Positions 1-46,028 of a DNA stretch of 46,028 bases are shown here, in pieces; positions within the stretch are counted from its first letter, which is position 1; every line of letters starts with the position of its first letter. Position numbers and translations under genes: made by a program. The DNA is from a virus, in the IMG/VR virus record IMGVR_UViG_3300035664_000025, positions 1-46,028 of that record, one strand, 5' to 3'. The notes below the pieces were generated by a model. It did not search any database. It saw nothing but the letters and a program-made list of their open reading frames with translations, and was not told where the DNA came from.

Positions 1-268
1 TATCGCCAGATGGCCCCGCAATTCCCCCCAGTACCCCTACCTTATATACAGGGACGTACAGTAAATATCCCGAGCACTGTTTGATTGTTTTTCATCAGGA
101 CAGAGCTATTGAGAATACCAGTGGCAAAAAGTTGCGATAAAGGACGCCCAGCGTATGTCCATTTCTTTGTCCAGAGTATCTGCATCAGGCACAGGTACGC
201 AGGACATTGGACAGGAGCATGGATACTGGCAGCACTGTCATCATCTATAGTCACGCCTTATTGAGAAT
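1..268. repeat. Left direct terminal repeat
   Basis: The first 268 bases recur at 45761-46028, the last 268 bases of the window. T7-like phages have direct terminal repeats of roughly this size, used for concatemer formation and packaging, so the window looks like a full linear genome. The copies differ at four clustered positions: 128, 129, 139 and 144 here, matching 45888, 45889, 45899 and 45904. An antisense ORF at 42-254 falls inside the repeat and has no recognisable features. Confidence 0.9.
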
Positions 269-716
269 GAATCGCAATAAGCAATGAGTTACTGAGATAC
301 AATGATAAGGTATTGTTATCGGTTAGCGCTGAATGATAAGGTGTAGGCATAGCTAGATATCAAGTGATCTGTATGCGCAGCATATACCAGTATGACAGTG
401 CGGCTATAACGCTCTCAGCCACCGCTACAAGCCGCTATAAGGCCCCTCTAACAGTTATTAGGTATACTGAGCCCTAACGCTACATAGAGGCACCTTGTAG
501 GCGATTATTAACAGATTGTCCTGTGTTCACAGTATTCACACCTTGTGCTCATCAGTATTCACACTCACGCTATTTGTTACTTATCACACAGGGGCGTCAG
601 TCCCTGACACCAGTGCTGTTTCAGTTCGACTCACCCAATATCAATACGGTTCGGATCGATAAGGAACGCTGATAGGGTCAATTAGGGGGCTACACGGATC
701 CACTGGGTTCTTGGGA
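269..716 (+). other. Non-coding left-end region
   Basis: No convincing gene lies between the repeat and the first small ORF. The stretch holds a 12-bp direct repeat (CAGTATTCACAC at 530-541 and 553-564), a palindrome CTGTGttCACAG at 521-532, one copy of the TTCACACTCACG motif at 558-569, and a CGACTCAC at 627-634 that resembles the core of T7-type promoters. Left ends of T7-like genomes usually carry early host-type promoters and replication signals. No origin can be demonstrated here. Confidence 0.5.
558..569 (+). promoter_or_regulatory. TTCACACTCACG motif, copy 1
   Basis: This is the first copy of a motif repeated at 1790-1802, 2731-2743, 3689-3699 and 14801-14812, with a weaker form at 7720-7730. 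It lies in non-coding DNA near the left end. The ACTCAC core is shared with T7-type promoters, so it is a candidate phage RNA polymerase promoter or other regulatory site. Confidence 0.4.
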
Positions 717-746
717 TTGACACATCGGCCTAGGGGCTGGTATGTT
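717..746 (+). promoter_or_regulatory. Sigma70-type early promoter
   Basis: TTGACA at 717-722 is a perfect -35 box. It is followed after 18 bases by TATGTT at 741-746, a near-consensus -10 box. It is the best host-type promoter I found and sits upstream of the whole early block, so it is probably the main early promoter recognised by host RNA polymerase. The transcript would start near 753. Confidence 0.65.
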
Positions 747-750
747 AGAT

Positions 751-930
751 GAGTCGGTGGGGGAGGCGAGAGCTGAGCTCCACCGGGCACCTTGATAATA
801 GAATAGTTGTGGTTCGTCACAAGACGGAACTAGCGGAGCGAGCGATCCCGCGAGTAGTTATAGGTAGCAACTCTACCTGACTACACGAACCCGTATCTAA
901 TCACTAGTGCGTGCTAACGCACACTAACAC
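751..930 (+). ncRNA. Structured 5' leader of the early transcript
   Basis: About 250 bases separate the likely transcription start from the first ORF. They contain several hairpins: CGGTGG/CCACCG at 755-785, TTGTG/CACAA at 807-822 with a six-base loop, AGGTAG/CTACCT at 862-878, and GTGCGT-GCTA-ACGCAC at 907-922. Such density suggests a folded leader that could stabilise the early mRNA, serve as an RNase III processing site or attenuate transcription. Whether it is a separate RNA cannot be told from sequence. Confidence 0.4.
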
Positions 931-1000
931 AGAGCCACATGTGTTTAATAAATTAGATCATGGCTACTTGTTCACAACACCAACAACTACGGAGTTAACT

Positions 1001-1156
1001 ATGACCAACACCATTAACCAAACCTGGAATGACACCACTGTTAACACTTTCTATTGGATGGAGGCCAACTGCAATAGCTACAAGTTTGATAATTACAGCG
1101 AGGCTATGTACACCTCTATTGCTTGGATTGAGGATGACAATGAGTGCACCTACTGA
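1001..1156 (+). CDS. Small early hypothetical protein
   Basis: A 51-residue protein starting MTNTINQTWNDTT. The ATG at 1001 is chosen over an upstream GTG at 911 because GGAG lies six bases before it (991-994), and because the longer form would be read through the 907-922 hairpin. It is rich in Asn, Thr and aromatic residues and ends acidic (IEDDNECTY). No family is recognised. As the first early gene, a role in host takeover is plausible but unproven. Confidence 0.6.
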   Translation: MTNTINQTWNDTTVNTFYWMEANCNSYKFDNYSEAMYTSIAWIEDDNECTY

Positions 1157-1186
1157 TCATTAACTAATCACAATCACACCACTATT

Positions 1187-1333
1187 ATGTCTATCACCGT
1201 TGATCGTATAGTAGCCACTTGTCTTCTCAGTAAGGCTACTACTGGTAATGAGATCTTGGCTGTACTTGATATGATTACTTCTACCTTTAACCAACCCATT
1301 ACACCTTCTATGATGGAGATGATTAAATCCTGA
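1187..1333 (+). CDS. Small early hypothetical protein
   Basis: A 48-residue ORF beginning MSITVDRIVATCLLSKATTG. Its middle reads NEILAVLDMITSTF, a pattern I recall from small cyanophage proteins of unknown function. No Shine-Dalgarno sequence is obvious. It lies between two other small early genes on the same strand. No catalytic motif, membrane segment or metal site is visible, so no function is proposed. Confidence 0.6.
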   Translation: MSITVDRIVATCLLSKATTGNEILAVLDMITSTFNQPITPSMMEMIKS

Positions 1334-1415
1334 TGCTAACCTTAACTATCCTAATCAGGTGAGCGACTCGCTTCGCTCGCCACTCTCGGTACCATTTACG
1401 CTATTAAGGAGATCA

Positions 1416-1634
1416 ATGACAACGTTTATCTTTGATGACCTTCGTGCTGCTGTACAAGACTGTACCAGCTATGACTTAGTTCAACGCATGGGTGATGACT
1501 ATGAAGAGTATGTATTAGTTGATCCTTATGGAGATGTAGATGGTGATCCATTCTACGAGTTGGAAGATGTAGAGTCTTTCATTCGTGCTAATGATGACAT
1601 TGATGCTTACCTTTACAACATTACCAACGTATGA
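1416..1634 (+). CDS. Small acidic early hypothetical protein
   Basis: A 72-residue acidic protein starting MTTFIFDDLRAAV. The start is set by AAGGAG at 1406-1411, five bases ahead of the ATG; an upstream in-frame GTG at 1359 would run through the GC-rich inverted repeat GAGCG/CGCTC near 1361-1378. Many Asp and Glu residues sit beside aromatic ones. Small acidic early phage proteins often bind host enzymes or mimic DNA, but nothing here identifies a target. It overlaps the next ORF by four bases (ATGA). Confidence 0.7.
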   Translation: MTTFIFDDLRAAVQDCTSYDLVQRMGDDYEEYVLVDPYGDVDGDPFYELEDVESFIRANDDIDAYLYNITNV

Positions 1635-1780
1635 TGTACACTATCTCTCGCATGGATGATGAGGGTAACATGATTGCCCTTGAGTCATTCGATACATATA
1701 GTGAGGCTGAGATGATGTTCGATAGCTACTGTGACATGTATCCTCATGCCTATGTAGATATCGTTAGCACACCTGAGTAA
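1631..1780 (+). CDS. Small early hypothetical protein
   Basis: A 49-residue ORF starting at an ATGA overlap with the previous stop, a sign of translational coupling. A second in-frame ATG at 1634 is equally possible. The protein is acidic and rich in Met, Tyr and Ser, with SFDTYSEAEMMFDSYCDMYP in the middle. That helical-looking stretch resembles short repeats in small cyanophage proteins, but no family is assigned. Confidence 0.6.
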   Translation: MMYTISRMDDEGNMIALESFDTYSEAEMMFDSYCDMYPHAYVDIVSTPE

Positions 1781-1789
1781 TTCAAATCG

Positions 1790-1802
1790 TTCACACTCAC
1801 GA
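1790..1802 (+). promoter_or_regulatory. TTCACACTCACGA motif, copy 2
   Basis: An intergenic copy of the recurring motif, 11 bases upstream of the ATG of the ArdA-like gene. If it is a promoter, initiation would fall almost at the start codon, leaving little leader. Confidence 0.4.
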
Positions 1803-1812
1803 GGCTTTAACT

Positions 1813-2388
1813 ATGACCACCGCCACTCCTATCTTTATGCTCAAGGGTGATTCACTTCTTAACTTCGTCAATGACAAGATGCCCCTTATTAATAGAGGTG
1901 AGCTGACTCGCACTGATATGATCAAGGACGCAGGCTATGTGTACGATAGCGGTAAGGCTATGTATGTAGACTTCTACACTGAGTTGCTCAATGCACGAGG
2001 TGTAATCCCTACTACCAACACTGATACTATGGACCAAGAGTACGATGACCTCAGCAATGATGAGAAGGATCTCTATGATAAGATCACTGACATGCTCGGT
2101 GAGAAGTGGACCCATGAGGAGACTGTTGAGTTCATGGATGAGCTCGATGACATCGGTATCAACACTGCTAGTGACTTCGAGGATGCTTATGAGTACACCC
2201 ACGATAGCTACTCATCGTATGCTGAGAAGGAATTCGCTGAGTACTTCGTCATTGAGGTGATGGATGCACAGATCCCTGACATTGTAATGGCTGCTATTGA
2301 TTGGCAAGATGTGTGGGATCACAACCTACGCTATGACTTCTGTAGCATTGAGACTGCTAACGGTACCTTCTTCTTTCGTAACAACTGA
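1813..2388 (+). CDS. cyAbrB-like / ArdA-like fusion, putative antirestriction protein
   Basis: A 191-residue acidic protein. Residues about 9-64 (KGDSLLNFV, LTRTDMIKDAGYV, FYTELLNARG) resemble the N-terminal region of cyanobacterial cyAbrB regulators, with the pattern L-x-G-x-x-LL, a GY pair, then FY-x-x-LL-x-A-x-G. Residues about 100-191 match the C-terminal part of ArdA antirestriction proteins: DFEDAYEYTHD, EKEFAEYF, the AIDW motif at 161-164, and a final GTFFFRNN. ArdA proteins mimic DNA and block type I restriction enzymes. A role in evading restriction, perhaps aimed by the AbrB-like part, is inferred. Antirestriction genes are typically early, which fits this place. Confidence 0.6.
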   Translation: MTTATPIFMLKGDSLLNFVNDKMPLINRGELTRTDMIKDAGYVYDSGKAMYVDFYTELLNARGVIPTTNTDTMDQEYDDLSNDEKDLYDKITDMLGEKWTHEETVEFMDELDDIGINTASDFEDAYEYTHDSYSSYAEKEFAEYFVIEVMDAQIPDIVMAAIDWQDVWDHNLRYDFCSIETANGTFFFRNN

Positions 2389-2417
2389 CCAACTCTTACT
2401 CCACTGCGTTCCATAAG

Positions 2418-2723
2418 ATGACTAACCACAAGAAACAAGCAGTCGAGTACTGCCTCAACACGTTTGACTTTGAACGTGTCCATAAAGTGATGGAGCATGT
2501 CGATTGGGTATGGGCTACACAGGATGGTCTCAAAGTACCCACCATTGTTCAATTAGTTCTTGCTGCTCAACAGCGTCTCAATGATGCTTGGGATAAGCGT
2601 ACAACTATTGAAAGTGGAGGGCTACGTGCTGCCTATGTGCAAGCAGACATGGATGAGTATGGTGAACTAGCACCTCCAGCACTAGAGCTTATGTTCATCC
2701 TCACTCAAACACAATCTTACTAA
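2418..2723 (+). CDS. Conserved early phage hypothetical protein
   Basis: A 101-residue protein starting MTNHKKQAVEYCLNTFDF. The pattern FERVHKVMEHVDWVW, followed by VPTIVQLVLAAQQ, then ESGGLRA, and a C-terminus built around LELMFILTQ is one I recall from conserved hypothetical proteins in tailed phages. Nothing in it suggests an enzyme. Its stop (TAA) is followed at once by the ATG of the next gene, so the two are likely co-translated. Confidence 0.75.
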   Translation: MTNHKKQAVEYCLNTFDFERVHKVMEHVDWVWATQDGLKVPTIVQLVLAAQQRLNDAWDKRTTIESGGLRAAYVQADMDEYGELAPPALELMFILTQTQSY

Positions 2724-2915
2724 ATGTTGCTTCACACTCACGACACAGCGATTAAAGTTGATGTCTACCCTGATGAGTTCAAGCCTATTATGAAGGCAGT
2801 CAAGTATGCTCTAATGTGTGATGACTCTCGTAAGGTTCTTAATGAGGTAGAGTGGGCTACACTAAATGCGTGGCTTGATGACTTCTCTGATATTGCACTT
2901 AACGAGGCTGTTTAA
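2724..2915 (+). CDS. Small early hypothetical protein
   Basis: A 63-residue ORF starting directly after the previous stop (TAAATG). It begins MLLHTHDTAIKVDVYPDEF and is followed by probable helices. The HTHD residues are encoded by the TTCACACTCACGA motif at 2731-2743, so the motif lies inside the reading frame if this start is right. The next in-frame Met is near 2790. No family is recognised. Confidence 0.6.
   Translation: MLLHTHDTAIKVDVYPDEFKPIMKAVKYALMCDDSRKVLNEVEWATLNAWLDDFSDIALNEAV
2731..2743 (+). promoter_or_regulatory. TTCACACTCACGA motif, copy 3
   Basis: An exact 13-base copy of the recurring motif, just after the start of a small early ORF. It is read in the His-Thr-His frame here, but as Ser-His-Ser at 14801, so conservation is at the DNA level rather than of the peptide. 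Confidence 0.35.
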
Positions 2916-3085
2916 TGGCTAAAGCACTGACCCAAGATCAAATCAAGATGCGTCTTGAGTTGATTGACTTTGTTGCTCAAGGTGTACGTACTCAAGCAAC
3001 TGCTGGGTACTATGATGCTGAGCAAGTTACGTACTTGACTCAACAACTTGAGCGTGTTGCTAAGTTCCTTTGTGTTCGTAACTGA
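2915..3085 (+). CDS. Small early hypothetical protein
   Basis: A 56-residue ORF whose ATG shares a base with the preceding TAA. It begins MAKALTQDQIKMRLELIDF and continues with two probable amphipathic helices and a Leu/Gln-rich stretch (YLTQQLERVAKFL). The helical make-up suggests a small protein-binding or coiled-coil partner. No known family is recognised. Confidence 0.6.
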   Translation: MAKALTQDQIKMRLELIDFVAQGVRTQATAGYYDAEQVTYLTQQLERVAKFLCVRN

Positions 3086-3087
3086 TC

Positions 3088-3252
3088 ATGTACACCACCT
3101 ATAAAGGTCTCCGTGAGTACGAGGTAACCCTCACCAGTGGTGTGTGGTACTTACTCGCACCTAGTACTGAGCAGGCTGCATGGACTGCTCTTGAACTATC
3201 CCAACAACGTAACGAACAACTAGTAAATGTCAAACAAACGGAAGAATGGTAA
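3088..3252 (+). CDS. Small early hypothetical protein
   Basis: A 54-residue ORF two bases after the previous stop, beginning MYTTYKGLREYEVTL. A beta-rich first half (YEVTL, GVWYLLAP) is followed by a helix ending QRNEQLVNVKQTEEW. Its 3' end overlaps the next gene by 26 bases in another frame, as is usual in this packed early block. Function unknown. Confidence 0.55.
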   Translation: MYTTYKGLREYEVTLTSGVWYLLAPSTEQAAWTALELSQQRNEQLVNVKQTEEW

Positions 3253-3559
3253 GATGGGTAAGCGTAAAGAGTTCCCTAACAACTGGCAAGAGTACAAGGA
3301 TGCTGATGATGACATGTTCCACGAGCATACCTTTGAAGAGATCATGTCGTGGAAGGTAGGAGGCTGGGAACTACCTAGCTCAGTCTGCTGCATCATCCGC
3401 ACCTCTGACCTAAAGACTGGTAAGGTTAAGGAGTATGTCTACCAAAAGCGTAGTGCTGCTCAGGCTAAGGTTAACGCACTGATTGACACACCTGACATTG
3501 AGTTCACGGTTGTTGATCACGAGTCTATTCACTTCCTCACCCCTACTGATTTCAACTGA
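3227..3559 (+). CDS. Conserved cyanophage hypothetical protein
   Basis: A 110-residue protein starting MSNKRKNGKMGKRKEFPNNW. A basic N-terminus leads into FEEIMSWKVGGWELPSSV, then an IIRTSDLKTGKVKEYVY segment and a C-terminal beta-rich part. The layout resembles a hypothetical protein family I recall from T7-like cyanophages. A basic tail with a compact beta domain would suit nucleic-acid or protein binding, but no active site is visible. Confidence 0.7.
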   Translation: MSNKRKNGKMGKRKEFPNNWQEYKDADDDMFHEHTFEEIMSWKVGGWELPSSVCCIIRTSDLKTGKVKEYVYQKRSAAQAKVNALIDTPDIEFTVVDHESIHFLTPTDFN

Positions 3560-3702
3560 TGTCTAACACTACCTTCTCCCGTCGTCTTGCTCAACTCATC
3601 CAGCAGCTCGAGAACCATCCCCATCGTGATGAGATCATCAAGCTTGCACAAGAGCAAATGATCGACGACAACGAATTCGTTCACTTCGTTCACACTCACT
3701 GA
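3559..3702 (+). CDS. Small early hypothetical protein upstream of RNA polymerase
   Basis: A 47-residue ORF overlapping the previous stop by one base (TGATG). It starts MSNTTFSRRLAQLIQQLENH, is mostly helical, and ends EFVHFVHTH. The last codons lie within motif copy 4 at 3689-3699. It is the last early gene before the polymerase, 10 bases upstream of the TTG start. Function unknown. Confidence 0.55.
   Translation: MSNTTFSRRLAQLIQQLENHPHRDEIIKLAQEQMIDDNEFVHFVHTH
3689..3699 (+). promoter_or_regulatory. TTCACACTCAC motif, copy 4, before the RNA polymerase gene
   Basis: This copy is 13 bases upstream of the TTG start of the RNA polymerase gene, across the end of the preceding ORF. In this copy the bases after the core are TGA rather than GA. 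A promoter here would let the polymerase act on its own gene, which is speculative. Confidence 0.4.
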
Positions 3703-3712
3703 GAATTGATTA

Positions 3713-6052
3713 TTGGCAACACCTGCACAGATCGATGAGCAAGTAGCTCTAGAGCGAGAGCAAATCAAGCAAGGACTCCAGCGCCTCAGAGACAACACCC
3801 GTAAGCTGCAAGAACAAAGCTATGCTAGTGCTACAGTTTATGGTATAACGTCTATTGATGCGCTACTGCCTAGCCTTGTTAAACACATAGAGGAGAGTAG
3901 TGAGTATCGTCTCAAGCGTGGATCAGGTCACCAGTTTGATGTCATCAAGAACTATGTCTCTCAGCTAGAGCCACTAGCATCTGCCTCTATTTCGCTAAAG
4001 ATCACCTTTGATAAGGTATTCTCTACCACCAAGGGTAGTGATCAACTGCAATCAGTGTGTGATGCTATTGGTCATGCTGTTGAGTCTGAGTGTCAGATGC
4101 GACACTATGAGAAGACTGCACCTGGGCTGTTAGCTGTACTCAAAAAGAACTACTACCACAAGTCTATTGGTACACAACAAAAGCTAACTGTCATCAAAAC
4201 ATTGATGAACAGATGTGAGGTACCTGAGTGGGAGATTTGGGGTAGAGCTAATCGCATCAAGCTAGGTGCATGGTTACTTGATTGCATCATGCAAACTAGT
4301 GGTTGGTTCGTTAAGGATCTGCGTCGCTTAGGTAAGATCACTGTAACGTTTGTTGCACCTACACCTGCGTTCCTTGAGATCCGTGATAAGGTCATGAGTG
4401 AAGCTGAACTATTTGCTCCACTTGCATGGCCAATGCTTATCGAACCAAACGATTGGACTAACGATCGCCCTGGTGGTTACCTACTCAATGAGGTGATGCG
4501 AGGCTACTCCTTGGTTCGGAGGGGAGACCCCGCCCGTCTACAGGAGGAGATTCCTCTTGCCTTTCTGAACAAGATTCAGAAGGTAGCTTACCAAATCAAT
4601 CCCTTTATTTATGGGGTTGCTGAGGAGCTAACTATAATGGAACGCTCTGTTGGTAAGTTCCTACCAGTTGTTAATCACCCTCTACCTGCTAAACCTGCTG
4701 ACATTGAAACCAACTACGATAGCCGTAAGGATTATCGGAGAAGAGCAGCGGAGGTGTTGAACTTACAAGCACAAGAACCTAAGAAGTCATGTAGAACTCG
4801 CATGACTATGGAAGCAGCTAAGAGGTTCAAGGATAGAGATAGGTTCTTCTGTCCATGGTCATTTGACTATAGAGGAAGAGCTTATCCTATCCCTGCTTTT
4901 CTAACACCACAAGACACTGACTTTGGTAAGTCATTACTGAGGTTTGCTGATGGATCTTATATGACACCAGAAGCTGAGTCGTGGTTAGCCTTTCAAGTAG
5001 CGACTTGTTATGGGTTAGATAAAGCAACCATGTCTGATCGACTAGCTTGGGTGGAGAATAACATCACACTCATCAGTCGTATTGCTACTGACCCAATCGG
5101 ATCTTTACCTGAATGGGAGGCAGCAGAAGAACCATGGCAATTCTTAGCAAGCTGTGAAGAGTATTATCATTGTGTGATCACAGCTGATAGACAATTCACA
5201 TCACTGTTTGTTGCTGTTGATGCAACCTGTAGTGGTCTCCAGATCTTGGCTGGACTTGCACGAGATAAGTCAACTGCAAGACTGGTTAATGTGTTACCTG
5301 GTGATAAGCCTCAGGATGCCTATAAGGTAGTCGCTGAAGCTGCTATGTCATCAGTACCTGAACGCTTACGTCCATTCCTAGATAGGAAGAAGACCAAGCG
5401 TTGTGTTATGACTATCCCTTACAATGCTAAGCCTTACTCCAACAGGGGTTACATCAAAGAGGCTTTCTTGGAGGATGGGCTAGAGCTTGAGAAGGAAGAG
5501 CTAACTCAAGTTGTTCAAGCTATCAGGTCAGCTATGGATGTGGTCGTACCAGGTCCTATGGCTGTTATGAAATGGATTGAGGCTGAGGTAGCAGCTGCTG
5601 TAAAGCGTGGTGTACGATACCTTGAATGGAGGACTCCATCTGGGTTTATTGTTCACCAGAAGCTCAACAAGAAGAAGTTCCAGTCTATGGAGCTACAGCT
5701 GTTGGGTCGCTGTAAGATGAAGGTGGCAGTTGGAGAGACTGATGAGGTCGACCTCAACCACCACAAGAATGCAACAGCTCCTAACCTTATTCACAGTCTA
5801 GACGCCAGTCTATTGCACTTGAGTGCCCTACGCTTTGATGCCCCTATTGCTCTTATTCACGATTCTGTGCTTTGTCGTGCAACGGATATGTCTACCCTAT
5901 CCACCATTGTACGAGAAACCTACATGCACTTGTTCGCAGAGCATGATTACCTACGAGACTTTGCCCAATACATTGGTGCAGAGTCTGAACCACCGATCAT
6001 TGGTGATCTAGAACCAGAGACCGTTATTGAGAGTACATATTTCTTCTGCTAA
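3713..6052 (+). CDS. T7-like single-subunit DNA-directed RNA polymerase
   Basis: A 779-residue T7-type RNA polymerase that transcribes the phage's middle and late genes. Motif A VDATCSGLQ carries Asp503 (T7 D537). Motif B (KTKRCVMTIPYN) carries Lys562 and Tyr570 (T7 K631 and Y639). Motif C LIHDS carries Asp717 (T7 D812). NLIHSLDAS matches the conserved segment before motif C. T7 polymerase has 883 residues, so this one is shorter, mainly at the N-terminus, as in other cyanophages. The start is TTG at 3713, with no strong ribosome site and no better in-frame start, which may keep polymerase levels low. A terminator follows. Identification is secure; the exact start is less so. Confidence 0.97.
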   Translation: MATPAQIDEQVALEREQIKQGLQRLRDNTRKLQEQSYASATVYGITSIDALLPSLVKHIEESSEYRLKRGSGHQFDVIKNYVSQLEPLASASISLKITFDKVFSTTKGSDQLQSVCDAIGHAVESECQMRHYEKTAPGLLAVLKKNYYHKSIGTQQKLTVIKTLMNRCEVPEWEIWGRANRIKLGAWLLDCIMQTSGWFVKDLRRLGKITVTFVAPTPAFLEIRDKVMSEAELFAPLAWPMLIEPNDWTNDRPGGYLLNEVMRGYSLVRRGDPARLQEEIPLAFLNKIQKVAYQINPFIYGVAEELTIMERSVGKFLPVVNHPLPAKPADIETNYDSRKDYRRRAAEVLNLQAQEPKKSCRTRMTMEAAKRFKDRDRFFCPWSFDYRGRAYPIPAFLTPQDTDFGKSLLRFADGSYMTPEAESWLAFQVATCYGLDKATMSDRLAWVENNITLISRIATDPIGSLPEWEAAEEPWQFLASCEEYYHCVITADRQFTSLFVAVDATCSGLQILAGLARDKSTARLVNVLPGDKPQDAYKVVAEAAMSSVPERLRPFLDRKKTKRCVMTIPYNAKPYSNRGYIKEAFLEDGLELEKEELTQVVQAIRSAMDVVVPGPMAVMKWIEAEVAAAVKRGVRYLEWRTPSGFIVHQKLNKKKFQSMELQLLGRCKMKVAVGETDEVDLNHHKNATAPNLIHSLDASLLHLSALRFDAPIALIHDSVLCRATDMSTLSTIVRETYMHLFAEHDYLRDFAQYIGAESEPPIIGDLEPETVIESTYFFC

Positions 6053-6060
6053 TAGTGTAT

Positions 6061-6079
6061 CCCACATTATGTGGGTTTT
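6061..6079 (+). terminator. Intrinsic terminator after RNA polymerase
   Basis: Stem CCCACA (6061-6066), loop TTA, stem TGTGGG (6070-6075), then TTTT. It lies eight bases after the RNA polymerase stop and just before the tRNA cluster, so it probably ends early transcription by host polymerase. Confidence 0.75.
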
Positions 6080-6081
6080 CT

Positions 6082-6153
6082 GCCTCTTTAGCTCAATGGT
6101 AGAGCAACGGTTTTGTAAACCGTAGGTTGTCAGTTCAAATCTGACAGGGGGCT
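6082..6153 (+). tRNA. tRNA-Thr(TGT)
   Basis: A full cloverleaf. Acceptor GCCTCTT pairs with AGGGGGC including two G-U pairs. Anticodon stem ACGGT/ACCGT encloses loop TTTGTAA, anticodon TGT reading ACA. T-arm GTCAG/CTGAC encloses TTCAAAT. CCA is not encoded. Only one base separates it from the next tRNA. Confidence 0.9.
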
Positions 6154-6154
6154 T

Positions 6155-6229
6155 GTGCCGTTAGCCTAGTGGTTAAGGAGCTGGTTTGTGGAACCAGATA
6201 GGAGGGTTCAATTCCCTCACGGCACTCCA
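6155..6229 (+). tRNA. tRNA-His(GTG) with encoded CCA
   Basis: Acceptor GTGCCGT pairs with ACGGCAC. Anticodon stem CTGGT/ACCAG encloses loop TTGTGGA, anticodon GTG. T-arm GAGGG/CCCTC encloses TTCAATT. The discriminator is T (6226), followed by an encoded CCA (6227-6229). Bacterial tRNA-His normally has an extra G at -1 facing C73; here -1 is T and 73 is T, so the main histidyl-tRNA synthetase identity pair is missing. The D-stem is weak. tRNA-Pro begins at the next base. Confidence 0.8.
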
Positions 6230-6303
6230 CGGGATATAGCTCAGTTTGGTAGAGCACTCGCTTTGGGAGCGAGATGTCGTAGGTTCGAATCCTACTACCC
6301 CGA
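6230..6303 (+). tRNA. tRNA-Pro(TGG)
   Basis: The first base follows directly after the CCA of tRNA-His. Acceptor CGGGATA pairs with TACCCCG apart from one A-C mismatch, and C1-G72 is typical of bacterial tRNA-Pro. Anticodon stem CTCGC/GCGAG encloses loop TTTGGGA, anticodon TGG reading CCA. T-arm GTAGG/CCTAC encloses TTCGAAT. Discriminator A; CCA is not encoded. Confidence 0.9.
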
Positions 6304-6306
6304 CTG

Positions 6307-6324
6307 GCTTAGGGAAACCTAAGC
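6307..6324 (+). promoter_or_regulatory. Hairpin with GAAA tetraloop after the tRNA cluster
   Basis: GCTTAGG (6307-6313) and CCTAAGC (6318-6324) form a perfect seven-base stem with a GNRA-type GAAA loop. There is no T-run, so it is more likely a processing or stability element at the junction between tRNA cluster and SSB mRNA than a terminator. Confidence 0.5.
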
Positions 6325-6346
6325 ACTCAACCTGTCCAATTAATTA

Positions 6347-6931
6347 ATGTCACAACCCATCCACGTTACTCAACAGCCTGTTGTCCTTGAAGGTTATCAA
6401 GCTGTACTGAAACCCTCTAAGTTTGGTTACTCACTGTCTGCACTCCTGGACTCCCAGCTTATCGAAGCATTGGAGGATGACCGTAAGGAAACACTCAAGT
6501 GGGCAGAGTCCAAACTGAAGAACCCTAAGCGTAGTGTCCTCAAGCCTGAACCGTGGGAAGAGGTCACTGAAGGTTCCTACAAAACTAAGTTCTCATGGAA
6601 TGAAGAGAACCGTCCTCCTGTTGTAGATAGTGAGGGCACACCTATCACTAACCGTGACCTGCCTGTCTATAGTGGCAGCAAGGTTAAGCTTGCCTTCCGA
6701 CAGAAGCCCTACATCCTCAAGGATGGTGTCACCTATGGCACTAGTCTTAAGCTTGTTGGTGTCCAGATCGTAGAGCTTGGTGGTGCTGCTGGTATTGATC
6801 GCGGTGACCTTGGTGATACTGAGGTAGCTGCACTGTTTGGTCAGACCACTGGCTTCAAGGCTAGCTCGGTGCCTGCTACTGTAGCCACTGATGAGGCTAG
6901 TGATGATGTCGTCGAGGATGATGACTTCTGA
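6347..6931 (+). CDS. ssb: Single-stranded DNA-binding protein (T7 gp2.5-like)
   Basis: A 194-residue protein that coats single-stranded DNA during replication and recombination. The body (residues 1-150) fits the cyanophage SSB pattern, with WEEVTEGSYKTKFSWNEE and KVKLAFRQKPYIL strands of an OB-like fold. The tail is strongly acidic and ends VVEDDDF, the kind of acidic tip with final Phe that recruits polymerase and helicase in gp2.5. The stop overlaps the next ATG, so it is coupled to endonuclease I. First gene of the replication block. Confidence 0.85.
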   Translation: MSQPIHVTQQPVVLEGYQAVLKPSKFGYSLSALLDSQLIEALEDDRKETLKWAESKLKNPKRSVLKPEPWEEVTEGSYKTKFSWNEENRPPVVDSEGTPITNRDLPVYSGSKVKLAFRQKPYILKDGVTYGTSLKLVGVQIVELGGAAGIDRGDLGDTEVAALFGQTTGFKASSVPATVATDEASDDVVEDDDF

Positions 6932-7284
6932 TGGCCTTTCGCTCAGGACTTGAAGAGAAGGTCGCTGATCTTCTCACCAACCTGGGTGTGAAATACGAAT
7001 ACGAATCAACCAAGGTGCCTTACGTACTGCAATGCAACTACACGCCAGACTTCCTCCTACCTAACGGTATCTACTTAGAGACCAAGGGTCAACTAACGGA
7101 GGAGGATAGGCGTAAGATGAAAGCAGTCAAGGCTGCACATCCTGACCTTGATATTCGTTTCGTGTTTCAGTCACCCCACAACAAGATCTACAAAGGATCT
7201 AAGACCACCTACGCTAAGTGGTGTGAGAAGCATGGCTTCCAATACTGTTCCTTCCACTCGATTCCTATTTCATGGCTGACGTAA
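6931..7284 (+). CDS. Endonuclease I, Holliday-junction resolvase (T7 gp3-like)
   Basis: A 117-residue nuclease of the T7 endonuclease I type, which resolves branched DNA and helps degrade host DNA. The catalytic layout is clear: Glu in GLEEKVADLL near the N-terminus, then YTPDFLLPNGIYLETKG with the Asp, Glu and Lys triad (T7 D55, E65, K67). It is shorter than T7 gp3 (149 residues), lacking part of the N-terminal arm. It overlaps the SSB stop by one base. Confidence 0.9.
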   Translation: MAFRSGLEEKVADLLTNLGVKYEYESTKVPYVLQCNYTPDFLLPNGIYLETKGQLTEEDRRKMKAVKAAHPDLDIRFVFQSPHNKIYKGSKTTYAKWCEKHGFQYCSFHSIPISWLT

Positions 7285-7418
7285 AAGAGATCCGAGCTAT
7301 TGTTGGTGCGCTTATTAAATCACTTGATAAGACAAGCTCACCTAATGATATCATCGAAGCATTCGAGGATGAACTCGATGCTTACGAAGAACTGATTCAA
7401 ACCTACCACAAAAACTGA
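7272..7418 (+). CDS. Small hypothetical protein
   Basis: A 48-residue acidic, largely helical ORF starting MADVKEIRAIVGALIKSLDK and ending EELIQTYHKN. It overlaps the end of endonuclease I by 13 bases and the start of the next gene by one base (TGATG). No family is recognised. The tight coupling suggests it is really translated with the replication genes. Confidence 0.6.
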   Translation: MADVKEIRAIVGALIKSLDKTSSPNDIIEAFEDELDAYEELIQTYHKN

Positions 7419-7627
7419 TGCGTCCCACACAATACGGTACTGTTGAGTTCTACACTGATATGTTCGGAGACCTGCTGGCTGATGTACAAGCAGATGAGCC
7501 AGCTACTACGGAGAACATCATTAAAGGTTTCTATCAAGCACTAGACAGTTGGTTCGACTATCACGATAAGCAGGCACGAGAGTATGCAGACATCCGAAAG
7601 CGAGTTCGTCAGGCACTTACCGTGTAA
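7418..7627 (+). CDS. Conserved cyanophage small protein
   Basis: A 69-residue ORF starting MRPTQYGTVEFYTDMFGDLL. The stretch ENIIKGFYQALDSWFDYHD followed by IRKRVRQALTV resembles a small protein I recall upstream of primase-helicase in cyanophages. All-helical with an acidic first half and a basic C-terminus. Its last 44 bases overlap the primase-helicase start in another frame. Function unknown. Confidence 0.7.
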   Translation: MRPTQYGTVEFYTDMFGDLLADVQADEPATTENIIKGFYQALDSWFDYHDKQAREYADIRKRVRQALTV

Positions 7628-9158
7628 TAGTTGTGGGTCATCTGATGCAGCTAGCCTGTATACAGATGGCCACACTTTTTGTTTCTCATGTAACGCCTAC
7701 ACCAAAGGTGATGGCGATGTTCACACTCATAAAATGTCCACTAATGTCCAACTCCAAGGTTCAGCCGAGCGGCTGCAAAAGCGGAACATCTCAGAAAAGG
7801 TTTGTCAACAATACCGCATCTATAAAGACGGAGACGTTCTACGCTTCTATTATTTCGACGATGCTGGAGTCGTTAAAGGTTGCAAGGTAAAGACAAAGAG
7901 TAAACTATTCACTTATGAGGGAGAAACACCTGGAACACTCTTTGGACAACATTTGTTTCCCGCCACTGGAAAACGAGTCGTCATTACAGAGGGGGAACTC
8001 GATGCGGCTTCGTGTAGTGAGGCTATGCCGGGGTGGCCGATGGTATCTCTACCTAGCGGTGCCGCAGCGGCCAGGAAGTCGATTCAACGGGCTCTCCAAT
8101 GGCTCCAGGGTTATGAAGAGATTGTCTTGTTCTTCGACAATGACGACGCGGGCCGTAAGGCAGCGGAGGACGCGGCAGGGGTCCTTCCACCTGGCAAGAC
8201 AAAGATCGCAAGACTTGAGGAATACAAGGATGCGTCAGACGCTCTCCAGGTCAATGACACTGAAGCGATTCGTCGAGCTATTTGGGACGCGAAACCTTAC
8301 CGTCCAGACGGAATTGTAGACGGTAAGAGTCTACTTGAAGTAGTTACCACACCGAACCCACCATCAGATCATGACTACCCCTTTGAAGGACTCCAGCAGA
8401 AGCTACATGGGATACGGTATGGAGAGCTTGTCACAATTACTGCAGGCTCTGGTATTGGTAAATCCAGCTTCTGCCGTGAACTCGCAACTCACCTTCTTAA
8501 CAACGGAGAACGAGTTGGTTACTTGGCACTTGAAGAAAGTAACCGTAGAACCGCCCTGGGACTGATGTCCGCTGCTGTTGGTAAATCACTTCACCTTGGT
8601 AACCATGACCGAACTGCCCTCACCGAAGCTTATAATCACAGTCTTGCTAAGTGGAACCTGTTTCTTTTTGATGGCTTCGGTTCTTTCGACCCAGACGTTA
8701 TCTATAACCGAATTGAATACCTTGCTTGCGGGTTAGATACTAAGGTCATCTTCCTTGATCACTTGTCCATCCTTATGTCTGGACTAGAGGGTGATGAGAG
8801 GCGGATGATTGATGTTACTATGACCAAGCTACGTTCTCTTGTAGAGCGTACTGGTATTGCTATGTTTCTTGTATCACACCTTAGGCGTACATCCAATGAC
8901 ACAAACCATGAAGAAGGTGCCCGAGTCACCCTTGGACAACTTCGAGGTTCGGCAGCTATTGCTCAATTGTCAGATGGAGTTATTGCGCTTGAACGGAACC
9001 AGCAAGCGGATCGAGGAGGCTCTTCAACGACTGTGCGAGTCCTCAAAAACCGTTATAGTGGGGAAGTAGGTGTTGCTTGTCAGCTTACCTATGACCTCGA
9101 CACTTGTAAATTCACTGAGACTGAAGCTAATGACTTCGACCCAACGACAGACTTTTGA
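7584..9158 (+). CDS. DNA primase-helicase (T7 gp4-like)
   Basis: A 524-residue bifunctional replication protein that makes RNA primers and unwinds DNA as a ring. Residues 14-36 form a Cys4 zinc-binding domain (CNSC, CFSC). The TOPRIM primase follows with ITEGELDAAS and LFFDNDDAG. The RecA-like helicase has Walker A GSGIGKSS (Lys293), Walker B VIFLDHLS, and LVSHLRRTS. T7 gp4 has 566 residues. Motif TTCACACTCAT at 7720-7730 lies in the gene just before an internal ATG at 7735, where a short helicase-only form like T7 gp4B could start, but no ribosome site supports that. Confidence 0.95.
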   Translation: MQTSESEFVRHLPCNSCGSSDAASLYTDGHTFCFSCNAYTKGDGDVHTHKMSTNVQLQGSAERLQKRNISEKVCQQYRIYKDGDVLRFYYFDDAGVVKGCKVKTKSKLFTYEGETPGTLFGQHLFPATGKRVVITEGELDAASCSEAMPGWPMVSLPSGAAAARKSIQRALQWLQGYEEIVLFFDNDDAGRKAAEDAAGVLPPGKTKIARLEEYKDASDALQVNDTEAIRRAIWDAKPYRPDGIVDGKSLLEVVTTPNPPSDHDYPFEGLQQKLHGIRYGELVTITAGSGIGKSSFCRELATHLLNNGERVGYLALEESNRRTALGLMSAAVGKSLHLGNHDRTALTEAYNHSLAKWNLFLFDGFGSFDPDVIYNRIEYLACGLDTKVIFLDHLSILMSGLEGDERRMIDVTMTKLRSLVERTGIAMFLVSHLRRTSNDTNHEEGARVTLGQLRGSAAIAQLSDGVIALERNQQADRGGSSTTVRVLKNRYSGEVGVACQLTYDLDTCKFTETEANDFDPTTDF

Positions 9159-9264
9159 ATCACCCCATCAGCAAGCAATGCTAACTAAACCTAACGCTCC
9201 TACACCTGAGGCAATCAAGCGAGCACAGTTCGTTGATAAGACCTATAAGTGGACTGGTAAGTGA
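9130..9264 (+). CDS. Small hypothetical protein between primase and polymerase
   Basis: A possible 44-residue ORF starting MTSTQRQTFESP, overlapping the primase end by 29 bases. A shorter 28-residue form from the ATG at 9178 (MLTKPNAPTPEAIKRAQFVD) is equally plausible. Its C-terminus KTYKWTGK runs into the GTG start of the exonuclease with a four-base overlap, suggesting coupling. No family recognised; neither start has a strong ribosome site. Confidence 0.4.
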   Translation: MTSTQRQTFESPHQQAMLTKPNAPTPEAIKRAQFVDKTYKWTGK

Positions 9265-9779
9265 ACCTGATCTTTGACTTAGAGACTGACGGACTATACG
9301 ATGATTGCACCAAGGTTCACTGTATCGGTATCTATGATCTCGACGCTAAACAAACTCTTGTCTTCAATGATGAAGGTAGTGAGCAACCTATCACGAAAGG
9401 TGTCCAGCTACTCGAAGATGCCTGTTGCCTTATTGGTCACAATATTATCGGTTACGATATTCCTGTGCTCCGTAAGCTCTATCCTTGGTTTACCGTCAGT
9501 GCTAGGGTTGTGGATACTTTGGTTCTCAGTCGCATTTATCACGCTGACATGTTGAAGACTGATCAGAAGCGTAGGTGGAAAGATATGCCACCACAACTTC
9601 AAGGACGCCACTCACTGGAGTCCTACGGTTATAGGCTAGGAGAACATAAGGGAGAGTTTGGTAAGGATACTGATTGGAAGAGCTGGTCACAAGAGATGCA
9701 AGATTATTGTTTACAAGACGTACAAGTAACACAGAAGTTATGGCAACACTTCCATCCATACCTGACTTCATCCAACTAG
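9261..9779 (+). CDS. DNA polymerase, separate 3'-5' exonuclease domain
   Basis: A 172-residue protein equal to the proofreading domain of T7 DNA polymerase. MNLIFDLETDG gives the Exo I Asp6 and Glu8; GHNIIGYDIPVL is Exo II; YCLQDVQVT near the end is Exo III with its Asp. It starts with GTG at 9261 and stops at 9777-9779, 40 bases inside the polymerase ORF, which lies in a different frame. In T7 the two domains are one chain. Either the genes are naturally split, or one base is lost or gained here; no slippery heptamer is visible in the overlap. Confidence 0.85.
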   Translation: MNLIFDLETDGLYDDCTKVHCIGIYDLDAKQTLVFNDEGSEQPITKGVQLLEDACCLIGHNIIGYDIPVLRKLYPWFTVSARVVDTLVLSRIYHADMLKTDQKRRWKDMPPQLQGRHSLESYGYRLGEHKGEFGKDTDWKSWSQEMQDYCLQDVQVTQKLWQHFHPYLTSSN

Positions 9780-11020
9780 AGCATGACGTTGCAACAATCC
9801 TCACCCAACAAGAGATACATGGGTGGTGCTTTGATGAAAGAGCTGCATGGGAACTTGAGTCGAGTCTCCGACGAGAACTGGAAACACTTACTCAACTACT
9901 ACGCAACAGGTACCCTCTCATTAAAGACCGAGAGTTCACTCCTAAACGAGTTAACCGCACAACGGGATACGTCTCAGGAGCTCCTCTCACTAAGCTGAAG
10001 GAGTTCAACCCTGGCAGTCGTGATCACATTGCATGGGTCATGAAGAACCACCACGGTTGGGTGCCTGATAAAGAGACAGCAAGTGGCAAGACTGCCATCG
10101 ATGAAACTGTTCTCAAAGACATAGGCACAGAGGAAGCACTACAGTTCTTCCGTTGCCTTGAGTTAACTAAGCAGCTTGGCATGTTGTCTGAGGGTAAGAA
10201 TGCCTGGCTCAAGCTAACCAAAGGTAACCGTATTCACCACCACTGTTCGGTTGCTACGAACACCCATAGGTGTGCACACCGCAATCCAAACCTTGCACAG
10301 GTACCAAGCGATCTAAGCTTCAGGAAGTTATTCACTGCTACACCTGGGCTAGTGATGGTTGGTGCTGACCTAGCTGGTATTGAGCTACGAATGCTTGCAC
10401 ACTACCTAGCTCGCTATGATGGGGGCAGATACGGAGACGTGCTTCTCAACGGTGACATACACCAAGAGAATGCCGACAAGATAGGTATCTCAAGGAGACT
10501 AGTAAAGACAGTTACCTATGCCTTCCTGTATGGTGCAGGTGATCAAAAGATAGGACTTAGTTATGACCAAAGCCTTTCCCCGAACAAGGCAAAAGAAAAA
10601 GGGGCTGAGATACGAAGTGCTTATGTTGCTGCCATTGACGGCTTGGATAGTCTTCTTACCGCTGTTCGTCAAGCAGGTGAGCGAGGCTTTATCAGGTCCA
10701 TAGATACACGTAAGATACCTGTAGATAGCCCACACAAAGCTCTCAACTACTTGCTCCAATCGGGTGCAGGTGTTGTAGCTAAGCGGTGGATGGTCATCGC
10801 TAACGAGAACTTCCCTACCATTGACAACGACTATCTTAGTCACACTCATCAACTAGCATTTATCCACGACGAATTACAGTGGGAATGCTTACCAGCATAT
10901 GCAGAGGATCTCAAACAACACCTTGAGTTCTGTGCTGCACTGGCTGGTGAATACTATAACCTCCGCGTTCCCATAGCTGCTGAAGGCAAAATCGGCAGTA
11001 ATTGGGCTGAAGTCCACTAA
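9740..11020 (+). CDS. DNA polymerase, family A polymerase domain (T7 gp5-like)
   Basis: A 426-residue family A polymerase without its exonuclease part. Motif A GADLAGIELRMLAHY carries the first catalytic Asp, motif B RRLVKTVTYAFLYGAGDQ the Lys and Tyr of the O helix, and motif C FIHDELQW the second Asp in HDE. RCAHRNPNLAQVP matches the conserved segment before motif A. The ATG at 9740 (MATLPSIPDFIQLEHD) is chosen; the frame is open upstream to 9674, but that part is in the shadow of the exonuclease. Together with the 9261-9779 product it makes a full replicative polymerase. Confidence 0.92.
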   Translation: MATLPSIPDFIQLEHDVATILTQQEIHGWCFDERAAWELESSLRRELETLTQLLRNRYPLIKDREFTPKRVNRTTGYVSGAPLTKLKEFNPGSRDHIAWVMKNHHGWVPDKETASGKTAIDETVLKDIGTEEALQFFRCLELTKQLGMLSEGKNAWLKLTKGNRIHHHCSVATNTHRCAHRNPNLAQVPSDLSFRKLFTATPGLVMVGADLAGIELRMLAHYLARYDGGRYGDVLLNGDIHQENADKIGISRRLVKTVTYAFLYGAGDQKIGLSYDQSLSPNKAKEKGAEIRSAYVAAIDGLDSLLTAVRQAGERGFIRSIDTRKIPVDSPHKALNYLLQSGAGVVAKRWMVIANENFPTIDNDYLSHTHQLAFIHDELQWECLPAYAEDLKQHLEFCAALAGEYYNLRVPIAAEGKIGSNWAEVH

Positions 11021-11034
11021 TCCACCCAACCGTT

Positions 11035-11172
11035 ATGGCTGTTAAATCAAAAACTGCACTAGGACGTGTAGAGTTCAAGTCCCGTGCTAAATACAAACGT
11101 ACCCGCCAAGGCAATGGTACACGATCCCTTCCCTCCCATGGACGCAAGCTTCGTCGAGGTCAAGGTAAGTGA
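11035..11172 (+). CDS. Small basic conserved phage protein
   Basis: A 45-residue, very basic ORF starting MAVKSKTALGRVEFKSRAKY and ending GRKLRRGQGK. Similar short Lys/Arg-rich proteins with a TRQGNG and RGQGK pattern occur at this place in other T7-like cyanophages, as I recall. The charge suggests nucleic-acid binding. The stop overlaps the GTG start of the exonuclease (GTGA), pointing to coupled translation. Confidence 0.7.
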   Translation: MAVKSKTALGRVEFKSRAKYKRTRQGNGTRSLPSHGRKLRRGQGK

Positions 11173-11936
11173 GTCTACTCATTGATGCTGACTTTATCGT
11201 TTACAAATGTTGTGCAGGAGCTGAAACAGAGATCGACTTTGGAGAAGACCTCATCGTTGTTACCTCCAACTTCAAAGAAGCCTATGAGTATGTCGAGCGA
11301 GAGTTATACAACATCGCAACAGACCTTGGATGCTTCGATGATTCTATTCTGTTCTTTTCTGATTCTATCAACTTTCGTAAATCTATTGACTCAGCGTATA
11401 AAGGACATCGCAATCGAAAGAAGCCGTGCGGCTACAAAAGGGTCATCAACAAACTCAAGGAAGAGTATCCCGTTGTTGTGATGCCTACACTAGAGGCTGA
11501 TGATGCCCTTGGTATCTACGCCACTAAAGAGCCAGGACACATCCTTTGTAGCCCCGACAAGGACATGCGACAGATCCCTGGGCAGCTCTATGACCTTACT
11601 GATGGAGTGGTTACTGTAGAGCCTGAGGAGGGCCGCAGGTGGCACCTCATCCAGACACTAGCTGGTGACCAAACAGATGGTTATGCTGGTGTACCTGGTA
11701 TTGGTATCAAACGTGCTGTTGCTCTATTCGAGAAGGAAGGCTACACCTGGGATACAGTAGTCAAGGCATTCGCTGAGAAGGATCTTGGAGAAGATGTAGC
11801 TCTCATGAATGCACGCCTCGCTAAGATTCTACAATGTGATGACTATGATTTCACCAATCAAGAACCAAGACTTTGGTCTCCCAGCTCCAGTACTAGAACT
11901 GACGATGGAGCAGCAGTTCAAACTCAAACAGATTGA
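11169..11936 (+). CDS. 5'-3' exonuclease (T7 gp6-like, FEN family)
   Basis: A 255-residue nuclease that removes RNA primers and degrades host DNA for nucleotides. Family features: LLIDADF at the N-terminus, AYKGHRNRKKP with the basic helical arch, LEADDALG and SPDKDM acidic metal ligands, then AGDQTDGYAGVPGIGIKRA with ligands and a helix-hairpin-helix. It starts with GTG overlapping the preceding stop. The last 98 bases overlap the NblA-like gene in another frame, so its C-terminal tail (SSSTRTDDGAAVQTQTD) is unlike the family and probably dispensable. Confidence 0.92.
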   Translation: MSLLIDADFIVYKCCAGAETEIDFGEDLIVVTSNFKEAYEYVERELYNIATDLGCFDDSILFFSDSINFRKSIDSAYKGHRNRKKPCGYKRVINKLKEEYPVVVMPTLEADDALGIYATKEPGHILCSPDKDMRQIPGQLYDLTDGVVTVEPEEGRRWHLIQTLAGDQTDGYAGVPGIGIKRAVALFEKEGYTWDTVVKAFAEKDLGEDVALMNARLAKILQCDDYDFTNQEPRLWSPSSSTRTDDGAAVQTQTD

Positions 11937-12132
11937 GAATGCACTGCGTAGCCCAGAGACAAAGCTAGAAGATGTAATCACTATCTTCATGGCTTTACAA
12001 CGCCAAAACTTTACTCTCTGTAATACAGTATCCAACCTAGTTAAGAAATGGCCAACTCAAATACCACAGGTCCCAGTTACTACAAGCGAGGAAACGTTGA
12101 AGTTTGGGACTTCATCAGAGACCAAGGGCTGA
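11839..12132 (+). CDS. nblA: NblA-like phycobilisome degradation protein
   Basis: A 97-residue protein whose residues about 18-72 match NblA. The signature LELTMEQQFKLKQIE parallels the LSLEQQF start of NblA helix 1. It is followed by a second helix, EDVITIFMALQRQNFTL, and VSNLVKKWP at the C-terminal end. NblA binds phycobiliproteins and the Clp protease so that phycobilisomes are dismantled; phage copies are thought to free amino acids or relieve light stress. The N-terminus (KNQDFGLPAP) and a Thr/Ser-rich tail go beyond classical NblA. An ATG at 11845 is an alternative start. It overlaps the exonuclease end and DUF3310 start. Confidence 0.65.
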   Translation: MTMISPIKNQDFGLPAPVLELTMEQQFKLKQIENALRSPETKLEDVITIFMALQRQNFTLCNTVSNLVKKWPTQIPQVPVTTSEETLKFGTSSETKG

Positions 12133-12341
12133 ACTACCACCTTGGTAATGCAGTTAAATATATCTGCCGTGCTGGCTTCAAAGACAGCCGAGTAGAAGAT
12201 CTTAAAAAAGCAATCCACTATCTTCAAAATGAGCTTGAAAGCATCACCACAACAGCAAGCAAAGGAGTTCCGGGCTGGTTTCCAAGTAACGAACAGTACG
12301 AGTCCAGCTTCACGGACTATGCAGCGGACTTTGATCGTTGA
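12048..12341 (+). CDS. DUF3310 family protein
   Basis: A 97-residue protein with the DUF3310 pattern: YYKRGNVEVWDFIRDQGLNY, then HLGNAVKYICRAGFKDS, then EDLKKAIHYLQNELE. These small proteins are common in phage nucleotide-metabolism clusters and are sometimes labelled nucleotide-kinase-like, without proof. It overlaps the NblA-like gene by 85 bases and the MazG-like gene by 113, an unusually deep packing. Confidence 0.85.
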   Translation: MANSNTTGPSYYKRGNVEVWDFIRDQGLNYHLGNAVKYICRAGFKDSRVEDLKKAIHYLQNELESITTTASKGVPGWFPSNEQYESSFTDYAADFDR

Positions 12342-12612
12342 GGAATTCAAAGAGTTCCTTGATGCAGAGAATCAGTTACTTCTTGGGTTCGTAGTCAACG
12401 CTACCGATGCCCTTAAAGAGCTAGCTGATCTTGTCTATGTCTGCTATCAATACGCAGAGAACCTAGGATGGGATCTAGATGAAGCTCTCTATCGTGTTCA
12501 CCAAAGCAACATGAGTAAGCTTAGTGAAGACGGTAAACCTATCTACCGAGAGGATGGTAAAGTCCTCAAGGGTCCTAACTATCAACCACCAAACCTTAGT
12601 GATCTTGTCTAG
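12229..12612 (+). CDS. mazG: MazG-like nucleotide pyrophosphohydrolase
   Basis: A 127-residue all-alpha NTP pyrophosphatase-like protein. The metal-binding helices appear as VEEFKEFLDA (the ExxE type) and DALKELADLVYVCYQYA (ExxD type). HQSNMSKL and REDGKVLKGPNY are typical of phage MazG proteins. Family members hydrolyse (d)NTPs, and cyanophage MazG has been proposed to affect ppGpp or dNTP balance. The ATG at 12229 lies deep within the DUF3310 gene, but no later start keeps the first helix. It sits just before ribonucleotide reductase. Confidence 0.85.
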   Translation: MSLKASPQQQAKEFRAGFQVTNSTSPASRTMQRTLIVEEFKEFLDAENQLLLGFVVNATDALKELADLVYVCYQYAENLGWDLDEALYRVHQSNMSKLSEDGKPIYREDGKVLKGPNYQPPNLSDLV

Positions 12613-12613
12613 T

Positions 12614-14014
12614 ATGTCCACTGATCTTATTGCCCGTACTGGGCGCGTTCAATCTTGGATCGATGATCCTACCTCACGACTTCCTGTGTCGTGCACCGTA
12701 TTTGTTGTAGAGGACACCATGGAGGGTCCTAATGGAATCGAAGCCTCTTGGCGATTTGTTAGCCACGCTCTACGCTATGGAGCGGGAGTTGCAGTCCATC
12801 TATCTAAACTCCGGCCACGAGGAGAGGAGAATGATAAAGGCTTGGTTGCATCAGGCCCCGTATCTTTTGCCAAGATCTACTCAACACTAAATGAGATCCT
12901 TCGTCGTGGAGGTGTCTACAAGAATGGAGCAGTTGTACTACACCTTGATCTTAACCATCCTGATGTGTTGGAGTTTATTACTGCTCTCCGCTCTGATCTG
13001 CCTTGGGTTAAACGCTGCGTCAACATTAATAAACACTGGTGGGAGCTTGCTACCCAAGAAGTTAAGGACGCCCTCCTTGAAGGAATCAAAAAGGGTGACA
13101 TCTGGCTCAACAAAACAAAGGTAGACAAGAATGGGAATCGAATCAGGGGTAACGTATGCTTGGAGGTTTACCTGCCCTCACGCGGAACCTGTCTATTGCA
13201 ACATGTTAACCTCGGCGGATGTGAGCTCAATGACATTCAGGGTGCATTTGTCAACGGAATGTCCGAGTTGTGCTCACTCCACGGCAAAACAAACGTTGGA
13301 GAAAGCGGAGAGTACCTCCCTTCAAAGACTGATCGCCAAGTCGGTCTCGGACTCCTTGGGTTGGCAAACATGCTTAAGCAGCATGGAGTAACTTACAAGC
13401 AATTTGGTGAGGCTCTCAAGGATATCAATGATGGACAGATGGCACAGACCCCTGCCCATATCCTTGCAGCTGAGATCAACGCTGGTGTAACTGCAGCAGC
13501 ACATACCGCCCGTATCAACAAGATGGATCGAGCGTTTGCTATTGCACCTACAGCGTCCTGTAGCTACCGTTACAAGGACTTGGGTGGGTTTACTACCTGC
13601 CCTGAGATTGCCCCTCCTATTGCCCGCCAAGTTGACCGTGATAGCGGTACCTTCGGCGTCCAGAGCTTCGACTATGGCGATGTAGAAATCGCCTCTGAAG
13701 TTGGCTGGGAGAACTACAAGCGAGTTGCGGATGAAGTTGTTCGTATGCTCGATAAGACGGGTCTTCTTCATGGTTACTCATTCAATAGCTGGTCTGATAT
13801 GATCACCTATGATGAGCAATTCATTGAGGAGTGGCTGGATAGCCCCCAAACATCTCTTTACTACTCACTCCAAGTGATGGGAGACGTTCAGGATAAATCC
13901 AGCGCATATGCAGCACTGGATGAAGCTGAAGTCGATGATTACCTGGAGTCTATTCTATCTGATCCGGCTGGCGCTAGTCAGCCCCAAGCTCCTGATTGTA
14001 ATTGCGGCGAATGA
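12614..14014 (+). CDS. nrdA: Ribonucleotide reductase large (alpha) subunit
   Basis: A 466-residue catalytic subunit that reduces ribonucleotides to deoxyribonucleotides for phage DNA. Active-site residues are present: Cys135 in VKRCVNINKHW, the Asn180-Cys182-Glu184 triad in GNVCLEVYLP, and Cys193 in GTCLLQHVNLGG. APTASCSYRYK is the phosphate loop. The C-terminal DCNCGE supplies Cys462 and Cys464, probably the redox pair. It is much shorter than NrdA (about 760 residues) and lacks an ATP-cone. Similar cyanophage proteins were long called class II; the beta subunit next door favours class I. ATG 12614, two bases after the MazG stop. Confidence 0.9.
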   Translation: MSTDLIARTGRVQSWIDDPTSRLPVSCTVFVVEDTMEGPNGIEASWRFVSHALRYGAGVAVHLSKLRPRGEENDKGLVASGPVSFAKIYSTLNEILRRGGVYKNGAVVLHLDLNHPDVLEFITALRSDLPWVKRCVNINKHWWELATQEVKDALLEGIKKGDIWLNKTKVDKNGNRIRGNVCLEVYLPSRGTCLLQHVNLGGCELNDIQGAFVNGMSELCSLHGKTNVGESGEYLPSKTDRQVGLGLLGLANMLKQHGVTYKQFGEALKDINDGQMAQTPAHILAAEINAGVTAAAHTARINKMDRAFAIAPTASCSYRYKDLGGFTTCPEIAPPIARQVDRDSGTFGVQSFDYGDVEIASEVGWENYKRVADEVVRMLDKTGLLHGYSFNSWSDMITYDEQFIEEWLDSPQTSLYYSLQVMGDVQDKSSAYAALDEAEVDDYLESILSDPAGASQPQAPDCNCGE

Positions 14015-14721
14015 ACCCTTATCAAAAACTACAACAACGTAAGCGTACCTGGACTCCTGTTCAAACCACTGCTGGAACCGTTCGTGATGGCTCACAAGAA
14101 ACTATCTACCGTGCGCTTGCAATGCGGCACATGGAACTCCCCGTTGGTAGCTTCATTCAAGATGCCCTTAGTGAAATTCCAAGCCTATCGGCAGACCTGC
14201 TCCGATCTAATGTCAAGGACGAAGAAAACCACGACCTGGCTCTCGGTTACATCGCCAATGCTTTGGGTGTTGACGAGACTGCTGAAGCCGAAGCAAAGCG
14301 ACTTAGGGATGCTTGGGAAGCGCATCCTGATCACACAGTCCTTAAAGCACTTGTTGCCGAGCGTGCAATTTTCTTCGTACTACTCCCCTTCTTCCGCTTT
14401 AATGGTGACGGTGGTCTCCGCACAGTCTCCGCTGACATCAGCCGAGATGAGCAAGTCCATGTAGCAGCTAATAGCCTTGTGTGTAAGGAGATGGGGTTGG
14501 AGATCAGCCCCTCCCTTGACAAGCTACGTAAGGCGACTATCAATTGGGTTATGTCACCTCTCAAGGCATCTACCAATAAATATTTGGACAAAAAATTTTG
14601 GCTGGATGCAAGCGATCGGCTGATGTATGAAGGGAAGGCTCCAGAGCTTTCTGATACAAAGCGAGCACGTATGCCTGCCTTCTTTGAACATGCAAACCCC
14701 AATCTCCCTCAGTATGCTTGA
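14011..14721 (+). CDS. nrdB: Ribonucleotide reductase small (beta) subunit
   Basis: A 236-residue ferritin-like protein coupled to the alpha subunit through an ATGA overlap. Metal-site residues are visible: Glu71 and His74 in KDEENHDLAL, Glu117 in VAERAIFF, Glu147 and His150 in SRDEQVHV; the first-helix ligand is probably Glu42. The residue four after His74, where class Ia and Ib enzymes keep the radical Tyr, is Leu78, so radical storage must differ from the tyrosyl type (for example metal-based or on another residue). It is shorter than typical NrdB (about 375). Confidence 0.85.
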   Translation: MNPYQKLQQRKRTWTPVQTTAGTVRDGSQETIYRALAMRHMELPVGSFIQDALSEIPSLSADLLRSNVKDEENHDLALGYIANALGVDETAEAEAKRLRDAWEAHPDHTVLKALVAERAIFFVLLPFFRFNGDGGLRTVSADISRDEQVHVAANSLVCKEMGLEISPSLDKLRKATINWVMSPLKASTNKYLDKKFWLDASDRLMYEGKAPELSDTKRARMPAFFEHANPNLPQYA

Positions 14722-14887
14722 GACCCATGGTCTCCAGCTCACTTCTCTTGTAGCACAACTGGAAGAGAACTTCCCACCACTTAATCCCCACCCGGATGAC
14801 TCACACTCACGAATAATGTACTCCGCCGGCCAACGTTCCGTGGTCGAGTGGATTCAACACCAACTCAACGAAGAGAACAATGGCTAA
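14714..14887 (+). CDS. Small conserved cyanophage protein
   Basis: A 57-residue ORF starting MLETHGLQLTSLVAQLEENF, overlapping the nrdB end by eight bases and the next gene by eight. The second half, RIMYSAGQRSVVEWIQHQL, is a pattern I recall from small phage proteins. SHSR is encoded by motif copy 5. Helical, no catalytic motif; function unknown. Confidence 0.7.
   Translation: MLETHGLQLTSLVAQLEENFPPLNPHPDDSHSRIMYSAGQRSVVEWIQHQLNEENNG
14801..14812 (+). promoter_or_regulatory. TCACACTCACGA motif, copy 5, before the structural genes
   Basis: This copy lies about 70 bases upstream of the first virion gene (14880), the point where late transcription would be expected to begin in a T7-like genome. 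It is read in a different frame from copies 3 and 4, which supports conservation of the DNA itself. Confidence 0.4.
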
Positions 14888-15707
14888 ACAGAAAGACATG
14901 CCAAAGCAGAAGCCAGTGCAAACAAACGCTGGTCCTGACCCAATGGGAGCATCTGCTCAATCTAAACCAACATCACTTGGCCAAGTCCTTAGGATTGCAG
15001 GTGGCGGTGGTGGCATTGGAGGTAAGGAACTCAAGAATATCCTTGACACAGGCGGTAAAAATGTATCAGGTGGTCAAGTAGTTAAGCGTCTTGATAAGAT
15101 CAACGAAAGGTTGGCTGGTAATGACATGACAGGCATCAACCTTAAGTCAGGTGCTGCCAACTACCTTACTCGACAAGCAGAGAAGCAAGGCCCCATGATG
15201 ATGGGTGAGAAACCAATGTTCGGTACTGGCAGACTCGGTACAATGCTTCAGGGTATGGTTGGAACACGTGAAACCGGTGGTTACCAAGGAAAAGATGGTT
15301 ACATTGGTGGAGCTTCACCAGCTGTAGCTCGCACAATCCTGCCACGTGGTATGGACCTCATGCCCAGTGGTCGTCAAACAGTACGAGGCATTGGTAAACA
15401 GTATGAAGTACCTAGTCGTTTGATACAACCAAGCACAACTGCCCCAGCTACTGCCCCAGCTACTGCCCCAGCTACTGGTGCAACTGAAGGAGGCACTGCT
15501 GCTGCTGGTACAACTGCTGCTGAAGAGGCAGTCCCCACTGTACCGACTGCCATGACTCCTGAAGTTATGGACCCATTCCAAACAGCTCTTGCTAACTGGG
15601 CACAAGGCTTTCGACGCAAGAAGAGCAGCCGACAGATGGCAGGCCGTAGCGCACAAGGTTATGGATCACAACGGGTAGCCCCACAAACCAATACACTAGG
15701 CGTATAG
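14880..15707 (+). CDS. Putative virion-associated protein upstream of portal
   Basis: A 275-residue protein beginning MAKQKDMPKQKPVQTNAGPD. The first part is basic and Gly-rich (AGGGGGIGGKELKNIL). The middle is Met/Gly-rich (KQGPMMMGEKPMFGTGRLG). A low-complexity Ala/Pro/Thr linker at about residues 184-222 contains a three-fold 12-bp repeat. The C-terminus is basic (FRRKKSSRQMAGR). It lies four bases before the portal gene, where T7-like cyanophages carry a structural or head-assembly protein. No family is recognised, and the role is inferred from position only. Confidence 0.7.
   Translation: MAKQKDMPKQKPVQTNAGPDPMGASAQSKPTSLGQVLRIAGGGGGIGGKELKNILDTGGKNVSGGQVVKRLDKINERLAGNDMTGINLKSGAANYLTRQAEKQGPMMMGEKPMFGTGRLGTMLQGMVGTRETGGYQGKDGYIGGASPAVARTILPRGMDLMPSGRQTVRGIGKQYEVPSRLIQPSTTAPATAPATAPATGATEGGTAAAGTTAAEEAVPTVPTAMTPEVMDPFQTALANWAQGFRRKKSSRQMAGRSAQGYGSQRVAPQTNTLGV
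15438..15473 (+). repeat. Three tandem 12-bp repeats (ACTGCCCCAGCT)
   Basis: Three exact copies of ACTGCCCCAGCT encode the linker (TAPA)n within the upstream virion protein. In-frame multiples of 12 bases can change in number by slippage without breaking the gene, which makes it a likely length-variable site. Confidence 0.85.
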
Positions 15708-15710
15708 TAA

Positions 15711-17336
15711 ATGTCAGCTAAAACAAGATACGATTATCTAAGTAAGTATCGTTCCACGTTTCTCGACACAGCTGTACAGTGTTCTCAGTTAACCCTCCCT
15801 ACTCTTATCCAACAGGATGATGATGTGGGACGGTCAACTAATCTTAGGTTGATTACACCATGGCAAAGTGTTGGTGCAAAGGGTGTGGTGACACTAGCAT
15901 CTAAATTGATGCTTGCTCTTCTACCTCCTCAAACCAGCTTCTTTAAGCTACAGATCGATGATTCAAAGATCGGTGTAGATCTCCCAGCAGAGGCACGATC
16001 AGACCTTGATATCTCATTCGCTAAGATGGAGAGGTCTGTCATGGAAATCATTGCAGCATCTAGTGATCGTGTTACCGTACACCAAGCCCTAAAGCATCTG
16101 GTTGTAGGTGGTAATGCGTTGATCTACATGGGTCCTAAAGGGCTGAAGCTGTATCCATTGAACAGGTATGTCGTAGATCGAGATGGCAACGGTGACATCC
16201 TAGAGATCGTTACACGAGAACGTATTAGTCGTAAACTTCTAGCACCTATCATTAACACAAGTCTTCCTGTTAACTCACCTGGTGAGGATGGAGCTGATAA
16301 TGAGGAGGACGTAGATGTTTACACACATGTAAGGCGAGATAACAATCGCATGGTATGGCACCAGGAAGTCTTTGATAAGATCATCCCTGGCTCTCAAGGT
16401 AAGGCACCACTGGATGCTAACCCTTGGTTGGTACTCAGGTTTAATGTAGTAGATGGTGAAGCCTTTGGTCGTGGTAGAGTCGAGGAGTTCCTTGGTGATC
16501 TACGCTCCCTTGAGGCTCTCATGCAAGCACTCGTAGAGGGCTCTGCAGTCGCCGCTAAGGTGGTCTTTACTGTCTCCCCCTCTAGTACTACCAAGCCTCA
16601 AACACTCTCGGCTGCGGGCAACGGAGCCATCATTCAGGGAAGACCTGATGACATCTCTGTTGTACAAGTTGGCAAGACGGCAGACTTCAAGACTGCTATG
16701 GAGATGGCTAGCGTACTAGAGCGTAGGTTGAGTGAAGCATTCCTTATCCTCAACGTACGTAACAGTGAGCGTACTACTGCTGAGGAAGTACGTATGACTC
16801 AGATGGAACTGGAGCAACAACTCGGTGGCCTATTCAGCCTCCTTACTGTTGAGTTCCTTGTCCCATATTTGAACCGTAAGCTCTCTGTACTACAGAAGAC
16901 ACAAGAAATCCCACGTATTCCTAAGGATCTTGTACGCCCTACGATTGTTGCTGGTATCAATGCACTTGGTAGGGGACAAGATCGAGAGTCACTGACTCAG
17001 TTCTTTACTGTCATTGCACAGACACTTGGACCTGAAGCATTGGGTACATACCTCAATGTAGATGAGGCTGTGAAGCGTCTTGCTGCTGCTCAAGGTATTG
17101 ATGTACTGAACCTGGTTAAGTCCATGAGTCAGGTGCAGCAAGAACAAGACATGGCACAACAACAAGCCATGCAAATGGAGCAACTCAAGCAAGCACCTAA
17201 CATGGCTAAGGCTCCATTACTGGATCCCTCAAAGAATCCAGAACTACTAAACGGATCAAATGAACAAACAAACACCAACGAGATCCCAGAGATCGAACAA
17301 GAAAGCAACATCCCCGGAGGAAGTCCCTTCGGTTGA
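15711..17336 (+). CDS. Portal (head-tail connector) protein, T7 gp8-like
   Basis: A 541-residue portal protein that forms the dodecameric ring through which DNA enters the head. Typical segments: KYRSTFLDTAVQCSQLTLP at the N-terminus, TPWQSVGAKGVVTLASKLM, then LVVGGNALIYMG, RGRVEEFLGDLRSLE, and AEEVRMTQMELEQQLGG. T7 gp8 is 536 residues, nearly the same length. A Gln/Met-rich C-terminal tail (QQEQDMAQQQAMQMEQLKQ) precedes a variable end. It begins the portal-scaffold-capsid series. Confidence 0.95.
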   Translation: MSAKTRYDYLSKYRSTFLDTAVQCSQLTLPTLIQQDDDVGRSTNLRLITPWQSVGAKGVVTLASKLMLALLPPQTSFFKLQIDDSKIGVDLPAEARSDLDISFAKMERSVMEIIAASSDRVTVHQALKHLVVGGNALIYMGPKGLKLYPLNRYVVDRDGNGDILEIVTRERISRKLLAPIINTSLPVNSPGEDGADNEEDVDVYTHVRRDNNRMVWHQEVFDKIIPGSQGKAPLDANPWLVLRFNVVDGEAFGRGRVEEFLGDLRSLEALMQALVEGSAVAAKVVFTVSPSSTTKPQTLSAAGNGAIIQGRPDDISVVQVGKTADFKTAMEMASVLERRLSEAFLILNVRNSERTTAEEVRMTQMELEQQLGGLFSLLTVEFLVPYLNRKLSVLQKTQEIPRIPKDLVRPTIVAGINALGRGQDRESLTQFFTVIAQTLGPEALGTYLNVDEAVKRLAAAQGIDVLNLVKSMSQVQQEQDMAQQQAMQMEQLKQAPNMAKAPLLDPSKNPELLNGSNEQTNTNEIPEIEQESNIPGGSPFG

Positions 17337-17490
17337 CGCAGTTGATGATCAACCAACTGAAGCTACGCCTTCTATGAAGCGTACTAAGATTGGTGAACCC
17401 ACCATCGGTCGTTCCCCCGATTTCGTTAAGACAGTAGGTCTTGGAAATCTAACCGTTATCACAGCAAATGGCAAACGAAATTACACTTAA
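17260..17490 (+). CDS. Small hypothetical protein between portal and scaffold
   Basis: A possible 76-residue ORF that bridges the 131-base gap between portal and scaffold, overlapping both. The N-terminal part is in the shadow of portal, so the ATG at 17374 (MKRTKIGEPTIGRSPDF) may be the true start, giving 38 residues with GLGNLTVITANGKRNYT at the end. Basic, with no recognised domain. A real product is likely because no other gene fills the gap, but the start is uncertain. Confidence 0.5.
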   Translation: MNKQTPTRSQRSNKKATSPEEVPSVDAVDDQPTEATPSMKRTKIGEPTIGRSPDFVKTVGLGNLTVITANGKRNYT

Positions 17491-18232
17491 TCCGTATGAG
17501 CAAGCAGAGGGTGAGTTCTCTGCTGAAGAACTTGATTCTCTGCAAGTTGGTGAACGTCTAGCTGAGCAAGAGCAACAGTTGTTGGCTGGTAAGTACAAGT
17601 CAGCAGAGGAGTTGGAACGTGGTTACCTTGAACTACAGAAACGCCTCAGTGGCAAGGAAGAAGCCGAACCTCAAGAGGCTGAACCTGAGGTAGAGGAAGA
17701 GCAACCTGAGGAGAACGATGAGGTAGATCTCTATGATACCATCATGGAGTCCTACCGTACTGGTGAATGGGATCCTGAACTTGTTAGTAAAGTCGAGGGT
17801 ATGAGTCCTGTTGATGTTGCTAACATGTTTCTTGAGAAAGGTGGAGCACAACAGCCACAGGTACCCCAAGCTACCTCAGATGATATTGTACAGATCCAAG
17901 AGGCAGTTGGTGGTGAGGCTGAATACCAGAACATGATTCAATGGGCTGGTCAAAACCTTTCTGAACAAGAGGTAGCAATGTATGATGCTGTTATGGATCG
18001 TGGTGACCCTCTTGCTATGTTCTTTGCTGCTCAAGCATTGAATGCACGCTACCAAGATGCTGTAGGGTATGATGGTGAGATGCTTACTGGCACTGCACCA
18101 CGTAATACTGGTGATGCATTCCGTTCACAAGCTGAACTGGTAGCAGCAATGAGTGACCCTCGCTACGATAAGGACCCAGCCTATCGTGCTGATGTAGCCG
18201 ATAAACTGGAACGCTCTAACATTCAATTTTAA
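17468..18232 (+). CDS. Capsid assembly (scaffolding) protein, T7 gp9-like
   Basis: A 254-residue, strongly acidic protein. The first 90 residues are helical and Glu/Gln-rich (AEELERGYLELQKRLSGKEE, then a long Glu/Pro run). The middle carries DLYDTIMESYRTGEWDPELV, and the C-terminus is a basic-acidic helix (RADVADKLERSNIQF) of the kind that binds capsid shell subunits. Placement between portal and capsid and the high acidity fit the T7 scaffold (307 residues), although the capsid gene is displaced downstream by the psbA island. Confidence 0.88.
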   Translation: MANEITLNPYEQAEGEFSAEELDSLQVGERLAEQEQQLLAGKYKSAEELERGYLELQKRLSGKEEAEPQEAEPEVEEEQPEENDEVDLYDTIMESYRTGEWDPELVSKVEGMSPVDVANMFLEKGGAQQPQVPQATSDDIVQIQEAVGGEAEYQNMIQWAGQNLSEQEVAMYDAVMDRGDPLAMFFAAQALNARYQDAVGYDGEMLTGTAPRNTGDAFRSQAELVAAMSDPRYDKDPAYRADVADKLERSNIQF

Positions 18233-18405
18233 TGAACGACACTAACATCTTCGCTAAAGAACCCACCATGTATACTGACGAATCCTACACTGTGCCTTAC
18301 AACGAACGTGCTGAACTCCTCAATGGTCGCCTTGCTATGCTTGGCTTCGTGGCTGCTATTGGCGCTTATATCGTAACCGGTCAAATTATCCCTGGAGTAT
18401 TCTAA
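18232..18405 (+). CDS. hli: High-light-inducible protein (Hli)
   Basis: A 57-residue thylakoid membrane protein of the chlorophyll a/b-binding superfamily. The family signature ELLNGRLAMLGFVAAIGAY provides Glu and Asn chlorophyll ligands in a single transmembrane helix, with QIIPGVF at the C-terminus. Hli proteins protect photosystem II by binding chlorophyll and quenching excess energy, and cyanophages keep them with psbA. The ATG overlaps the scaffold stop by one base. Confidence 0.95.
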   Translation: MNDTNIFAKEPTMYTDESYTVPYNERAELLNGRLAMLGFVAAIGAYIVTGQIIPGVF

Positions 18406-18455
18406 TGGCTTGCGGAAGCAAAGGACACAAAGGTAATGGCGGAAAGAAAAAGTAA
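18405..18455 (+). CDS. Tiny basic ORF
   Basis: A 16-residue ORF (MACGSKGHKGNGGKKK) whose ATG shares one base with the hli stop, TAATG. Very small Gly/Lys-rich peptides occur in the same setting in some cyanophages as I recall, and a Cys and His could bind metal. It overlaps the start of the next ORF. It may be real, but nothing beyond the coupled start supports it. Confidence 0.3.
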   Translation: MACGSKGHKGNGGKKK

Positions 18456-18684
18456 CGTCAGCCTAAAGATTGGTGTACACAAGTCACGTACTGGCGGCCT
18501 TACGGCTGCTGGTCGTGCCAAATATAACAAGGCTACTGGCTCTAACCTGAAGGCCCCACAGCCTGAAGGAGGGCCACGTAAGCGTTCCTTCTGTGCCCGC
18601 ATGGGTGGTGTGAAGGGACCGATGAAAGACGAGAAGGGACGACCTACTCGCAAAGCACTAGCCCTACGTAAGTGGAAATGTTAA
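18436..18684 (+). CDS. Conserved basic phage protein (DUF6321-like)
   Basis: An 82-residue basic protein. GGLTAAGRAKYNKATGSNLK, followed by PQPEGGPRKRSFCARMGG and GPMKDEKGRPTRKALALRKW, is a highly conserved pattern in marine phages and metagenomes. I believe it is classed as DUF6321. The basic, Gly-rich make-up suggests nucleic-acid binding or packaging with DNA, but no function is established. It forms a run of small basic genes with its downstream neighbours. Confidence 0.8.
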   Translation: MAERKSNVSLKIGVHKSRTGGLTAAGRAKYNKATGSNLKAPQPEGGPRKRSFCARMGGVKGPMKDEKGRPTRKALALRKWKC

Positions 18685-18834
18685 ATGGCTAAGCCTGGTT
18701 TGTACGCTAACATTAATGCTAAGCGTATGCGTATCAAAGCTGGTTCTGATGAGAAGATGAGGAAGCCTGGTTCACCTGGTGCTCCTACTGCTGCTCAATT
18801 CAAGAAGGCAGCTAAAACAGCTAAAAAGAAGTAA
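18685..18834 (+). CDS. Small basic conserved phage protein
   Basis: A 49-residue protein starting MAKPGLYANINAKRMRIKAG, then KMRKPGSPGAPTAAQFKKAA and a Lys-rich end. It starts at the base after the previous stop. The KPGLYANI and GAPTA patterns recur in short basic proteins of cyanophages. Very basic, so DNA or RNA contact is plausible; function unknown. Confidence 0.7.
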   Translation: MAKPGLYANINAKRMRIKAGSDEKMRKPGSPGAPTAAQFKKAAKTAKKK

Positions 18835-18839
18835 CTATC

Positions 18840-18959
18840 ATGCCTAAAGTCGGAAACAAAGAGTATCCTTATACTCCTGCTGGTAAAGCAGCAGCTAAGA
18901 AGGCAGCCGCTAAAGCTGGTAAGCCTGTTAAAATGAAGCCCTCTAAGAAGGGTTACTGA
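18840..18959 (+). CDS. Small Lys/Ala-rich conserved phage protein
   Basis: A 39-residue protein, MPKVGNKEYPYTPAGKAAAK with a Lys/Ala helix resembling histone H1 tails and a final KPSKKGY. The MPKVGNKxYxYTxxGKAAA pattern is widespread in short phage proteins, as I recall. DNA-binding is likely from charge alone. It ends the run of four small basic ORFs after hli. Confidence 0.65.
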   Translation: MPKVGNKEYPYTPAGKAAAKKAAAKAGKPVKMKPSKKGY

Positions 18960-18967
18960 TCGATAGA

Positions 18968-18997
18968 GGTTCAGCCCCTAGCGAGTAGTGCTGAGCC
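18968..18997 (+). terminator. Hairpin, possible weak terminator
   Basis: GGTTCAGC (18968-18975) pairs with GCTGAGCC (18990-18997) through one G-U pair around a 14-base loop. Only TTAATG follows, so termination would be inefficient. It separates the small basic genes from the RlpA-like gene. Confidence 0.35.
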
Positions 18998-19040
18998 TTA
19001 ATGAGTAGATGGAAATATAAATGTTCCTTGCTATCTTATT

Positions 19041-19337
19041 ATGATCCCTCTTCTAACTACTCTGTCGGTGATTACCTCATGGTATGGTCCAGGCTTTAAT
19101 GGCCGCCTTACTGCGAGTGGATCTCGGTACAATCAAAACGGCCTTACTGCAGCGCACAAGACACTCCCCTTTGGTACACGCCTACGTGTATGTCTAAAGA
19201 GGTGTGCCGTGGTGACGGTCAACGATCGTGGTCCCTACGAATATGGTAGGGGACTTGATCTCAGTAAAGGTGCGGCTGATGTTATCGGTCTCACTGCCTC
19301 TGGAGTTGGGCGAGTTAAAGTAACACGTCTTAACTAA
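19041..19337 (+). CDS. RlpA-like double-psi beta-barrel protein
   Basis: A 98-residue protein matching the RlpA lytic transglycosylase core: SWYGPGFNGRLTASGSRYN, then LTAAHKTLPFGTRLRV, then VTVNDRGPYEYGRGLDLSKG, with the Asp in NDRGP and the His in AAHKTLPFGT typical of the active site. A short hydrophobic N-terminus (MIPLLTTLSVIT) may be a poor signal or membrane anchor. RlpA cleaves glycan strands lacking stem peptides. In the phage it may aid lysis or act on septal wall, apart from the main lysis cassette. Confidence 0.8.
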   Translation: MIPLLTTLSVITSWYGPGFNGRLTASGSRYNQNGLTAAHKTLPFGTRLRVCLKRCAVVTVNDRGPYEYGRGLDLSKGAADVIGLTASGVGRVKVTRLN

Positions 19338-19342
19338 CTTCA

Positions 19343-19711
19343 ATGAATATCACAATCGCGGATTCCGCATGGATGGCTGGACTCTTTGAGGGCGAAGGTT
19401 CCATCTCCATTAGTCAGAAAAAAGGTTATTGCTACCTTCAATTAGTTAGCACAGATCACGACGTTCTTCTTAAGTTCGCTAGGCTGGCTAACTGCATAAA
19501 CAACAAAATTACTTATTGCCCACGTCGGTCACATCAAAACAAAGATGCTTGGAAATGGCAAGTTGGTAATCGAAAAGATGTAACCCGCTTGTTAAATTTA
19601 ATGCTACCGTATTTGGGTGATCGTCGAGCCCATAAGGCGTTAGATGTTTTCGATTTTTACGATGACCGCAACTCTAGCTCTCCCTCAGAAGAGCGAAAAC
19701 TTCTGGGATAA
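19343..19711 (+). CDS. LAGLIDADG-type homing endonuclease overlapping psbA
   Basis: A 122-residue protein with one LAGLIDADG-type motif, [15 protein letters not shown] at residues 10-24, in which Glu replaces the usual Asp at the active position. Strands and helices follow ([37 protein letters not shown]) as in single-motif members that dimerise. It lies upstream of psbA and its last 50 bases overlap the psbA start, so the C-terminal residues ([14 protein letters not shown]) come from shifted psbA codons. psbA has no intron here, making this a free-standing element that probably mobilises the psbA region. Confidence 0.8.
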
Positions 19712-20723
19712 ATATCTAGGCTGGGTAACCAGCACTGAGAACCGCATTTATATTGGTCACTTTGGTGTGATCATGCTTCCCTGTTTGCTGGCTGCAGCTA
19801 TCTGCTTTATCATTGCATTTATTGCAGCCCCTCCTACGGATATTGACGGTATCCGTGAACCTGTATCAGGTAGCCTTCTCTATGGAAACAACATCATATC
19901 GGGAGCCGTCGTTCCGAGCAGCAATGCCATCGGACTTCACTTCTACCCAATTTGGGAAGCTAATTCACTTGATGAATGGCTCTACAATGGGGGTCCGTTC
20001 CAACTTACAGTGTTCCACTTCCTCATTGGCATCTATGCTTACATGGGACGAGAGTGGGAACTTAGCTATCGATTAGGGATGAGGCCCTGGATTTGTGTCG
20101 CATACTCTGCCCCGGTGGCGGCTGCTACCGCTGTATTTCTTGTCTATCCCTTTGGCCAAGGAAGCTTCTCTGATGCTATGCCTTTGGGTATCTCGGGAAC
20201 CTTCAACTACATGCTTGTCTTCCAGGCTGAACATAACATCCTTATGCACCCCTTCCATATGCTTGGAGTTGCAGGTGTATTCGGTGGGTCTTTGTTTAGC
20301 GCGATGCACGGCAGCTTGGTTACGTCTAGTCTTGTTCGTGAAACGACTGAAGAAGTATCTCAGAACTATGGATACAAGTTTGGTCAAGAAGAGGAGACGT
20401 ATAACATCGTTGCCGCTCATGGCTATTTTGGACGTTTGATCTTCCAATATGCATCTTTCAATAATAGCCGTAGCCTTCACTTCTTCCTTGCTGCTTGGCC
20501 TGTTGTTGGTATCTGGTTTGCTGCTCTGGGCGTTTCGACCATGGCTTTCAATCTTAATGGTTTCAACTTTAACCAAAGCCTTGTCAGCTCTGAAGGGAAA
20601 GTGATCAACACTTGGGCTGACATTCTTAACCGAGCTGGTCTTGGTTTTGAAGTGATGCATGAACGCAATGCTCACAACTTCCCGCTAGATCTTGCAGCAC
20701 ACACTGCTCCTATCATTGGTTAA
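19662..20723 (+). CDS. psbA: Photosystem II D1 protein
   Basis: A 353-residue D1 protein, the reaction-centre subunit that turns over fastest under light. It keeps [15 protein letters not shown], the long conserved stretches around [14 protein letters not shown] and [15 protein letters not shown], the QB pocket, and the C-terminus [15 protein letters not shown] with the CtpA cleavage site after DLA. Residue 131 (D1 position 130) is Glu, the form made by high-light psbA copies. The ORF is uninterrupted. ATG 19662 is chosen by family start; 19644 is also in frame. Expression keeps photosynthesis and energy flowing during infection. Confidence 0.98.
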
Positions 20724-20725
20724 TT

Positions 20726-20923
20726 ATGGCACGCGCTACTCCTTTTGATCCGAAGGTGTCTTCGGTTGACGTACAGTATATCGGTAATCCTGGTAACAAC
20801 CTTTTCTATTGGACTAATCAGTTCCCTTGGGTTGCCCCATATCCTGGTGGTCAAACCACAACTGAGATGAGCCCTAAGGGTTCTATTAAATACCCTGACG
20901 GTTCTTCTCCCACAGCTCCGTAA
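20726..20923 (+). CDS. Small hypothetical protein after psbA
   Basis: A 65-residue ORF two bases after psbA, starting MARATPFDPKVSSVDVQYIG. It is rich in Pro, Gly, Asn and aromatic residues (NNLFYWTNQFPWVAPYPGG), without a membrane helix. No family is recognised. Its position suggests co-expression with psbA; it could be a capsid-related or photosynthesis-linked protein. A terminator-like hairpin follows. Confidence 0.6.
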   Translation: MARATPFDPKVSSVDVQYIGNPGNNLFYWTNQFPWVAPYPGGQTTTEMSPKGSIKYPDGSSPTAP

Positions 20924-20944
20924 GGTTAAAACATTACTTGGACT

Positions 20945-20973
20945 GGAGGCACCTCAGAGTAGGACCTCCTTTT
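20945..20973 (+). terminator. Probable terminator after the psbA island
   Basis: GGAGG (20945-20949) pairs with CCTCC (20965-20969) across a 15-base loop, followed by TTTTCTTT. It would separate psbA transcripts from the capsid operon. The loop is large, so it is of medium strength. Confidence 0.5.
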
Positions 20974-21054
20974 CTTTGGCTTAGGCCGGTTACGACCGAT
21001 ACCCTTTGCCATGACAGTCGGAGAGACGACAACAAAAAAAAAGACAACAAAAAT

Positions 21055-21094
21055 TCTAAGCGCTTAGAGAGGACTACATCGTAAACAACTCTCT
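21055..21094 (+). promoter_or_regulatory. Palindromic leader before the capsid gene
   Basis: A perfect 14-base palindrome TCTAAGCGCTTAGA (21055-21068) is followed by GAGAG pairing with CTCTC near 21067-21093, all within 50 bases of the capsid GTG. The leader starts with an A-rich segment (nine A in a row near 21034). These could be an RNase III site or stabilising structure for capsid mRNA. No promoter sequence was identified. Confidence 0.4.
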
Positions 21095-21105
21095 CTTAAA
21101 CTATT

Positions 21106-22125
21106 GTGGCTAACACTCTTGTAACTCCTGTAGGTCGGATTAATAACACTAGTTCGACCCCCCTTGCTCTTGGTACTGCTTATGATACCAAGTACGCAAC
21201 TTATCTGAAACTGTTCTCTGGCGAGATGTTCAAAGCCTATGAAGGCGCGACTATCGCTAAGGGCACTGTGCAGAGCCGTACCCTGAAGAATGGTAAGGCT
21301 ATGCAGTTCATCTTCACTGGCCGTATGGAAGCGGCTTACCACGAGCCCGGTACTCCGATCCTGGGTAGTGGTGATCCTCCGGTGGCAGAGAAGACCATCG
21401 TCTGTGATGACCTCCTCATCTCTAGTGCATTCGTGTATGACCTGGATGAGACCCTGGCTCACTATAGCCTGCGTTCTGAGATCGCCAAGAAGATTGGTTA
21501 TGCTCTGGCTGAGGCTTATGACAAGAAGATCTTCCGTCAGATCGCTAAGGCTGCTCGTGAAGCTCACCCCATCACTGCCGCTCCTGGTCCTGAGCCCGGC
21601 GGTTCTGTGATCCAACTCGGTGCCAACAAAGAGTATGACGCTCAGGCACTGGTTGACGCCTTCTTCGAGGCTGCTTCTATTCTCGATGAGAAGAACCTGC
21701 CCAAGCAAGGTCGTACCGCTGTTCTCAGCCCTCGCCAGTACTATGCTCTGGTGTCGCAAGTCGACTCGAACATCCTCAACCGTGACTATGGTAACACCAA
21801 CGGTAACCTGCAGTCTGGTGAGGGTCTCTATGAGATCGCTGGTATCTCCATCAAGCGTTCCAACAACCTGCCCTTCCTGGCTGGTAGCGTGTCTTCCGTC
21901 AACGGTGAGAACAACGACTACTCCGGTAACTTCAGCACCCACTGTGGTCTGATCTACTACAAGGATGCTGCTGGTGTTGTGGAAGCTATCGCTCCTTCTG
22001 TGCAGACCACCTCTGGTGATGTGTCTGTGATGTACCAGGGTGACCTGATCGTGGGTCGTCTGGCTATGGGCTGCGGTACCCTGAACCCCGCTGCTGCTAT
22101 TGAGCTGCAGTCGGCTCGCTCCTGA
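21106..22125 (+). CDS. Major capsid protein, T7 gp10-like
   Basis: A 339-residue capsid protein with the T7 gp10 fold signatures: KLFSGEMFKAYEGATIAKG, RTLKNGKAMQFIFTGR, AAYHEPGTPILG, DLLISSAFVYDLDETLAHYS, and RTAVLSPRQYYALV. It starts with GTG at 21106 (MANTLVTPVGRINNT), with no Shine-Dalgarno sequence before it. Codon use differs from neighbours, with many CTG, ATC, GAG and AAG codons, as in a very highly expressed gene. That bias also produces long antisense shadow ORFs. It is downstream of the psbA island rather than next to scaffold. Confidence 0.96.
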   Translation: MANTLVTPVGRINNTSSTPLALGTAYDTKYATYLKLFSGEMFKAYEGATIAKGTVQSRTLKNGKAMQFIFTGRMEAAYHEPGTPILGSGDPPVAEKTIVCDDLLISSAFVYDLDETLAHYSLRSEIAKKIGYALAEAYDKKIFRQIAKAAREAHPITAAPGPEPGGSVIQLGANKEYDAQALVDAFFEAASILDEKNLPKQGRTAVLSPRQYYALVSQVDSNILNRDYGNTNGNLQSGEGLYEIAGISIKRSNNLPFLAGSVSSVNGENNDYSGNFSTHCGLIYYKDAAGVVEAIAPSVQTTSGDVSVMYQGDLIVGRLAMGCGTLNPAAAIELQSARS

Positions 22126-22140
22126 TAAAGGAGAGACATA

Positions 22141-22470
22141 ATGGGACTCGCTACTGTTGATGGTGTTGGTGTAACTACTAGCCAAACCTATAATCAACGC
22201 CCTCCTATTGAGCCTGGTCGTGAAGGTGGTACGGTTGTTACCGTAACTCGCCTTGGTGGTGGTACTGGTCAAGTGGCTGGTACTAAAGCTACCACCGTTG
22301 ACAACATCAATGGCACTGGCTGCACCCTTACTACTACTGTCACTGATGGTGTGGTTGATGGTCAGACTGTAGCTGCTGGTGGTGATGGCTATCGCGTTGG
22401 TGATGTGCTGTCGGTTGCTGGTACTACTGCTGCCACCTTCCGTGTTGACACTGTTTCTTATACCAACTGA
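22141..22470 (+). CDS. Putative capsid-associated (decoration or knob) protein
   Basis: A 109-residue Gly/Thr/Val-rich beta protein starting MGLATVDGVGVTTSQTYNQR, with a GYRVGDVLSVAG element common in phage structural proteins. A good ribosome site (AAGGAG) precedes the ATG. Position directly after the capsid gene and before a strong terminator points to a high-copy head protein, perhaps like the knob or decoration proteins of cyanophage Syn5. That assignment is by context only. Confidence 0.6.
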   Translation: MGLATVDGVGVTTSQTYNQRPPIEPGREGGTVVTVTRLGGGTGQVAGTKATTVDNINGTGCTLTTTVTDGVVDGQTVAAGGDGYRVGDVLSVAGTTAATFRVDTVSYTN

Positions 22471-22481
22471 GGTACTATCTA

Positions 22482-22754
22482 ATGGCTAATCTTTCTACTG
22501 CTGCTGGTGGTAATGGTGTTGCTGGTAACGTTAACTTCGCTACCCGCACCGTAACTGGCGCATATGCTTCTACTTATGCTGATAACGGCAACCTGGCTGT
22601 CTCTGACAACCACGCTGTTCGTCGTTCGGTATCCCGCACTCACGGTGGTGCTACCGCCTCTGGTGTGTTTTCGGAGACTCAGTGCCTCCGCTATGCTTAC
22701 TCTGGTATTGAGTCCGATGTTCCGGCACTTGACGCCAGCCGTACTGCTGCTTAA
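22482..22754 (+). CDS. Putative small structural protein
   Basis: A 90-residue Ala/Gly/Ser/Thr-rich protein starting MANLSTAAGGNGVAGNVNFA, without a membrane segment or catalytic motif. It lies in the same short operon as the capsid gene and just before the terminator at 22766-22792, so it should be made in large amount. A head decoration or minor capsid role is inferred from context. Confidence 0.6.
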   Translation: MANLSTAAGGNGVAGNVNFATRTVTGAYASTYADNGNLAVSDNHAVRRSVSRTHGGATASGVFSETQCLRYAYSGIESDVPALDASRTAA

Positions 22755-22765
22755 TTAGTATAAAT

Positions 22766-22792
22766 GGGGGTCCTTCGGGATCCCTTTTTTTT
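22766..22792 (+). terminator. Strong intrinsic terminator after the capsid operon
   Basis: GGGGTCC (22767-22773) pairs with GGATCCC (22778-22784), with one G-U, around a TTCG tetraloop, followed by eight T. This is the most convincing terminator in the window and matches the place of the T7 T-phi terminator, just after the capsid gene. Confidence 0.92.
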
Positions 22793-22815
22793 AATTCTTT
22801 TATAACATCATTGTT

Positions 22816-23475
22816 ATGCCGATAACCAATAACGCTCAGGCTGAGCTACAAGCTGTTAATGAAATTCTGGCGTCTATTGGTCAGGCGCCTGTTACCACCA
22901 TCGAGGCACAGACCATCACGTATGAAGATGGTTCTACTGTCGAAGCTGTAATCAACCCGGAAGTTGCAATTACTTACGAGACTCTACAACAAGTCTCACG
23001 GGAGGTACAGGCAGAGGGGTGGACATTTAACCGAGAGGTTGAATACCCCCTCACTCCAAACACTAGCGGTTATCTAGAGATGACTGGTAGTATGTTACAA
23101 ATTGATCTAAGTGATACTGTTGCTAATAGTAACTATGACACTGTTGTTAGAAACGGTAGACTCTATGATCGGATCGGCCACACTGATGTATGGGATACTA
23201 CCAAGACCTATGAGGTAGATGTGGTGTGGTATTACGACTTTGCTGATCTCCCTCAGGTCTTTAGAGACTACATCACATCACGAGCAGCTACACGTTGTGC
23301 TATTCGTCTTGTTGGTGATGTGAACCTTACCCAGGCTCTTGCTTCATTTGAGACATGGCGTAGGGCTAACTGTCTTGAGTATGAATGCAACGAAGGAGAC
23401 TACACTATGTTTGGCTTCAAACAAGGTGATGGGTTCTACAATAGCTATAAACCATTCAAGGCTCTTGCACGATGA
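22816..23475 (+). CDS. Tail tubular protein A (T7 gp11-like)
   Basis: A 219-residue gatekeeper protein at the head-tail junction. AVNEILASIGQAPVTTIE, then TLQQVSREVQAEGWTFNREV, then DRIGHTDVWD, and a C-terminal RDYITSRAATRCA are typical of gp11 (196 residues in T7). The start follows the terminator directly, so transcription probably continues by read-through. Its stop overlaps the next ATG (ATGA). Confidence 0.95.
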   Translation: MPITNNAQAELQAVNEILASIGQAPVTTIEAQTITYEDGSTVEAVINPEVAITYETLQQVSREVQAEGWTFNREVEYPLTPNTSGYLEMTGSMLQIDLSDTVANSNYDTVVRNGRLYDRIGHTDVWDTTKTYEVDVVWYYDFADLPQVFRDYITSRAATRCAIRLVGDVNLTQALASFETWRRANCLEYECNEGDYTMFGFKQGDGFYNSYKPFKALAR

Positions 23476-26156
23476 CAGCAATCTCTCAACGTATACCTAA
23501 CTTCATTGGTGGTGTTTCCCAACAAGCTGATGAGAAGATGCTGTTGGGTCAAGTTAAAGAAGCAATCAACTGCTACCCTGACATTACACTTGGTATGCTA
23601 AAGCGTCCAGGTGGTAAGTTTCTAGGTAGGTTAGCTAGCCTTACTGCTAATACTGCTAACACAGCTGCATGGTTTAGTATGTTTAGGGATAACCAAGAGA
23701 AGTATATTGCTACTGTATCTTCTGCTGGTGTTCCTAAGGTATGGAACATGTTGACTGGGGCTGCTGCTACCATCACATACCCTGCTGGTAAGCAAGCATC
23801 TATTGAGAGCTACCTTACTGCTACTGATTACCGTAGCATCAAAACTCTTACTATTAACGACTTCACCTATATCGTTAACAGTGAGAAGACAGTACAAGCA
23901 CTTGCTGCACCTACATTTAATCCACGACGTCAAGCTGTTATCTCTCTACTCATTGTAGAGCACGATACAGACTATGTTGTCAGTATCAATAGGAAGACCT
24001 ATACCTACACAAGTCCGTCTAATACTGGTGGTACAAACCTAACAGTAGAGACGGTGATGAAGGGAATTAAAGATGCTATTGGTTACCCTACTGGTCTTGG
24101 TCTTACTAAAACGATTGTAGACGGTGTGTTGGTACTCACTAGCACAGTTGATATGACTGTCTCAGTTGCTGGTGGTAATGCTAGCTCTGATGGTCACTAC
24201 ATTCGAGTCTTTAATGACGCGGTTAATAACATCGCACGTTTACCAGAACAATGTACCAGTGGTCTTGTTGTTAAGATCATCAATACTTCTGGTGCAGCTG
24301 ATGACTATTACGTTAAGTTTATTGGTACTACTCTTGCTGTTGCAGGTACCTACAGTCAATCTGGAACTACTGTAACAGTAACCACTACAGCTGATCATGG
24401 TTTTACTACTGGTAATCTAGCTAACGTATACTTCTCCACTGGTGCTGGAGTACAAGGATCCTATGTTGTTACTGTTAGTAGTACTACTCAGTTCACTTAT
24501 ACTTCAGGTACCAGTCAGACAACTAGTGGTAATGTTAATGTCACTGGTTCATTCAACAGTGGTCACTGGGAGGAGACGGTTGCTCCTGATGTTAGCACAG
24601 GATTCGATGCAGCTACAATGCCTGTAGCGTTGATCCGTACTAGCCTTAGTCCATTGACATTTATTGCTACGTTCCTTGATGGGTCGTTGACTAGTAACGG
24701 CCAAACTCCTGCTGTTAATCCAACAGGATTCGTGTTGCAATGGGAACCTCGGTTGGTTGGTGATAATGAATCCAACTCTCACCCATCCTTTGTTGGTAAT
24801 ACCATCCAGGATATCTTCCTGTTTAACAATAGGCTTGGCTTTCTGACTCAGGATAATGTCTCCATGTCTCAAGCTGGAGATTACTATAACTTCTACCACA
24901 AATCTGCTACTACTATCACTGCTGCTGATCCTATTGACCTCAGTTGTGCTAGTATTAAACCAGCTACTGTACGTTCAGTTATCCCAATTACTCAGGGTCT
25001 ATTGCTATTCAGTGATAACCAACAGTTCCTGATGGAAGCTGAGAATGGTGCATGGACACCTGCTAACTGCTCAATCAGTACGATTGCTAACTACGAATGT
25101 GATCGGTACATCAAACCGATTGACATAGGTTCTACTACAATGTATGTTAGTCGTAACCAAAGCTGGTCTAGGGTATTTGAGATCTTTACTAGGGGACAAC
25201 GAGAAACGCCTACTGTCTTAGAGACAAGTAAGGTTGTTCCTGAGTGGATCCCGCAAGGTATCACAGAAGCCTCTGGGAGCGCTCAGAATGGCCTGTGGGT
25301 GGCCTCTAGTAGGACTTCCCCCACTATGTACCTCTATAGGTTCTACGAACAGGGAGAGGAGCGTCCTCTGGCCTCCTGGGTAAAGTGGCAACTACCCTCT
25401 AATGTCATCCATACAGCCATCCAGAGTGATGTACTCTATGTGCTCACTAGTGGTACTGAGGGTTATATCGTTAATGAGCACAAGTTAGTACTTGCACCTA
25501 GTACTGGTGGTCTTATTAATAACCTAGGTAATGCAGTAGATCCTTATCTTGATACATGGTCTGAGATAAGCACTACACCTACATATACACAAGCCACTGA
25601 TATCACAAAGGTATACCTACCTACATACTTCAATACCACTAAGACTATTAGGTATGTTATAGGTCTACTTGAAGGAGCTAGTCCTGGTACTGAGTCTGGT
25701 TATACTAATGTTGCTACACTCCTAGCTGATGGTGGTGGTACATACTTCAACATCCCTGGTGATGTTAGTGGTAACTACATCTATGTTGGTTATGAGTACA
25801 ACATGGAAGTAACACTCCCTAGGTACTACTACAACATGGGTCAACAAGGTGTTGACTTTACTGCTGTTACTACCACTTCCCGTATGGCATTCTATACAGG
25901 ACTTGGTGGTGAAGTCTTCTTTAACATTAGAGATCGCAGTAGACCTGAATGGTCTAGTATTGGGGGTTCTAGGATTGCTGATTTCTACTTATCTAATACC
26001 TCACCATTCCGTGATACCTATGTCTATAAAGTTCCCATTTATCAAAGGCCAGACAACTATACAATGAAAGTTACTTCAAATACTCCGTTCCCTGTTAGTC
26101 TTGTGTCTATGCAGTGGGAGGGACAATATGCACCTGGCTTCTATCGGAGGACCTGA
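23472..26156 (+). CDS. Tail tubular protein B (T7 gp12-like)
   Basis: An 894-residue tail nozzle protein. RIPNFIGGVSQQADEKMLLG, then NCYPDITLGMLKRPGGKF, and later FLFNNRLGFLTQDNVSMSQAG and LLLFSDNQQFLMEAE are hallmark segments. It is longer than T7 gp12 (794), partly from a Gly/Thr/Val-rich insert near residues 270-360 (TVTVTTTADHGFTTG) typical of beta domains in cyanophage nozzle proteins. A Shine-Dalgarno for the next gene sits near its end. Confidence 0.96.
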   Translation: MTAISQRIPNFIGGVSQQADEKMLLGQVKEAINCYPDITLGMLKRPGGKFLGRLASLTANTANTAAWFSMFRDNQEKYIATVSSAGVPKVWNMLTGAAATITYPAGKQASIESYLTATDYRSIKTLTINDFTYIVNSEKTVQALAAPTFNPRRQAVISLLIVEHDTDYVVSINRKTYTYTSPSNTGGTNLTVETVMKGIKDAIGYPTGLGLTKTIVDGVLVLTSTVDMTVSVAGGNASSDGHYIRVFNDAVNNIARLPEQCTSGLVVKIINTSGAADDYYVKFIGTTLAVAGTYSQSGTTVTVTTTADHGFTTGNLANVYFSTGAGVQGSYVVTVSSTTQFTYTSGTSQTTSGNVNVTGSFNSGHWEETVAPDVSTGFDAATMPVALIRTSLSPLTFIATFLDGSLTSNGQTPAVNPTGFVLQWEPRLVGDNESNSHPSFVGNTIQDIFLFNNRLGFLTQDNVSMSQAGDYYNFYHKSATTITAADPIDLSCASIKPATVRSVIPITQGLLLFSDNQQFLMEAENGAWTPANCSISTIANYECDRYIKPIDIGSTTMYVSRNQSWSRVFEIFTRGQRETPTVLETSKVVPEWIPQGITEASGSAQNGLWVASSRTSPTMYLYRFYEQGEERPLASWVKWQLPSNVIHTAIQSDVLYVLTSGTEGYIVNEHKLVLAPSTGGLINNLGNAVDPYLDTWSEISTTPTYTQATDITKVYLPTYFNTTKTIRYVIGLLEGASPGTESGYTNVATLLADGGGTYFNIPGDVSGNYIYVGYEYNMEVTLPRYYYNMGQQGVDFTAVTTTSRMAFYTGLGGEVFFNIRDRSRPEWSSIGGSRIADFYLSNTSPFRDTYVYKVPIYQRPDNYTMKVTSNTPFPVSLVSMQWEGQYAPGFYRRT

Positions 26157-26158
26157 GG

Positions 26159-27016
26159 ATGGCTTTTCCTATTGGGTTAGCTATTGGAGGTATTACCTCT
26201 ATCCTTGGTGGTCTAGGTGGTCAAGCTGAAGCCGATGCCCAGAATGCTGCTATAGAAGCTAAGTATAAATACGACTTGCAAGGTTGGCAGTTCGGTAAGC
26301 AACGCATTAAGGCTGACTATAGACACAGCAATAAGCAGTGGCGTCTTAACCAAAGGAATGAAGAGGCACTTGGTGCCTTTAAGGATGCTACTAATCTCCA
26401 GGATTGGCAGTATAACTTAAAGATTCAAGACTTTGAGTATGCCTCTCAGATGAAGCAATATGCTAAGTCTGAGCAGATCTACGGTCAGCAACTTACCTTC
26501 AACCAAATGGCACAAGCTGCTGCCAATGAAGCTGAGTACCGTAAACTGGAAGATGCTATGAAAGAGATGGCATTCCAGAACCAAGATATTATCATCAGGG
26601 CACTTCAAAGTGAAGGCGCTACTGCTGTTAAAGGACAACAGGGTAGGAGTGCTGAGAAGTTAGAACAGGCTGAGTTTGCTGCTCTTGGTCGTAACCAAGC
26701 AATCCTTGCTGAGTCTCTGTTGAGCGCTAAGACTGATACGAGGATGGCTCTACGTAAGATTGCTAACGATAAGTTCGGTGCAGACCTGGCAGCAGAAGCT
26801 AATCGTATGCTGCGTCCTGATCGTCTTCCTCAACCGCCTAAGCCTCTTACTACACCACGTGCTGAGTATCTCGCTCCACGTAAACCTAAAGCGTTTGACT
26901 TCGGTCCTAGACCAATTAAAGGTGCTATGGCATCTTCTGCTGGTGCATGGATGGGGGCAGGTGCTAGTTTCCTCAGTAATAACAGTGGCTCAATTGCTAA
27001 AGCATTAGGTGCATAA
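26159..27016 (+). CDS. Internal virion protein, T7 gp14-like
   Basis: A 285-residue protein whose N-terminus is a Gly-rich hydrophobic stretch (MAFPIGLAIGGITSILGGLG) able to insert into membranes, followed by a long helical, Gln/Ala-rich middle (QDWQYNLKIQDFEYASQMK). In T7, gp14 is ejected and forms a channel in the outer membrane. Size and position before the large internal proteins agree. The ATG at 26159 is chosen because GAGG lies just upstream; an earlier in-frame start at 26114 would overlap tail tube B. Confidence 0.85.
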   Translation: MAFPIGLAIGGITSILGGLGGQAEADAQNAAIEAKYKYDLQGWQFGKQRIKADYRHSNKQWRLNQRNEEALGAFKDATNLQDWQYNLKIQDFEYASQMKQYAKSEQIYGQQLTFNQMAQAAANEAEYRKLEDAMKEMAFQNQDIIIRALQSEGATAVKGQQGRSAEKLEQAEFAALGRNQAILAESLLSAKTDTRMALRKIANDKFGADLAAEANRMLRPDRLPQPPKPLTTPRAEYLAPRKPKAFDFGPRPIKGAMASSAGAWMGAGASFLSNNSGSIAKALGA

Positions 27017-27038
27017 CATTAACATTACATTTGTGTAA

Positions 27039-30029
27039 ATGGATCAAGTAAATTACAGAGGGTACGCCCGGAGTATAGGTTTCGATCCTATTAAAGCACC
27101 TACGGAAGGTCTTGCTCGTATGCAAGAACGTGACAACCGTATCATACGTGGTATGGAGGATAACCGTAGGGAAATTAAACAGGTACGGGACGAGTATGGT
27201 GCTGGTCTAGAGCGTAAGCTCAGCATTGAAGCACGAGATCGTGATCAAAACTATCAGTGGGAGAAAAGGCTTGCTGAGCAACGTCAGGAAGCCATCAGTA
27301 AGAATGCTCAAACACTGATCCAAAGCGAACTGCAGCGTGGTAAGAACGCAGCAGCTACGTTTGAAAGTCTAGCTAAATTCAGTACCACTATTGCTGATGG
27401 TTTAACTGAGTATCAAAAAGAAAAGGATAAACGTGATAGGGCGGCTACGCTTGTAGATGTTGCAACTAATGGGTTGCCAATGCACCGGCAACAGATGCAG
27501 GACAATGCTAAAGCTTTGTTATCCCAAGCTGGTGAAGCCAACGATAAGATCGCCGAAGGAGTGCAAGCTAGGGGACTAGACCCGTATATTGTTACCAATT
27601 TACTTACGGGTAACAAGAAACGGGACATGTGGAAGCTCGAAGGACTTTCCATGCTTGCAGCTGCTGAGTTCCCTGGATGGGTGCAAAGTGAGTTAGATAA
27701 GCGTAACTTGGTTACAGCTGAAGAACGTTCAGCGTCCTTCCCTACACTTCTTACAGAGTTTCTACAAATGAATGGCCTTTTTGAAGTAAAGGCTGACTTC
27801 ATGGTAGAAAGCTTGATGAAGATGCGTGGATCTTATAACTCTCTCATCGCGGCTGCTAGGAAGTCAGATGTCGTCAATAAGTCCTCCATGATGCGTGATG
27901 ATGCCTTCAGTGGTATGTCACGCACCAAGACTGGAGAAAGCCTTACTGAGGCATTTAGGACCACCTCACGTAGTTATAGAGAGGATGGTGTTACACCAGT
28001 TGGTAACGCTGATGCCAAGTCTAGCATCTTCAAAGAACTAGCTGATACTACTCGTTACTCAGATGCTGATGTTGAGCGTATGCTCAAAGAGGCACAGACT
28101 GATCAGGGTAGTTGGTATGATCGCTTCCCTCGTGATGTTGACGACCTACGTAATGCTAGACAGAAAGATCAGGAGTCTGAGTTCCAACTCATTGAAGCAC
28201 AAGAGCGTCGTGAGAACAAGCGTAAAGAGGATCAGCTACTTGATTGGGTGAAGAACAACAACCCCAATGAAGAGGATCTCACTTCTATCATCAAAGAAGC
28301 GAAGGCTAACAATATTGCTACTGATCGTCTCCAAGCTTACCTTGCCTTCACTACTGAGCAGCAAAATGCTGACTTCTGGGGTAAGCAGTTCCGTGAACAG
28401 TACGAACAAGGTACTCTCACTGCTGATGATGTTGATCAACCTGGTGTTCCTATTGAAGTACGTGAGACATGGCGTACACGAGCACAGCAGTTGGATCAAC
28501 AACGTTCTGATTCTGGTATCAAACAAGAGACCATTAAGGGTGAACTTTCTAAAGCGCTTGAGCAAAACTTGATTGGTGACAGTACTAATCGTTCTGCTCA
28601 CTATAGCTTGCGTGGTGCATCTGACTATGCCCTCAAGTTGTATAACCAAAAGTTTAAACAATACGCTAAGACGATGGAACCTGGTGTTGCTGCTAATAAA
28701 GCACGCCTAGATGTCCTCACAGCTATTGAAACAAAGAAGGGTGCCTTTGCTGTTATTGGCTCTTCTCAAGCCAAGGCAGGTCAGACACAAGCTTTCTATG
28801 CTGCCTTCACACCTGGTAAGCATCCAGGTGCTCCTGCTGCTATTAACGTCATCACAGCCTCTGAAGTTGTTAAGAAAGTACGTGCCAACAGCAATGTAAT
28901 TAACACTGAAGTACTGGCTAGCCCTGCTCTCCTCAAGGATATTGATAACCGCATTGCTAGCGGTAAGCCTATCTCTATCCCACAGATCTATACTGATTTG
29001 TCTAGGGCAGTGCCTGGTATGACTCCCACCCAGATCCTTAATGCACAACTTAAGGCAGCTGGTCTTACGCAACGAGTTAAACCTGGCTTTAGGGATCAAC
29101 TGAGTCAAATCAATGACCCAGTACTACGTAGTATCTTCGCTCAACCTACTACTCAGGATCGCCTTAATACTACTATCATTGGTAGTGGTAATGCACCTGC
29201 TACTGTACGTACAGGTAACAATGGCTATGCTGATGTTGTCTCCCTTGGTACTGCATCTGGGTTTAAGTTCCCTCAGGTGATGGCTGCTATGTGGGCATTG
29301 GAGTCTGGCTGGGGTAAGTACACCAGTGGTAAGAACAATGTCTTTAACATCAAAGCACGTCCAGGTCAAGGTACACAAAAGAACGGTTCCTATTGGAGGG
29401 ACTATGCTTCTCCTCTTGAGTCTGCTAAGGACTTCATGAATCTCATGACTGATCCTAGGTATGCTCCTGGGCTGTCACGTGCTAAGACACCACGTCAAGC
29501 TATTGAAGCTATTGCTGCTGGTGGCTATGCTGGTGGTGAAGCTGCCTATCCTAGTAAGATCATCCGTGTGATGCAACAGATGGGTGTTAATGTTGACCAA
29601 CCTTATACTACTGCACCTCCTGCTCGTAACCAAGCATTTATGCGTCCCACCCTTGCTTACATTACAGACAACATTGGACCTACTTCTACTGGTCCCCACC
29701 TAGATGTTAAACAACAAGACAACCCTAACACACCTCAGAATGAGTTTGCTAGGGAGTTCTCGCCTAAAGCTCTTGATAACTTTGTCGTTGTTGATGATCC
29801 TCAATTTGGACGTGTTCCTTTGAGTCGTATTCCTGTTACTGATACCTTTGCTGGTCATGTAGCCCGTGGTTCCCATGGTATTGACTACGGTACAGCTAAA
29901 GGGTCTAAAGTGTTCCTACAGAATGGAGCACGTATTGTGTCTAAAACCCGTACACAACACGGAGATAAATTGGTTATTCAACTGCCGGATGGACGGCGTT
30001 TCAGTTTCTTACATGGTAAAACCTTATGA
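27039..30029 (+). CDS. Large internal virion protein with glucosaminidase and degenerate M23-like domain
   Basis: A 996-residue protein filling the place of T7 gp15 (747 residues), which is ejected into the host during entry. The first 700 residues are mainly helical. Residues about 742-845 are a GH73-type glucosaminidase: FKFPQVMAAMWALESGWGKY with the catalytic Glu, then NNVFNIKA. The last 90 residues resemble an M23 peptidase (GSHGIDYGTAKGSKVF, FSFLHG) but stop before the usual HxH ligand, so that domain probably cannot bind zinc. In T7 the wall-cutting domain is on gp16, so here it has moved to the other internal protein. Confidence 0.88.
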   Translation: MDQVNYRGYARSIGFDPIKAPTEGLARMQERDNRIIRGMEDNRREIKQVRDEYGAGLERKLSIEARDRDQNYQWEKRLAEQRQEAISKNAQTLIQSELQRGKNAAATFESLAKFSTTIADGLTEYQKEKDKRDRAATLVDVATNGLPMHRQQMQDNAKALLSQAGEANDKIAEGVQARGLDPYIVTNLLTGNKKRDMWKLEGLSMLAAAEFPGWVQSELDKRNLVTAEERSASFPTLLTEFLQMNGLFEVKADFMVESLMKMRGSYNSLIAAARKSDVVNKSSMMRDDAFSGMSRTKTGESLTEAFRTTSRSYREDGVTPVGNADAKSSIFKELADTTRYSDADVERMLKEAQTDQGSWYDRFPRDVDDLRNARQKDQESEFQLIEAQERRENKRKEDQLLDWVKNNNPNEEDLTSIIKEAKANNIATDRLQAYLAFTTEQQNADFWGKQFREQYEQGTLTADDVDQPGVPIEVRETWRTRAQQLDQQRSDSGIKQETIKGELSKALEQNLIGDSTNRSAHYSLRGASDYALKLYNQKFKQYAKTMEPGVAANKARLDVLTAIETKKGAFAVIGSSQAKAGQTQAFYAAFTPGKHPGAPAAINVITASEVVKKVRANSNVINTEVLASPALLKDIDNRIASGKPISIPQIYTDLSRAVPGMTPTQILNAQLKAAGLTQRVKPGFRDQLSQINDPVLRSIFAQPTTQDRLNTTIIGSGNAPATVRTGNNGYADVVSLGTASGFKFPQVMAAMWALESGWGKYTSGKNNVFNIKARPGQGTQKNGSYWRDYASPLESAKDFMNLMTDPRYAPGLSRAKTPRQAIEAIAAGGYAGGEAAYPSKIIRVMQQMGVNVDQPYTTAPPARNQAFMRPTLAYITDNIGPTSTGPHLDVKQQDNPNTPQNEFAREFSPKALDNFVVVDDPQFGRVPLSRIPVTDTFAGHVARGSHGIDYGTAKGSKVFLQNGARIVSKTRTQHGDKLVIQLPDGRRFSFLHGKTL

Positions 30030-33000
30030 CTAGTACCCCTTATGTTGATGAAGAAGAACTGAAGCGCCTAGAAGCTGAAGCCCTTGCTGAAGAGCAGGCT
30101 TTACAACAGGCAGCTCCAGCTTACAGTCCTAAGACAGCTCCTGATACAATGTATAAGGAGGCTACACCAGCTCAGAATAAAGCAGCTGGTAATGTACAAC
30201 CTGTTAAGTCTCCCCAACAACAAGCTACCCAACAGCTTACTGGTGGTGGTCAACAACCACAGAAACCACTTAACCCTGGTAGTGGCTTTATGTATGGTAG
30301 TGGTGACCCTAATGCTACCCTTGGTGAAGATCTTGGTACCTATGCTCAACGCACCCTTGAGGGTCTTGGATCCGTTGGTATGGGTATCATTGACTTTGGT
30401 ATGGATGCCATTGGTCGTATTCCTGGTGCTGAGTGGATTGATGATACCTGGGATGCTAAGACTAAATTTAAGAACCCTGGCTTTCAAAAGGTAAGGGAAG
30501 TATCTTCTGTCCTTGTTCCTGCTATTGGTGTTGGCGCTGCATCACGTATTGGTACTGCTGGCATGGCTGGTGGTCCTGTTGCTCGTGGTCTCTCTTCTCT
30601 TGGTATTAACGTTGCTGGTGATGTTGCTATTAACGCTATCAGTGACCAATCTGAAGGTGAGACAGTATCGACGATTGTGAAAGAGGCAGCACCTTGGTTG
30701 CCTGTTCCTGATGCCCTTGTGGTGAAGGACACAGACTCTCCTGAAGCAAGGCGTCAGAAGAACATCTACGAATCAGCTGGTATTAGTATCGTTGGTGACA
30801 TCATTGGTTATTCCATGGCTGCAGGTCGTGGAGTGATGGATTGGTTTAAGCCTAATGATACAGCAGCTAAGGAGTTCATGTCCTCTGAGGTGGTGGTTAA
30901 CGCTGATGCTGCTACTGCTACTCGTTTGTCTGAGATCGATACTCAACGTATGGAACTCCAACAGCAGCTTGATCAAATAGCTGCTACCCCTGCTCTTGAT
31001 CCAGAGACACGTATAGCACAGCTGGAAATCATCAATGAATTAGATAGTCAGATCAAAGCATTAGATGGTGAATCTAGTAATCTCAGCCAACAGTACGCTA
31101 ACACTGGTGCATCAGATCTCACTGAGAGCCCTCTAGAATCGTTTGTAGAGCGTCAACAGGTAAGCCGTGATAGTCAGATCGATGAGGTAGGTAAGGGACG
31201 CCTTATGGACGATCCTGAAGGGGCTGGTGGTGTTGATCCAATGGTCACTCCTACTATGTTCCCTGAGGGTTCTACTGCTGCTCTTAGTATCCCTCCTGGT
31301 AATATCGCTCGTAACATGGCAGATACCACTGCTATCAAGCTAGGTAACACTAGTGGTACACCTGCTCCTATCCTTTCTGAGCGTGCTTACTATGACCTCA
31401 GTAAAGGCAATGCTGTATCCCGTAACCTTATCGAGGACCTAGCTGAAGGCACTCGTGCTACTGGTAGCTTTGATGCTATTGTTGATGGCTTTAGGTACAC
31501 CAAAGCTCAGATGAGTGATGGTGCCTGGAAGATCTACAATGACATCATCGGTACTGATAAGGTATCTGACCTCAAGAACCTCTTCCTTGATAACCGTGAT
31601 GTAAAGAACCTCCTTGATGGTCGTTCTATCAAGTACGTCAACGATGTCCAAGCAGAAGCTATTGGCTTTGCTATGCGTGAATTGACTGATAAGTACATCG
31701 GTCAAGTTGTTACTGAGACATCAGCTCGTGCTATGGATACCGTAGGACGTGAGATTGCCGATATCGCTGAGGGTTATAAGGCATTCCCTGAGAGTGCTGA
31801 CCTTAGCCGTACTACTGAGATGCTTGGTGATCGATTAGCCTTCCTTATGGAAGAGTATGCACTCAATAAGTACATCGCTGGTTGGTCACTTAAGAACCAA
31901 GATCGTTGGCAGAAGTTCCTCAAAGAAGCACCTGACAAAGAATCAGCTATTAGGCAGATCACTGAACAGTTTGACCTTAAGGTACAAGAGAAGAATCTCC
32001 AAGCCCAAGGCTATCGGGATATGATTCGTACTATTGCTAGGGATCGTCCTGATGCTGCTCAACCTTTGATTGATGCCTTTGCGTTAACTAGGGGTGATGT
32101 AGATACTCTTGATAAGCTGATGAAGTGGAGTGCTAAGCAACTTAGCCCCATGGGTCTTCTTAAGAGTGGTGATGAAGGTTTGAATGCCTTTGCACAAGGT
32201 GTATGGGCAGTTCGTTACAACAACATGCTGTCTGGTATCTCTGCTCTCAAAGCTATTACTGGTAACACTGTTGCTCTTACTCTTCGTACTAGTAACGCAT
32301 ATCTTGGTACTGGTATCGGTGCATTGATGGGTCGTAACACTGTTGATGATCTCCGTAAGGCTACCCATGTCTATGGCTCATTCTGGCAGACTAATAAGCG
32401 TGCACTGAACGATTCCTGGGATACGTTTAAGCGTACCTGGAACAATGGTAAGTGGGGCAATGATGGGCAGATGGACTTCCGTGAACTAGCACGTGAAGAC
32501 CTTGTTACTGACTACAACCCTAACCTTTGGGACACCTTGGCCGATATGGAACAGGTATGGGAGAAGGATGGTAACTGGGGTCGTCTTGCTCAATATCGCT
32601 TTGCTAGGTTCATGTATGACCTTGGTAACTGGCGGTGGTTTAAGTATGGCACCAATGCAATGATTAGTGCTGACTCCTTTGTACAGACTACTGTAGCCTC
32701 TCAGATGGCTCGTGCTAGGGCTTGGGATGAGATCTCTGGTATTGGCTATAAGGGAGCTGAGCTAGCCCAACAGCTGGCTAGAGCTGAGAAGATGGCTTAT
32801 GATGAGTCCTTCGATGCTCTCGGTAACCTTACCGACGCTGCTGCTAAGAATGCTGCTGGAGAGATTTCACTTAACCTTGACGATGAGACTGCTATGTGGT
32901 TGACTCGTGGTATTAATAAACTGCCTATCCTCAAGCCATTCTTCATGTTCCCCAAGACTGGCGTTAATGGTATCAAGGCTGCTATGTCTTACACACCTAT

Positions 33001-34237
33001 CGCCACTCTACCTGGTATGAACAGGTACTCCAAAGTACTGTGGGCTGGTGATGACATCGATAAGATCAAAGACGCTCTCATGGAGCACGGTATTGCGTAT
33101 GATGGTGTACCTAATGGTATGGCTATCTTCAAGGGCCTTGAGGCTGAATACCGTGGTCGTGTAGCCTTCGGTGCACTGCTGTCTTCCTCTATGCTTGGCT
33201 ATGCCCTTGGTGGTAACATCCGTGGTAATGGTCCTGTTAATGCTGGTGAGCGTAAGAAGCTCCGTGATAACTTTAACTGGCAACCTAAGACCATCAATGT
33301 TGCTGGTAAGTGGGTGAGCTATGCTGGCTATGAACCCCTTGATACTATCTTGACTCTTGTTGGTGACCTAGCTTACTACTCCCGTGACATTGGTTCTACT
33401 CTCACTGAGTCCTTCGTGGATAAGTTGGCGTGGACACTCTCTGCTACCTTTGTCAATAAGTCCTGGGTAGCTGGTCTTGAGCCTGTGGTAGCTGTTGCTA
33501 ACGGTGATGAAACTGCTATTACACGTTTCCTTGCTAATGAAGTACGAGCTGCTATCCCTATGTCCGGTGCGCTTGGTGTTGTCAATAATGCCATCACAAG
33601 CTCCCAGAAGGATATCTACAATGACCTCGTGGGTTATGTAACCAATAGGGTCCCTGGCTTCTCTAGTCAACTGCCTGAGCAGATTGATATCTACACAGGC
33701 AAGCCACTCAACGACATCGATAACCCAGTCCTGCGTGCTCTTAATGCTGTTAACCCAGTCAAAATTAGTGAAGGTACTGAGCCTTGGCGTCAGTGGCTTA
33801 TTGATAGCGGTTGGGATGGTGTTCAGATGATTCGTAAAGACTCTTCTGGTAATCATGAATACACCCCACAGGAACGTGAAGTACTGTATAAGTACATCGG
33901 TGAGCAGCAACTGTGGAAGGAGTTTGACAAACTCAGTAAGAACAAGAAGTATAACGATCAGCTAGATCGTATTCGTGCTATGCGTGTTCAGGGTCGTCCA
34001 TCTGAGGAGATCCAAGCAGCTCAAAGTGAAGTCTATTCAGTGATGAATGATATCATGTCTCAAGCTCAAAAAGCAGCTGAGATGCGTATGCAGCAAGAGA
34101 ATGAACCGATGTGGCGTTCTATTCAAGAATCCCTGACCAATAAGAACCTTATGAAACAGGGTCGTATTGATGACGCTGCCAGGGCTGCTGATCGTCGTAA
34201 AGCAGAGATTGAGCGACTAACCCAAATGTACCGATAA
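30026..34237 (+). CDS. Largest internal virion protein, T7 gp16-like
   Basis: A 1403-residue protein starting MTSTPYVDEEELKRLEAEAL, coupled to the upstream gene by an ATGA overlap. The N-terminus is acidic, then Gln/Pro-rich. Gly/Ala-rich hydrophobic stretches near residues 165-205 and 1045-1070 could insert into the membrane. A coiled-coil-like helix lies near residues 295-340. It lacks the transglycosylase domain that T7 gp16 (1318 residues) has at its start. It probably forms part of the ejected channel; position and size support that, sequence only weakly. Confidence 0.82.
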   Translation: MTSTPYVDEEELKRLEAEALAEEQALQQAAPAYSPKTAPDTMYKEATPAQNKAAGNVQPVKSPQQQATQQLTGGGQQPQKPLNPGSGFMYGSGDPNATLGEDLGTYAQRTLEGLGSVGMGIIDFGMDAIGRIPGAEWIDDTWDAKTKFKNPGFQKVREVSSVLVPAIGVGAASRIGTAGMAGGPVARGLSSLGINVAGDVAINAISDQSEGETVSTIVKEAAPWLPVPDALVVKDTDSPEARRQKNIYESAGISIVGDIIGYSMAAGRGVMDWFKPNDTAAKEFMSSEVVVNADAATATRLSEIDTQRMELQQQLDQIAATPALDPETRIAQLEIINELDSQIKALDGESSNLSQQYANTGASDLTESPLESFVERQQVSRDSQIDEVGKGRLMDDPEGAGGVDPMVTPTMFPEGSTAALSIPPGNIARNMADTTAIKLGNTSGTPAPILSERAYYDLSKGNAVSRNLIEDLAEGTRATGSFDAIVDGFRYTKAQMSDGAWKIYNDIIGTDKVSDLKNLFLDNRDVKNLLDGRSIKYVNDVQAEAIGFAMRELTDKYIGQVVTETSARAMDTVGREIADIAEGYKAFPESADLSRTTEMLGDRLAFLMEEYALNKYIAGWSLKNQDRWQKFLKEAPDKESAIRQITEQFDLKVQEKNLQAQGYRDMIRTIARDRPDAAQPLIDAFALTRGDVDTLDKLMKWSAKQLSPMGLLKSGDEGLNAFAQGVWAVRYNNMLSGISALKAITGNTVALTLRTSNAYLGTGIGALMGRNTVDDLRKATHVYGSFWQTNKRALNDSWDTFKRTWNNGKWGNDGQMDFRELAREDLVTDYNPNLWDTLADMEQVWEKDGNWGRLAQYRFARFMYDLGNWRWFKYGTNAMISADSFVQTTVASQMARARAWDEISGIGYKGAELAQQLARAEKMAYDESFDALGNLTDAAAKNAAGEISLNLDDETAMWLTRGINKLPILKPFFMFPKTGVNGIKAAMSYTPIATLPGMNRYSKVLWAGDDIDKIKDALMEHGIAYDGVPNGMAIFKGLEAEYRGRVAFGALLSSSMLGYALGGNIRGNGPVNAGERKKLRDNFNWQPKTINVAGKWVSYAGYEPLDTILTLVGDLAYYSRDIGSTLTESFVDKLAWTLSATFVNKSWVAGLEPVVAVANGDETAITRFLANEVRAAIPMSGALGVVNNAITSSQKDIYNDLVGYVTNRVPGFSSQLPEQIDIYTGKPLNDIDNPVLRALNAVNPVKISEGTEPWRQWLIDSGWDGVQMIRKDSSGNHEYTPQEREVLYKYIGEQQLWKEFDKLSKNKKYNDQLDRIRAMRVQGRPSEEIQAAQSEVYSVMNDIMSQAQKAAEMRMQQENEPMWRSIQESLTNKNLMKQGRIDDAARAADRRKAEIERLTQMYR

Positions 34238-34243
34238 CCCTAA

Positions 34244-36772
34244 ATGGCAACTACACAAAATACATTCACTGGTAATGGGTCCAACTTGGGACCCTTTTCT
34301 TTTACCTTTAAGTGGCTTGAATCTACTGATATTAAGGTTACTGTTGGTGGAGTACTGAAAACTGCAGGTACTCACTATAACCTACAGAGCCTTAACTATA
34401 CAACTAAGACAGGTGGTCAGGTTCTATTTACTGCAGGTAATGCACCTGCTAATGGAACCTCCATTCGTATCTATCGTGATACTGATGATGAGGCACTGTC
34501 AGCTGTCTTCTCTTCTGGTTCTGCTATTCGAGCTAAGGACCTGAACGATAACTTCACGCAGAACCTGTACGTTACACAGGAAGTCAATAACAACTCCTTT
34601 AATGTTGATGGTTCTAACCCAATGGTTGGTCCAATCAATATGAATGGGTTCCAAATTGATAACCTTGCGGCACCAACATCTGATACTGATGCCGTCAATA
34701 GGGCATATGTAAACGACATTGTGGCTAATGGAATTGGAGATGGAGACAAGGGCGATATTGTTGTTTCTGGTTCCGGTACAACATTTACTATCGATTCTGG
34801 TGTTATCACAAACTCCAAAGTAAACGCTAGTGCGGGAATTGTATCCTCTAAACTTGCGTTCACACAGGCTGGTACTGGTGCTATGCAGCGCACCGTTGAA
34901 TCAAAGCTGCGAGATGTGGTGAGTGTTAAGGACTTCGGTGCTGTTGGTGATGGGGTGGCGGATGACACTTTGGCCATTAACCGAGCAACTAAGTACGTTG
35001 CCAACCTAGGTGGTGGCACTGTTTATTATCCCCCTGGCACCTATAAAATTACCAGGGCTATTCGTCTAGACAACTACGATATAGAAACTTTTACGTATTC
35101 AGGCCCACCTCGACTTAATGTGGTACACCTAGGAGCAGGCCGTGATTCTACAACTATCAAAGCAAGTGGTTTTTGGACTAATATTTTTAGTAGTTTTCCT
35201 GAACCATTTATACCTTTCAATAATGTTCTTCCAGCAGTAAAAGACCCTACTACGCCTGGTGTCGTACCAGCCGATCAGTTTATTTATGTAGCAGAAAACA
35301 TTGTTATCGAAGGATTCACCTTAGATTGTGATTACAATACTAATGTGGATGGAGGTACAACCTATGGGCCAAACTATGCAACATGGGGCGGCACTTGGCC
35401 AAACAACACTACTGGTGCATCAATTTGGGCTGCTGACAACTATCAATATCCAATTTATGCTAGAGACGTTCGTGGCTTACTGATTAAAAACTGCCGCATT
35501 AAAAACAGTTGGTACAATGGTATAGAAATTTATCGTTGCGATGAAGTACAAATTGTTGATAACATAATTCAAAACTGCGGAGACAAGGCTAACTATCTTG
35601 GGTATTATTCTGGTATTGAGTTTGATGATAGCGAAAATAGCTGCCTTGTTACTGGAAACATAATTAAAAATACTGGAACAGGACTATTGTCCAATGGAGG
35701 AGTTTATGCATACTCTTGGAATGCAGTTCAAGGGATAATTGTAGCTAATAATGTTTTTGATACAACACGCAATGAGGGTATTTATATATTTGATTGGGTT
35801 GCTGGCTGGCAAATAAACAACAACGAATTTGTTAAAATTGGTGGAAATGGTATTGACATAGCAACTAATGCTCCGCAGGTTTCAGGCTTCAATGCACAAT
35901 ATCATAAAATTTCAAACAATTTAATTCGCAGCTATAATACCAAGAACACAGCGGGTGCTATCGGCATTAGGGCAACTGGAGGCAGCAACACGATTACAGA
36001 TAATTCCATCTTCTTGGAAAGCTCAAGTGTTACCAATAATACATGGGGCATCATTGGTCAAGATGCAAGTGTTTCACTTCCCGCAGGATCTAGTAGAGGG
36101 ATTTTAATTGCTAACAATTTTCTTTCTGGAAGATTTCCAGCAACGTCTGAACTTAACGGCGGGGGCATAAATGTTTCAGCCGTCAATTCTCATGTAACTG
36201 GTAACACTATTATCTCTACTAGCAATGTTGCTCGTACGGCAATTTTAATCAATGCTGATGATGTTACGGTTACAGATAACAATATTCGCGGTTCATGGTT
36301 GAGTGGTTCAGGCAAGAAGGCGATTTATTTTAATACAGGATTTAGGCCATATGTAAAAGATGCAAAATTTGAGTCACTTTTAGATATATCTACTGGTGCA
36401 GCTAGGACTTCCTTGATTGGTTCAAACACTGTTAATTTTACAAGTTTTACGCCAACAACATTTGACAACCGTGGTGAATTTAACACTGGAACAAATGCTT
36501 TTGTTGCTGACATGCCTGGGTTATATAAATTTACAGCAGAAGTAAATATCAGTTCTAGTCCTAATGTTGTTATTGCTGTTTTTGTAAGGAACGGTTCTAC
36601 ACCTTTTGGCAGAGCAATTGTAGATTCTACTGGACGCTGTAGCCTTTCTTTGTCAGCTTTTATTTCATTGTCTAATGGAGATTCAGTTACTTTAAATACT
36701 AACTGTTCTAGTACTTATACGGTTGACGCAGACACCCATATGAACGTTACATTTATCCGACAACTTACTTAA
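34244..36772 (+). CDS. Tail fibre with pectate-lyase-like beta-helix and C1q-like tip
   Basis: An 842-residue receptor-binding protein. Residues 1-160 match the T7 gp17 tail-attachment domain (FTGNGSNLGPFSFTF, GTSIRIYRDTDDEALS, AIRAKDLNDNFTQNLY). From about 232, VSVKDFGAVGDGVADDT and GGTVYYPPGTYKI open a right-handed beta-helix of the pectate-lyase 3 type, possibly cutting host surface glycans. The last 110 residues form a C1q/TNF-like barrel (FTPTTFDNRGEFNTG, MPGLYKFTAEV) suited to trimer formation and ligand binding. From about 35050 the DNA is visibly richer in A and T than the flanking virion genes, suggesting exchange of the host-binding part. Confidence 0.9.
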   Translation: MATTQNTFTGNGSNLGPFSFTFKWLESTDIKVTVGGVLKTAGTHYNLQSLNYTTKTGGQVLFTAGNAPANGTSIRIYRDTDDEALSAVFSSGSAIRAKDLNDNFTQNLYVTQEVNNNSFNVDGSNPMVGPINMNGFQIDNLAAPTSDTDAVNRAYVNDIVANGIGDGDKGDIVVSGSGTTFTIDSGVITNSKVNASAGIVSSKLAFTQAGTGAMQRTVESKLRDVVSVKDFGAVGDGVADDTLAINRATKYVANLGGGTVYYPPGTYKITRAIRLDNYDIETFTYSGPPRLNVVHLGAGRDSTTIKASGFWTNIFSSFPEPFIPFNNVLPAVKDPTTPGVVPADQFIYVAENIVIEGFTLDCDYNTNVDGGTTYGPNYATWGGTWPNNTTGASIWAADNYQYPIYARDVRGLLIKNCRIKNSWYNGIEIYRCDEVQIVDNIIQNCGDKANYLGYYSGIEFDDSENSCLVTGNIIKNTGTGLLSNGGVYAYSWNAVQGIIVANNVFDTTRNEGIYIFDWVAGWQINNNEFVKIGGNGIDIATNAPQVSGFNAQYHKISNNLIRSYNTKNTAGAIGIRATGGSNTITDNSIFLESSSVTNNTWGIIGQDASVSLPAGSSRGILIANNFLSGRFPATSELNGGGINVSAVNSHVTGNTIISTSNVARTAILINADDVTVTDNNIRGSWLSGSGKKAIYFNTGFRPYVKDAKFESLLDISTGAARTSLIGSNTVNFTSFTPTTFDNRGEFNTGTNAFVADMPGLYKFTAEVNISSSPNVVIAVFVRNGSTPFGRAIVDSTGRCSLSLSAFISLSNGDSVTLNTNCSSTYTVDADTHMNVTFIRQLT

Positions 36773-36774
36773 TT

Positions 36775-37038
36775 ATGGCCCTCACTAAAACCAGCACTCT
36801 TGTAAATAACTTTCAAGAGTTTTCAATCTTTGAAGATGCCTATTTAAAGGTGACTTCTTTCAGTGGTTCTAAGGAAACTATCTCTTTTGCGCTGGGAATT
36901 TTTAAGGAGAAAGGTGGAGCCCTGCTTAAAAAGCAAGAGTACGTTTTTGCTATTGACCTTGACGGTCCCAACCCGATTAAACAAGCCTACCTGCACCTCA
37001 AAACTCTTCCTGAATTCGCTGGCGCTACCGATTGCTGA
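36775..37038 (+). CDS. Hypothetical protein after tail fibre
   Basis: An 87-residue protein starting MALTKTSTLVNNFQEFSIFE, beta-rich in the first half (YLKVTSFSGSKETISF), then a Lys-rich strand pair and a helix ending LPEFAGATDC. It begins two bases after the tail-fibre stop. It could be a small tail or fibre accessory protein; no family is recognised. Confidence 0.65.
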   Translation: MALTKTSTLVNNFQEFSIFEDAYLKVTSFSGSKETISFALGIFKEKGGALLKKQEYVFAIDLDGPNPIKQAYLHLKTLPEFAGATDC

Positions 37039-37040
37039 TC

Positions 37041-37247
37041 ATGATCACCATTCTAGGCATCAAAGTGTCCTATGAGACGCTTGCCTTCTTTATCCTTTTT
37101 ATCGCTTCTGAGTATCTAGGTATGACTAAGAAGCGTCGTTCCAACAGCGTTACCCAGGCCATCTCTATGGCTGCTGCTTACTTCAGCAAGACACGTACTG
37201 AGGATGACACAGTGCGTCGTATTCGTCGTACGTTTAGAGGGAAGTAA
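37041..37247 (+). CDS. Small membrane protein, candidate holin
   Basis: A 68-residue protein with one hydrophobic segment at residues about 10-27 (YETLAFFILFIASEYLG), then a basic tail (KKRRSNSVTQA, RRIRRTFRGK). Holins of T7 (gp17.5, 67 residues) have the same size, single helix and charged tail, and the gene lies directly before the endolysin. The role is inferred from that, as holins vary widely. The ATG is two bases after the previous stop. Confidence 0.65.
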   Translation: MITILGIKVSYETLAFFILFIASEYLGMTKKRRSNSVTQAISMAAAYFSKTRTEDDTVRRIRRTFRGK

Positions 37248-37252
37248 TCACC

Positions 37253-38221
37253 ATGGTACTGCTGTCTGTTAAGCAGTACTACCCCCAAACAGATAGTGCA
37301 ACAGGTCATGGAGATCGGATGTGCTTTAGCTCCACGTGTGCTATGGCTGTCAAGTATCTCCTACCTGATGCCCTCAAGGGTAGTAATGCTGATGATGATT
37401 ACCTCCGTACAGTGCTGAAGTATGGAGATACTACAACCTCTACAAGTCAAGTCAAAGCCTGTCAGCAGTATGGTGTCTTTGCTTCTTTCTACACCAATGG
37501 CACACGTCAAAACCTTATTAACGAACTTAAGAACGGCTATCCAGTTGCGACTGGTATCCTCCATAAGGGACATGTATCTAACCCCGTTGGTGGTGGGCAC
37601 TGGATGCTACTCATCGGTGACACGGGAGAACATGGTGTCTTCCATGACCCCTACGGTGAGATGGATAACGTCAACGGAGGGTACGTTACTATTGGTAAGG
37701 GAGGTGAAGACGTTAGCTACTCCTGGAAGAACTGGCTACCTCGTTGGGAAGTAGAAGGTCAAGGTACTGGCTGGTTTATGACTTTCAGACCTACTAACAC
37801 GCCACAACCTACCACTACCGTTACTAACACCTGGGAGGGAGTGATCACTGCAGCCTCTAAGGCAGGTGCTAAGTTCCCGCAAGTAGTAGCTGCTCAGTGG
37901 GCATTAGAGAGTGGTTGGGGTAAGCATACCTCCGGTACCCATAACTACTTTGGTCTTAAGGGTTCTGGTACTGACCATGAGACAAAGGAGTTCATTGATG
38001 GTAAGTGGATCACCATTACTGCTGGTTTCCTTAACTTCCCTGATCTACAATCCTGTGTGTCGTACTTAGTTCAACGCTGGTACAAGGACTACAAAACCTA
38101 TAGGGGAGTCAACCGTGCCTCTTCCATAGAGGAGTGTTGTAGGCTTTTAGTCCAAGAGAGATACGCCACCGATCCTGACTATAGCACTAAACTGATAAAC
38201 ATCATCAACCAAAAGAAATGA
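37253..38221 (+). CDS. Endolysin: C39-like peptidase plus GH73 glucosaminidase
   Basis: A 322-residue two-domain lysin. Residues 1-180 look like a C39-type papain-fold peptidase, with Cys24 (RMCFSSTCAM), His116 (GGGHWMLLIGD) and Asp132 (HDPYGE) as catalytic triad. A Thr/Pro linker at 182-192 leads to a GH73 glucosaminidase, KFPQVVAAQWALESGWGKHT with catalytic Glu219 and HNYFGLKG. One domain cuts peptide cross-links and the other glycan strands, to burst the cell. The GH73 part is closely similar to that in the 996-residue virion protein. ATGA overlap with the next gene. Confidence 0.9.
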   Translation: MVLLSVKQYYPQTDSATGHGDRMCFSSTCAMAVKYLLPDALKGSNADDDYLRTVLKYGDTTTSTSQVKACQQYGVFASFYTNGTRQNLINELKNGYPVATGILHKGHVSNPVGGGHWMLLIGDTGEHGVFHDPYGEMDNVNGGYVTIGKGGEDVSYSWKNWLPRWEVEGQGTGWFMTFRPTNTPQPTTTVTNTWEGVITAASKAGAKFPQVVAAQWALESGWGKHTSGTHNYFGLKGSGTDHETKEFIDGKWITITAGFLNFPDLQSCVSYLVQRWYKDYKTYRGVNRASSIEECCRLLVQERYATDPDYSTKLINIINQKK

Positions 38222-38463
38222 TTGAAGCAGCTGTTACAGGGGTTATTTCCCTTGTTATCGGTGTTAGCGGTGGCGTCTTGGCTATCAATTCACGATCTAC
38301 CTCACGTATGGATCAAATTGACAAGCGTATTGACGGTGTTGAATTACGTCTAGCTGAGAAGTACGTACCACGACAAGAGCTAGCTAACGCCTTACAAAAG
38401 ATGGAGGATCACATGATCCGCATCGAAAATAAACTAGATCAAATCGTACTACGTAATGGCTAA
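38218..38463 (+). CDS. Membrane-anchored coiled-coil protein, possible Rz-like spanin or holin
   Basis: An 81-residue protein with an N-terminal membrane helix at about 5-23 (AVTGVISLVIGVSGGVLAI) and a Glu/Lys-rich coiled coil (RMDQIDKRIDGVELRLAEKY, MIRIENKLDQIVL). This is the shape of inner-membrane spanins such as T7 gp18.5, and it sits in the lysis module coupled to the endolysin. T7 gp18.5 is longer, so a holin role is possible. Confidence 0.6.
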   Translation: MIEAAVTGVISLVIGVSGGVLAINSRSTSRMDQIDKRIDGVELRLAEKYVPRQELANALQKMEDHMIRIENKLDQIVLRNG

Positions 38464-38707
38464 CAAAAAAGCAACGGAGGACATGTTTAATGAACTCCAT
38501 AACATTGTCACCAAAGAGCTTCTAGACCGAATTAAAAGCGGTGAAGCCTCCACTGCTGACCTTAAAGCAGCTTGTGATTGGTTGACTAAAAACGACATCA
38601 GCGGTGTTGCTTATGATGGTAACCCCCTTGATAAACTAGCAACCATCATGCCTAAGGTAGACCCTGAACTTATCCAAAAGAGGTTATATGGCAGGTCGCA
38701 CGTCTAG
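38456..38707 (+). CDS. Terminase small subunit (T7 gp18-like)
   Basis: An 83-residue DNA maturase A that recognises phage DNA for packaging. ELLDRIKSGEASTADLKAA and CDWLTKNDISGVAYDGNPL match the gp18 helix-turn-helix pattern (89 residues in T7). It overlaps the preceding gene by eight bases and the next by 20. The large subunit lies 3.8 kb downstream, separated from it by accessory genes, unlike T7 where the two are close. Confidence 0.88.
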   Translation: MANKKATEDMFNELHNIVTKELLDRIKSGEASTADLKAACDWLTKNDISGVAYDGNPLDKLATIMPKVDPELIQKRLYGRSHV

Positions 38708-38942
38708 TTACTACAAGAATAACCCTAAAGCTAAGGCTAAGCGTCTTAAGCAACAAGCCGAATACAATCGGACAAAGGAGGGTCTTAAGATCCGTACTAA
38801 CGCTAATAAACTGAACCGTAAGCTTGGTACTTATGGTAATGGTGACGGTAAAGATGCCAGCCACACGGGTCCTAATAAGGGCAAGTTAGAGTCCCCGAAG
38901 GCTAATCGTACTCGACCTCGTCGGGGTAAGAAGTATGGCTGA
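38688..38942 (+). CDS. Conserved basic phage protein
   Basis: An 84-residue very basic protein starting MAGRTSSYYKNNPKAKAKRL. Features: a Lys-rich N-terminal helix, KLNRKLGTYGNGDGKDASH and RTRPRRGKKYG at the end. The GDGKDASH motif is common in hypothetical proteins of T7-like cyanophages and marine phages. DNA or RNA binding is likely from charge. Function unknown. Confidence 0.75.
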   Translation: MAGRTSSYYKNNPKAKAKRLKQQAEYNRTKEGLKIRTNANKLNRKLGTYGNGDGKDASHTGPNKGKLESPKANRTRPRRGKKYG

Positions 38943-39522
38943 GGCGTTGAAGATTAAACCGTCTCCACAGATTGCTCGTACCCTTAAGTTACTGACTGAC
39001 GGTACGATGTCTAAGTGGAGTAATGGTCGTATCCCCAAACTAACTAGGGACCAAGCCATTGGTTTCACGGCTAACCTTATCCAAGAGACTGGATCTGCTG
39101 ACCTTAGTAACCTTGATGTTGTCGAGGGTGGCAGTGGGGCAGGTCGTGGTGCTGGGCAATTCACTGGTGTTAGGCGTACTGCTTATGACCAGTGGGCCAG
39201 CAGGTATCCAAACAGGAATAACCCTGATGCTCAACTACAGTACATGGCTAAGGAGTACCGTGGTGATTACGATCCCAATGGTAACTCATTAGTCGGGTAC
39301 ACACAGTCCTTTGAACGTGCTCCTACAAAAGGTACGCCACAAGAGCAAGCAGTGTACTTCAGTAGGAACTACTTCAGGCCTGGTGAGCCACACGAGGATC
39401 GCCGTGCTAACTATGCACAGCAACTCAATCAAGCGTATCCAATTGCTGCTCCCATGTCAATTAAACCTAAACCAAAGGCCAACCAACCAATGAAGATCTT
39501 TGGTGTGACTCTTCCTTTTTAA
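38935..39522 (+). CDS. Phage-tail-lysozyme-like muralytic protein
   Basis: A 195-residue protein. The region GFTANLIQETGSADLSNLDV, then GAGRGAGQFTGVRRTAYDQW fits the phage lysozyme (Phage_lysozyme2) pattern, with Glu in IQET as the likely catalytic acid and GxGQxTGxRR typical of the family. It ends PMKIFGVTLPF after a Lys/Pro-rich linker. It could help cell entry as a virion enzyme or add to lysis. It overlaps the previous gene by eight bases. Confidence 0.75.
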   Translation: MAEALKIKPSPQIARTLKLLTDGTMSKWSNGRIPKLTRDQAIGFTANLIQETGSADLSNLDVVEGGSGAGRGAGQFTGVRRTAYDQWASRYPNRNNPDAQLQYMAKEYRGDYDPNGNSLVGYTQSFERAPTKGTPQEQAVYFSRNYFRPGEPHEDRRANYAQQLNQAYPIAAPMSIKPKPKANQPMKIFGVTLPF

Positions 39523-39530
39523 TCAGTAAT

Positions 39531-39857
39531 GTGACACCGCTATTTCCTAGTCCTGATCACTACCTCCACAACCTAATAACGATGACAAGCTCTGAAGCAA
39601 AAAGGCTACACCGTCGTGCAATTAAGGAATACTTTAATTGTCAATGCGTATACTGCGGAGAAACTTATGAACTACATGAACTTACACTTGATCACGTTCG
39701 CCCTAAGTGTTTTGGTGGCGAAGACCTTACTTCAAATTTGGTACCCAGCTGTAGGAAATGCAATCAGGCTAAAGGAAGTAGTAATTGGCTACAATGGATG
39801 AGGGACACATTTGGTCCTACTAATAGGGAAACATTAATTCTATCACACATTCGTTAA
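39531..39857 (+). CDS. HNH endonuclease
   Basis: A 108-residue HNH nuclease. Zinc ligands are CVYCG (Cys39, Cys42) and CRKCN (Cys74, Cys77), and the metal-finger active site is LDHVRPKCFGGEDLTSNLV with Asp54, His55 and Asn69. AKGSSNWLQW ends the fold. The start is GTG at 39531 or, if shorter, ATG at 39582 (MTSSEAKRLH); neither has a good ribosome site. Free-standing HNH genes are selfish elements in phages. It lies in an accessory block between the terminase genes. Confidence 0.88.
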   Translation: MTPLFPSPDHYLHNLITMTSSEAKRLHRRAIKEYFNCQCVYCGETYELHELTLDHVRPKCFGGEDLTSNLVPSCRKCNQAKGSSNWLQWMRDTFGPTNRETLILSHIR

Positions 39858-39859
39858 TT

Positions 39860-40246
39860 ATGGCAATGACACGTAAAGGTAAGGATCAAGACAAGAATCG
39901 TGGATCCGTAGTAGAGAGCATCAAAGAGTTCGGTCGAAGAATGGATGCTGCTCGTATGTCTCGTATGCAAAACAAAGGTAATATCACATCTAAGGACCTG
40001 GAGGGTAAAGCTAGGGGTGGTTCAGCCACCGTTAAAGATGCACCCAATGGTAAGGAATACATGGGTCCTGCCTTTGGTGAATACAAGGCTAAGAAAAAGG
40101 AAGATCAACCCAAGGCTAAGGCTAAGCCCCGTCAACCTCGTGGTGCAGGTCGTGAGGACATGATGAGTAATCAGCGTCAACGTGAGATTATGGAACGTGA
40201 GGAGCGTAAGCGTAAGAATAGCATGGACAATGTAGTTGGGAGCTGA
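39860..40246 (+). CDS. Basic hypothetical protein
   Basis: A 128-residue, highly charged protein starting MAMTRKGKDQDKNRGSVVES. No hydrophobic core is visible: it is Lys/Arg/Gln-rich with Gly-rich linkers (KKKEDQPKAKAKPRQPRGAG) and a helical end (REIMEREERKRKNSMDNVV), so it is probably disordered and nucleic-acid binding. It begins two bases after the HNH stop. No family is recognised. Confidence 0.65.
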   Translation: MAMTRKGKDQDKNRGSVVESIKEFGRRMDAARMSRMQNKGNITSKDLEGKARGGSATVKDAPNGKEYMGPAFGEYKAKKKEDQPKAKAKPRQPRGAGREDMMSNQRQREIMEREERKRKNSMDNVVGS

Positions 40247-40249
40247 TTG

Positions 40250-42106
40250 ATGGCGCCACAAAATAAACCGCGCAAACGTGGTGACTTAGATGTTCAAGCA
40301 CAGGAAGAGTTTTATCAACGATCTAGTGGGCCAGTAATAGGTCAACGTCCTGTAGATCAGTCTCCTAAAAAATTAGCTGCATTACAGCAAATTGGGGCCA
40401 TACCTGATCGCTATACTAGCTGGGAACAAATTAACGATGAGTTTCGCTACAACGTTGAAGTACTTAAGCTTACAGAGCAACAAACTAGAAATAAACTTAA
40501 TCTAAACACTAAGAACACTAACGGTAAATACTATTTTTCTAAGTATGAACGTTATGGTGCTGGTAACTACATTAATTTTAGGGAAATCTCAACTGATCTT
40601 CAACCAGAAGCTATTGCAGATTTATTGCAAATTAACAAAAAGGCTGAAAGGGCTCAAGGTCCTAGATTAAAAAGCCCCGAACAAATGTTGGAAGACGCAG
40701 TATTTGCTGAAGAAGATGAGTGGGGTGATCGTCCAAAAAATAAACACGATTTAAGTATTGTTAGTAGTAAGGAAAAGGCTGACGCTATTAGAGATGCTAT
40801 TAGAGAAAGGTTAGGTGGTCCTCCAAAGGGTAGCCCTGATGTATATGATAGCGGCAAGCAGGTTCACCGTGGTCACGGATTTGCCGCTTCTAAATCTAAT
40901 GCAGGGTTAGCTAGTGATAATATATGGGGTGAGGTTGGCTCTTACAATGTATATGGTCATGCTGGAAAATCTAATAATCCTAGGATTCATCCAGACATTT
41001 TATTTGAAGTTAACGCTCCTCCTACTGCTGAATTTGCTGCTTGGTATCGGGACCCGGAGTTAAGAAAGCAACGGTTATATCCCGGAGTGCCTGATCAATT
41101 AATGATGGCTGCTGATGAATATGGTTCAGAGATATATGGTAGTCGTGGATCAGGTAGAAGCAAAACCTATATTGTAGGGCCTGCTACTACTAGGGGTGGT
41201 GTAATCAACACACCTCCAGAAACTGTACCGGCTAAAGCTGATAAGCTGTTTCAAATAAGTTCTCAATTAGCTGAAGAGCGTGTTCGTAAGGACATAGAGG
41301 CTGGTAGAATCTTTAAGGATGACAGTGCTAGAGCAGCATACACTGAAAATGTTAGAAATGTTATTGCTAAATCTTGGTTAGATCAACAGTCAATAAACCT
41401 TGATCCTACATCATCTCCTAACACTCCTATCGCTAAAAACACTTATCAGTTCACTGAAAAAGATTTTACACCACTTCAATGGAAAGAGTTTACAGCTGGT
41501 GGTGGTAATGCTGCTATTGCTCAAGGTAAAAAGGTAACTGAGATTATAAATCAAGGGAGAATAGCTCGTAGAAATCTTAATTTAATGCCTACTACCCCTA
41601 CTAGGGTCATTCCTAGTAGACTAGATAAAGGATTGAGCGGAGCTGATCCTATTCAGACTCGCCCGTCACCAAGCCAGATAGCTGCAGCCATTGCTAACAG
41701 GGAACCTGTACCACAACCTAAACCAGCAGCTGCACCTCAACCAAAAGCAGGTCAGACTGCTGTCCTAAATGGTAAACCTGTTGTGTGGAGTGGTGGTAAG
41801 TGGATACCTGTTCCAGCACCAAAAGCTAAACTAGCAGACACACCGAATGTTAAACCTAACCCTAAACCTGCACCTAGGGTCATCCCTACTAAACCTGTTC
41901 GTGTAATTCCTTCTAGAGTTAAGCCTACATCTTCCAGACCGCCAAGTAGTTCAGCATCTTCTTCCGGGAGATTGACTATTGGCCAAAATCCACTATCTCC
42001 TTCCAATAGGAATAGTGCTATGTATGGTGGGATTGAGCGAGAAACAAATGAAAGGGTGCAAGATTCACCTTTATGGACACCGTTCTGGCTAAAGCTTGCC
42101 GACTAA
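40250..42106 (+). CDS. Large unknown accessory protein
   Basis: A 618-residue protein with no family I recognise. Residues 1-195 are charged and helical. Residues about 196-330 look like a folded domain: VYDSGKQVHRGHGFAASKSN, WGEVGSYNVYGHAGKSNNP, then AAWYRDPELRKQRLYPGV. RGH (207-209) with following Asn (217, 224) and Glu228 faintly recalls DNA/RNA non-specific nucleases, but the spacing differs. From about 460 it is Pro/Lys-rich with RVIPSR-type repeats and a Ser-rich tail, so disordered. The DNA is AT-richer, with many TTA codons. ATG 40250 follows GGGAG; a TTG at 40247 is less likely. Confidence 0.75.
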   Translation: MAPQNKPRKRGDLDVQAQEEFYQRSSGPVIGQRPVDQSPKKLAALQQIGAIPDRYTSWEQINDEFRYNVEVLKLTEQQTRNKLNLNTKNTNGKYYFSKYERYGAGNYINFREISTDLQPEAIADLLQINKKAERAQGPRLKSPEQMLEDAVFAEEDEWGDRPKNKHDLSIVSSKEKADAIRDAIRERLGGPPKGSPDVYDSGKQVHRGHGFAASKSNAGLASDNIWGEVGSYNVYGHAGKSNNPRIHPDILFEVNAPPTAEFAAWYRDPELRKQRLYPGVPDQLMMAADEYGSEIYGSRGSGRSKTYIVGPATTRGGVINTPPETVPAKADKLFQISSQLAEERVRKDIEAGRIFKDDSARAAYTENVRNVIAKSWLDQQSINLDPTSSPNTPIAKNTYQFTEKDFTPLQWKEFTAGGGNAAIAQGKKVTEIINQGRIARRNLNLMPTTPTRVIPSRLDKGLSGADPIQTRPSPSQIAAAIANREPVPQPKPAAAPQPKAGQTAVLNGKPVVWSGGKWIPVPAPKAKLADTPNVKPNPKPAPRVIPTKPVRVIPSRVKPTSSRPPSSSASSSGRLTIGQNPLSPSNRNSAMYGGIERETNERVQDSPLWTPFWLKLAD

Positions 42107-42121
42107 ACCTTCACCATTGGT

Positions 42122-42158
42122 ACCTAGGAGCCTCTACAAGGGGCCTCTAGGTGCTTTT
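42122..42158 (+). terminator. Probable terminator before the endonuclease VII-like gene
   Basis: ACCTAG (42122-42127) pairs with CTAGGT (42147-42152), continued inside by GCC/GGC after a two-base mismatch, then GC and TTTT. It ends the accessory gene transcript and lies 17 bases before the next ATG. Confidence 0.55.
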
Positions 42159-42174
42159 ACGTACATTCTACCAC

Positions 42175-42546
42175 ATGACTAAAACATGCCGTTCCTGCGG
42201 CGCAGAACGGGCACTTAGTGATTTCTCTAAAAATAAGAACTCTAGGGACGGACTTCAACATTGGTGTAAACACTGTATGAATGAAAGAAAGCTCATTAGA
42301 GAGTATGGCATCACTCGTGATCAATATAATATTCTATTAGAGGTACAGAACAGCAAGTGCCGACTGTGCGGCAAACCTGACTCAGGAAGAAAAGATAAAG
42401 GTCGACTTGTGGTTGACCATGACCATACAACAGGCAAAGTCAGAGGACTTCTATGCCACCCCTGCAATGTAAGCTTAGGTTTAATGAATGACAACCCCGA
42501 ACTCCTCGAAAGAGCAGCACAGTACCTTAGATCTACTAAGGACTGA
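42175..42546 (+). CDS. Recombination endonuclease VII-like nuclease
   Basis: A 123-residue protein of the T4 endonuclease VII type. The N-terminal zinc pair is CRSCG (Cys5, Cys8) and CKHCM (31, 34). The core has CRLCG (62, 65), the DHDH box (81-84) within LVVDHDHTTGKVRG, and CHPCN (94, 97, 98). Such enzymes resolve branched DNA or act as homing nucleases. The ATG at 42175 is preferred over a GTG at 42151 inside a terminator. Its last 59 bases overlap the large terminase start in another frame, so the YLRSTKD end is shared DNA. A resolvase already exists at 6931, so this one is more likely a mobile element. Confidence 0.88.
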   Translation: MTKTCRSCGAERALSDFSKNKNSRDGLQHWCKHCMNERKLIREYGITRDQYNILLEVQNSKCRLCGKPDSGRKDKGRLVVDHDHTTGKVRGLLCHPCNVSLGLMNDNPELLERAAQYLRSTKD

Positions 42547-44251
42547 TTTCAAGTACTTCGCTGCTGCTATCTGGGCAGAGCTTGGTCTCCCACCCCCAAC
42601 TCGTGCTCAACTGGCTATCTGCGATTACCTGCAGTATGGTCCCAAACGATTGATGATCAGCGCATTTCGTGGAGTTGGTAAGTCGTGGTTGGCTGGAGCT
42701 TTTGTTCTCTGGACCTTGTTCAACAACCCAGAGAAGAAGATCATGATCCTCTCTGCCAGCAAAGAAAGGGCAGATAACCAATCTATCTGGCTCCAAAAAC
42801 TGATCATAGAGACACCTTGGCTTAGGCATCTTCAACCAAAAGATGATAATGCTCGTTGGAGTCGTATCAGCTTTGACGTTAACTGTACACCTCACCAAGC
42901 TCCATCAGTTAAAAGTGTTGGTATCGGTGGACAGTTGACTGGTAGCCGAGCTGACATCATCCTTGCAGACGATGTGGAGGTGCCAAACAACAGTATGACT
43001 GAGATGATGAGGGAGAAGCTATTGCAACTCTGTACTGAGGCTGAGTCTATCCTTACACCTAAAGATGACTCCAGAATCCTTTACCTGGGTACACCACAGA
43101 CTACCTTTACTATTTATCGCACACTAGCCTCTCGTAACTATCGCCCGTTTGTTTGGCCCGCTAGATACCCACCCAAGGATAAATTATCACAATATGAAGG
43201 TCTCCTAGCTCAGGAGATTGTTGAAGACCTGGAGATGGGGGCTAAAGAGGGTGAACCTACTGACCCTGATCGTTTCTCTCATGATGACCTTTTGGATCGT
43301 GAGGCTTCAATGGGACGTTCCAACTTTCAACTTCAATTTCAACTGGATACCAGTCTTAGTGATGCTGAGAAATTTCCTCTCAAGTTTGAAGATCTTATTA
43401 TTACATCAGTTAATCCAACACAGGCTCCTGACGCCATAGTTTGGTGCAGTGATCCTAAAAATATCATTAAAGATCTTCCTACAGTAGGTTTGCCGCGAGA
43501 CTACTTTTATAGTCCGATGCAGTTACAAGGGGAGTGGAGTGCCTACAGTGAAACTATATGCTCAGTAGACCCTAGTGGTAGGGGCACTGATGAAACAGCA
43601 GCAACATACATCTCACAAAAGAATGGCTTTCTCTACGTTCACGAAGTACGAGCATACAGGGATGGATACAGTGATTCTACATTACTAGATATCCTTCGTG
43701 GGTGTAAGCGTTATAACGTTACCAAACTTGTTGTCGAAACAAACTTCGGAGACGGTATCGTCGCAGAGTTGTTTAAGAAGCACCTCCAACAAACTAAACA
43801 AGCAATAGATGTTGAGGAAGTACGTGCTAATGTCCGTAAAGAAGATCGTATCATTGATACCCTAGAACCCGTGATGAACCAGCATAGGTTAATCGTGGAT
43901 AGGTCGGTGGTAGAGTGGGACTATAACTCCAATAAAGACGCAGCACCTGAGGAGCGTTTACTGTATATGCTCTTCTACCAAATGTCTAGGATGTGTCGGG
44001 AGAAAGGTGCCGTTAAACACGACGACAGATTAGACTCACTAGCACAAGGTGTTAAATACTTCATCGATGCTATGGGTATCTCTGCTTATGAAGCTGTTAA
44101 GATGCGTAAACAAGAAGAGTGGCAAGACATATTAGACACATTCATAGATGACCCAGTAGCTGCTACAAACCACCTCGTTATGGGTATGAATTTAGACCAA
44201 AGACGCAAGGCTAGAGGTAAGACAAAAAGCTCTATTCCTACGTGGGTTTAG
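42488..44251 (+). CDS. terL: Terminase large subunit (T7 gp19-like)
   Basis: A 587-residue packaging motor and nuclease. Walker A is FRGVGKSW at residues 60-67 with Lys65; Walker B is IILADDVE. The nuclease part has SVDPSGRGTDETA and VVETNFGDG, and ends in HDDRLDSLAQ, the Asp-rich metal site. T7 gp19 has 586 residues. The start is forced to 42488, because no later Met precedes the conserved DFKYFAAAIWAELGLP segment, so overlap with the nuclease gene upstream is real. Confidence 0.96.
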   Translation: MTTPNSSKEQHSTLDLLRTDFKYFAAAIWAELGLPPPTRAQLAICDYLQYGPKRLMISAFRGVGKSWLAGAFVLWTLFNNPEKKIMILSASKERADNQSIWLQKLIIETPWLRHLQPKDDNARWSRISFDVNCTPHQAPSVKSVGIGGQLTGSRADIILADDVEVPNNSMTEMMREKLLQLCTEAESILTPKDDSRILYLGTPQTTFTIYRTLASRNYRPFVWPARYPPKDKLSQYEGLLAQEIVEDLEMGAKEGEPTDPDRFSHDDLLDREASMGRSNFQLQFQLDTSLSDAEKFPLKFEDLIITSVNPTQAPDAIVWCSDPKNIIKDLPTVGLPRDYFYSPMQLQGEWSAYSETICSVDPSGRGTDETAATYISQKNGFLYVHEVRAYRDGYSDSTLLDILRGCKRYNVTKLVVETNFGDGIVAELFKKHLQQTKQAIDVEEVRANVRKEDRIIDTLEPVMNQHRLIVDRSVVEWDYNSNKDAAPEERLLYMLFYQMSRMCREKGAVKHDDRLDSLAQGVKYFIDAMGISAYEAVKMRKQEEWQDILDTFIDDPVAATNHLVMGMNLDQRRKARGKTKSSIPTWV

Positions 44252-44258
44252 GAAGACA

Positions 44259-44346
44259 CCACCCGATTAAGGGGATGTGGAGGGTGGACCACTTCTTCCG
44301 AAGTTAGGAAGAGACATGCCTTAGTAAACTAAGACACATCTCTTCC
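44259..44346 (+). terminator. Stacked hairpins after the large terminase
   Basis: CCACCC (44259-44264) pairs with GGGTGG (44282-44287). Next comes a long hairpin: GGAAGAGA (44307-44314) with TCTCTTCC (44339-44346), and inside it CTTAG-TAAA-CTAAG (44320-44333). TTCTTTAT follows. This is likely the main late terminator or an RNA-processing structure before the right end. Confidence 0.65.
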
Positions 44347-44618
44347 TTCTTTATCTATGTTCACCAGCTACTATTACCTCTTAGACAGTTAACCTTGGGG
44401 AAGTTAACGTAAGTCTTCTAAGGGGGGTTATATCTTCTTTACTGTATAACGCGCCGAAGGCGGTTATTACCGTAAGTACTGTATAACACAAAAGACACAA
44501 AACCTCCACTAACCCACACTATTAAGGTTAATACTGTGAGTACTGTGAGGGATTAGGAGCGAAGCTCCTCCCACTACTGTCTCTACTGTTATTAACTCTC
44601 CCTCACCTCCGTTAACGA
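44347..44618 (+). other. Non-coding region with short repeats and hairpins
   Basis: No gene is visible here. ACTGTATAAC occurs twice (about 44441-44450 and 44475-44484), and ACTGTGAG twice near 44533-44549. CGCC-GAA-GGCG (44452-44462) and AGGAGC-GAA-GCTCCT (44555-44569) are small perfect hairpins with the same GAA loop. AAGTTAACGTAAGTCTTC and ATTACCGTAAGTACTG share a GTAAGT core. Repeats with paired hairpins fit a regulatory, replication or processing region, but the role is unknown. Confidence 0.5.
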
Positions 44619-44810
44619 ATGAGTAGAACATATCGTAAGCAACCATTACGTAATCAATTCCGTCATCCCCGTACCTTTAATGAGATACGTAGTAACAGTA
44701 GCGATTACTTGGATATTGAATATACGATAAGTACTAGGAATCGTTATATCCCTACTGCCTGGGATGATATCACTGCTACCTCTATCTACCAAAACGATCA
44801 CCACCAATGA
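44619..44810 (+). CDS. Small conserved cyanophage protein
   Basis: A 63-residue protein starting MSRTYRKQPLRNQFRHPRTF, then NEIRSNSSDYLDIEY and YIPTAWDDITATS. The RTYR...FRHPRT...PTAWDD pattern is one I recall from small cyanophage proteins. The basic N-terminus and compact C-terminus suggest a nucleic-acid or protein-binding role. The stop overlaps thyX (ATGA). Confidence 0.75.
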   Translation: MSRTYRKQPLRNQFRHPRTFNEIRSNSSDYLDIEYTISTRNRYIPTAWDDITATSIYQNDHHQ

Positions 44811-45439
44811 CCCATAGTGTTAAACTAGTCCACATCACGAATGATGCTGAGAACATAATCTCCTACTGTGCTAGGGTCTCTAACCCAGCTAATCAAGAGA
44901 ACTATGACACTGCCCCTAAACTCCTCAAGTACTGTGTAGAGCACGGTCACTGGAGTGTGTTTGAGATGGTTAATATGTGTGTAGAGATTAACACCACTAG
45001 AAGTATAGCAGCACAGATCCTTAGGCATAGGTCGTTTAGCTTCCAGGAATTTAGTCAACGATATGCAGAAGTAGCAGAAGTAGCAGCTCCTCCACAGTTC
45101 CGTAAACAAGATACTAAGAACCGACAGAATAGCACTGATGATCTAAGTCTAGACTTGAGGTATCAATACACTGAAGAGACAATCAAGCTTTACAACCAGT
45201 GTTATAACTTGTATCAGAGGATGTTAGAAGATGGGGTAGCTAAGGAATGTGCAAGAGAAGTACTACCAATGGCTGCACCTACTCGACTATACATGAACGG
45301 TACTATTCGGTCCTGGATTCATTACTGCCAACTGCGGTGCTCTAATGGGACACAACTGGAACATAGGATGATCGCTAACGGGGTCTATAAGCTACTACAG
45401 GAACACCTTCCTAGTGTGTGTGCTGTGTTAGCTGTTTGA
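44807..45439 (+). CDS. thyX: Flavin-dependent thymidylate synthase
   Basis: A 210-residue ThyX that makes dTMP from dUMP using FAD, NADPH and methylene-tetrahydrofolate. The signature RHRSFSFQEFSQRY at residues 73-86 matches RHRxxSxxxxSxRY. Supporting segments are ISYCARVSNP, HWSVFEMVNM, and LPMAAPTRLYMNGTIRSWIH. Length is normal for the family (about 210-250). It works with ribonucleotide reductase to supply DNA precursors. It is coupled by overlap to the gene before it. Confidence 0.97.
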   Translation: MTHSVKLVHITNDAENIISYCARVSNPANQENYDTAPKLLKYCVEHGHWSVFEMVNMCVEINTTRSIAAQILRHRSFSFQEFSQRYAEVAEVAAPPQFRKQDTKNRQNSTDDLSLDLRYQYTEETIKLYNQCYNLYQRMLEDGVAKECAREVLPMAAPTRLYMNGTIRSWIHYCQLRCSNGTQLEHRMIANGVYKLLQEHLPSVCAVLAV

Positions 45440-45505
45440 CTGATTAAAGCCTACATAGGCGCTGGACTGTTCTTCCGGTGGCCTTACACGTGGATCCATT
45501 TAATC

Positions 45506-45697
45506 ATGTCTAAAGCTAAATCTAAAAGTAACTGGTGGTCTGAGCTTGGCCTTAAAACTAATCCGTATGTTTACGGTCCTATGCCTTGGAAGCGTACTAG
45601 TCTGCGTGCCCGTATGCTAGAAGCTCGTCAAACAGGTAAACTCGCTTGGGTCTGGAAAGACGGTCAAGAGGCTCGTAGATTTTACGGTTATAGCTAA
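45506..45697 (+). CDS. Small basic hypothetical protein at the right end
   Basis: A 63-residue protein starting MSKAKSKSNWWSELGLKTNP. It has Trp/Arg-rich helices (PWKRTSLRARMLEARQTG) and ends WVWKDGQEARRFYGYS. Basic, without a membrane helix; a possible DNA-binding or host-directed peptide. It is the last gene before the terminal repeat, preceded by the palindrome GCCTA-CA-TAGGC near 45450. No family is recognised. Confidence 0.6.
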   Translation: MSKAKSKSNWWSELGLKTNPYVYGPMPWKRTSLRARMLEARQTGKLAWVWKDGQEARRFYGYS

Positions 45698-45708
45698 TTA
45701 ACTTGGTT

Positions 45709-45724
45709 GGGAGGTAACTCTCCC
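45709..45724. other. Hairpin between last gene and right terminal repeat
   Basis: GGGAG (45709-45713) pairs with CTCCC (45720-45724) around a six-base loop. It is followed by TTCCTAAAAAAAATAA, A-rich on this strand, so it is not an intrinsic terminator of rightward transcription. Read on the other strand a T-run precedes the stem instead of following it. Structure near the concatemer junction could guide packaging; that is a guess. Confidence 0.35.
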
Positions 45725-45760
45725 TTCCTAAAAAAAATAACATAAATTTAACAAGCCTTA

Positions 45761-46028
45761 TATCGCCAGATGGCCCCGCAATTCCCCCCAGTACCCCTAC
45801 CTTATATACAGGGACGTACAGTAAATATCCCGAGCACTGTTTGATTGTTTTTCATCAGGACAGAGCTATTGAGAATACCAGTGGCAAGGAGTTGCGATCA
45901 AGGTCGCCCAGCGTATGTCCATTTCTTTGTCCAGAGTATCTGCATCAGGCACAGGTACGCAGGACATTGGACAGGAGCATGGATACTGGCAGCACTGTCA
46001 TCATCTATAGTCACGCCTTATTGAGAAT
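45761..46028. repeat. Right direct terminal repeat
   Basis: This is the right copy of the 268-base terminal repeat (1-268), 264 of 268 bases the same. The four differences lie in a 17-base patch (45888, 45889, 45899, 45904). The repeat starts 63 bases after the last ORF stop. Confidence 0.9.

Follow-up and report, generated by a model that had tools for sequence, protein, structure and literature searches.

The fusion gene and its setting

The window, meaning the whole stretch of DNA analysed here, is the 46,028-base IMG/VR virus record IMGVR_UViG_3300035664_000025. Its genes include those for a T7-like RNA polymerase, a gp2.5-like ssDNA-binding protein, an endonuclease, and a primase/helicase; the phage is a T7-like cyanopodovirus, and its host, judged by its relatives, is probably picocyanobacterial. 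At positions 1813–2388 of the plus strand (stop codon included), among small open reading frames (ORFs) and upstream of the RNA polymerase gene (3713–6052, plus strand), lies a gene for a protein of 191 amino acids with an ATG start, hereafter called the fusion protein. The initial annotation had reported an early protein of 191 residues at 1813–2388, which our ORF call reproduces exactly, and all the motifs that it quoted (LKGDSLL, GY, FYTELLNARG, DFEDAYEYTHD, FAEYF, AIDW, and FFFRNN) are present in the translation.

The fusion protein is kept at full length, with about 40–88% identity, in more than 50 IMG/VR contigs (52 loci were fetched, a small number being truncated where the contig stops) and in several isolates. 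Full-length relatives occur in the Synechococcus phages DSL-LC07 (78%), S-CBP1 (60%), and S-B28 and WH11-B/7B11-B (about 43%), and GenBank labels such relatives either ‘antirestriction protein’ or ‘hypothetical’. This full-length conservation, together with a pN/pS of about 0.33 (measured against locus L010), rules out a non-coding reading of 1813–2388. In all loci showing both genes (40/40), the RNA polymerase gene follows 1.1–3.1 kb downstream on the same strand. Scans of window positions 1–4000 for promoters and terminators did no better than on shuffled sequence.

Two further features of the region may be recorded. Upstream of the fusion gene, a 91-amino-acid ORF (1359–1634) matches phrog_35755 (E 1e-17, unknown function) and is likewise rich in Asp and Glu, and directly 3′ of the RNA polymerase gene, tRNA-Thr(TGT), tRNA-His(GTG), and tRNA-Pro(TGG) are clustered at 6082–6304.

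Domain composition of the fusion protein

Searched as a single sequence against Pfam, NCBIfam, and PDB sequences, the fusion protein yielded nothing useful, and its matches to troponin C and a T9SS plug were weak and due to the acidic stretch. The initial annotation had likened the first 64 residues to the N-terminal part of cyAbrB and the C-terminal half to ArdA; when the two halves were compared separately, profile against profile, each gave a significant match to the family named, so that both assignments were upheld. We regard an architecture of a cyAbrB N-terminal-type domain followed by an ArdA-like part as very nearly certain.

The first domain spans residues 9–66 or thereabouts (1837–2010, plus strand) and was delimited by profile comparisons and by a predicted structure with helices at residues 12–27 and 33–39, a hairpin at 44/49, and a helix at 51–61. 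A cyAbrB query was used solely for fetching real cyAbrB genes, and the resulting set comprised 80 picocyanobacterial loci plus plasmid copies. Against these genes, the profile of the phage N-terminal domains aligned over cyAbrB residues 1–60 (hhalign probability 97.9, E 4.6e-13), and reciprocal HMM searches concurred, with E-values down to 1.6e-6 for the cyAbrB N-terminal HMM on the fusions and down to 3.8e-10 for the phage HMM on cyAbrB (Z=1e5 in both). When the 15,640 ORFs that these loci contain were surveyed, every N-domain match at E<1e-2 fell on a protein of one of these kinds. Across 59 cyanobacterial genomes, the phage profile found 26 places, namely 25 that adjoin PF14250 places and are therefore cyAbrB genes, and one in a 949-amino-acid ORF. 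Within the window, the cyAbrB N-terminal HMM matched the fusion ORF best (E 0.0015; next 1.0), and the two control comparisons, of the phage N-terminal profile with ArdA and of the phage C-terminal profile with cyAbrB, produced no alignment. The genome search, the window search, and both controls rule out a chance or compositional match, and the first of these controls also rules out that the N-terminal part is a degenerate ArdA domain 1.

Pfam and NCBIfam contain no direct match for the N-terminal part because PF14250 covers only cyAbrB residues 43–110; likewise, PF14250 is blank across the phage records because it spans only the AbrB part. It gave no match (0 at E up to 10) among 37 fusion members, and an HMM of the AbrB part found nothing within the window (best E 2.6). 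With the DNA-binding AbrB part absent, the fusion protein is not a cyAbrB. The initial annotation had also noted that cyAbrB binds DNA: the shared N-terminal domain stands, but that property is not transferable to a protein from which the DNA-binding part is missing.

Structures were predicted for single chains, with an alignment built from the window and the IMG/VR loci. The N-terminal domain, near neutral in net charge (−1), was predicted confidently as three helices and a hairpin (pLDDT 87), but the model has no relative among solved structures in the PDB, so the fold gives no indication of how the domain binds. Weak winged-helix and MerR-like matches of the full-length model were discarded, as they disappeared when the domain was searched alone. 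The whole-protein model has a pTM of 0.60, a score that leaves the relative arrangement of the two halves open.

The remainder of the protein, about residues 68–191 (2014–2385, plus strand), is an acidic ArdA-like part with a net charge of about −28. Every family member has a C-terminal charge between −23 and −30, as expected for a DNA mimic, and mimicry is the function that this charge suggests. The PHROG anti-restriction family phrog_36653 is matched by 29 of the 37 members (best 7.9e-5), and matches in a viral library are mostly to anti-restriction proteins. The top Foldseek match is ArdA (2w82; probability 0.99, E 0.034, 110 columns), with a TM score of only 0.35–0.40 because part of each chain aligns. 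Compared with a profile of eight ArdA proteins (hhalign 93.4%, E 2.5e-7), residues of about 121–191 (2173–2385, plus strand) align onto ArdA 106–166, in the ArdA C-terminal domain. Pfam ArdA (PF07275) does not match the window protein and matches one of the 37 members (E 0.029). The ArdA N-terminal domain is missing, as the control comparison of the phage N-terminal profile indicated, and the cyAbrB N-terminal domain stands at the position of ArdA domain 1. Short relatives lacking the cyAbrB domain exist in NATL2A-133 (120 amino acids), S-RIP1 (114), and MedDCM-OCT-S04-C24 (113; Pfam ArdA E 0.0055, 17.8 bits, cut-off 27), and the acidic part is therefore an independent unit.

One position in the N-terminal domain deserves separate mention. 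Of the 76 distinct host cyAbrB sequences that were scorable, 75 have a cysteine ahead of the GY pair, full-length cyAbrB homologues of viral contigs keep it in 47 of 53, and the phage fusions replace it in 67/67 distinct scorable sequences (Ala in 65, Ser in 2), counts that do not represent independent events because the scored sequences are related. The corresponding codon in the window, that of Ala40, lies at 1930–1932 (plus strand) and was assigned by residue scoring. The host cysteine is residue 34 in many of the fetched proteins, and a 2026 review gives C34 as the conserved cysteine of cyAbrB2, which on glutathionylation disrupts the binding of DNA (PMC13421787); from numbering and conservation, the cysteine ahead of the GY pair is probably this C34, the position that holds Ala or Ser in the phage fusions.

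The cyAbrB N-terminal domain also occurs in other settings. The Prochlorococcus phage P-TIM68 encodes it alone, as a 52-amino-acid protein annotated as hypothetical (AIR93619.1, L059:2501–2659, E 1e-10) in which Thr replaces the cyAbrB cysteine. In Synechococcus phage B23, gp246 (L060:2465–2893) joins it (E 2e-5) to an unrelated tail of about 75 amino acids with no ArdA match; gp246 as a query found one near-identical relative only. Full-length cyAbrB homologues of 105–116 amino acids are flanked by the gene for the large terminase subunit and the portal gene in several IMG/VR phage contigs (L186:2501–2845, L202:2501–2842, and L189:2485–2802), and a tblastn search with one of them against GenBank phages returned only the short P-TIM68 domain. 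Another homologue (L218:2444–2842) is situated just downstream of psbA (photosystem II D1) on a 90-kb viral contig. The 949-amino-acid cyanobacterial ORF (L231; G001 C24:156645–156821) has hydrophobic segments and carries the domain without the AbrB part.

Candidate functions

Synechocystis cyAbrB2 coats AT-rich DNA, including IS elements, and has been likened to H-NS and Lsr2 (PMC11368403). A direct cyAbrB1–cyAbrB2 interaction is among the findings cited in that paper, according to which oligomerization of cyAbrB2 is without biochemical data. It is reported that cyAbrB binds DNA through a C-terminal domain (PMC4284466), and cyAbrB2 controls carbon and nitrogen genes (PMC4284466; PMC13421787).

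The initial annotation had proposed that the phage may couple defence evasion with targeting or titration of a cyanobacterial regulator; this proposal, still an inference, takes a sharper form from the published likeness of cyAbrB2 to H-NS and from work on ArdA, Arn, and Ocr acting on H-NS. Against this background, the best explanation in our judgement, considered at slightly under even confidence, is that the fusion protein is a DNA mimic that docks onto cyAbrB, a nucleoid protein of the host, and thereby relieves silencing of phage DNA. The N-terminal domain would bind host cyAbrB by homotypic assembly or through the domain's normal contacts, and the acidic ArdA-like part, which stands where cyAbrB has its AbrB part, would fill or obstruct the surfaces that bind DNA. 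This would keep phage DNA from being coated by cyAbrB, and the protein would be a counter-silencer with an effect like that of T4 Arn and T7 gp5.5 on H-NS. Expression of the gene is probably early, a decoy lacking the cysteine would not respond to glutathionylation, and the ArdA-like part may additionally inhibit restriction enzymes.

Several observations are consistent with such a docked mimic: the homology of the N-terminal domain, the missing AbrB part, the ArdA-like and strongly negative C-terminal part, the uniform replacement of the cysteine, and the occurrence of this domain apart from ArdA in P-TIM68 and B23. In T7, the DNA mimic Ocr is encoded in the region ahead of the RNA polymerase gene, and the corresponding placement of the fusion gene in all 40 loci showing both genes offers an analogy. 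Among 121 genomes of a host family, that of the picocyanobacterial genome G001 and not necessarily that of the host of the window phage, cyAbrB is found in 118 versus 40 with HSDR_N. Going by the titles of Melkina et al. (2016) and Melkina and Zavilgelsky (2021) as cited in PMC13300388, genes under H-NS control are activated by ArdA, Arn, and Ocr, and the ArdA N-terminal domain reportedly inhibits H-NS repression; by analogy, the substitution of a cyAbrB domain for that ArdA domain is suggestive. Weighing against docking are the demonstration of the nucleoid role of cyAbrB in Synechocystis and not in picocyanobacteria, the lack of a PDB relative for the N-terminal domain, the modest pTM, and the status of cyAbrB2 oligomerization (PMC11368403).

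The main rival, which we consider possible and rather doubtful, is plain anti-restriction, aimed at type I or other systems (e.g. BREX), with the N-terminal domain merely serving dimerization or stability in replacement of ArdA domain 1 and cyAbrB being no target. Such a role accords with the resemblance of the C-terminal part to anti-restriction families and the ArdA fold, with the GenBank label of antirestriction protein, with the HSDR_N genes in a third of the 121 genomes, and with the short cyanophage relatives, which work, if at all, without the N-terminal domain. It fits less well with the choice of a domain from one particular DNA-binding protein that hosts carry almost universally, with the use of that domain by cyanophages in contexts without an ArdA part, and with the majority of sampled picocyanobacterial genomes, which are without HSDR_N (the search covered HSDR_N only).

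The control of carbon and nitrogen genes by cyAbrB2 raises another reading, in which the N-terminal domain, whose homology would support binding, brings the acidic part into complexes of cyAbrB and so re-programmes these host genes, relief of phage-DNA silencing being incidental. We judge this host takeover improbable: a DNA-mimicking acidic part fits blocking better than redirecting, and the sequence gives no hint of specific host genes. Least probable in our estimate is that the N-terminal domain binds a partner other than cyAbrB (DNA, RNA polymerase, or a further host protein), to which the fusion would target the mimic. The occurrence of the domain outside cyAbrB, in the 949-amino-acid host ORF, is in its favour, but its near-neutral charge does not suggest DNA binding, and the DNA-binding domain of cyAbrB is reportedly the C-terminal one (PMC4284466).

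If the docked-mimic reading is true, it would point to cyAbrB as a silencer that matters to phages in photosynthetic cells ranking among the most abundant, would assign its unnamed N-terminal domain a binding role that can be tested, and would suggest that an exchange of the N-terminal domain is how ArdA-type mimics are redirected in nature. A broader proposition, which we put forward as speculative, is that cyAbrB is the picocyanobacterial xenogeneic silencer and that cyanophages possess an anti-silencing class built from its N-terminal domain, whether used alone, joined to a DNA mimic or to other tails, or retained within full-length copies; the ArdA fusion would then be redox-blind through loss of the cysteine.

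Comparison with known systems

In the open-licence PMC literature, we found no description of a cyAbrB N-terminal domain paired with ArdA, which is weak evidence of absence, nor any described phage counter-measure to nucleoid silencers in cyanobacteria. Phage counter-measures of this kind have already been described for H-NS and MvaT. To our knowledge, none of T4 Arn, T7 gp5.5, and LUZ24 gp4 is made from a domain of its own target joined to a mimic, and the likeness drawn here is one of effect, not of sequence. What the fusion protein would share with these three is counter-silencing, for the fusion a proposed effect; Arn is also a DNA mimic, and gp5.5 binds an oligomerization site (PMC8501957).

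Compared with cyAbrB1 and cyAbrB2 (PF14250), the fusion protein has a homologous N-terminal domain over cyAbrB residues 1–60 but lacks the AbrB DNA-binding part and has Ala or Ser for the cysteine. With ArdA (PF07275; 2w82; ColIb-P9-type) it shares the acidic C-terminal part, the fold, and the C-terminal motif, whereas it lacks the ArdA N-terminal domain, falls below the Pfam cut-off, and is joined to a cyAbrB domain. The short cyanophage ArdA-like proteins (of NATL2A-133, S-RIP1, and MedDCM-OCT-S04-C24, and the ‘anti-restriction’ proteins S-PM2 p068 and of S-TIM5) have a related acidic part but no cyAbrB domain. P-TIM68 AIR93619.1 and B23 gp246, conversely, resemble the fusion protein in carrying the cyAbrB domain without the AbrB part and differ from it in being a stand-alone 52-amino-acid protein or in having a tail without an ArdA match. 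ArdA-type DNA mimics are known, and the fusion protein is a variant of them joined to the cyAbrB N-terminal domain, a combination suggesting that one molecule may disarm silencers that bind DNA in the host and perhaps its restriction enzymes too.
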